Positions 1 to 34,383 are shown, counted from the first letter of the stretch. The stretch is 34,383 bases of DNA from Natronomonas salinimetallica (GCF_013839515.1 NZ_JACDNQ010000013.1:1-34383), one strand, 5' to 3'. Notes: generated from the sequence alone by a model not told the origin. A program made the numbers and translations.

Positions 1-61
1 GATTGTCCGGTCCAATTTCACTTAAATCGTCTGTTTCAACAGCCTATCGACGCGATTCACG

Positions 62-79
62 CCCGGCGTAAACGCCGGG
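62..79. repeat. GC-rich hairpin/palindrome
   Basis: Perfect 8-bp inverted repeat (CCCGGCGT at 62-69, ACGCCGGG at 72-79) with a 2-nt AA centre. It could be the 3' hairpin of a gene left of the window or a protein-binding palindrome. No T-tract follows directly, so a terminator role is only a guess. Confidence 0.6.
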
Positions 80-93
80 ACTCTCTCGCTGTC

Positions 94-206
94 TTATACT
101 GTCGGACGTAACTACTTGAATCGAAAATCTCTGAGCGTCGTGTCACAGTACGGTTTCGTCTATCTGAACGATTCAGGTATTCACGAAATTACGTCCGACA
201 GTATTA
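94..206. mobile_element. MITE-like element, 107 bp, with inverted ends
   Basis: Positions 97-111 and 189-203 are a perfect 15-bp terminal inverted repeat starting TACTGTCGG. Both ends are flanked by the trinucleotide TTA (94-96 and 204-206), as expected of a 3-bp target duplication. A weaker inner inverted repeat pairs TGAATCG (117-123) with CGATTCA (169-175). The element has no ORF, so it would need a transposase in trans. A close copy of its right end, with the adjoining bases, recurs at 17124-17148. Family assignment needs an IS search; I cannot name it. Confidence 0.6.
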
Positions 207-207
207 G

Positions 208-249
208 GTAGCCACGGGGACCCCGACCGAACGGTGTAGCCACGGGGAC
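208..249. repeat. 14-bp direct repeat
   Basis: The 14-mer gtagccacggggac occurs at 208-221 and 236-249, a spacing of 28 bp, in the gene-free stretch between the MITE-like element and acylphosphatase. I see no gene or other structure between 250 and 369 apart from a T8 tract at 343-350. Confidence 0.5.
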
Positions 250-369
250 GCGGAGCGGAACGACCGCCGGCCGTCCCGCTGGAGCGTTAGCGTCGGGGCG
301 TCAGCGTCGAAACCGATGCCGGAGCGTCGCTGCCGGTGGCTTTTTTTTCGGGACCGATCCATAGTCGGC

Positions 370-648
370 ATGGACGATCGTATCCGCGCACACGTGTTCG
401 TCTCCGGGCGCGTCCAGGGCGTCTACTACCGCGCGACGACGCGCGATACCGCCCGCGAGCGGGGCGTCGACGGCTGGGTGAAAAACCTCGACGACGGCCG
501 TGTCGAAGCTGTCCTCGAAGGGCCCGAAGACACAGTCGGATCGATGGTCGAGTGGTGTCACACGGGCAGTCCGAGCGCCCGCGTCGACGACGTCGAAGTC
601 GAGTACGGCGATCCGGCCGGGCTCGAGGGATTCGAGATCAGACGGTAG
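370..648 (+). CDS. acyP: acylphosphatase
   Basis: Small cytosolic hydrolase of the carboxyl-phosphate bond in acyl phosphates. The 92-residue product matches the usual 90-100 residues. The N-terminal strand is followed by the signature VSGRVQGVYYR, whose Arg is part of the phosphate-binding loop. The active-site Asn region follows as GWVKNLDDGRVEAVLEG. I chose the ATG at 370 because it gives MDDRIRAHVFVSG, the family N-terminus; an upstream in-frame ATG at 316 would add 18 unrelated residues. Nnr follows 70 nt downstream on the same strand. Confidence 0.95.
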   Translation: MDDRIRAHVFVSGRVQGVYYRATTRDTARERGVDGWVKNLDDGRVEAVLEGPEDTVGSMVEWCHTGSPSARVDDVEVEYGDPAGLEGFEIRR

Positions 649-718
649 CCGTCGGATTCTACACGCCCGACGTGGCGGCGGCACAACGGTTAGTGCGATC
701 CGGTGAGAAGACCGGCGT

Positions 719-2158
719 ATGATATCGAGCAGGGAGATGGCGGTGGTGGACGAAAACGCCGAGGCGCTCGGCGTGCCGCGTAAACAGCTGATGGAGTCCT
801 CGGGCAACGCCGTCGCCCGCGTCGTTCGCGAGACGGCCGCCCCCGGCGCGTCGGTTGCACTCGTCTGTGGGCGGGGGAACAACGGCGGCGACGCGTTCGT
901 CGCGGCACGGTTTCTCTCCGAATACGACGTCACCGTCCACCTCCTCGGCCGTCCCGAGACGATCTCGACCGCGATCGCCCGGGAGAACTGGGACGCTCTC
1001 GGGCGAGCCGACGTGAACACACAGCGGGTCACGGACTCGGCGTCGATCGGGTTCGGTGGCCCCGACGTCGTCGTCGACGCGATGCTCGGTACCGGCGTGA
1101 CGGGCGCGCTCAGAGAGCCCGAGGCGACCGCCGCCGAGGCGATCAACGCCGCCGACGCGACGGTGATCGCCGTCGACGTTCCCTCGGGGGTCGATGCGGA
1201 CACCGGCGACAGCGAGGGACTCGCCGTCGAGGCAGACCGCGTCGTCACGTTTCACGACGACAAGCCCGGGCTCGGGTCGGTCGACGCCGACGTGACCGTC
1301 GCCGATATCGGTATCCCGGCGGCCGCAGAACGGGTCGTCGAGCGGGGGGATCTGCTCCGCCTCTCCCGCGATCCGACGGCCCACAAAGGGGATTTCGGCC
1401 GTGTCCTCGTGGTCGGTGGCGGCCCCTACGCCGGCGCGCCGGCGCTCGCCGGGCAGGCGGCCCTCCGGGCGGGGGCCGATCTGGCGTACGTCGCCTGCCC
1501 CGAACCGGTCGCAGCGGAGATACAGGGCTACAGCGAGAACCTGATCGTCCGCCCGCAGATCGGCGACCGGATCACTCCGTCGAACGTCCCGGCCGTACTC
1601 GAGGCCGCCTCCGGGATGGACTGTGTTGTCGTCGGCCCAGGGCTCGGGGATTCGGACGGCTCCCTCGACGCGGTCTCGGCGTTTCTCGCCGATTTCGACG
1701 GGACCGCCGTGGTCGACGCCGACGCCTTACAGGCCGTCCCGGACGCCGAGACCGAGGCGACGCTGATCTGTACGCCACACCGGGGCGAATTCGAAGCGAT
1801 GGGCGGGGCGGCCGCCGACGATCCCGACGAGCGCGCCGACCGCGTCGCCGACCTCGCGGCCGACCTCGGGGCGACGGTGCTCCTGAAGGGTGCCGTCGAC
1901 GTGCTCTCCGACGGCGAACGGACCCGGTACAATCGGACGGGCAACCCCGGAATGACAGTCGGTGGGACAGGCGACGTCCTCGCGGGCGTGACGGGCGCGA
2001 TGGCGTGTGGGCTCGATCCGATCCACGCGGCGGCCCTCGGCGCGTACGCCAACGGCCGGGCGGGCGATCTCGTCGTCTCCGAGTGCGGTTACGGGCTGGT
2101 CGCGACCGACCTCCTCGGGGCCGTGCCGTCCGCGCTTTGGCCCGACAGCGGGCGGTAA
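719..2158 (+). CDS. nnr: bifunctional NAD(P)H-hydrate epimerase / ADP-dependent NAD(P)H-hydrate dehydratase
   Basis: Repairs NADHX and NADPHX, the hydrated forms of damaged NAD(P)H. The 479-residue product is a full-length fusion. The N-terminal YjeF_N epimerase half (about 1-210) has the NAD-binding loop CGRGNNGGDAFVAAR and the motif AVDVPSGVDADTG. The C-terminal ribokinase-like dehydratase half (about 220-479) starts at HKGDFGRVLVVGGG and ends with NPGMTVGGTGDVLAGVTGA, which carries the Gly-rich anion hole and catalytic Asp. The start at 719 gives MISSREM before AVVDENAEALGVPRKQLME, a normal haloarchaeal N-terminus. moaC follows after 49 nt and may be co-transcribed. Confidence 0.95.
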   Translation: MISSREMAVVDENAEALGVPRKQLMESSGNAVARVVRETAAPGASVALVCGRGNNGGDAFVAARFLSEYDVTVHLLGRPETISTAIARENWDALGRADVNTQRVTDSASIGFGGPDVVVDAMLGTGVTGALREPEATAAEAINAADATVIAVDVPSGVDADTGDSEGLAVEADRVVTFHDDKPGLGSVDADVTVADIGIPAAAERVVERGDLLRLSRDPTAHKGDFGRVLVVGGGPYAGAPALAGQAALRAGADLAYVACPEPVAAEIQGYSENLIVRPQIGDRITPSNVPAVLEAASGMDCVVVGPGLGDSDGSLDAVSAFLADFDGTAVVDADALQAVPDAETEATLICTPHRGEFEAMGGAAADDPDERADRVADLAADLGATVLLKGAVDVLSDGERTRYNRTGNPGMTVGGTGDVLAGVTGAMACGLDPIHAAALGAYANGRAGDLVVSECGYGLVATDLLGAVPSALWPDSGR

Positions 2159-2207
2159 GCCGGTCGGCTCCCGATGGGTTCTTCGCCCTCGCGGCGGAAG
2201 ACGGGAT

Positions 2208-2690
2208 ATGAGCGACGGATCGGACCTCACACACGTCACCGACGAAGGCGACGCACAGATGGTCGACGTCGGTGACAAACCCGACAGCGCACGCCGGGCG
2301 CTCGCCCGGGGACGGATCGAGCTTTCGGCTTCGACGATCGAGTCGATCCGGGCGAACGATCTCGACAAAGGCGACGTACTCGCCGTCGCCCGCGTCGGTG
2401 CGATCGACGCCGTCAAACACACCTGGGAGACGATCCCGATGTGCCATCAGATCCCGATCACGAACGTCGAGACGAGCTTCGATGTCGGGGAGGACGACGT
2501 CGAGTTGTCCGTCGCCGTCGAGACGACGGGCAAGACGGGCTGTGAGATGGAGGCCTTACAGGGCGTTACGACCGGATTGAACGTGGTCTGGGACATGATA
2601 AAGGCCGCGGAAAAGGACGCGGACGGCCAGTACCCCGGTACGCGGATCGGCGACGTCGAGGTCGTCTCGAAGGAGAAACGGGAGCTGTGA
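2208..2690 (+). CDS. moaC: cyclic pyranopterin monophosphate synthase MoaC
   Basis: Converts the MoaA product, 3',8-cyclo-7,8-dihydro-GTP, to cyclic pyranopterin monophosphate in molybdenum cofactor synthesis. The 160-residue length is typical. Diagnostic motifs are LTHVTDEGDAQMVDV at the N-terminus, IPMCHQIPIT with the active-site Cys-His, and TGKTGCEMEALQGVTTGLN with the catalytic Lys. The ATG at 2208 is chosen because it gives the family N-terminus; the frame stays open upstream into the end of nnr but without family sequence. A MOT1-type transporter at 16017 is another gene with a possible molybdenum link. The downstream gap (2691-2798) separates it from convergent hflX. Confidence 0.96.
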   Translation: MSDGSDLTHVTDEGDAQMVDVGDKPDSARRALARGRIELSASTIESIRANDLDKGDVLAVARVGAIDAVKHTWETIPMCHQIPITNVETSFDVGEDDVELSVAVETTGKTGCEMEALQGVTTGLNVVWDMIKAAEKDADGQYPGTRIGDVEVVSKEKREL

Positions 2691-2798
2691 CTCGTTCCCT
2701 TCGAATCTCGGACCGTGAAACCGCCACTTTCGCACTGCGGTGCCGAAAATAGTCACGCACGACCGTATCACGCCTGGACGGCGGTCGAGTCGCCTTCC

Positions 2799-4106
2799 TT
2801 ACTCGATCGCCGGGGCCGGTAGTCCGCCGGCCTTCGAGCGCGCCTGCTCGATGATCGCCGGGCGGGCCTCAAACTCGACCGTGACCTCGTTGCCGTAGTC
2901 GACCGACTCGACGTGGGCGTGGTCGTGGATCCACGACACCAGACTCATCGTTTCGTCGGTCATCGGGATGACGAGCCGTTCGCGGCGCCAGGCGGGCAGC
3001 TCCTCGTCGATCCGGGCGCGCAGACCATCGACGTTCGTCCCGGTCTTGGCGCTTATGACGACCGGATCGGGGGCCAGCGCCGCCAGAGCTTCGCGTTTGT
3101 CCTCGAGCTCCTCGTCGTCGACGAGGTCGGCTTTGTTGAGGACGGTGACGATCGGCGCTTCGTTGCGTTCATAGAGCGTGTCGTGACACGTGACGAGCTT
3201 CTCTCGGATCTCCTCGACGGGGTCGGAGGCGTCGACGACGAGCAAGACGAGATCGGCCCGATACACCTCCGAGAGCGTCGACCGGAACGACTCGACGAGC
3301 CAGTGAGGGAGATCCGAAATGAACCCGACAGTATCGGTCACCAACACGTCGCGGCGGTCGAACTCCGCCCGGCGGGTCGTCGTCCCGAGCGTCGTAAAGA
3401 GGCGGTTCTCCGACTCGGCCGTCGCATCGAGATCCGGGTGTAGACCCTCGTTTTCGTCGATATCGAGGTCGCTCGCTAACCGCCGCAAAAGCGTCGACTT
3501 GCCGGCGTTCGTATAGCCCGCGAGGGCGACGAGGTCGAAGCCCGACTCGCGGCGCTGCTCGCGGCGGTGGGCCTCGGTCCGTTCGATGCGCTCGAGTTCG
3601 TCGTTGATCCGGCTGATCTGGGCTTTGATGTCGCGTTCGCGGGACTCGTCGTACTCCCCGAGGCCCATGAACCCGGGGCGCTCGTCGCGTTTCGCGAGCG
3701 AGGCTTTCGCCTCCGCGCGCGGCAGCTCATAGCGGAGTTCGGCGAGTTCGACCTGCAGTTGGGCCTTCTTCGTCCGGGCACGCTGGCCGAAGATATCGAG
3801 GATGAGCTTGAACCGATCGATCACCTCGGTGCCCTCGGGAAGCTCGTTCCCGAGGTTGTACGTCTGGTACGGCCCGAGTCGGTTGTCGAAGACGACCGTC
3901 GTCGCGTCGGTCTCGGCGATTAGCGTCGCGAGTTCGGCCACCTTCCCCTCCCCGAGACAGAGCGCGGGGTCCTCCGTCCGCTTCTGTGTCACCTCGCCGA
4001 CGACCGTGTAGCCGGCCGCGTGGGCGAGATCGCGTATCTCAGTCGTGTCCGGATTGCCGTCGTCGACGCGTTTCGCGACGACAGCCCGGCCGTTCGTTCC
4101 AGTCAC
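2799..4106 (-). CDS. hflX: GTPase HflX
   Basis: Ribosome-associated GTPase of the HflX/OBG superfamily, linked to rescue or splitting of stalled ribosomes. The 435-residue protein has the N-terminal HflX domain (FDNRLGPYQTYNLG near 74-86; QLQVELAELRYELPR near 116-130). A coiled linker (about 155-185) follows. The G domain has the P-loop GYTNAGKST (197-205), switch II DTVGF and NKAD. A C-terminal extension of about 70 residues is present, as in other archaeal members. The start at 4106 has a TATA-like box about 29 nt upstream, so the mRNA is probably leaderless. It lies upstream of no other gene in its direction and is convergent with moaC. Confidence 0.95.
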   Translation of the reverse strand: MTGTNGRAVVAKRVDDGNPDTTEIRDLAHAAGYTVVGEVTQKRTEDPALCLGEGKVAELATLIAETDATTVVFDNRLGPYQTYNLGNELPEGTEVIDRFKLILDIFGQRARTKKAQLQVELAELRYELPRAEAKASLAKRDERPGFMGLGEYDESRERDIKAQISRINDELERIERTEAHRREQRRESGFDLVALAGYTNAGKSTLLRRLASDLDIDENEGLHPDLDATAESENRLFTTLGTTTRRAEFDRRDVLVTDTVGFISDLPHWLVESFRSTLSEVYRADLVLLVVDASDPVEEIREKLVTCHDTLYERNEAPIVTVLNKADLVDDEELEDKREALAALAPDPVVISAKTGTNVDGLRARIDEELPAWRRERLVIPMTDETMSLVSWIHDHAHVESVDYGNEVTVEFEARPAIIEQARSKAGGLPAPAIE

Positions 4107-4130
4107 TCGCGGACAACTACGTCGTCACGG

Positions 4131-4140
4131 TATTTAATTT
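4131..4140 (-). promoter_or_regulatory. TATA-like box of hflX
   Basis: On the minus strand this reads AAATTAAATA, centred about 29 nt before the hflX start codon in otherwise G+C-rich DNA. That spacing predicts a leaderless transcript. The rest of the 4107-4277 gap shows no convincing gene. Confidence 0.55.
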
Positions 4141-4277
4141 CAGGGCTCGGTATGCGATCGTGGGACCGTGACCCGTACGGCTCGCCGGACCCATATACCG
4201 GTCACCGTCGGAACGGTACAGGCGGTGATCGCTGGGACGACGACAGTCCGTATCGTACCGGCGCGGTGGATCCCCGG

Positions 4278-5003
4278 CTACCGCGTGCCGATCTCGTCTT
4301 CGTCCTTGACGATCCTGGTTTCGGCTTCGCCGCTCGTATGTTCGTTGACGACGTCATAAAAGTCGTTTTGGAGGCCGGCGGGGAATCGAATCACGCCGAC
4401 CCACGAGCCGTCCGACTGCCACTCCTCGCGCTCTAGCTCGCCGAACTGCCGGATCTGTGCCTGCGCGCTGCCAGCGTACTCCGCCGGGACCTGTACCGCC
4501 ATCACCATCTCGTCGAAACGGATCGGAATGATCGGGCGGAGTTCGTCCAGAGCGTCGTCGACCTGGTTTTCGACCGGCTCCATCGGATCGACTTTGAATC
4601 CGGCTTCCTCCAGGGCGCGTTCGATCCGTTCCGGCGGGTGAGGTGCGTCGTCCATCTGGGGGTTGACCGCGTTGCGCGCGATCTTGTTGACGAGCTGATT
4701 GTGCTTTTGTTCTTGCATCGCACGGCGCTGTTCGGCCGTGATCTGTATTTCGCCGCGTTGGATGACCTCGGGGATGATCTCCAGGGGGTCCGTCGTCTCG
4801 AAGACCTCCTCGAGGGCGTTCTCCGGCGGCCGATCACCCGTCGACGCGTCCTCGAAGACGTCCTCGGCGGCGATGACGTCCTCGAGGTCGCCGTCGAACT
4901 CCCCACGCTTGATCGTGAGGGCGGCGTCCGGATCGACGAGCACCTCGAACCGCTGGCCGTGGGACTCGAGCCGCGCTGTCACAGCCTCGTCAAGCGATAT
5001 CAT
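4278..5003 (-). CDS. ribosome maturation protein SBDS/Sdo1
   Basis: Archaeal orthologue of the Shwachman-Bodian-Diamond protein, which acts on the large ribosomal subunit to release the anti-association factor aIF6. The 241-residue length is typical. It begins MISLDEAVTARLESHGQRFE and contains the FYSH-domain stretch KRGEFDGDLEDVIAAEDVF, then HNQLVNKIARNAVNP and RPIIPIRFDEMVMAVQVPA. The ATG at 5003 gives the family N-terminus; the open frame reaches to 6167 but is only a shadow of psmA and pop5. It lies 59 nt downstream of psmA with its own TATA-like box, in the order pop5-psmA-SBDS known from many euryarchaea. Confidence 0.95.
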   Translation of the reverse strand: MISLDEAVTARLESHGQRFEVLVDPDAALTIKRGEFDGDLEDVIAAEDVFEDASTGDRPPENALEEVFETTDPLEIIPEVIQRGEIQITAEQRRAMQEQKHNQLVNKIARNAVNPQMDDAPHPPERIERALEEAGFKVDPMEPVENQVDDALDELRPIIPIRFDEMVMAVQVPAEYAGSAQAQIRQFGELEREEWQSDGSWVGVIRFPAGLQNDFYDVVNEHTSGEAETRIVKDEDEIGTR

Positions 5004-5023
5004 ACGTACCGGTAGGCGGGGCG

Positions 5024-5033
5024 AAATAAAAGG
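5024..5033 (-). promoter_or_regulatory. TATA-like box of the SBDS gene
   Basis: Minus strand CCTTTTATTT, 21-30 nt before the SBDS start at 5003. It lies within the 59-nt psmA-SBDS gap, so the SBDS gene can be transcribed separately from psmA. Confidence 0.5.
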
Positions 5034-5062
5034 TGTTCCCAAAGAGCCGCGGACGGTCGGGA

Positions 5063-5824
5063 CTACTCCTCGGCGTCGGCGTCGGCGTCCTCGTCGGCGA
5101 GCAGGTCGTGATCGTCGAGGTAAGACTGGATCTCCTCGTCGGACAGTTTTCCGAACCCGTCTTCGCCGACCGAGACCGTTGCGAGCCCGATGCCCTCCGG
5201 AGTGAGCCCGTCCTCGTTGACGGATGCGAGAGCCTGTAGCGCGAGCCCGATGCCCTCGTCGAGGTCGATGTCCTCCTCGTAGTGCTCCTCGAGGTAATCC
5301 TCGATGTCGCCGCGGTCGGCACCGACCGCGAGCGCTTGCCACTCGTAGGGGGTCCCGGAGGGGTCCGTCTCGTAGAGTCGCGGTTCGCCGTCCTCGATGC
5401 CGCCGATGATCAACGCGACGCCGAACGGGCGCGCGCCGCCGACCTGCGTGTACTGTTGGATGTGGTCGGTGACGGCCTTCGTCAGTGTCTCGACGCCGAT
5501 CGGCTCGCCGTACCGGAGCTGGTTGACCTGTGCCTGCCGGCGCGCGAAGTCGATCAGCTGGCGGGCGTCGGCGACGTGACCGGCGCTCGCGATGCCGACG
5601 TGATCGTCGGCTTTGTGGATCTTTTCGACGCTCGTCCGCTCCATGAGCGGCGAACGGATGCGCTTGTCGACTACCAACACGACGCCGTGTTCGGTCCGGA
5701 TACCGATCGACGCCGTGCCTCGTTTGACCGCCTCTCTCGCGTACTCGACCTGGTACAGGCGGCCGTCCGGTGAGAAGATCGTGATCCCCCGGTCGTACGC
5801 CTGCTGCTGCGATTGTCCCTGCAT
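5063..5824 (-). CDS. psmA: proteasome alpha subunit
   Basis: Forms the outer heptameric rings of the archaeal 20S proteasome, gating substrate entry. The 253-residue product has the N-terminal gate and H0 helix region (AYDRGITIFSPDGRLYQVEY). It then has AVKRGTASIGIRTEHGVVLV, the family signature, with RSPLMERTSVEKI after it. No catalytic N-terminal Thr is expected in alpha subunits. The C-terminus is a very acidic tail (ADEDADADAEE). The pop5 stop codon lies 2 nt upstream, so the two genes are translationally close. Beta subunits are not in this window. Confidence 0.97.
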   Translation of the reverse strand: MQGQSQQQAYDRGITIFSPDGRLYQVEYAREAVKRGTASIGIRTEHGVVLVVDKRIRSPLMERTSVEKIHKADDHVGIASAGHVADARQLIDFARRQAQVNQLRYGEPIGVETLTKAVTDHIQQYTQVGGARPFGVALIIGGIEDGEPRLYETDPSGTPYEWQALAVGADRGDIEDYLEEHYEEDIDLDEGIGLALQALASVNEDGLTPEGIGLATVSVGEDGFGKLSDEEIQSYLDDHDLLADEDADADAEE

Positions 5825-5826
5825 TG

Positions 5827-6312
5827 TTAGTTGTCGCGAATATCGAGTGCTGTCGCGCCCACGCGACCCGCCGGGAGATCGACGTCGACCCGGTCGTTCC
5901 GGGTGACGGCCGACCGGGCGGTATCAGCGAACGCGACGGTTCTCTCCTCAATTTGTACCTGCGGACGCCGTATATACTTTTCTTCACAGGCCCGGACCGT
6001 GCCGCTAACGCCACGGACCGAAAGCCCGATCGGCTGGCCGTCGACCGCGGTGACGGTGGCGAGGACGGCCCGCAGCCGTTCGACCTCGCCGCGGCGGACC
6101 CTGATGACCGCCTCGCCGTCGCCGTTCTCGAACGAAAAGTGCAATACGCTGCTGTCCAGTTCGGCACTGCCGGCGTCGCCGACGAGGTTCTGTGTGGCGA
6201 ACCACAGCTCGCGTTGGAACGCCCGACGGCCGACGTCCGCGTCGGTCCACGACTCCAGCCCGACCGCGAGATACCGCCACCGGGGCCGGAGGTGCTTCGG
6301 CAGATGCTTCAC
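5827..6312 (-). CDS. rnp2: ribonuclease P protein component 2 (Pop5/Rpp14 family)
   Basis: Protein subunit of archaeal RNase P, which trims tRNA 5' leaders; Pop5 dimerises with Rpp30 and helps form the catalytic RNA core. The 161-residue product starts (M)KHLPKHLRPRWRYLAVGLES, the family N-terminus, from a GTG at 6312. It continues with LRAVLATVTAVDGQPIGLSV, a typical Pop5 core. The C-terminal 35 residues are an archaeal extension. psmA begins 2 nt downstream. Its usual partner gene rnp3 is not next to it here but at 9751-10446, beyond three accessory genes. Confidence 0.93.
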   Translation of the reverse strand: MKHLPKHLRPRWRYLAVGLESWTDADVGRRAFQRELWFATQNLVGDAGSAELDSSVLHFSFENGDGEAVIRVRRGEVERLRAVLATVTAVDGQPIGLSVRGVSGTVRACEEKYIRRPQVQIEERTVAFADTARSAVTRNDRVDVDLPAGRVGATALDIRDN

Positions 6313-6422
6313 GTCCGCGTTTTGGCCGTCCGCTACATAGCTTCGGCGGTCACGGACAGACGGCCTTCGTTGCCGATACCGCCCTTCGGGCCCGGTATCC
6401 CGCGCCCGTACTCACGAAACCA

Positions 6423-6430
6423 TATATATA
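6423..6430 (+). promoter_or_regulatory. TATA box of the chimeric lipoprotein gene
   Basis: TATATATA ends 20 nt before the ATG at 6451, a strong leaderless-type haloarchaeal promoter. It lies in the divergent gap between rnp2 and the lipoprotein gene. Confidence 0.65.
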
Positions 6431-6450
6431 CGGCCGCCCTCTCACGTGGT

Positions 6451-8157
6451 ATGCCCGCGGAACGTCGTGATGTCCTCCGCCTCGGTAGCGCCTGCCTCGG
6501 TGCAGCGCTCGCGGGGTGTCTCGGTACCGACGGTGCGGATCTCGACCGCGGTGGGAGTGACCCGACCCCGACCCCGACGCCGGCGACCGACGACACGGAC
6601 GATGAGAACGGCGGCGGTGCGGACAGCGATGACGATCCAGAGCCGCTCGAGGGACCGACCCGACTGCTCGCCGAAGCGACCCGCCGTGTCCTCGACGAGG
6701 CGTCGTGGTTCGGCAGGGAATACGACGACGCGATGTCGGCCTACACCGGCGCGCTCGACCGGGCCATCGAGACGATACTCCAACTCGAAAGTACGACCGC
6801 GATCACCGAGTCCGACCTCGAACGCCTCGGCGACGTCACCCTCCACGTCGAGAGGACGATAGAGGACCGACTCGAACCCCACTTCGAGCTCTCGGAGCGC
6901 GTTAGACGGCGGAACGACCGGGCGACCGAACGCGTCCGTCGGTTCGGCGAGCGCGGCGACCGCCCCGCGGTCAACGACGAGCTCGAGTCACTTCGCAACT
7001 TCTACGAGCGGATCCGGGGGTTCTTTTTCCGCCAGCGGGAGCTCTCGAAGAACCCGATCCAGAACCGGCTCGTCCCGTTCATGGCTGCCGGCGGGGCCGA
7101 CCGCGACGATGAGGACGACGCCATCCACGACACGCTCTTCGAATTTCGATACCTGAACCCGATCCGGTACGTTGATGACCCTCGCTACGGCATACGCTAC
7201 CTTCGGGGCGTCCGGTTCCGGGCGCGCGCACACACCGAAGAGGCCGTCGAGGACCGCAACGATCCGCGGCTCCTCGGTGACCCCGCCGCCTCGCCGGCCG
7301 GTTCGACGAGGTGGGAACCGACCGATACCTTCGACGAGCGCTTCGAGCCGGTCTCGGTCCCCGAGGGCCGACGGGACGAACTCGAGGTCGTCGTCAACGA
7401 CTGGGCCGACTACGACGGCGGCCCCCTCGGGATCTATACGGAGGAGTTCGTCTCCTGGCCGATCTACGTCCAGCGATACGAACGTTTCGAGGCGGCGGCG
7501 GCGGCGAGGGCGTCGCTGCTCGATGGTCCCGTGTTCTTGGAGGCCGAACGGACCGTCACCATCGGCGACTCCGAGTGGCAACAGGTCCGATACCGCCTCG
7601 GCGGGGACGTCATCTATGCGTTGTTTAAGCAGTTCGGCGAGTTCGTCGTCGTCGCCGCGCCGTCCCGGACGCCCGTAGAGGACCGTACCACGCCGTCCCG
7701 AGCGCCGAAAACGGACCTCCAACGCGACGAGGCCGTCGTGATCCGCGACGACGATGATAGCGACGACAACGACAACGACAACGACGACAACGACGTCGAC
7801 TTCTCGTCGTTCGACGGCAACGACGACGGCGATGGCAGCGACGACGATGGTAACGACGACGGTGACGGTGAAGTGGCCATCACGATACCGATCGGGGACG
7901 TCGAAGCCGGAGACGTGATTCGGGTTCGTCCCGGCGAGCGGATCCCAGTCGACGGTGTCGTCACCGACGGGGAGTCCACGGTCGACGAGTCGGCACTGGC
8001 CGGCGGATCCGCTTCCGTCGATAAATCGCCGGGAGACGACGTCTACCGGTCGACGATCAACGAGGACGACGTCCTCCGGATCGAGGCGGCGGACTACGTC
8101 GACGAGTCGTGGACGCTTCCCCTCGATCGGAGCTGGCTCCACGTGGAGGGCGAGTGA
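6451..8157 (+). CDS. Tat lipoprotein with a C-terminal fragment resembling a P1B-ATPase actuator domain
   Basis: 568 residues. I do not recognise the main body. The N-terminus has a twin-arginine signal (RR at 5-6) and lipobox LAGC with Cys23, so it should be exported folded and lipid-anchored outside the cell. A Thr-Pro and Asp-rich spacer (35-65) follows. Residues about 65-420 are a mixed, largely helical domain. Residues about 433-475 are an Asp/Asn-rich linker. Residues 477-546 match the actuator domain of heavy-metal P1B-ATPases: VEAGDVIRVRPGERIPVDGV, GESTVDESAL and STINEDDVLRI. The catalytic TGES is replaced by AGGS (517-520), so it cannot act as a phosphatase loop. No P or N domain or ATPase membrane helices are present. 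Function unknown; an extracellular binding role is only a guess. Confidence 0.8.
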   Translation: MPAERRDVLRLGSACLGAALAGCLGTDGADLDRGGSDPTPTPTPATDDTDDENGGGADSDDDPEPLEGPTRLLAEATRRVLDEASWFGREYDDAMSAYTGALDRAIETILQLESTTAITESDLERLGDVTLHVERTIEDRLEPHFELSERVRRRNDRATERVRRFGERGDRPAVNDELESLRNFYERIRGFFFRQRELSKNPIQNRLVPFMAAGGADRDDEDDAIHDTLFEFRYLNPIRYVDDPRYGIRYLRGVRFRARAHTEEAVEDRNDPRLLGDPAASPAGSTRWEPTDTFDERFEPVSVPEGRRDELEVVVNDWADYDGGPLGIYTEEFVSWPIYVQRYERFEAAAAARASLLDGPVFLEAERTVTIGDSEWQQVRYRLGGDVIYALFKQFGEFVVVAAPSRTPVEDRTTPSRAPKTDLQRDEAVVIRDDDDSDDNDNDNDDNDVDFSSFDGNDDGDGSDDDGNDDGDGEVAITIPIGDVEAGDVIRVRPGERIPVDGVVTDGESTVDESALAGGSASVDKSPGDDVYRSTINEDDVLRIEAADYVDESWTLPLDRSWLHVEGE

Positions 8158-8177
8158 TGGAATCTCGATCCCCAGCG

Positions 8178-8210
8178 TTAATTTATCGGGACGCGCTATC
8201 CCTTCGGAGG
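8178..8210 (+). promoter_or_regulatory. TATA-like box and Shine-Dalgarno of the 8216 gene
   Basis: TTAATTTAT (8178-8186) is followed by GGAGG (8206-8210), 5 nt before the ATG at 8216. This is one of the few clear Shine-Dalgarno sites in the window and supports that start. Confidence 0.55.
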
Positions 8211-8215
8211 CACAG

Positions 8216-8677
8216 ATGACACGAGGGCGTGACACCGTGATCGGCGTCGTGGTCGTGTACGTCGGGGTGAGCCTCGCCGCCGGTACGGTCGCGTTCGCCG
8301 GCGCGAGGTGGGCCCACGCACACTTTCTCGCGGCGGCGACCGGCGACGCGGTCGAGGAACTCGGCCCGGCGTTCATCGAGACGGTGCTGATCGGGCTCGC
8401 GGTCACCGCGTCGGTACTGGCTCCGGTCGTCAGTGTCGTCGTCGGAATTACCCTCGGCCGGGGCCTTTTCGCCCCGGTACGCGCCATCGGGACCGCGGCC
8501 GTCACCGGACTCGTCGGGGCCGTCCTCGTGGGTGCGACCGTGGCGACGCTGGGCTCCGCCGGTACCCCGATCGGGACGATCTGGACGCGGTCGTTTCTCC
8601 TCACGCTCGCCGTCGCCGCGGTGGCCTCGGCCGTTTCGGGAGCCATCGGGGCGGCAGTCGGTGCCAGAGCGGGCTGA
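8216..8677 (+). CDS. four-helix membrane protein of unknown function
   Basis: 153 residues, rich in Ala, Val and Gly, with four predicted membrane segments (about 8-30, 50-75, 82-108 and 122-148). Loops between them are short, and charge is limited to MTRGRD at the N-terminus and short loops. I recognise no family motif. The ATG is supported by GGAGG 5 nt upstream. It lies 58 nt after the chimeric lipoprotein gene on the same strand and converges with the lipoprotein gene at 8706-9659. It could be a membrane partner of the lipoproteins, but only adjacency supports this. Confidence 0.75.
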   Translation: MTRGRDTVIGVVVVYVGVSLAAGTVAFAGARWAHAHFLAAATGDAVEELGPAFIETVLIGLAVTASVLAPVVSVVVGITLGRGLFAPVRAIGTAAVTGLVGAVLVGATVATLGSAGTPIGTIWTRSFLLTLAVAAVASAVSGAIGAAVGARAG

Positions 8678-8705
8678 CGGCACCGACTCGCCAATAGCCG
8701 GAGGG

Positions 8706-9659
8706 TTACCGACTCGCCAACAGCCGGACCCCATCGGCGTGAACGCCGGCCGGAACGGCGTAGGCCAGCCACAGCGTCCGGTCGGGGGCAGCGGTGGCGT
8801 CGTCGTAAACGGCGTCGGTCGGACGCCGATCGCCCCCGGCCCGCCGCCGGACGTCGGCCGGATCGTACTCCGGGACGTCCTCGGTCGGCGTCATCCCGTA
8901 TCTGTCGTCGAGGAACTTCGAGGGAGCGACCGCTCCCGTTTGCGGAGCGTAGCGCGTCCGCCTCGGCCGAACCACCGATTCGCCGGCCCGCAGCGACAGC
9001 CCCGCCCGCGACGGCGGCGAGCGGACCCCGTCATCGCCACGAACGCCGCTGACGGAGACGAACACGAACGCGAACCGCGAGCCGTCTGCCGCGGCGTGCC
9101 AACGGCGCTCGCCGCCGATTTCGTGGGCGTACGCGCGGAGGATCCGAACCCCATTCACGTCGAGTCTGAGACCGTCGTCGTAGGTGTGAGACGATCGAGG
9201 ATGCAGCGACTCGAAGATCCGGACGCCGGCCAGTCGGTCGGTTTCCTCGATCCCGAAGAGGGCGGTCCCGGACGCCGGGACCGCCTCGTAGGTCATCGGT
9301 GGGCTCTCCCAGGACAGTCGCTCGCCCGGCCCGAGGGCCCCCGAGAACGTTCCGACGGGGTCATCGGCCGTCAGATCACGTACGGTCCGCTCGATCGTCC
9401 GGACCGCCTCGCCGGTGTTCTCGACGACGATGCGGAGCCTGAACGGCACGCCGACGCGCTTTCGGCGGGGGGCCTCGATCCTCGTGACCGTGGACGGCGG
9501 GGCCGGGTCCGGATCCGCCGGCGTCGTCGGCTCCGGCCCCGACCGCTGTGGCTGTGATCGCCGGTCGGCCTCGGGGGCTGTCTCCGGTTCGCCGTCGATA
9601 CACCCGGCGAGAGCGACGATCCCGCCGGCGAGACGACCGAGGAGGACGCGACGGCGCAT
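8706..9659 (-). CDS. haloarchaeal lipoprotein, unknown function
   Basis: 317 residues. The signal is MRRRVLLGRLAGGIVALAGC, with Arg2-4 followed by a hydrophobic stretch and lipobox LAGC (Cys20), suggesting Tat export and lipid anchoring. A Pro/Asp/Thr-rich spacer (about 25-58) leads into a beta-rich domain. The stretch GVPFRLRIVVENTGEAVRTI resembles the immunoglobulin-like ENTG strands common in haloarchaeal surface proteins. I recognise no enzyme motif. The ATG at 9659 is chosen because it puts the signal peptide at the N-terminus; the frame is open further upstream to 9920. It lies between the 8216 gene (convergent) and rnp3 (same strand). Confidence 0.8.
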   Translation of the reverse strand: MRRRVLLGRLAGGIVALAGCIDGEPETAPEADRRSQPQRSGPEPTTPADPDPAPPSTVTRIEAPRRKRVGVPFRLRIVVENTGEAVRTIERTVRDLTADDPVGTFSGALGPGERLSWESPPMTYEAVPASGTALFGIEETDRLAGVRIFESLHPRSSHTYDDGLRLDVNGVRILRAYAHEIGGERRWHAAADGSRFAFVFVSVSGVRGDDGVRSPPSRAGLSLRAGESVVRPRRTRYAPQTGAVAPSKFLDDRYGMTPTEDVPEYDPADVRRRAGGDRRPTDAVYDDATAAPDRTLWLAYAVPAGVHADGVRLLASR

Positions 9660-9690
9660 TGGAACGCCTGCTCGTTCGAGCGCCTGGTAC

Positions 9691-9699
9691 TTAAAAAGG
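9691..9699 (-). promoter_or_regulatory. TATA-like box of the 8706-9659 lipoprotein gene
   Basis: Minus strand CCTTTTTAA, 32-40 nt before the start at 9659, lying between rnp3 and the lipoprotein gene. It implies that the lipoprotein gene has its own promoter and is not simply read through from rnp3. Confidence 0.5.
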
Positions 9700-9750
9700 T
9701 CGCGGCTCACGTCGCCGAGGCCGTGGACGGACCACCGGAACGCCCGCCGC

Positions 9751-10446
9751 TCACCCGTCGCTTCGGCTCGGTTCGATCCACACGCCGGGTTCGAGAACCG
9801 ATCCGGACTGCCGCTGTCGGTTTCGCGTTGCGATCTCGCCCCAGGCTCGCAGGCCGGTCTCGATGGTCTCCCTGTCGAACCCGATCGTCTCGCCGAGGGC
9901 GAGCAACTCCCGCGGCGCACGCAGCGCCAGATGCGAGTCGACGTCCGCCGAGACGACGTAGGGGGTGTCGTACTGTTCGACCAACTCGCGGAGCTTCCGG
10001 AGCCCCTGAATCGCCTGTACGCGCTGTCCGCCGTCGGATCCCAACACCCGGCCGAAGTTGAACTCCACGTGGACGCCGTTCTCGGCCGCCGTCTTTGCGA
10101 GGACGTGGTTGACGTCGCCGTCGTCCATCGGGTGGGTGAGCACGTCGACCTGTGGCTGCTCGACCGCGAACCGGTTCAGTTCGCCCCCGTGTACGCAGAC
10201 GACGGTCCGCTTCGAACGGTAGTTCCCGATCAGCCCGCTCGCCCGCCCCGGAGCATCGGCTCGGATCTCGATCCCGACGACGACGTCGATACCGTAGGCC
10301 TCGGCGACGCGGTCGGCGTCGTAGCTCGCCTGCGCGTCGCCGTGGTTTCGGACCACGATACCCTCGTACCCGCACGTCGCGGCGCGTTTTGCGAGCCGGG
10401 CGACGGTCGCCCGTCCGTCGGGGTAGGCGTGGACGGCCTCGTACAT
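9751..10446 (-). CDS. rnp3: ribonuclease P protein component 3 (Rpp30)
   Basis: TIM-barrel-like (PHP-related) protein subunit of archaeal RNase P that pairs with Pop5. The 231-residue product begins MYEAVHAYPDGRATVARLA and contains YEGIVVRNHGD, VVVGIEIRADAPG, DVLTHPMDDGDVNHVLAKTA and GVHVEFNFGRVL, which are characteristic of archaeal Rpp30. The ATG at 10446 gives the family N-terminus; the longer open frame to 10992 is a shadow of the rhomboid gene. In many haloarchaea the gene directly precedes rnp2-psmA. Here the same order and strand are kept, but 3.4 kb of lipoprotein genes lie between. Confidence 0.94.
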   Translation of the reverse strand: MYEAVHAYPDGRATVARLAKRAATCGYEGIVVRNHGDAQASYDADRVAEAYGIDVVVGIEIRADAPGRASGLIGNYRSKRTVVCVHGGELNRFAVEQPQVDVLTHPMDDGDVNHVLAKTAAENGVHVEFNFGRVLGSDGGQRVQAIQGLRKLRELVEQYDTPYVVSADVDSHLALRAPRELLALGETIGFDRETIETGLRAWGEIATRNRQRQSGSVLEPGVWIEPSRSDG

Positions 10447-10541
10447 ACGACACCGGTCGTGACTGGGGGACTTTGCTGTTGTGTCTCGGGGCCACGTTTC
10501 GCGAACGGATCCCGACCGCCCCCGATGCCCGGGGCCACCGC

Positions 10542-11120
10542 TCACCGTCCCGACGGGGCGACGTGCAACACTCGGAGTCGCCCCGCGCCGGCACCCAGAC
10601 AGAACCCCGAAAAGTGGGCCGCGAGCGCGACCCCCGGTGCGGCCGTCGCCGCGGTGAGAATCGCCGCGAGCACGGCGAAGACGGCGAACCGGCCGCGGCG
10701 GCCGAGCGGGAGCCACGCGAGCACGCGCTCGGAGGCGCGGTTCCCGACGAGCAGGTATCCGAGCAGCGCGAATATCGCGCCGCTGGATCCGAGGACGGCG
10801 GCCCCGCCGAACGGGACCGCGACGACGACCTGGACGATCCCGGCGACCGACCCGGTGCTGAGAAAAAAGGCGTGGAACCGCACTGTCGTCGTCACGGACG
10901 CCACGAGCGGCCCGACGACGAGCAGCGCGAGGACGTTCGCGAGGAGGTGGCCGGGGCCGCCGTGGGCGTAGACGCTCGTGAGGAGCGTCCACGGCTGGTG
11001 GTCGAGCGGGAGCGACAGCGCGAACACCCCCGGGCCGACGCCGACGGCGCCGCCGGCCGCCTGGGCGGCGAACGTGCCGAGACAGAGCACGAGGGTCGTA
11101 AAGACCGGACGGAGAGCCAT
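10542..11120 (-). CDS. rhomboid-family intramembrane serine protease
   Basis: 192 residues with about six membrane segments, the minimal rhomboid core. Catalytic features are visible: the HxxxxHxxxN motif in VYAHGGPGHLLANV (His53, His58, Asn62), the nucleophile in GSSGAIFALLGY (Ser113) and the partner His169 in AAHFSGFCLG. It would cleave single-pass membrane proteins within the bilayer. The next gene in its direction is rnp3, 95 nt downstream; the DUF368 gene lies 24 nt upstream on the same strand. This position suggests read-through from the aglB-DUF368 unit. In Haloferax volcanii a rhomboid protease (RhoII) has been linked to S-layer N-glycosylation, so the neighbourhood fits, though orthology is untested. 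Confidence 0.92.
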   Translation of the reverse strand: MALRPVFTTLVLCLGTFAAQAAGGAVGVGPGVFALSLPLDHQPWTLLTSVYAHGGPGHLLANVLALLVVGPLVASVTTTVRFHAFFLSTGSVAGIVQVVVAVPFGGAAVLGSSGAIFALLGYLLVGNRASERVLAWLPLGRRGRFAVFAVLAAILTAATAAPGVALAAHFSGFCLGAGAGRLRVLHVAPSGR

Positions 11121-11144
11121 ACGACGGGTTCGGGCTCGACGGTC

Positions 11145-12089
11145 TTAGTACTGCAGTTCGTCGGTGTAGTGGTCCAATACCGACACCACGGCCACGCCAC
11201 AGACGACGGAGACGCCGATCGTCGCCACGACCCCCACGGAGACCGAGCCGGCGTTTTCGGCCACCTCGCGGATCGGGAGTCTGAGCGCGCCGAGCATCAG
11301 GCTAACGAGGAAAACGAACGTCGCGTCTCTATACCGTTCGAGCGCCGCCCGAACGACGTAGGCGACCGAAAACAGCCCGACGAGCGCGCCGGAGCCGAAC
11401 GCGAGGAGGGGGACCAGCGACTCGACGAGCGGCTGGACGTTCCCGCTCAGAGCGGCGTCGATTCCGCCGAGGACCCGCCGGGGGATCCCGCTGACGTACT
11501 CGTATTGGCCCATGACGAGCAACAGAAACGCCCCGGAGATCCCCGGGAGTACCATCGCGGAGATGGCGACCATCCCGGCGACGAACAGTACCGGCAGCGT
11601 CGTCGGCCTCGCGCCGGCGAGAGACGGGTCGGTGACGAGAAAAGCCCCGGAAAAGCCGGCCGCCGCGACGAGTACCCGTCGGGCGGTGCCGGCGTCGACG
11701 TAGCGATACAGGACGACCGCGGAGGCACCGATGAGCCCCGAAAAGAAGGCGTAGGTCGGAGCCGGATACCGCGTAACCGCGACGTTCATCGCCGTCGCGA
11801 CCGTTGCCGCGGCCGACAACACCCCCGCTCCGAGCACGAACAGGAACGGGGCGTCCGCCCGGAGGAGGTCGCCCACGAGGGCCGCACGCCCCCGCCGGGT
11901 ATGAATCACGCGGAGGTGCCCGAGCGAGCGGAGATCGAGCGACGTCAGCGCGGCGATCAGCCGCTCGTAGACGCCGAGTATCACCGCGATCGTTCCGCCG
12001 GAGACGCCCGGAACGGTGTCGGCCGCCCCCATGCACGCACCTTTCAGGTAGACCGAGAGCCAGGATCGGATCCCGGCACCTCGGCTCAT
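11145..12089 (-). CDS. DUF368 (PopT-type) membrane protein, probable polyprenyl-phosphate translocase
   Basis: 314 residues with about nine hydrophobic segments. The family hallmark is the N-terminal KGACMGAADTVPGVSGGT (16-33), echoed in the second half by VLPGISGAFLLLVMGQYEYV, giving the inverted pseudo-repeat of this family. Bacterial DUF368 proteins (PopT) were shown to recycle undecaprenyl phosphate across the membrane. Its start ATGA overlaps the aglB stop by 4 nt, so the two are translationally coupled. I infer that it returns dolichyl phosphate, released outside by AglB, to the cytoplasmic face. That role in archaea is inference. Confidence 0.88.
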   Translation of the reverse strand: MSRGAGIRSWLSVYLKGACMGAADTVPGVSGGTIAVILGVYERLIAALTSLDLRSLGHLRVIHTRRGRAALVGDLLRADAPFLFVLGAGVLSAAATVATAMNVAVTRYPAPTYAFFSGLIGASAVVLYRYVDAGTARRVLVAAAGFSGAFLVTDPSLAGARPTTLPVLFVAGMVAISAMVLPGISGAFLLLVMGQYEYVSGIPRRVLGGIDAALSGNVQPLVESLVPLLAFGSGALVGLFSVAYVVRAALERYRDATFVFLVSLMLGALRLPIREVAENAGSVSVGVVATIGVSVVCGVAVVSVLDHYTDELQY

Positions 12090-14923
12090 TCAGCGCGTAC
12101 GCCCCGGCTCTCCTCGACGGTTCCGTCCTGGGTCGATCCGTCCTGGGTCGATCCGTCCTGGGTCGTTTCGCCTCCGGGCTGGGCTTCGAGCTGCGGGACC
12201 TCGAGTTCGACTGTGACGGGCGTCTCGTCCTCGCCGACGACGTGGCCTTCGGTCACGTCGGCCTGGCCGAAGGCACCCGCCTCGGGTGCGACGAACTGGT
12301 AGCTGCTGTTGGCGCGTACGTCGACGTTCGTGTGGCCGGTTTCGGGACCGTACTCGTCGTAGCCGGTCGTCGAGTACGGGACGGTCATCTCGAAGTTGCC
12401 CTCGGCATCGGTGTCGGCGTACTGGGTGTAGGTGAACGTCTCGTTGGTCGCACCGACCTTCATCTCGACGCTCGCTCGAACCTCGGTGTTCTCCGGCCCG
12501 CTGCCGTCGATCGTCGCGCCGTCGACGCGCTCGAAGGTCTTCACCCACGATTCGTTGTCACCGATCGTCTGGCCGGGGGCGAGCCGATCGAACGGCGACT
12601 GGGTGGTCGGCCCGCCGGCGTGGACCAACCGGAAGTGTTCGAGCGCTTCGGTCCGTTCTGCTTGCTGTCCCAAGACGCCGCCGTGGACGACGGTCGGGTC
12701 GTTTTCGGCGGCCTCGCGTGCGGCCTCGACGCTGTCGTGTTGGGTGAACAGGTCGTCGAGCCCGGAGGCCCCCTCCGGAAGCGTCGCGACGCCGTCCGCC
12801 TCGGAGTACTGCCCGAAGTTGATGGTCACCGGGCCGGCCTCCTGTGCGCTCCCGTGGTGTTGATACAGCCGGACGCGCATGCTCTCGTAGCCGCGCTGGG
12901 TATGGGCACCGTAGAGTCGCTGACCCTGTTGGTTCACCACCTGGACGCCGACGTCCCCGCTGCTCACGTTGTGGCGGGATTCGAACGCCGTCGGGGCGTT
13001 GTACTTTTGCGTACCGGCGTAGCCGAGCGGGTAGTCGACCATCACGTATCGGACGCCCTCGCCGTCGGGCTGGTCCTCGTCGAGGATCTCGATCGCGCGT
13101 TCTTCCTCCCCGGCGAGCAGGAAGTCGGCGGACTCGGTGGCGTGTTGCTGGAAGGGATTCGCGACCGGAACCCGCTCGCCGCGGGTCGTGATATAGTGGC
13201 CGTAGTCCCACCACGCGAGCACGCCGTACTCGCCGTCCACGTACTCAAAGTCGTCCGTGTTCTCATAGGTCCCATAATAGTCGAGACGCGGATCGTCCCC
13301 GGAGCCATACGCGCCGACCTCCGGCGTCTCCTCGGAGAGCCAATCGAGGCTCTCGGACCACTGTTGCATTTCGCCCGGCTGGGACGCGCCCTCGGCCGTC
13401 GAGAGCGTCGCCCCTGTTACGACGAGCGGCCCGGTAATGACGAAGAGGATCGCGAGGACGATGAGTATCTGATAGGGTTTGACCGCCGTGATGTCCGTAC
13501 GGACGTTGTCGAGTTCGACGAACTGATACACCCAGCCGACGACGTAGGCGTTTCCGGCGGCGACGGCGACGACGAAGTGTATCTCGAAGCGTTGCTGAGT
13601 CAGGGTGAACAACAGCATGAGCCCACCGAAGACCGCGACGAGCAGGTAATCGGCCCGCGGGCGCGTCCGCGAGACGACCCGGTACAACACGAGTACGAGT
13701 CCGAGCACCGCGGTGTAGAATCCGAGGCCGTAATTCCGATAGAACAGCGAGAGCGGGTCGCTCGGTGCCTGGGCTTCGCCGATGGTCGCGATAGTATCAG
13801 TCGTCCCGAGGCCGGCGACGCGCTCGAACTGACGGATAAAGAACCCGAGCGTATCGGGCGTGACGACGGCGAGGACAGCGACGCCGACGAGCCCCGAGCC
13901 CACGATACCGACCGGGTAAGCCGCCCGAGGAAGCCCCCGTTGCTCCCACAGGCGGGCGACCGCGGCCATGAACGCGGCGCCGACGGCGACGGCCACCGCG
14001 AGGAGGGGGTGAGCGATCGAGTAGTCGGTCGGCTGTAGCCCGGTCGTCTGCAGGAAGGGGGTGATCAACACCGCCGCCGTCAGCATCGCAACGACCGAGG
14101 GGATCGCGACGTGATCCGGGCTGTGGCCACGGAGGAACTCGAGCGAGAGGGCGAAAAAGAGGAATACCCCGAAGAGTCCGAAGAGGAAGATCGCCGGCGG
14201 CCAGTTGAGGACCGCGAGCGTGAGTACGACACCGAGAGCTACGGCCCACTTCATGGGCTCGCGGAGCAGCCCGAACTCGCGCGTCCGGATGAACTCGTAG
14301 ATCACGCCCTCCCGCTGTGCGACGGCGAGGAACTTCATCCCGACGGCGAGGACGACGAGCGAAAAGAACACCTCCGCGATCTGGTGGTCGAACGACCCCG
14401 CGACGCTTCGAGTGAGGAACATCCCCGGCGTCAACGCGAGGACGAGCACGGCGATGAGGCCGCCGAAGCGGCCGCCGAGACGCTTGCCGACGTAGTACAT
14501 CGGGATCGCACACAGCATCGCGATCACCGGGGCGGCAAACAGCGTCGTCGTGACGACCGTCTCCTGGGAGGGCGATCCGAGTCCGACGACCAACGCGACC
14601 GTCGCGACCGCCTGATCGAAGATGGTGCCGAACTGTCCGGCACGTGCGCCGACGTCGAACCCGGTCCAGGGGTCGAACGGCATGGTGGCGGGGAAGTTCT
14701 CGATGACGTAGTTCGTCGATCGGTAGTGGTAGTACGCGTCGTTCCCGTTGTAGAGGGGTTCCCCGTCCGCACCGATATGGTTCGCGTAGTTGCGCACCCG
14801 GACCCACAACATGAACGCCATGAGGGCTGCGAGGACGGGGATGTGATACAGACGATAGACAGTATCGATCTGCGACTCGTACTCCGCGAGTCGCTCTTCG
14901 AACGCGTCGAACCGCTGGCTCAT
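12086..14923 (-). CDS. aglB: dolichyl-monophosphooligosaccharide-protein glycotransferase AglB
   Basis: STT3-family oligosaccharyltransferase that transfers lipid-linked glycan to Asn in N-X-S/T sequons of surface proteins. The 945-residue product has a multi-helix membrane half (about 25-480). Its first external loop carries YNGNDAYYHYRSTNYVIE, with the metal-binding Asp. The soluble C-terminal half has the WWDYG signature (571-575, within AWWDYGHYITTRGERVPV). A beta-rich domain follows, then a tail with three TQDG repeats and an acidic end. The ATG at 14923 gives MSQRFDAFEERLAEYESQID; an in-frame ATG at 14986 would put the promoter inside the gene. It heads the unit aglB-DUF368-rhomboid. 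Confidence 0.95.
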   Translation of the reverse strand: MSQRFDAFEERLAEYESQIDTVYRLYHIPVLAALMAFMLWVRVRNYANHIGADGEPLYNGNDAYYHYRSTNYVIENFPATMPFDPWTGFDVGARAGQFGTIFDQAVATVALVVGLGSPSQETVVTTTLFAAPVIAMLCAIPMYYVGKRLGGRFGGLIAVLVLALTPGMFLTRSVAGSFDHQIAEVFFSLVVLAVGMKFLAVAQREGVIYEFIRTREFGLLREPMKWAVALGVVLTLAVLNWPPAIFLFGLFGVFLFFALSLEFLRGHSPDHVAIPSVVAMLTAAVLITPFLQTTGLQPTDYSIAHPLLAVAVAVGAAFMAAVARLWEQRGLPRAAYPVGIVGSGLVGVAVLAVVTPDTLGFFIRQFERVAGLGTTDTIATIGEAQAPSDPLSLFYRNYGLGFYTAVLGLVLVLYRVVSRTRPRADYLLVAVFGGLMLLFTLTQQRFEIHFVVAVAAGNAYVVGWVYQFVELDNVRTDITAVKPYQILIVLAILFVITGPLVVTGATLSTAEGASQPGEMQQWSESLDWLSEETPEVGAYGSGDDPRLDYYGTYENTDDFEYVDGEYGVLAWWDYGHYITTRGERVPVANPFQQHATESADFLLAGEEERAIEILDEDQPDGEGVRYVMVDYPLGYAGTQKYNAPTAFESRHNVSSGDVGVQVVNQQGQRLYGAHTQRGYESMRVRLYQHHGSAQEAGPVTINFGQYSEADGVATLPEGASGLDDLFTQHDSVEAAREAAENDPTVVHGGVLGQQAERTEALEHFRLVHAGGPTTQSPFDRLAPGQTIGDNESWVKTFERVDGATIDGSGPENTEVRASVEMKVGATNETFTYTQYADTDAEGNFEMTVPYSTTGYDEYGPETGHTNVDVRANSSYQFVAPEAGAFGQADVTEGHVVGEDETPVTVELEVPQLEAQPGGETTQDGSTQDGSTQDGTVEESRGVRAE
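12121..12166 (-). repeat. 15-bp tandem repeat at the aglB 3' end
   Basis: Three near-identical 15-bp units on the minus strand encode TQDGS-TQDGS-TQDGT just before the acidic C-terminus of AglB. As 15 is a multiple of 3, changes in copy number keep the frame. Confidence 0.75.
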
Positions 14924-14948
14924 TGCCCGAATACACTGCCAAAACGCG

Positions 14949-14960
14949 CATAAGCCTTTT
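14949..14960 (-). promoter_or_regulatory. aglB promoter (BRE and TATA)
   Basis: Minus strand AAAAGGCTTATG: a purine-rich BRE followed by a TATA-like box 26-31 nt before the ATG at 14923. This predicts a leaderless aglB transcript and argues against the upstream ATG at 14986. Confidence 0.55.
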
Positions 14961-15043
14961 CCATTACGCTTCGGAGCGCGTATCAAAATCGGGGATGCCG
15001 GACGGATCGGTTCACCCCCGACCGGCGGGTCGACGGGGGCCGC

Positions 15044-15352
15044 CTACCACTGCGGGGCTTCGAGTCCCGCGGCCTCCAGTAGCCCCTTCCAGCGGCTCTG
15101 AACGGTCAGCCTCGATACGCCGGCGGCGTCCGCGACCGCGGACTGCGAACGACGCTCGCCGGCGATGAGCGCGCCCGCATAGAGGCTAGCCGCGACCACC
15201 GCCTGTTTCGACCGATCCGCCTCCGGAACCGTCGAGAGAAACAGATCAGTCGCGCGCGACTTCGCCTCGCTCCCCAGGCCGAGTCGCTCGGCCGCATCGT
15301 CGATGGCGACCAGCCACCGCTCGTTTTCGACGTGGTCACGGGCGCGGTACAT
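15044..15352 (-). CDS. short TFB-like protein (single cyclin repeat)
   Basis: 102 residues resembling one cyclin-like repeat of transcription factor B. The N-terminal helices hold IDDAAERLGLGSEAKSRATD, then SKQAVVAASLYAGALIAGE, the TFB-like AAxLYxA helix. A helix-turn-helix follows in SQSAVADAAGVSRLTVQSRW (about 69-88), the part of TFB that contacts BRE DNA. The N-terminal zinc ribbon, B-finger and first repeat are absent, so it cannot recruit polymerase as a full TFB does. It may act as a DNA-binding regulator or TFB competitor. It has a strong promoter and sits directly upstream of aglB on the same strand. Confidence 0.85.
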   Translation of the reverse strand: MYRARDHVENERWLVAIDDAAERLGLGSEAKSRATDLFLSTVPEADRSKQAVVAASLYAGALIAGERRSQSAVADAAGVSRLTVQSRWKGLLEAAGLEAPQW

Positions 15353-15375
15353 ACGCGTCTACTGATGTGTCCGAG

Positions 15376-15385
15376 TATATAAAAA
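15376..15385 (-). promoter_or_regulatory. TATA box of the short TFB-like gene
   Basis: Minus strand TTTTTATATA, 24-33 nt before the ATG at 15352. It is one of the best TATA boxes in the window and predicts a leaderless transcript. Confidence 0.65.
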
Positions 15386-15454
15386 TCCCTCCGACGTGGA
15401 GCGGGCCGACCGCAGGGTGAATCGACAGTGCGCACGGACTGGGAGCCGTCAGTA

Positions 15455-15856
15455 TCAAATGAGCGACCGGCCGTAGACGATGACCGCGAGGTTGTTCGCG
15501 AAGACGAACAGGCCGACGGCGATTACGCCCCCGATCCACACCTCGAAACTCCGGGCCAACATCCACGCCTCGATCCCCTCGGCCGTCCGCAGGAGCCGAA
15601 AGTAGCCGGCGAACAGTCCCGCCAGCACGACGAGGGCACTGAGATTGAGTATGACGACGACGGAGAGCCCCTCTCCGAGTGCCCACCGCATGTAGGGGTT
15701 TGCCTCCGCAGCCACGCCGTGGATGTCCGCCGCGTAGAGCGTCGTCAGCAGGTCCGCGGTCAGCAGTATATAGAGTGCGCCCGCGACCCACGACCAGTAC
15801 TCGCTCTCGTCCGGGTGGGTTCGGTCGCCGCCGGCGAGGAGTTCCGGTCGTTGCAC
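15455..15856 (-). CDS. small three-helix membrane protein of unknown function
   Basis: 133 residues with a polar N-terminus (1-22), then membrane segments near 23-44, 66-90 and 106-128. The conserved-looking loop EANPYMRWALGEG between helices 1 and 2 is reminiscent of DUF5658-type membrane proteins, a weak resemblance. Translation starts at GTG 15856; the overlapping ATG one base upstream is in another frame. A TATA-like box 25-33 nt upstream supports this start. It precedes the short TFB-like gene and aglB on the same strand, so an envelope role is possible but unproven. Confidence 0.8.
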   Translation of the reverse strand: MQRPELLAGGDRTHPDESEYWSWVAGALYILLTADLLTTLYAADIHGVAAEANPYMRWALGEGLSVVVILNLSALVVLAGLFAGYFRLLRTAEGIEAWMLARSFEVWIGGVIAVGLFVFANNLAVIVYGRSLI

Positions 15857-15880
15857 ATCGGACCATCGTCGCCCAGGAAC

Positions 15881-15889
15881 TTATAAACC
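15881..15889 (-). promoter_or_regulatory. TATA box of the 15455-15856 gene
   Basis: Minus strand GGTTTATAA, 25-33 nt before the GTG start at 15856, again indicating a leaderless mRNA. Confidence 0.6.
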
Positions 15890-16016
15890 ACCGTCCGGAC
15901 GGGCGGGACGCGACGGGGATCCATAGAGCGCTCGATACGTCCCGACCTGCGTAACCATATTTTGGTACGTGGCCGAGGCGAATAAACCGATGTATCTTCC
16001 GGAACGTTTGTGATAG

Positions 16017-17114
16017 ATGCGGCCGTACGGGACTTCCGTGTCGGTTTCGAACCGGCTCCCGGCGTCGGAGCGGTTCGGATTTGGCGTCGGCGAGCTCACG
16101 GGTGCGATAGGGGATTCGATTACGGTCCTGCCGCTAGTCGTCGCGCTCGGCCTGTTGACGCCGGCCTCGCTTCCGCACCTGCTCGTCGGGTTCGCCGTCT
16201 TCCAGGTGGTCTGGGGAATCAGCTACGGCGTCCCGCTGTCCGTCGAACCCATGAAAGCCCTCGCCGGTCTCGCGGTCGCCGGCGGTCTCACCCACGGAGA
16301 ACTCCTCGCGGCGGGGCTGCTCGCCGGCGGGGTATTACTCGTCGCCGGCCGCCGGGGGTGGCTCACGACGATCGAAGCCGCGGTCGGGGAGCCGGTCGTC
16401 CGGGGGATCCAGTTCGCCGTCGCCTGCCTGCTCGTCGTCGCCGCCGTCGACCCCGTCGCCGCCGCCCCCGGCGTGGCCGGTGCCGGGGTAGCCCTCGCGG
16501 CCGCCGTCGCGCTCGTATCGCGGCGCGCCGTCGCGCTCGCCCTCCTCGCGGTCGGCGGGCTGTGGGCGGTCGCATCGGGTGGCCTCCCGCAGCCGGCGCT
16601 TCCCGCGCCCGCGGTGTTTCCGGCCGGCCCCCCGGTGATTTCGATCGACGCCGCGGAGGGGGTACTCGCCCAACTCGCGATGACGGTCGGCAACGCCGCG
16701 ATCGCGACGTCGCTTCTCCTCTCGGATCTCTACGACGCCGACGTCTCGCCGGACCGCCTCGCAGAGAGTATGGGTATCATGAACCTCGTCGCGGTGCCGT
16801 TCGGCGCGCTCCCGATGTGCCACGGCTCCGGCGGCCTCGCGGGCAAACACGCCTTCGGCGCGCGGACGGGAACGGCGAACATACTCGCCGGCGCGTTCTA
16901 TCTCGGAGTGGCACTCGTCGCCGACCTCCTCGTTTCCTTCCCGATGGCCCTCCTGGGTGTCCTGTTGGTCGTCGTCGCCGGATCGTTGGCTCACGTGGCG
17001 TTCGCCTCGACGGATCGGCCGCTGTTCGTTGCGTCGGTCGGGATCCTCGGCGTGGCAACGAACGTCGGGATCGCGTTCCTCGCCGGGATCGTCTGGTGGC
17101 GACTCGGGCGGTGA
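16017..17114 (+). CDS. MOT1-type molybdate/sulfate transporter
   Basis: 365-residue membrane protein with about 10-11 hydrophobic segments. It carries both signatures of the MOT1 family (a SulP relative without a STAS domain): GELTGAIGDSITVLPLV then YGVPLSVEPMKALAGLAVAG in the first half, and LPMCHGSGGLAGKHAFGART in the second. Characterised relatives take up molybdate with high affinity; sulfate remains possible. The ATG at 16017 is 29-36 nt after an AATAAACC box (15981-15988). No substrate-binding or ATPase partner is adjacent, in keeping with a single-component transporter. moaC at 2208 is the only other molybdenum-linked gene seen. Confidence 0.88.
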   Translation: MRPYGTSVSVSNRLPASERFGFGVGELTGAIGDSITVLPLVVALGLLTPASLPHLLVGFAVFQVVWGISYGVPLSVEPMKALAGLAVAGGLTHGELLAAGLLAGGVLLVAGRRGWLTTIEAAVGEPVVRGIQFAVACLLVVAAVDPVAAAPGVAGAGVALAAAVALVSRRAVALALLAVGGLWAVASGGLPQPALPAPAVFPAGPPVISIDAAEGVLAQLAMTVGNAAIATSLLLSDLYDADVSPDRLAESMGIMNLVAVPFGALPMCHGSGGLAGKHAFGARTGTANILAGAFYLGVALVADLLVSFPMALLGVLLVVVAGSLAHVAFASTDRPLFVASVGILGVATNVGIAFLAGIVWWRLGR

Positions 17115-17123
17115 CGCGATAGC

Positions 17124-17148
17124 TTCACGAAATTATAGCCGACAGTAT
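17124..17148 (+). repeat. solo copy of the MITE-like element's right end
   Basis: TTCACGAAATTATAGCCGACAGTAT matches 180-204 at 22 of 25 positions, including all of CCGACAGTAT. No matching left end lies nearby, because the MOT1-type gene ends only 9 nt before it. It sits directly before the TATA-like box of the 17183 gene. Confidence 0.6.
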
Positions 17149-17150
17149 GA

Positions 17151-17159
17151 GACTTTTAG
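17151..17159 (+). promoter_or_regulatory. TATA-like box of the 17183/17265 gene pair
   Basis: GACTTTTAG, 24-32 nt before the ATG at 17183, immediately right of the transposon-end copy. It predicts a leaderless mRNA for the small gene. Confidence 0.5.
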
Positions 17160-17182
17160 CTCGGGGGCCGCTTCGGGAAGAC

Positions 17183-17278
17183 ATGTCGTGGGACGATCTA
17201 TTCGAACGCGCCGACACGTACGGGGTCGACCCCGAGGAGATACGGGCAGCCCTCCGGGAGCGTCGTGGCCGTGAGTGA
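17183..17278 (+). CDS. 31-residue acidic helical small protein
   Basis: The product reads MSWDDLFERADTYG then VDPEEIRAALRERRGRE. It looks like two short amphipathic helices with no Cys. The evidence that it is real is the TATA-like box at leaderless spacing, a composition like other haloarchaeal proteins, and its 14-nt out-of-frame overlap with the following gene (17265). The layout, a tiny gene overlapping a PIN-like gene, resembles antitoxin-toxin pairs, but no known antitoxin motif is visible. Confidence 0.65.
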   Translation: MSWDDLFERADTYGVDPEEIRAALRERRGRE

Positions 17279-17747
17279 GGGCCGCGAGCCCGACCCGACG
17301 CGGGTCGTCGCGGACGCCGACGTGCTCGCCGCGGACCTCCTCGTCGGCGGGTCGGCCAGGGAGGTGATGGACGTCGTTCGATCGCACTCGTGGCTCGACG
17401 TCGTCGCGACCGAGCCGCTGCTCGAGGAGGCGGCGGGGGCCGTCGAGTCGCTGGCGGGTCGGGCGCTGGCCGACGACTGGCGGACGAAAATGGACGAACT
17501 CGCCGTCGTCGTCGAGCAGCCACCCGACGATCGGCCGGCGCTCGCGGCCGCCTACCGCGGGGACGCGGCCCAGCTCGTCACGTTCGACGAGCGTCTCCGG
17601 AGCGCCGAAGCCGGGGCGAGCCTACGCGGCCTCATCGAGGTGAGCGTCCGTTCGCCCGAGGCGTTTCTCGCGGTCGTCGATCCGGCGACGATCTACGAAC
17701 TGACCTTCGAGGGGGCGTACCCGGGGCCGGACCGGAAGCCGCGGTGA
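17265..17747 (+). CDS. PIN-like domain protein
   Basis: 160 residues from GTG 17265 (GTG 17271 is an alternative). The layout fits a PIN-type nuclease fold: first acidic strand VVADADVLAADLL (Asp17, Asp19), middle acidics near ATEPLLEEA (Glu50, Glu54), and a late GDAAQLVTFDERL (Asp100, Asp108), like the DALVTGD strand of PIN domains. If these residues are the metal site, it would be an RNase, possibly a VapC-like toxin. It could also be a degenerate relative without activity. It overlaps the 31-residue gene upstream by 14 nt and ends 7 nt before the convergent XTPase gene. Confidence 0.8.
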   Translation: MAVSEGREPDPTRVVADADVLAADLLVGGSAREVMDVVRSHSWLDVVATEPLLEEAAGAVESLAGRALADDWRTKMDELAVVVEQPPDDRPALAAAYRGDAAQLVTFDERLRSAEAGASLRGLIEVSVRSPEAFLAVVDPATIYELTFEGAYPGPDRKPR

Positions 17748-17754
17748 GCGTCCG

Positions 17755-18399
17755 CTACCGTCCCGCGAACCACTCGGCGAACGTCCCGAGCGCCCGCCCG
17801 CGGTGTGAGACGGCGTTTTTTTCCTCCGAACTCATCTCGGCGAACGTCGTCCCGGCGTGTTCGAAGATCGGATCGTAGCCGAAGCCGCCCTCGCCGCGGG
17901 GTTCGACGATCCGGCCGGGAACCGATCCCGCAAAGAGCTTCACCGGCAGGTCGCTCCCGGCGACGGTGTCGTCGGTGGTCGCCGTCGCCCGGTCGTCGGC
18001 GTCGAGGTCCCGGCCGCGGCGGTCGTCGAGGTCGACCGGCTCCGGCGATGCCTCGAACGGGTCGCCGTCGCAGTAGGCGATCACACACCGGAACGCCGCC
18101 CGCCGTTCGTCCTCCGCTCTGGCGAGTCGGCCGACCCGCTCGACGCCGAGGGTATCCTCGACGTACGCCGAATAGGGGCCGGGGAAGCCGTCGAACCCCT
18201 CCAGATACAGTCCGGCGTCGTCGACGATGACCGGGCCGCCGACGTGTTCGTAGGCCTCCCGCGCGCCGTGGGCGGCGACCGACTCGAGGGAGTCGGCCTG
18301 TATCTCCGTGTAGTCGTAGTCGACGGCGGCGACGTCGTCGCCGAGGTAGGCTTCCGCCTCCCGGACCTTCCCGTCGTTCGTCGTCACGTATCTGAGCAT
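17755..18399 (-). CDS. XTP/dITP diphosphatase (RdgB/HAM1 family)
   Basis: House-cleaning pyrophosphatase that removes XTP and (d)ITP from the nucleotide pool. The product is 214 residues. Motifs are TTNDGKVREA (6-15), VDDAGLYLEGFDGFPGPYSA with the metal-binding Asp60-61, GGFGYDPIF (171-179) and SHRGRA (198-203). The usual length is about 185-195; the excess is an Asp/Arg-rich insert at about 118-150 before LPVKLF, likely a surface loop. The ATG at 18399 gives MLRYVTTNDGK; an in-frame ATG at 18498 would add 33 unrelated residues. It follows the aceB repeat region on the same strand. Confidence 0.94.
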   Translation of the reverse strand: MLRYVTTNDGKVREAEAYLGDDVAAVDYDYTEIQADSLESVAAHGAREAYEHVGGPVIVDDAGLYLEGFDGFPGPYSAYVEDTLGVERVGRLARAEDERRAAFRCVIAYCDGDPFEASPEPVDLDDRRGRDLDADDRATATTDDTVAGSDLPVKLFAGSVPGRIVEPRGEGGFGYDPIFEHAGTTFAEMSSEEKNAVSHRGRALGTFAEWFAGR

Positions 18400-18520
18400 A
18401 CCACGCCTTGAGGACCGTCCCGAAAAGCACCACCGGTCCGTAGTCGGTCGGGGCTCTAGCGGAGAGAAACGGAAAAATCGAAGCGCAGCGTCCCGCACGG
18501 ACCGCCGTGGGCAGTTTCGG

Positions 18521-18617
18521 GTCAGTTCCCGACTTCCCAGGTCAGTTCCCGACTTCCCAGGTCAGTTCCCGACTTCCCAGGTCAGTTCCCGACTTCCCAG
18601 GTCAGTTCCCGACTTCC
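18521..18617 (-). repeat. 20-bp tandem repeat copying the aceB 3' end
   Basis: Four identical 20-bp units (18521-18600) plus a 17-nt partial fifth (18601-18617). The fifth holds the last codons and stop of malate synthase (VGN-stop on the minus strand), so the four others are extra copies of the gene's end, each repeating the TGA triplet. They are downstream of the real stop and untranslated. Perfect identity points to recent slippage. Confidence 0.9.
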
Positions 18618-19912
18618 ATCGCGCGCTCGACGACGTCCTCGCTGTAGAGCTCCGCGAGGCCCTCGTGTTGGTCGGGGCGGTTCTCGTAGACGTCCTGGAA
18701 CAGCGTGATGGGCGTCTGAAGCGCCTGGTAGGTCGCCTCGTCCCACATCCGGTCGCTGCTAACGTCGACTTGAACGCCGTCGATCTCGACGGTCGCGGCC
18801 TGGGTCATCGCGATCGCGCCCTTGCCGGCTTCCTTTGCGGCCTCGAACTCCTCCATGGAGTCGACGATGTCGTCCATGCTCGGGACGTAATCGAGGAGGT
18901 CGAGCAGCTCCTCCTGCAGTTCCTCCTCGTCGAGTTCGACGTCGTCGTTGCCGACCGAGAGGACGTAGCCGTCGTCGGTCTCCTCCAGGGAGACGCGGGT
19001 GCCGTCGTACACTTCGACGCCGTCGACGCTTTCAAGTTCGACCTCGCGGCCGTCGGCGTCGAGGAGCCAGTAGCCCTCCGCCGGCGGGAGCGCGGACTTG
19101 TTGGCCTCGACGACCTGACCGGGGGTGAGAGACCAGATGCCGAGCATCCCCTTGGCCTGGTTGTCGGTCATCCGCTCGCGGTAGCCCTCGACGTCGCGGA
19201 TGTCGTCGTAAGGGCCGTCGACGGAGATGAGCCCCGCCGCGCTCGCGGCGCGGGAGGTGTTGTGGCGCAGCTCCGGCCAGGCGGGCAGCCCGCCGGTCGG
19301 CGTGATGGCGCGGGCGTCCTTCGTGTAGTCGACCTCGCCGATCACGAGCATGAACAGCCGCTGGAGGTTGTTCGTCGGCTTGCCCATCTCCTCACGGAGC
19401 TTCTCCATGCCGAGTTCGGACTGGCCGCTCTCGATGATGACGGACATCTTGATCGAGCCCTCCTCGAAGCCGTACTCGTTCTCGATGATCGTCAGGAACT
19501 CGTCGGCCTTCTTCCAGTCGTCGATGTCGCCGACCTCGGGGATGACGAACCCGTCGATGTGCTCGATCGCGCCGTTGTCGGGGTCGGCGATCTCGAGCAT
19601 TCGCTGGAAGCCCTGATACCGCGTCTGGGGGCTGTTCCGGTGCCAGACGACGCGTGGGTGGATCTCGCCGGGGTAGTCCGCACCGTACTCGGAGACGACG
19701 TCGATGATGTTCTGGGCACCCTCATCGCGCATGTTCGGCGCGGTGGCGTCCTCGTTGTCCGGCACCCAGACGTCGGGGGCCTCCATCCCGCTGAGTCCGG
19801 CAGCGCCTTCCAGCATCTTCGCCGAATCGTCCTCGCCCTCGACCGCTGTCGGGGTCGTAAAGAACGTCCGAACGAACTTCCGCTCGTGGGTACGCTTATC
19901 GATTTCCGTCAT
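18602..19912 (-). CDS. aceB: malate synthase, haloarchaeal type
   Basis: Condenses glyoxylate with acetyl-CoA to malate, the second step of the glyoxylate shunt. The 436-residue length matches the short haloarchaeal form (MSH, known from Haloferax volcanii), much smaller than bacterial A (about 530) or G (about 720) types. Recognisable stretches are RKFVRTFFTTPTAVEGEDDS, DVWVPDNEDATAPNMRDEGA, EIHPRVVWHRNSPQTRYQGF and DAITLFQDVY-like TPITLFQDVYENRP near the end. The ATG at 19912 has a TATA-like box 32-38 nt upstream. It lies 302 nt after aceA on the same strand. Its last 17 nt form the end unit of a tandem repeat. Confidence 0.93.
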   Translation of the reverse strand: MTEIDKRTHERKFVRTFFTTPTAVEGEDDSAKMLEGAAGLSGMEAPDVWVPDNEDATAPNMRDEGAQNIIDVVSEYGADYPGEIHPRVVWHRNSPQTRYQGFQRMLEIADPDNGAIEHIDGFVIPEVGDIDDWKKADEFLTIIENEYGFEEGSIKMSVIIESGQSELGMEKLREEMGKPTNNLQRLFMLVIGEVDYTKDARAITPTGGLPAWPELRHNTSRAASAAGLISVDGPYDDIRDVEGYRERMTDNQAKGMLGIWSLTPGQVVEANKSALPPAEGYWLLDADGREVELESVDGVEVYDGTRVSLEETDDGYVLSVGNDDVELDEEELQEELLDLLDYVPSMDDIVDSMEEFEAAKEAGKGAIAMTQAATVEIDGVQVDVSSDRMWDEATYQALQTPITLFQDVYENRPDQHEGLAELYSEDVVERAMEVGN

Positions 19913-19943
19913 ATGAGTCACTCGAATCGACGATTGGAGGCTT

Positions 19944-19952
19944 CTTAAAGGT
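19944..19952 (-). promoter_or_regulatory. TATA-like box of aceB
   Basis: Minus strand ACCTTTAAG, 32-40 nt before the aceB ATG at 19912, so aceB can be transcribed apart from aceA. Confidence 0.5.
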
Positions 19953-20111
19953 GGCCGAATCGACTCGTCGGGGCGGCGTCCGACCCCTCCAACCGGGAGG
20001 CGTCGTCCCCACCGCTCGCCGGAGAAATCGTCACGGCCGCAAAAAAGTGCAGTCGTCACCGGGGATCCGCGGTCGGGAAACGGATCGGCCGTGGGTTCAC
20101 GCTCCTCCCCC

Positions 20112-20131
20112 GGTGTGGGTCATCCCACACC
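20112..20131 (-). terminator. hairpin downstream of aceA
   Basis: Perfect 8-bp stem GGTGTGGG/CCCACACC with a 4-nt loop, 84 nt past the aceA stop, in the 302-nt aceA-aceB gap. It could end or attenuate aceA transcription or stabilise its 3' end. No T-run follows on the minus strand, so function is uncertain. I see no gene in 19913-20214. Confidence 0.45.
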
Positions 20132-20214
20132 CCCGTACCCGTCCGGCAGTGATACCCGACCGTTTTCCGACGTCGGGGATCCCGAAGCCGGCCGCGTCGA
20201 CGACCGCGGTCCGA

Positions 20215-21282
20215 TCAGTCGTCGTCGCCCGAGGTCACCGGGTCGCTCTCTTCCTCGGTGAAGCCCGCGGACTGCTCCATCCGGGCTTTCGCCTCGGGGT
20301 CGAACTGGGCCTCGATGTCCTGGAAGCGCGAGACGAACGAGAGCTCGTGGTGGCTCTCGGTCTCGTGGCCCAGATAGCGGTCCTCGAGGTCCCACTGTGC
20401 TTCTTCGTCGTTCTCGGCGATGTTCGACATGTCCTCGTAGACCGCGTGTGCGCCGGAGTGCAGAGCGTAGAGCGTGATGAAAATGTACTGGTAGCCGAGA
20501 TCGCCGAGCTCCTGGAACGTCAGCGGATCCGTCTCTTCGGACCACGCGAAGGAGCTCGAGTAGTTGAAGGCGAGATCCAGATCGGGGTGGGTCTCGTGGA
20601 TCGTCTCGGCGTAGTTGACGGCGTCCTCACGCGAGGGGTCGGGCATCTCGGGCCAGACCAGATCGACGCCGGCGTCGGCGTAGATGCGGCCACGTTCGAG
20701 GTGCTCCTCCCAGTCGCCGTTGGCGGAGCCGTAGGCGTCCGTCCGGGCGATGACGATGGTGTCCTCGGACTGTTTGGCGTCGACGGCCGCGGAGAACCGC
20801 GCTTCGGCCTCGTCGCGCGGAATGATCTGCTTGCCGGCGATGTGTCCGCAGCGTTTCGGCGTCGTCTGGTCCTCGATGTGGACCGCGGCGACGCCGGCCT
20901 TTTCGTACTCGCGGACGGCGCGGCGGACGTTGTGGACGCCGCCGTAGCCGGTGTCACAGTCCGCGACGACCGGCAGGTTCGTCGCCTCGACGATCCGCTT
21001 TGCGTTCTCGACCATCTCGGTCATGGTGACCATCTCGAGATCCGGGAATCCGAACTGGCCGAGGACGGTCGAGTATCCCGACATGTACGCGGCGTCGAGG
21101 CCCGCCATCTCGGCGAGGCGGGCGTCGAGCGCGTGGTAGAGTCCGGGCGCGAACGTGAAGTCCTGCTTGTCGAACTTCTCGCGAAGCTCGCGGGCGGCAG
21201 GGTTGTCAACGTCTCGAACGATCGACTCGGTATTCTGAACGCGGCTTGCAACCTCGTCCGTTCCGTCGTTGTCGTGTGCCAT
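20215..21282 (-). CDS. aceA: isocitrate lyase
   Basis: Splits isocitrate into succinate and glyoxylate, the first step of the glyoxylate shunt. It is needed for growth on acetate or fatty acids. The 355-residue product has [11 protein letters not shown] (metal-binding Asp108 and Asp110), [18 protein letters not shown] with the catalytic KRCGH (143-147), and IIARTDAYG-like [14 protein letters not shown]. The length is that of archaeal enzymes, shorter than the E. coli protein. The ATG at 21282 gives [11 protein letters not shown]. Upstream lie a possible 30-33 residue leader ORF, an AT-rich promoter region and a 28-bp tandem repeat. Confidence 0.96.
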
Positions 21283-21297
21283 AGATATCGTGTGTTC

Positions 21298-21399
21298 CTA
21301 TGAGTGGAAGTCCCCGGGGTCGGCCGGTCTGTCGACGCCGGCGTTCGGGTCGTCACACCCCGTCCGACCGTCGGGTCCTCCGTCACTCATCGTGTGCAT
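21298..21399 (-). CDS. possible small leader ORF before aceA
   Basis: An open frame of 33 codons from ATG 21399 (or 30 from ATG 21390) ends at a TAG 15 nt before the aceA start. The product, MHTMSDGGPDGRTG followed by CDDPNAGVDRPADPGDFHS, is acidic. It lies between the AT-rich promoter-like zone (21426-21490) and aceA, so it would be on the aceA mRNA. It could be a real small protein, a regulatory leader or chance. Only position and composition support it. Confidence 0.3.
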   Translation of the reverse strand: MHTMSDGGPDGRTGCDDPNAGVDRPADPGDFHS

Positions 21400-21426
21400 C
21401 TGATCGGAACACCGACGGGTACAAAA

Positions 21427-21490
21427 CTGTTATGAATTATAATGTTAATATCGCATAAACAGTCCTTATTCTTAAGAGTATATAATCGAG
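21427..21490 (-). promoter_or_regulatory. AT-rich putative promoter/operator region of aceA
   Basis: A 64-bp AT-rich island in G+C-rich DNA. It contains minus-strand TATA-like boxes (TTATATACT near 21477-21486 and ATTATAATT near 21436-21444). It also holds an imperfect inverted repeat, ACTGTTATG (21427-21435) against CATAAACAGT (21455-21464), overlapping the second box. Either box leaves a leader of over 130 nt before aceA. The inverted repeat is a candidate operator for carbon-source control. Confidence 0.45.
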
Positions 21491-21596
21491 TGAGAGTGTC
21501 TACCGTGGTCGGACGTGGTACGGCCGGCGGGACGTCCGTGACGATATCGCGGCACTGACGCGTGAATATCGGACGAGCGGGGTCGCCGGCCGCATG

Positions 21597-21715
21597 CGTC
21601 CCCATCGGTATAACCGGCAGTGTACGTCCCCATCGGTATAACCGGCAGTGTACGTCCCCATCGGTATAACCGGCAGTGTACGTCCCCATCGGTATAACCG
21701 GCAGTGTACGTCCCC
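21597..21715. repeat. 28-bp tandem repeat, four identical copies plus a partial
   Basis: Units start at 21597, 21625, 21653 and 21681 and are identical; a partial fifth (cgtcccc) runs to 21715. Each unit contains cggtataaccg, a small dyad (CGGT-N3-ACCG) around a TATA-like core. There are no spacers, so this is not a CRISPR array. The array lies in the 520-bp divergent gap between aceA and the zinc-ribbon gene. The rest of that gap (21500-21596 and 21716-21802) shows nothing I recognise. Confidence 0.9.
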
Positions 21716-21802
21716 GTCTGCTCCGGTCCGACCGGCCCCGCACCGCGGCGGTCCCGGAGCAAAACCCACGTCCTTATCCCACAGCAGGGCGTATCTAACG
21801 AA

Positions 21803-22033
21803 ATGGTTTCCTCCAAGGGGATTGCTGAGCGGCAGCCGCCCCACGAAGCGACGCTGTACTGTACCGACTGTGATCATGCAAGCCGAATCAACGGGGACTG
21901 GCTCATCGACGTCCACATGGACCACCTCGATTACGAGTGTCCCGAGTGTGGGGCGACGATCGACTCCCGCCGAAACGGACCGGATCTGACCACGCAGAGC
22001 GGTGGAACGCTCCGGTTCGACGACGCCGACTGA
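21803..22033 (+). CDS. small zinc-ribbon protein
   Basis: 76 residues with two CxxC knuckles, LYCTDC (Cys20, Cys23) and YECPEC (Cys46, Cys49), and an acidic C-terminus. The spacing of 22 residues between knuckles suits a rubredoxin-like zinc ribbon. Such small zinc-finger proteins are common in haloarchaea and mostly uncharacterised; they may bind nucleic acid or a protein partner. The ATG at 21803 gives MVSSKGIAERQPPHEATLYC; an in-frame ATG at 21704 lies in the repeat array and adds unrelated residues. The DoxX-like gene follows after 106 nt. Confidence 0.82.
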   Translation: MVSSKGIAERQPPHEATLYCTDCDHASRINGDWLIDVHMDHLDYECPECGATIDSRRNGPDLTTQSGGTLRFDDAD

Positions 22034-22110
22034 CACCGAGTTTGGCCCGACGCCCGCCGCGCCGTCGAAGCGCGATAGGCGATACGACCATACCTCGAAG
22101 GGCGACACTA

Positions 22111-22131
22111 CTATGCGAGTACCACGCATAG
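22111..22131. promoter_or_regulatory. inverted repeat before the DoxX-like gene
   Basis: CTATGCG (22111-22117) and CGCATAG (22125-22131) are exact reverse complements 7 nt apart, ending 8 nt before the ATG at 22140. It could be an operator or a 5' hairpin over the start site. It contains an alternative in-frame ATG at 22113. Confidence 0.45.
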
Positions 22132-22139
22132 CCGTCCGT

Positions 22140-22526
22140 ATGCCAGATGGAAACGACGGTTCCGAATCGCCGTCACGACTCGGACGACTACTGTTCGGCC
22201 TCGGCCTCGCCCTCCAGGCGTCGGAGGACTTCCGTGACATGGACGACACCGTCGAGTACGCGGAATCGGCCGGCGTTCCGATGCCCGGACTCGCCGCCCC
22301 CTTCGCCTCCGGTATGATGCTCGTCGCCGGCGTCGGCGTCGCGCTGTGGCGACTCCCCAGACTCGCGACCGGGGCCGTAGTCACGTTCCTCGGCGTCGTC
22401 ACCGCGACGATGCACGACTTCTGGAACGCCGATCCCGACGACAGGGACGGCGAACGGCTCGCGTTCTTCGGGAACCTCGCCATGATCGGCGCGGCGTTGG
22501 TGTTCCTCCGGGACGCCTACCGGTGA
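22140..22526 (+). CDS. DoxX-like small membrane protein
   Basis: 128 residues with four hydrophobic segments (about 18-32, 56-74, 80-96 and 110-126). Recognisable stretches are RLGRLLFGLGLALQASEDF near the N-terminus, PFASGMMLVAGVGVALWRLP, and ATMHDFWN before the last helix, which is typical of the DoxX/SURF4-like group. The role is unknown in archaea; bacterial DoxX proteins are linked to redox or sulfur metabolism. I chose the ATG at 22140 because it gives MPDGNDGSESPSRLG and leaves the inverted repeat upstream; the ATG at 22113 would add nine residues. Confidence 0.82.
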   Translation: MPDGNDGSESPSRLGRLLFGLGLALQASEDFRDMDDTVEYAESAGVPMPGLAAPFASGMMLVAGVGVALWRLPRLATGAVVTFLGVVTATMHDFWNADPDDRDGERLAFFGNLAMIGAALVFLRDAYR

Positions 22527-22587
22527 CTGGTCCCCGCGTGCGGGACCGCCGACCGCGTTCGATCGGATAGAAGCCGGCGTCCGTCCG

Positions 22588-22592
22588 AAAAA
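22588..22592 (-). terminator. T-tract downstream of tRNA-Thr
   Basis: Five T residues on the minus strand, 5 nt after the 3' end of tRNA-Thr. Oligo-T stretches act as archaeal terminators. Confidence 0.5.
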
Positions 22593-22596
22593 GACA

Positions 22597-22670
22597 AGCC
22601 AGGGGTGCGATTTGAACGCACGAACTCCCGATTACAAGTCGGGTGCTTGAACCACCCAAGCTCCCCTGGC
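22597..22670 (-). tRNA. tRNA-Thr (anticodon TGT)
   Basis: 74 nt on the minus strand. The acceptor stem pairs GCCAGGG (5') with CCCTGGC (3') and a T discriminator. The D stem is GCTT/AAGC. The anticodon stem CCCGA/TCGGG encloses the loop CTTGTAA with anticodon TGT, reading ACA codons. The T stem GTGCG/CGCAC encloses TTCAAAT. The CCA end is not encoded, and there is no intron. Its 5' end is 13 nt after the stop codon of the GNAT gene, so it may be cut from the pgk-GNAT transcript. Confidence 0.97.
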
Positions 22671-22683
22671 ACAGGGGGCTGTC

Positions 22684-23202
22684 TCAGCCGTCATCCGACG
22701 TGAGGGGGTCGTCGTTGATGGGCTTTTCGAGTTCGATCCGATGTGGGGCGTAGCCGTGTCGTTCGTAGAACGACCGGGCCGCGTCGTTGTCGGCCATCGC
22801 CTGCAGCGCGACGGCCTCCGCCCCGCTCGACTCGAGCGCTTTCTCGGCGGTGCCCAAGAGCGCGCTACCGATCCCGACGCCGCGGTCGGGTTCGTCGACG
22901 TAGATGTTATGAACTGTGCCGCGGTCGACGTCCTGTCGGTAGCGGCCCGTTTCGGTCCCGAACGTGACGAACCCGACGGCCCTCCCGGCCCGCCGGGCCA
23001 CGAAGACCGTGTCGGTGACGACGTGGCGGAGCATCGTCTCCCGGATGATCGAACGGTTCGCCTCGGCCCGGAGGCGTGAGCCGTATCGGCGCTGGTCGGC
23101 GGCGAGAGACACCCACAGATCGGCGAGCACGTCGACGTCGTCAGCCGTCGCGGGGGCCACAGTCACGTCGTCGGGTGCGTCACCGGGATGGTCGTCCGAC
23201 AC
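22684..23202 (-). CDS. GNAT-family N-acetyltransferase
   Basis: 172 residues from a GTG at 23202. The GNAT fold is clear: VTVAPATADDVDVLADLWVS at the N-terminus, GRAVGFVTFG, then the acetyl-CoA loop in VDEPDRGVGIGSALLGTAEK (RGVGIGSALL). The C-terminal NDAARSFYERHGYAPHRIEL is the usual GNAT end. The substrate cannot be told; RimI-like protein acetylation or small-amine acetylation are both possible. It starts 2 nt after the pgk stop, so the two form an operon, with tRNA-Thr 13 nt downstream. Confidence 0.9.
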   Translation of the reverse strand: MSDDHPGDAPDDVTVAPATADDVDVLADLWVSLAADQRRYGSRLRAEANRSIIRETMLRHVVTDTVFVARRAGRAVGFVTFGTETGRYRQDVDRGTVHNIYVDEPDRGVGIGSALLGTAEKALESSGAEAVALQAMADNDAARSFYERHGYAPHRIELEKPINDDPLTSDDG

Positions 23203-23204
23203 GG

Positions 23205-24392
23205 CTACCGATCGAGGGCCTCGACCCCGACGAGCATGTCCCCGGTCAGCATCTGCAGGGCTGCCCCCCCGCCCGTCGAGACGTGGTCGAACCCTTCGAG
23301 GAGGTCGAGTTTCCGGAGCGCGGAGGCGGTATCGCCGCCCCCGACGATGCTCATGTCCGCCCGCGTTGCGGATTTATACAGCTCGAGCGTCCCCGTCTCG
23401 AATCGGTCGTCCTCGAAGACACCCGCGGGGCCGTTGAGTATCGCCGTCCCGGCGTTATCGAGGGTTTCGGCGTACGCTGCGACCGTCCGGGCCCCGATAT
23501 CCATCGCCGGCTCGTCGCTCGGAAGGTCATCGAGGTCGAGTTCGTGGCGTTCGTCCCCGCCCTCGACGGCCACGTCGCGGGGCATGTAGATCCGGTGGCT
23601 GAAGTCGTCCAGCAGGTCGCCGGCGTTTTTGACGGCGTCGTGGCTCCGCTCGTTGACGACCGCCGCCGAGGCGGCCCCCAAAGAGACCCCGTCGGCGAGC
23701 AAAAAGGCGTTGCCGACGATTCCGGCGGTCAACACCGAGTCGGCGAGTCCACGCTCCAGTACCGACCGCGCCACGTCGATCGAGTCGTCGACTTTCGCGC
23801 CGCCGAGGACGTACACGCGGGGTTCGGGGCTGTCGGCGATGTTACCGAGGACGCCGAGTTCCCGTTCCATCACGCGGCCGGCGTAGGACGGCAGAAGCTC
23901 CGGGAAGCCGACGATCGACGGCTGGCGGCGATGCGACGTGGCGAAGGCGTCGTTGACGTAGGCGTCGAGGGCGGGGGCGAGCCGCTCGACGAGGTACGTC
24001 TCGGCCGCCGCTCCGGGGTCGAAGGACATGTACTCCTCGGAGTAAAATCGGGTGTTCTCCAGGACGATCGCCGAGCCCGGATCGAGGTCGTCGATCCGTC
24101 CGCGCGCGTCGGCGGAAAACGTCGAATCGCAGTACCCGACCGGGGCGTCGAGGAGCTCATCGAGCCGGTCGGCGTGCGCCCGGAGATCCGTGAACTCCTC
24201 GCCGCCGGGGCGCCCCTGGTGGGCGAGCAAGGCGACGCGCGCGCCGCGACGACACAGCTCCGAGACCGTCTCGACGTGTGCCCGCAATCTGGCGTCGTCG
24301 GCCAGCCCCTCCCCGTTCATCGGGCTGTTGATGTCAACGCGGACCCCGAGGGCAGCCCCGTCAGCGTCGAGGTCGTCGAGCATCCGTATCAT
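23205..24392 (-). CDS. pgk: phosphoglycerate kinase
   Basis: Glycolytic/gluconeogenic enzyme interconverting 1,3-bisphosphoglycerate plus ADP and 3-phosphoglycerate plus ATP. The 395-residue product is a normal length. Motifs are VRVDINSPMN (substrate Asp/Asn), LLAHQGRPGG, IVLENTRFYSEEY, VNDAFATSHR, VLGGAKVDDS (nucleotide Lys), ILNGPAGVFE and IVGGGDTASAL near the C-terminus. The start is ATG 24392 (MIRMLDDLDADG); ATG 24383 would also fit. The GNAT gene follows after 2 nt. Confidence 0.96.
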   Translation of the reverse strand: MIRMLDDLDADGAALGVRVDINSPMNGEGLADDARLRAHVETVSELCRRGARVALLAHQGRPGGEEFTDLRAHADRLDELLDAPVGYCDSTFSADARGRIDDLDPGSAIVLENTRFYSEEYMSFDPGAAAETYLVERLAPALDAYVNDAFATSHRRQPSIVGFPELLPSYAGRVMERELGVLGNIADSPEPRVYVLGGAKVDDSIDVARSVLERGLADSVLTAGIVGNAFLLADGVSLGAASAAVVNERSHDAVKNAGDLLDDFSHRIYMPRDVAVEGGDERHELDLDDLPSDEPAMDIGARTVAAYAETLDNAGTAILNGPAGVFEDDRFETGTLELYKSATRADMSIVGGGDTASALRKLDLLEGFDHVSTGGGAALQMLTGDMLVGVEALDR

Positions 24393-24514
24393 GGCCGGAA
24401 CTCCCGACGGCCCGAGCAAAGTCCTTTCCGTTCGGACTCGATCGCTCGGGTCGGCGTCCCGTCCCCGGCGGAACCAGCGCCGAGACGCCGGTCCTTTCGG
24501 AGATCGGAACAAAG

Positions 24515-24523
24515 AGTTATTTA
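24515..24523 (+). promoter_or_regulatory. TATA-like box of the liv operon
   Basis: AGTTATTTA, 39-47 nt before the livH ATG at 24562, in the divergent gap with pgk. It implies a short 5' leader of about 15-20 nt. Confidence 0.5.
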
Positions 24524-24561
24524 CCCTCGGGTGCCCCACCACCAGCAAGTGACGTGTATAC

Positions 24562-25683
24562 ATGGGTACAACTGAACCAACGGTCACCGGTTCGCTCCGT
24601 GACCGACCGGGACTCGTCATCGCTTCGCTGTTCGGCGCTCTTCTCCTCGTCGACCTCGTCGCGAAACTCGTCGGCATCGAACTCGGGCCGGTCGGCGGCT
24701 CGCTCTCGACGGGGCGACTCGGGTCGAACCTCTGGAACGGCGTCGTGATCGGGCTCGTCATCGGCCTGGCCGGGATCGGCCTCTCGATGACGTACAGCAT
24801 CCTGAATTTCGCGAACTTCTCCCACGGTGATCTCGTCAGCCTCGGGGCGTTCACCGGCTGGGGTGTCGCCTTCGTCGTCGCCGCGGGCAGCGACATCCCG
24901 ATCCGTGCGCTGTTGACCGTCCGCGCGGCGGGCAATGCGACGCCCGGCGACATCGGCGCACACGTTCTTTCGACGCCCGGCGCGATACTCGTCGGTCTCG
25001 TCGTCGCGTTCGTCGTCACCGCGCTCGTGGCCCTGGGGCTCGACCGCGCGTTTTATAAACCGATGCGCGACCGGAGCGGCATTTCGCTTCTCATCGCGTC
25101 GATCGGCGTCGCGTTGGTCGTCAGATACCTCATTCAGTTCGTCTATGGCTCGGGGCGTCGGGGCGTCACAGCCAGCGTCGACGCCTCGAACGTCGCGTTC
25201 GGACCACTCGGGCTGTCGGTCAACGCCCACCAGTTGACGCTCTCGGTCGCCGCGATCGCGCTCATGTTCGCGACGCATTTCATGTTGCAGCACACGAAAC
25301 TCGGGACTGCGATGCGGGCGATGGCCGACAACAAAGACCTCGCGCTCATCACCGGGATCCCCGCCGAGCGCGTCGTCACCGCAACGTGGCTCATCGGCGG
25401 CGGTCTCGCCGGGGCATCTGGATACCTCTACGTGCTGTTGCGCGGGACGATCCAGTTCGACTTCGGGTGGCTGCTCTTGCTCTTGATCTTTGCCGCGGTC
25501 ATCCTCGGTGGCATCGGCTCGGTATACGGTGCGATCGCTGGGGGGCTCGTCATCGGGATCGTTTTCACGACATCGACGATCTGGATCCCCTCGGATTTCA
25601 ACGAAGCGGCCGCGTTCGCGGTGATGATCCTCGTCTTGTTGTTCCGGCCTGAAGGTATCTTCGGGGGTGTTTCGACCGCATGA
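24562..25683 (+). CDS. livH: branched-chain amino acid type ABC transporter permease, LivH family
   Basis: 373-residue inner membrane permease of a HAAT-family importer. It has about eight membrane segments. The family stretch NGVVIGLVIGLAGIGLSMTY-SILNFANFSHGDLVSLGAFTG lies near 55-95. KLGTAMRAMADNKDLALITG, the EAA-like loop that meets the ATPases, lies near 250, and ILGGIGSVYGAIAGGLVIG lies near the C-terminus. A longer external loop (about 108-140) is unusual in bacterial LivH. livM overlaps its stop by 4 nt. The substrate could be branched-chain amino acids, other amides or urea. Confidence 0.92.
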   Translation: MGTTEPTVTGSLRDRPGLVIASLFGALLLVDLVAKLVGIELGPVGGSLSTGRLGSNLWNGVVIGLVIGLAGIGLSMTYSILNFANFSHGDLVSLGAFTGWGVAFVVAAGSDIPIRALLTVRAAGNATPGDIGAHVLSTPGAILVGLVVAFVVTALVALGLDRAFYKPMRDRSGISLLIASIGVALVVRYLIQFVYGSGRRGVTASVDASNVAFGPLGLSVNAHQLTLSVAAIALMFATHFMLQHTKLGTAMRAMADNKDLALITGIPAERVVTATWLIGGGLAGASGYLYVLLRGTIQFDFGWLLLLLIFAAVILGGIGSVYGAIAGGLVIGIVFTTSTIWIPSDFNEAAAFAVMILVLLFRPEGIFGGVSTA

Positions 25684-26990
25684 CCGACGATACGACCCCG
25701 GACAGCGCGACGGGTGCCGTCCTCGACGCGGTACGGCGAAGCGATCTCGGGGTGGTCCTCCTCACTCTCGGGCTGATATACGTCGCCGCGGCGCTTTTGA
25801 CGTTCGCCGACGGACTCAACAGCGTCGTCGGCCTGATGCGGACGCTGACGTTCCTCGGGTTGGTGTACGCGCTGTCGGCGCTCGCACTCAACCTCCATTG
25901 GGGCTACACCGGCCTGTTCAACATCGGCGTCGCCGGCTTCATGGCGGTCGGCGTCTACACGATGGGGATCGTCGTTCGGGCACCCGATCCCGCCTTCGGT
26001 CCGCCGGGACTCGGCCTCCCGTTGCCCGTCGGGATCGTCGCGGGGATGGGGATGGCGGCGTTCGTCGGCCTGTTTGCGGCACTGCCCGCGCTCCGTCTCC
26101 GGGCGGACTATCTGGCGATCGTTACGCTCGGCCTCTCGGAGATCATCCGGCTGACGCTACAATCGAGCGCGGTCGATACGTTCCTCCGGGAGACGTTCGC
26201 CGTCGGTACCGGCGGCGGCCGCGGGATGGGGATGCCTCCGAACCCCGTCCGGGGGCTGTTCCTCGTCGACGGCCAGGCCGGAACCCCGACCGAACTCGGC
26301 AGCCTGATCTTCGGGACGCTCGGTGACGGCGGCGTGGGGATCTCGAACAACATCCTCATCGGCTGGGGCTACGTCCTCGTCCTCGCCGCGTTCTTGATCG
26401 GCTTCTACGTGCTCCTCGAACGTCTCGGTCGGTCGCCGTTCGGCCGGAACCTCAAGGCGATTCGTGAGGACGACCTCGTCGCGGATTCGCTCGGTAAGAA
26501 CGTCGACGTGATCAAAATCAAGGTGTTCATGATCGGCTGTGCGTTGATGGGACTGGCCGGGATCCTCTGGTTCGGCAGCCAGGGCAACGTCTCGCCGACG
26601 CCGCAGTTCATGCCGCTTTTGACGTTTTACGTCTTCGTCGCCGTCATCATCGGCGGCTCGGGGTCGAACACGGGGTCAGTCGTCGGCGGGATCGTCTTCG
26701 CGGCCGTCCTCTTCGAGGGGCCGCGCCGACTCGGGGCGGTCGTCCGGGATACGATCGACGCGCCGACACCGCCCTCTTTCGCCGACGCCCTCGTTTCGTT
26801 CGACCCGGTGACGTTTCTCGCGTACGCGACCGACAACGTCGCCCCGTTGCAGTTCGTGTTCTTGGGGCTGGTGTTGATATTCATCATGCACCGCCGACCG
26901 GAGGGACTGCTCGGCCACCGGATCGAGACCGCCGCCGCGGTCGATCTCTCCGCGGACTCCCGACCCAGCGGGGGTGACGCGGATGAGTAG
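25680..26990 (+). CDS. livM: branched-chain amino acid type ABC transporter permease, LivM family
   Basis: 436-residue partner permease. The region around LNLHWGYTGLFNIGVAGFMAVG is the LivM signature (about 64-85). FGRNLKAIREDDLVADSLGKN (about 257-277) is the cytoplasmic coupling loop. A loop rich in Gly and Met (about 175-195) and an insert near 350-380 enlarge it relative to bacterial LivM. The start ATGA overlaps the livH stop. The livG start lies inside its last codons, so livHMG are translationally coupled. Confidence 0.92.
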   Translation: MTDDTTPDSATGAVLDAVRRSDLGVVLLTLGLIYVAAALLTFADGLNSVVGLMRTLTFLGLVYALSALALNLHWGYTGLFNIGVAGFMAVGVYTMGIVVRAPDPAFGPPGLGLPLPVGIVAGMGMAAFVGLFAALPALRLRADYLAIVTLGLSEIIRLTLQSSAVDTFLRETFAVGTGGGRGMGMPPNPVRGLFLVDGQAGTPTELGSLIFGTLGDGGVGISNNILIGWGYVLVLAAFLIGFYVLLERLGRSPFGRNLKAIREDDLVADSLGKNVDVIKIKVFMIGCALMGLAGILWFGSQGNVSPTPQFMPLLTFYVFVAVIIGGSGSNTGSVVGGIVFAAVLFEGPRRLGAVVRDTIDAPTPPSFADALVSFDPVTFLAYATDNVAPLQFVFLGLVLIFIMHRRPEGLLGHRIETAAAVDLSADSRPSGGDADE

Positions 26991-27843
26991 CCCGAACCCG
27001 GAGGCGAAACCCCCCGAAGAGCTCCCCGAGACGAGGGACTCGCCGACCGAGGAAGCCGCCCAGACGACGCCGCCCGGCCTCCCGCTCCGCGTCGACGGGC
27101 TGGTCAAGCGTTTCGGTGGCGTCACGGCGGTCGACGGAGCCACCTTCGAGGTCGAGGCGGGGTCGCTGACGGGACTCATCGGCCCGAACGGGGCCGGCAA
27201 GTCGACGACGTTCAACTGCATCACCGGTGTCCACGAGCCGACGGCGGGGAGTATCTACTTCAGGGACGAGGAGATCACGGGGCTCGAACCGTATCAGATC
27301 GCAAGGAAGGGACTGGTCAGGACGTTCCAGATCGCCCGCGAGCTCGAGGAGATGACCGTCCTCGAGAACCTCATGTTGGCCCCGAAGGGCCAGCGCGGCG
27401 AGTCGGCGATCCGGGCCGTGACACCCGGACTCAGGGGCTCGGTCGTCCGAGAGGAACTCGACGTCCGCGAGCGCGCCTGGGAGACCCTGGAGTTCTTCGA
27501 GATCGACCACCTCGCGACCGAGCACGCGGAGAACCTCTCGGGCGGCCAACGGAAGCTCCTCGAGATGGCACGCGCGCTCATGACCGATCCCGAGATGGTG
27601 TTGCTCGATGAGCCCCTCGCCGGGGTCAACCCGACGCTGGAGGAGAAGCTCCTCGATCGGATCCACGGGCTGCGTGAGGAGGGCTATACCTTTCTCCTCG
27701 TCGAGCACGACATGGACGTCATCATGAACAACTGCGAGCACATCATCGTCATGCACCAAGGGAGCGTGTTGGCCGAGGGAACCGCCGAGGAGATCAGAAA
27801 CGACGATCGGGTCATCGAGGCGTATCTGGGGGAGGACGTATGA
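26983..27843 (+). CDS. livG: ABC transporter ATP-binding protein, LivG family
   Basis: 286 residues from ATG 26983; a GTG at 26974 is possible. Walker A is GPNGAGKST (67-75), followed by FNCITGVHEPTAGSIYF. The ABC signature is LSGGQRKLLEMARAL, and Walker B is MVLLDEPLAGV. The C-terminal LVEHDMDVIMNNCEHIIVMH and AEEIRNDDRVIEAYLGEDV are hallmarks of LivG. A disordered acidic N-terminal 33 residues precede the domain. It overlaps livM and livF. Confidence 0.94.
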   Translation: MSSPNPEAKPPEELPETRDSPTEEAAQTTPPGLPLRVDGLVKRFGGVTAVDGATFEVEAGSLTGLIGPNGAGKSTTFNCITGVHEPTAGSIYFRDEEITGLEPYQIARKGLVRTFQIARELEEMTVLENLMLAPKGQRGESAIRAVTPGLRGSVVREELDVRERAWETLEFFEIDHLATEHAENLSGGQRKLLEMARALMTDPEMVLLDEPLAGVNPTLEEKLLDRIHGLREEGYTFLLVEHDMDVIMNNCEHIIVMHQGSVLAEGTAEEIRNDDRVIEAYLGEDV

Positions 27844-28730
27844 GTACCGACGGAGGGGCCGGAGGGGCGGACCGCGACGACGCCGGAACCGACGCGACCG
27901 GCATCGACACCGACACCGACGCCACTGGAGTCGACACCGATACCGACGCCGGCACCAACACCGACACCGACGCCACTGGAGTCGACACCGACACCGACGC
28001 CGGCACACGCCACACACTCGGTGGCGACGCGATCCTCCGGATCCGCGGTCTCGACGCCGGCTACGGTGACCTTCAGATCCTCTCCGACGTCGACCTCGAT
28101 GTCGCCGACGGCGAGTACGTCACCATCGTCGGCCCCAACGGGGCCGGCAAGTCGACGGTGATGAAGACAGTATTCGGCCTGACGACGTACATGGACGGCT
28201 CGGTCGAGTTCGAAGGGGCGGAGATACAGGGGAACGCCCCCGAGGAGATCATCAGACGAGGGGTGGGCTTCGTCCCCCAGACGGACAACGTCTTCCCAGG
28301 GCTAAGCGTCCGCGAAAACCTCGAAATGGGCGCGTACATCCTCGATAGCGTTCCCGAGGATCGGATCGAAGAGATCTACGGGCGCTTCCCGATCCTTCGG
28401 GAACGCGAGGGCCAGAAGGCCGGAACGCTCTCGGGCGGCCAACAGCAGATGGTCGCGATGGGCAGAGCCCTCATGCTCGATCCCGACCTCCTCTTGCTCG
28501 ATGAGCCTTCCGCCGGCCTTGCGCCGGATCTCGTTTCGGACATGTTCGATCGGATCGACCGGATCAACGACTCGGGGACCGCGATACTGATGGTCGAACA
28601 GAACGCGAAGGAGGCGCTTCGCCGCTGTGACCGCGGATACGTCCTCGTCGACGGCGAAAACCGCTATACAGATCGGGGGGACGTGTTGCTCGGCGACGAC
28701 GACGTCCGACAGGACTTCCTCGGCGGCTGA
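27840..28730 (+). CDS. livF: ABC transporter ATP-binding protein, LivF family, with acidic repeat extension
   Basis: 296 residues. The ATPase domain starts near residue 63 (AILRIRGLDAGYGDLQIL). Walker A is GPNGAGKST (98-106), the signature is LSGGQQQMVAMGRAL and Walker B LLLLDEPSAGLAPDLV. MVEQNAKEALRRCDRGYVL near the end is typical of LivF. The first 62 residues are an Asp/Thr-rich repeat (DTDTDATGV units) not found in usual LivF proteins of about 235 residues. The gene overlaps livG by 4 nt, so this ATG is well supported and the extension is probably translated. It is the last gene of the operon. Confidence 0.92.
   Translation: MSTDGGAGGADRDDAGTDATGIDTDTDATGVDTDTDAGTNTDTDATGVDTDTDAGTRHTLGGDAILRIRGLDAGYGDLQILSDVDLDVADGEYVTIVGPNGAGKSTVMKTVFGLTTYMDGSVEFEGAEIQGNAPEEIIRRGVGFVPQTDNVFPGLSVRENLEMGAYILDSVPEDRIEEIYGRFPILREREGQKAGTLSGGQQQMVAMGRALMLDPDLLLLDEPSAGLAPDLVSDMFDRIDRINDSGTAILMVEQNAKEALRRCDRGYVLVDGENRYTDRGDVLLGDDDVRQDFLGG
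27903..28004 (+). repeat. 51-bp coding repeat in livF
   Basis: Two copies with a period of 51 bp (17 codons), made of shorter GACACC-type units encoding Asp-Thr runs. The repeat keeps the reading frame. It accounts for most of the N-terminal extension of LivF. Confidence 0.7.
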
Positions 28731-28754
28731 CGGGGCGGCCGCTCGCGGGACGGC

Positions 28755-28838
28755 TGTTCGCTCGCAAGTCTCGGGAGATCACTCACAAGACGTGGGAGGT
28801 CACTCACAAGTCTCGGCTGTTCGCTCGCAAACCCGAGG
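28755..28838. repeat. degenerate 21-bp tandem repeat between livF and livK
   Basis: Four units start at 28755, 28776, 28797 and 28818 and share the core TC(G/A)CTC(G/A)CAA. Units 1 and 4 are alike at the 5' half and units 2 and 3 alike, a mirrored pattern. The array lies in the 144-nt convergent gap. The period is 7 codons, but no start or gene context supports translation. Confidence 0.75.
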
Positions 28839-28874
28839 ATCGACTCCGAGGCCGCTGGCCGGTAGGCTCTTGGG

Positions 28875-30275
28875 TCACTGTCCGAGGACTTCCGACCACT
28901 GGCTGGAGTACGACGGCTGTCCGGGTTCGAAGGAGATGCGTTCGAGGATCTCGCCATCGCGGTCCTCGAAGCCGGCGACGTACTGCTCCTCGAGGGACTG
29001 CCCGTAGGCGTCGTTGAGATACAGGGTCCCGGACGTCTCCGCGCCGACGAGGTCACTCCGGGCGAGGTCCGCCATGGCGGGACCCTGCAGGAAGTCCGAC
29101 GGGGCCGTCCGGAAGACGTAGCCGTTGTCCTCCAGGTCGGTCACGTTGGGGTCGGTCGATGACGGCGAGATGCCGACGACCGCGTTCGGGATGAGTACCT
29201 GTTCGGCCACCTGGAGGTTGACGTTCGAGGAGGCCGGGCCGACGACGGCCGGGTAGCCCGCGTTGACGAGCGACCTCGCCCCGGAGATGCCGGCCTGGGG
29301 GTCCGTCTGGGTGTCCTCGACGGCCGTATCGACGGTGATGCCGATGCCGGCGTCGTTGATCTGTTGGGCCGCCAAGAGCGCGCCGTCCCGGATCGGCACG
29401 CCGAGGGGGCCGAGGTCACCCGTCTCGGGCATCAGAACGCCGACCATCGCCTCGAAGCTGTCGACGCCGACGGGGTCGGCGGCCGTCGCGTTTCGGTCCT
29501 CCTCGCTCAGCCCGTCGCCGAACTCGAGGTTGTCCTCCGTAACCAACTCGCCGCCGTCGAAGTCGATGACGTCGTAGGCGGCGGTGGCCACGTCGCCGTT
29601 GACGTCGAAGTTGACGCTCGAGGAGGCACCGACGTAGTCGATCCGGTCGCCTGCCGCGACCGCCTCGACGGCGTCGACGAGGGTCTCGGGGCCGAACTCC
29701 TCCCCGTCCGGGTTCGAAACGGTCCGGACCCGATCGCGGAGCGCGCTCCCGTCGTTCTCGCCGGCGGCCGTGGCCGCGAGGACGTTGATGGCCATCGCGT
29801 CGTACGCCTGGGCGGTGAAGACGCCGGGTTCGCTGCCGTAGGCGGCCTGATATTCGGAGTCGAAGAAGTCCGCGCCGGGGCCGCCGGCGGCGGGGGCGGT
29901 CCCGATGACGTTGTCCATGTCGTTGTCTACCTCCCCCGGCAGGTCGGCGTCGATGAGCCCGTCCGGAACGACGATATCGAGATCCGGGACGTCGGCGGCG
30001 AACTCGGAGTAGAAATCGCGAAACAGCTGGATCCCCGATTCGGGGAACCCGACGACCATCACCGCGTCCGGCGTATCGGAGCCGCCGTCGTCGCTTCCGT
30101 CGTCGTTGCCACCGGTACCGTTGCCGTTGCCGTTGCCGCCGTTGCCGTTGCCGTTGCCACCGTTGCCGTTGCCACCGTTGCCGTTGGCTTCCTCCGTCGA
30201 GCACCCAGCGAGTGCGGTGATTCCCGCCGCTCCGGCACCCTTCAATACGTCACGACGCTGAATGGTTCGTACCAT
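28875..30275 (-). CDS. livK: solute-binding lipoprotein of a LivK-type ABC transporter
   Basis: 466-residue extracellular binding protein. It has a Tat signal with Arg7-Arg8 and lipobox LAGC (Cys25), so it is anchored outside. A Gly/Asn-rich linker (about 30-57) follows, then a Peripla_BP_6-type two-lobed domain. The N-lobe has GDLGPLGVPIRDGALLAAQQ, GISGARSLVNAGYPAVVGPA and IGISPSSTDPNVTDLE; the later part has TLYLNDAYGQSLEEQY. The protein order in the first lobe is as in Leu/Ile/Val-binding relatives. ATG 30275 gives MVRTIQRRDVLKG; ATG 30305 would hide the signal. It converges on the livHMGF operon, its evident partner. Confidence 0.9.
   Translation of the reverse strand: MVRTIQRRDVLKGAGAAGITALAGCSTEEANGNGGNGNGGNGNGNGGNGNGNGTGGNDDGSDDGGSDTPDAVMVVGFPESGIQLFRDFYSEFAADVPDLDIVVPDGLIDADLPGEVDNDMDNVIGTAPAAGGPGADFFDSEYQAAYGSEPGVFTAQAYDAMAINVLAATAAGENDGSALRDRVRTVSNPDGEEFGPETLVDAVEAVAAGDRIDYVGASSSVNFDVNGDVATAAYDVIDFDGGELVTEDNLEFGDGLSEEDRNATAADPVGVDSFEAMVGVLMPETGDLGPLGVPIRDGALLAAQQINDAGIGITVDTAVEDTQTDPQAGISGARSLVNAGYPAVVGPASSNVNLQVAEQVLIPNAVVGISPSSTDPNVTDLEDNGYVFRTAPSDFLQGPAMADLARSDLVGAETSGTLYLNDAYGQSLEEQYVAGFEDRDGEILERISFEPGQPSYSSQWSEVLGQ
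30103..30188 (-). repeat. low-complexity coding repeat (Gly-Asn linker) in livK
   Basis: Repeats of a GGCAACGGTAAC-like hexamer pattern on the minus strand encode the Gly-Asn linker that follows the lipobox. Frame-preserving, likely prone to length change. Confidence 0.7.
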
Positions 30276-30411
30276 GCTGCCGGTTGTTAGCGTATCGGTG
30301 ATCATAAATGTATCCACACATGCGGCGAATCGATCAGCGCTCGTTTCCGCCGGTTTACGCGTGATACGGCAGCGTCGACACACCGAGCCGGAGTATAAAA
30401 ACCCGGGTCCG

Positions 30412-31170
30412 TCAGGCGAACTCGACGCCGGTGTGTTCCTCCCGACAGGTTTCGAGGGCGTGTTTGGCGGCCATCCCGGCGGCCTGAGCCGTCTGCGCGG
30501 TCCCGACGCCGACTTTCAGATCGACTCCGACGGACTCGTGGACGTGTTCGATCGCGTCGACGTAGCCGGTCTCGTCGACGTCGTCACAGACCGCGATGAT
30601 GTTGTCACCACCGACGAAAAACGACAGCGAGTCGTGGGCCTTCCGCATGTATCGCATCAGTTCGGCGTACCCCTGTTCGATGTTGATGAACGAGTCGAAC
30701 TCGTTGAGCTGGTCGGTGTACTTGCCGGTCGCGTCGTTGACGTCGAAGTGGGCGATCCGGACGTCGTCGTCGGTTCTGGCCTCTTCGGCGATGGGATCAC
30801 CCCGAAGGATCTCCGTTCGGTTGCCGTCCTGTGCGCTGCCGGCGTCCTGGAGTTGGTCGGTCGCGACCCCGAGCGCCGCGGCGGGCGAGGGGTCGGCCGC
30901 GACGCTCAGACTCACCGTGACCGGATACCGGTTGCCCACCGACTCCTGTATCAGCGCATGGGCGTCCGCATCGAGGCCGTTCGTGACGGCGACCATATTA
31001 TCGAACCGAGTGAAAAAGACGTAGCCCTCCCGGTTTCCGAAAAGCTGTGAGAGGTCGGCGTACAACCGCGACTGGAGCGTCTGCAGATCGACTTCCCGGC
31101 GCGGCTCGGGGGTGACCGTCCACGGCCCGTAGTTGTCGATCTGAATGAGCGTTACCTGCGCGTGTGTCAC
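30412..31170 (-). CDS. GTP cyclohydrolase III (IIa type)
   Basis: Archaeal enzyme that opens GTP to 2-amino-5-formylamino-6-ribofuranosylamino-pyrimidinone phosphate, the first step towards riboflavin/F420 precursors. The 252-residue product starts (M)THAQVTLIQIDNYGPWTV from GTG 31170. It continues with PEPRREVDLQTLQSRLYADL, GYVFFTRFDNMVAVTNGLD and, in the second duplicated half, SFFVGGDNIIAVCDDVDE, a relic of a nucleotidyl-cyclase-like fold with metal-binding Asp. An in-frame ATG at 31209 would add 13 unrelated residues. It is monocistronic here, with livK downstream on the same strand. Confidence 0.93.
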   Translation of the reverse strand: MTHAQVTLIQIDNYGPWTVTPEPRREVDLQTLQSRLYADLSQLFGNREGYVFFTRFDNMVAVTNGLDADAHALIQESVGNRYPVTVSLSVAADPSPAAALGVATDQLQDAGSAQDGNRTEILRGDPIAEEARTDDDVRIAHFDVNDATGKYTDQLNEFDSFINIEQGYAELMRYMRKAHDSLSFFVGGDNIIAVCDDVDETGYVDAIEHVHESVGVDLKVGVGTAQTAQAAGMAAKHALETCREEHTGVEFA

Positions 31171-31336
31171 GCGTAGCCGTTCGCGCCCGGCCGATATTTG
31201 CCTTGTCATCGGCGACGGTGACGCCGGTGTCGGAAACGGCTACCGGAGGTGGGGGTAGACGACCGCTGTGCTTCCCCGGCGGCGCCGGCCGTCCGCGGTC
31301 GACAGGGTATTTGAGGCCGCCGGACCTAGGGCGGGT

Positions 31337-32122
31337 ATGTCCACTCGCTCGCGGATTCTCGATCCTCTCCTCGCGGTCGGCGTGGCGCTCGGACTCGCAT
31401 CCCTCGCCTACGGCGGCGGCAACGTCGCGGCCCTCGGCGTCGTCTCCGCACTGGGCGCGCTTGGCGTCGAACTCACCCCCAGACAGGGGTTCGTCCTCTC
31501 GGTCGTCACCCTCCAGTTGGTCTTTTTCACCGGCGTTTCGCTTCTGTACCTCCGGTATCGTGGGATGTCCCTGGCCGACATCGGCGTCCGCATACCCACG
31601 TTGGAGGGGTGGATCGTCCTCGGCGTCGGCTTCGTCTCGATGCTCGTCCTCTGGCTCGTCGGCTCGATCGCCAGTTTCGTGATCGGCCAACGGTTCGGCA
31701 TCGAGCGCGAATCACAGGCGATCATGGAGATCGCCCAACAGGACCCGCTCATCTTTCTCATGTTGGGCGTGCTCTCGCTTCTCGTCATCGGCCCGACCGA
31801 GGAGTTGCTGTTCCGGGGGATCATCCAGACCCGGCTCCGGGAGACGTTCGGCGTCGGCGCGGGGGTCACGCTCGCGACGGCGCTGTTTGCCGTCATTCAC
31901 ATCGCGGGGTTCGGCAGCGTCGGTGCCGGAGTGCTCGGGGTCTCCGTGCTCTTTTTCGTCGGCTTCGTGTTGGCGCTCTCGTATGAGTACACGGGGAACC
32001 TCGTCGTGGTCGCGCTCATGCACGGCCTCTTCAACGCGACGCAGGCGGCGCTCGGATACGTCGGCGTCCGCTTCGGCGACCCGGACGCGATGGCGATGGT
32101 GATCGAAGCGGCGATACTGTAG
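31337..32122 (+). CDS. CPBP-family intramembrane metalloprotease
   Basis: 261 residues with about seven to eight membrane segments. The catalytic motifs are complete: GPTEELLFRGIIQTRLRE (Glu155, Glu156, Arg160), FAVIHIAGFG (His188) and ALMHGLFNATQ (His229, Asn233). This is the ABI/Rce1 type, which cleaves prenylated or membrane proteins; the archaeal substrates are unknown. The ATG at 31337 gives MSTRSRILDPLLAVG. It converges on gatA, 12 nt away, and is divergent from the GTP cyclohydrolase gene. Confidence 0.92.
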   Translation: MSTRSRILDPLLAVGVALGLASLAYGGGNVAALGVVSALGALGVELTPRQGFVLSVVTLQLVFFTGVSLLYLRYRGMSLADIGVRIPTLEGWIVLGVGFVSMLVLWLVGSIASFVIGQRFGIERESQAIMEIAQQDPLIFLMLGVLSLLVIGPTEELLFRGIIQTRLRETFGVGAGVTLATALFAVIHIAGFGSVGAGVLGVSVLFFVGFVLALSYEYTGNLVVVALMHGLFNATQAALGYVGVRFGDPDAMAMVIEAAIL

Positions 32123-32134
32123 ACGGCGACCGGG

Positions 32135-33415
32135 CTACGAGAGCGCCGATCCGGCCCGAATGATCGTCGCCTCGCCGAAGGCGGGACCGACCAACTGGAG
32201 GCCGACCGGACCTTCGTCAGTCTCGCCCGCGGGAACGGAGATCGCCGGGAGGTTCGCCAGGTTGATCGGGACGGTGTTCGCGTCGGCGAGATACATCTGC
32301 AGAGGGTCGTCGAGGCTCTCGCCGCGCTCGAACGGCGGGACGGGCATCGTCGGCGAGGCGAGGACGTCGACGGACTCGAACGCCGAGTCGAAGTCCTGTT
32401 TGACCCACGCACGGGCGTCCTGGGCCTTCTTGTAATACTTGTCGTGATAGCCCGCCGAGAGGGCGTAGGTGCCGAGCAGGACGCGGCGCTTGACTTCCTC
32501 GCCGAAGCCGACGTCGCGGGCGGCCGCGAATGACTCGTTCCAGTTTCCGTCGTCCTCGCCCTCGCCCGAACGCCCGTACCGCACGCCGTCGAAGCGTGCG
32601 AGGTTCGAGGAAGCCTCCGACATCGCGATGACGTAGTACGCCTGTACCGCGGCCTCGACGGAGGGCAACGACACCGCCGTCGTTGTCGCACCCTTCATTT
32701 CGAGTTCCGCGAGGGCGTCCTCGAAGATCGCCCGGACGCCATCGTCGGCCCCTTCGAGTAGCTCCGTCGGGACGCCGATCGTGAGCCCGGAGACGTCGCC
32801 GTCGGCGGCGGCCGCGTAATCGGTCTCCGCGTCGGCCGGCGGCTCCCGCGTCGTGGCATCGTTCGGATCCGACCCGGCGAGGACCTCCAGCAGTTCGGCC
32901 GCCTCCTCGACGGTGGGGGCCAGCGGTCCGATCTGTTCGAGGGAGTTCGCGTAGGCGACGAGTCCGTACCGGGAGACGAGTCCGTAGGTCGGTTTGATGC
33001 CGACGACGCCGCAGAAGGCGGCCGGGCACCGCACGGAGCCGCCCGTGTCCGACCCCAACGCGAGGTCGGCCTCGCCGGCCGCGACGGCTGCGGCCGACCC
33101 ACCCGAGGAGCCGCCGGGGACGCGGCCCTCGGCCGCGGGGTTCTCGACCGGGCCGAACGCCGAGGTCTCCGTCGTCGTTCCCATGCCGAACTCGTCCATG
33201 TTCGTCTTGCCGACGATCGTCGCGCCGGCGGCTTTCAGACGCTCGACGACGGTCGCGTCGTACGGCGGGACGTACTCCTCGAGGGTCGTCGATCCACACG
33301 TGGTCCGGAGGCCCGCAGTCGAGATGTTGTCCTTGACCGCGACGGTCCGGCCGGCGAGAGCCCCGTCGGCGTCGCCCTCGATCCGTTCTTCGGTAATGAA
33401 CGCGTTATGACTCAT
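32135..33415 (-). CDS. gatA: aspartyl/glutamyl-tRNA amidotransferase subunit A
   Basis: Glutaminase subunit of GatCAB, which amidates Glu-tRNA(Gln) and Asp-tRNA(Asn). The 426-residue product has the amidase-signature triad at the family spacing: Lys28 (AVKDNIS), Ser103 (GGSSGGSAAAVA) and nucleophile Ser127 (GSDTGGSVRCPAA). It is about 50-60 residues shorter than many bacterial GatA, as usual for haloarchaea. Its ATG overlaps the gatC stop by 4 nt. gatB is not in the window. Confidence 0.96.
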   Translation of the reverse strand: MSHNAFITEERIEGDADGALAGRTVAVKDNISTAGLRTTCGSTTLEEYVPPYDATVVERLKAAGATIVGKTNMDEFGMGTTTETSAFGPVENPAAEGRVPGGSSGGSAAAVAAGEADLALGSDTGGSVRCPAAFCGVVGIKPTYGLVSRYGLVAYANSLEQIGPLAPTVEEAAELLEVLAGSDPNDATTREPPADAETDYAAAADGDVSGLTIGVPTELLEGADDGVRAIFEDALAELEMKGATTTAVSLPSVEAAVQAYYVIAMSEASSNLARFDGVRYGRSGEGEDDGNWNESFAAARDVGFGEEVKRRVLLGTYALSAGYHDKYYKKAQDARAWVKQDFDSAFESVDVLASPTMPVPPFERGESLDDPLQMYLADANTVPINLANLPAISVPAGETDEGPVGLQLVGPAFGEATIIRAGSALS

Positions 33416-33681
33416 GAGACCGTCGGCCCCTTGAAATAGCCGTCCTCGGTCTCGGGGGCGTTCCGGAGCGCTTCCCTTTGTGTCAGTCCCTCGTCGACCT
33501 CGTCGGCGCGCATCACGTTCGCCAGATCGGGGTCGGGCTCGACCGCCGGAACGTCGTCGAGCGCCTGGAAGTATCCGAGGATGTCGCCGAACTGCTCTGT
33601 GAACCGGTCGACCTCCTCCTCGTCGAGGTCGATGCGTGCCAGTTGTGCGACGTGGCGGACCTCGTCGTCGTCGACAGTCAT
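33412..33681 (-). CDS. gatC: aspartyl/glutamyl-tRNA amidotransferase subunit C
   Basis: 89 residues, typical for the small stabilising subunit that wraps the GatA-GatB interface. It reads MTVDDDEVRHVAQLARIDLD near the start, and ILGYFQALDDVPAVEP and RADEVDEGLTQREALRNAPE after. The C-terminal EDGYFKGPTVS is the conserved tail. gatA overlaps it; the winged-helix gene ends 45 nt upstream. Confidence 0.96.
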   Translation of the reverse strand: MTVDDDEVRHVAQLARIDLDEEEVDRFTEQFGDILGYFQALDDVPAVEPDPDLANVMRADEVDEGLTQREALRNAPETEDGYFKGPTVS

Positions 33682-33726
33682 GACCGTAGGTCGGGGGGGG
33701 TCGTCACTAAGGGTTTCGGACGGAGC

Positions 33727-33954
33727 TCATGCCTCGTCGGAGCCATCGCGGTCGAGCCGTTCGCGTCCCTTCTCGGTGAGACGGTAGGCCCCGCCGCTGG
33801 AGGCGATGGCGATGTAGCCGTCCGCCTGGAGATTATAACACTGGCGATCGACCGTGACCGGGTGTCGATCGAGCGCGTCGGCGATGCCGGAGACGGACTG
33901 TGTATCGTCCGCGGCGAGCACCTCCAAGACGTTCCGTTCGAGGCCCTGTTCCAT
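33727..33954 (-). CDS. winged-helix transcriptional regulator (small)
   Basis: 75 residues, one winged-helix domain: MEQGLERNVLEVLAADDT, recognition helix in IADALDRHPVTVDRQCYNLQ, and wing GYIAIASSGGAYRLTEKGRE. The type is MarR/PadR-like, found as a stand-alone DNA-binding domain in haloarchaea. The ATG at 33954 is used, as the longer frame to 34059 begins with unrelated residues. It heads the unit with gatC and gatA and is divergent from tfb across a 174-nt gap that has two dyads. Confidence 0.85.
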   Translation of the reverse strand: MEQGLERNVLEVLAADDTQSVSGIADALDRHPVTVDRQCYNLQADGYIAIASSGGAYRLTEKGRERLDRDGSDEA

Positions 33955-34033
33955 GTTTCTCTCGTTCGTTTCTGACCGGCCACCGCTATCAGGCTTGCGC
34001 TCACGGAGCCGGCACGGCGGGGCGGACACGCGC

Positions 34034-34046
34034 CGACAAATTGTCG
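34034..34046. promoter_or_regulatory. 13-bp palindrome CGACAA-A-TTGTCG
   Basis: Perfect 6-bp arms around one base, 80 nt upstream of the winged-helix start and just before the tfb TATA-like box. A candidate operator for the divergent regulator. Confidence 0.5.
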
Positions 34047-34061
34047 CCTGGGAAGCCACAA

Positions 34062-34070
34062 TTTTTAAGT
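34062..34070 (+). promoter_or_regulatory. TATA-like box of tfb
   Basis: TTTTTAAGT, about 60 nt before the ATG at 34129, so the tfb mRNA should have a leader of about 30 nt. Confidence 0.55.
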
Positions 34071-34089
34071 CACGAGAAAAACAATAGAT

Positions 34090-34105
34090 AAGTCGAAAAC
34101 GACTT
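34090..34105 (+). promoter_or_regulatory. inverted repeat in the tfb leader
   Basis: AAGTCG and CGACTT are exact reverse complements around AAAA, near the predicted transcription start and 23 nt before the ATG. It may be an operator or an mRNA hairpin. Confidence 0.4.
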
Positions 34106-34128
34106 TTCGGAACCCAAACTCAACGATA

Positions 34129-34383
34129 ATGACCGACTCCACAGTCAGACGGCGACGAACGGAACGAGAGGACGAATCCGAGGCGGGCGAGAGCGAACGC
34201 CGAGGCGAAAGCGAGTTGACCTGTCCGGAGTGTGGTGGGCGACTCACGGCCGATTCGGAGCACGGCGAGACGGTCTGTACCGAGTGCGGCCTCGTCGTCG
34301 AGGAAGACGAGATCGACCGCGGTCCCGAGTGGCGCGCCTTCGACAGCGCCGAAAAGGACCAAAAGTCCCGCGTCGGGGCCCCC
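34129..34383 (+). CDS. tfb: transcription initiation factor IIB (TFB), partial
   Basis: The first 85 residues of a TFB; the gene runs off the window. After an Arg/Glu-rich start comes the zinc ribbon LTCPECGGRL (Cys32, Cys35) and TVCTECGLVVEED (Cys50, Cys53). The B-finger start follows in IDRGPEWRAFDSAEKDQKSR with the conserved GPEWRAF. TFB recruits RNA polymerase to TBP-bound promoters. Haloarchaea have several TFB paralogues; which one this is cannot be told. The two cyclin repeats lie beyond 34383. Confidence 0.96.
   Translation, partial: MTDSTVRRRRTEREDESEAGESERRGESELTCPECGGRLTADSEHGETVCTECGLVVEEDEIDRGPEWRAFDSAEKDQKSRVGAP

Follow-up and report, generated by a model that had tools for sequence, protein, structure and literature searches.

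A DUF368 (PopT-family) gene paired with aglB in Halobacteria encodes a candidate transporter for dolichyl-phosphate return

In the haloarchaeon Natronomonas salinimetallica, the gene encoding the archaeal oligosaccharyltransferase AglB overlaps a gene whose product is a DUF368 (PopT)-family membrane protein, and the two genes are found together in most families of the class Halobacteria. The DUF368 protein is probably an archaeal PopT-type transporter, co-expressed with AglB, that returns dolichyl phosphate to the inner leaflet of the membrane for reloading. This reading is based on family membership, the conserved repeat motifs of the protein, the linkage of its gene with aglB and published work in which the Haloferax volcanii homolog at least partly complements a DUF368 mutant of Vibrio cholerae. 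Dolichyl phosphate is the putative substrate and outer to inner leaflet the putative direction of transport, and the haloarchaeal proteins may also depend on sodium or pH.

The window (the whole stretch of DNA analysed, 34,383 nt) covers the opening 34 kb of contig C5, part of a haloarchaeal genome of 2.78 Mb. It contains the following features:

10542-11120, minus strand: rhomboid-family protease gene (PF01694, 1.3e-20), 24 nt 3' of the DUF368 gene and outside the conserved unit
11145-12089, minus strand: DUF368/PopT-family gene, 314 aa (PF04018, E=1.7e-58), candidate dolichyl-phosphate transporter
11502-11558, minus strand: repeat motif 2 of the DUF368 protein, residues 178-196 (AMVLPGISGAFLLLVMGQY), a loop between helices 165-180 and 186-192 (alignment, model)
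11967-12032, minus strand: repeat motif 1 of the DUF368 protein, residues 20-41 (MGAADTVPGVSGGTIAVILGVY), a loop between helices 7-24 and 31-38 (alignment, model)
12086-12089, minus strand: 4-nt overlap ATGA of the aglB stop (TGA, 12088-12086) and the DUF368 start (ATG, 12089-12087), read from the sequence
12086-14923, minus strand: aglB, archaeal oligosaccharyltransferase, 945 aa from the ATG at 14923 (Pfam, NCBIfam)
13199-13213, minus strand: WWDYG catalytic motif of AglB, residues 571-575 (translation)

AglB matches the Pfam families STT3 (1.1e-25), AglB core (3.9e-18) and AglB_L1 (7.6e-16), and exceeds the cut-off of the NCBIfam model archaeo_STT3 TIGR04154 (815 bits vs 450), for which it is the sole match in the source genome. 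Its ATG start at 14923 agrees with the earlier note, and an in-frame TTG lies ahead of it at 14986. At the C-terminus (12100-12150, minus strand), a short in-frame tandem repeat in the DNA codes for GSTQDGSTQDGSTQDG. Across the aglB/DUF368 junction the minus strand reads ...CGCGCTGAATGAGCCGAGG..., which bears out the shared 4 nt described in that note. The identical -4 overlap is present in six further genomes when starts are picked by a simple rule. Co-expression and coupled translation of the two genes are suggested. The DUF368 gene was found as a single copy in the source genome. The rhomboid protein scores weakly against the rhombosortase model TIGR03902, under its cut-off.

The DUF368 protein reaches 198.5 bits against PF04018 (cut-off 26), a family now described as undecaprenyl phosphate translocase-like. 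Scores against the NCBIfam PopT equivalogs NF052563 (83.4 bits) and NF052564 (163.5 bits) are both under the 400-bit cut-off, and by these models the protein is therefore a PF04018 member and not a PopT equivalog. PF04018 is the sole match at E<=0.01, and PF09335 (VTT, DedA/UptA) is absent. The two halves of the protein are homologous (internal repeat, hhalign probability 98.1%, 121 columns), and each carries one PG-x-SG motif (residues 27-31 and 182-186). Across 78 archaeal and bacterial relatives, P27, G28, S30, G31, T33 and A35 are invariant in motif 1, as are G183, S185, G186 and Y196 in motif 2, with P182 nearly so. The AlphaFold2 model has a mean pLDDT of 93.9 and a pTM of 0.88; homologous halves, PG(V/I)SG loops and the broken helices of the model would suit an alternating-access carrier. 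A search of the PDB by sequence gave no relatives, and Foldseek with the model against solved structures gave none at E<=0.001. VIA-align Z scores did not exceed 9.3, a level that common helical arrangements also reach. Assignment by fold was dropped, as solved structures gave no clear match.

In bacteria, the return of undecaprenyl phosphate is ascribed to DUF368 proteins, on the evidence of an amphomycin probe and lipid data, and fusions of DUF368 with PAP2/BacA are known (PMC9876793). The H. volcanii protein HVO_RS12060 complements a V. cholerae DUF368 mutant at least partly (PMC9876793). VCA0040 of V. cholerae, SAOUHSC_00846 of Staphylococcus aureus and HVO_RS12060 share PF04018 and both PG-x-SG motifs with the window protein; the aligned bacterial members are about 29-37% identical to it, and it is, like them, a helical membrane protein. 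In contrast to the bacterial PopT proteins, the native carrier in haloarchaea is presumably dolichyl phosphate and the gene lies behind aglB. Archaeal DUF368 proteins, save two very divergent ones, also form a clade apart from the bacterial proteins sampled (87/98 in the smaller, more careful of two trees), and those of haloarchaea have a longer loop after the second motif than those of other archaea. The literature consulted yielded no transport, lipid or glycan measurement made on an archaeal DUF368 protein in its native host.

As outlined in PMC3871713, the N-glycan of H. volcanii is assembled on dolichol phosphate and transferred by AglB outside the cell, and mannose comes on a second dolichol phosphate. 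Transfer by AglB would free dolichyl phosphate at the outer face, as would mannose transfer from the second carrier, and other dolichyl-phosphate-using enzymes probably also release their carrier outside. DUF368 would bring this dolichyl phosphate across the membrane from the outer leaflet to the inner (cytoplasmic) one, where it would become available for new loading. The earlier note spoke of the missing flippase step of archaeal N-glycosylation; return of the empty carrier is the best reading of that step, but not export of the loaded lipid, a step with AglR/Agl15 as its proposed agents. That DUF368 itself exports glycan-loaded dolichyl phosphate, or moves another anionic lipid, is highly improbable. 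A two-repeat membrane protein adjoining an oligosaccharyltransferase gene would be in keeping with such a role, and the Haloferax export flippase is not settled (PMC3871713 and PMC4335974). However, what the bacterial members return is undecaprenyl phosphate without a load, and the H. volcanii protein functions in V. cholerae, where the archaeal glycan is absent (PMC9876793); AglR and Agl15 are moreover already proposed as exporters.

The survey of DUF368-aglB adjacency proposed in the earlier note was run on 116 haloarchaeal genomes (class Halobacteria). AglB is present in 116/116 and DUF368 in 115/116, and in 75/116 the next gene 3' of aglB is a same-strand DUF368 gene; in another four DUF368 lies <=2.6 kb from aglB. 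Linked examples include Halorubrum coriense, Haloglomus irregulare, Halorhabdus amylolytica, Haladaptatus salinisoli and Halolamina salifodinae, and the 75 adjacent pairs are spread over 8/9 families and 30/46 genera. By an estimate that takes ~3000 genes per genome, random placement predicts far less than one adjacent case. The distance from the aglB stop to the DUF368 start is -4 to +168 nt in the adjacent pairs, with overlap in 20/75 and a spacing of <=6 nt, overlaps included, in 48/75; since DUF368 starts were assigned by a simple rule, individual distances may differ. The surroundings of the pair vary. At 37 linked loci, a rhomboid gene is a neighbour in 2/37, RNase P p30 in 3/37 and the two upstream neighbours of the window in 0/37. 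The flanking genes are thus shuffled and the pair has been kept amid changing surroundings, which speaks against shared ancestry as the sole cause of the pairing. With presence at two loci only, the rhomboid gene is ruled out as a member of the conserved unit, and its reading as an extension of an envelope theme is not supported.

That the pair is a chance relic of ancient gene order with no functional meaning appears most improbable. Linkage is seen in one class only and could stem from a single event, but the pair has outlived the rearrangement of every neighbour examined, and close or overlapping spacing in the majority of adjacent pairs likewise argues against an accident.

The history of the pairing was read from a tree that includes each of the 121 haloarchaeal DUF368 proteins, with bacterial and thermoplasmatal relatives to place the root. 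One clade of 37 genes has no aglB-linked member (SH-aLRT 98). Among the 84 genes outside this clade, 75 are adjacent to aglB, four are near and five are unlinked, so that 79/84 lie <=2.6 kb from aglB. In the smaller tree the unlinked clade (100/98) is nested among haloarchaeal DUF368 genes, which rules out an independent bacterial origin. Because of this nesting, the phylogeny is most simply read as linkage being the older state within the class and the unlinked clade being derived. Genes of the unlinked clade are the sole DUF368 kind in 31 genomes and occur with the linked kind in five. The function of DUF368 in the 31 genomes has therefore been replaced and not lost, and the pattern suggests that a paralogue or a transferred copy with the same task has displaced the linked gene. 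No DUF368 remnants were seen beside aglB in the 11 unlinked loci inspected. One genome (G016; loci L003 and L004) carries two genes of the unlinked clade and zero of the linked kind.

The unlinked clade bears on whether DUF368 serves AglB in particular. In one alternative, with chances about evenly balanced, the protein recycles polyprenyl phosphate for every dolichyl-phosphate pathway of the cell (N-glycans, mannose transfer by AglD/AglS, exopolysaccharides) and is needed at high salt or alkaline pH; its position after aglB would then be a matter of operon economy and would not mark it as a dedicated partner of AglB. This alternative overlaps the main reading and differs from it only in dedication to AglB. 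The 31 genomes with the unlinked clade alone and the five with both kinds indicate that adjacency is not required, and the neighbours of unlinked-clade genes, where examined, are unrelated genes. Sit et al. tie DUF368 to sodium and alkaline conditions and report its enrichment in Halobacteria (PMC9876793). However, fully general recycling leaves the choice of aglB unexplained, given ancestral linkage in 79/84 genes with flanks turning over. The narrower proposal is rather doubtful: AglB and DUF368 might form a dedicated, co-translated unit, possibly in contact, in which released dolichyl phosphate would be handed straight to the transporter.

DedA proteins are the other candidates for carrier return. 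For UptA/DedA (PF09335) the same step has been proposed in bacteria and re-entrant loops have also been described, but this is a different family from that of the window protein. DedA/VTT genes are present in 116/116 haloarchaeal genomes, and redundancy with DUF368 is therefore likely. The recycling role suggested in the earlier note is supported by membership in the PopT/DUF368 family, the ancestral pair and the V. cholerae complementation (PMC9876793), but DUF368 is not the sole candidate for it. In Pseudomonas, DUF368 and a DedA flippase hardly ever occur together and are interchangeable, and a DUF368 protein can take the place of the flippase (PMC12893004). It is unlikely that DedA proteins perform most dolichyl-phosphate return in archaea with DUF368 as a conditional back-up. 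Such a division of labor would fit the universal presence of DedA, which extends to the one genome without detected DUF368, and the finding that V. cholerae and S. aureus depend on DUF368 chiefly under alkaline conditions and on DedA at lower pH (PMC9876793). However, no DedA gene adjoins aglB among the matches listed, although a small number are no more than about 10 kb away from it, and the near-universal occurrence of DUF368 argues against a dispensable back-up. The exceptional genome (G021), a fragmented assembly of 120 contigs and 1.9 Mb, has AglB and DedA and may rely on DedA proteins; a PIN-domain gene lies directly 3' of its aglB (locus L041, 6912-10489).

In Haloferacaceae, a UDP-glucose dehydrogenase gene sits between aglB and DUF368 in three genomes. 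Three further genomes, and Halobellus rufus, have DUF368 next to such a gene, with aglB elsewhere or outside the stretch of DNA examined there (the AglM-type genes beside DUF368 are at loci L033, L034, L035, L037, L038, L039 and L120). AglM, an enzyme of N-glycosylation in Haloferax, has UDP-glucose dehydrogenase activity. In one further genome (G043) the insertion between aglB and DUF368 contains no recognisable families. The N-glycosylation clusters of H. volcanii and Halobacterium salinarum are likewise anchored by aglB, with AglM-type neighbours in Haloferacaceae, and DUF368 is not mentioned in the consulted passages of their published descriptions.

No linkage was found outside Halobacteria. 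DUF368 was detected in 89/295 genomes sampled from the phylum, 37 of them outside the class, and was undetected in 206/295, where N-glycosylation must therefore do without it. STT3 is present in 37/37 of the non-haloarchaeal carriers, and DUF368 lies beside STT3 in 0/37. Absence of linkage in other archaea, which the earlier note had named as refuting evidence, narrows the proposal to haloarchaea and does not overturn it within them. In four genomes of one family (f28), DUF368 is 13-15 kb from STT3; this was discounted, as the intervening genes are mostly housekeeping (TiaS, chaperonin and histidine kinase at the locus examined, with one glycosyltransferase close to STT3). The DUF368 proteins of another non-haloarchaeal family (f21; L097:4911-5786 and L098:4821-5696) are extremely divergent, with a branch length of about 3, and may form a distinct subfamily.

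The DUF368 family, its general role and the activity of an archaeal member in a bacterium are already known. The present analysis adds the linkage of aglB and DUF368 in haloarchaea, measured and traced as ancestral, together with the history of its replacement, although the synteny may have been noticed earlier. The abstract of Roney and Rudner reportedly mentions syntenic analyses. The text of PMC9876793 mentions dolichol phosphate in general, and the word synteny is absent from it. The step of archaeal N-glycosylation at issue is the return of the carrier across the membrane, and dolichol recycling is discussed for eukaryotes too. A dedicated AglB-DUF368 unit, if true, would be the first dedicated dolichyl-phosphate return flippase in archaea. 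With a conserved pair in genetically tractable haloarchaea, carrier return becomes simply testable by deletion and lipid analysis. Haloarchaea lack peptidoglycan, and dolichyl-phosphate return would offer a reason for the near-universal presence of DUF368 among them.
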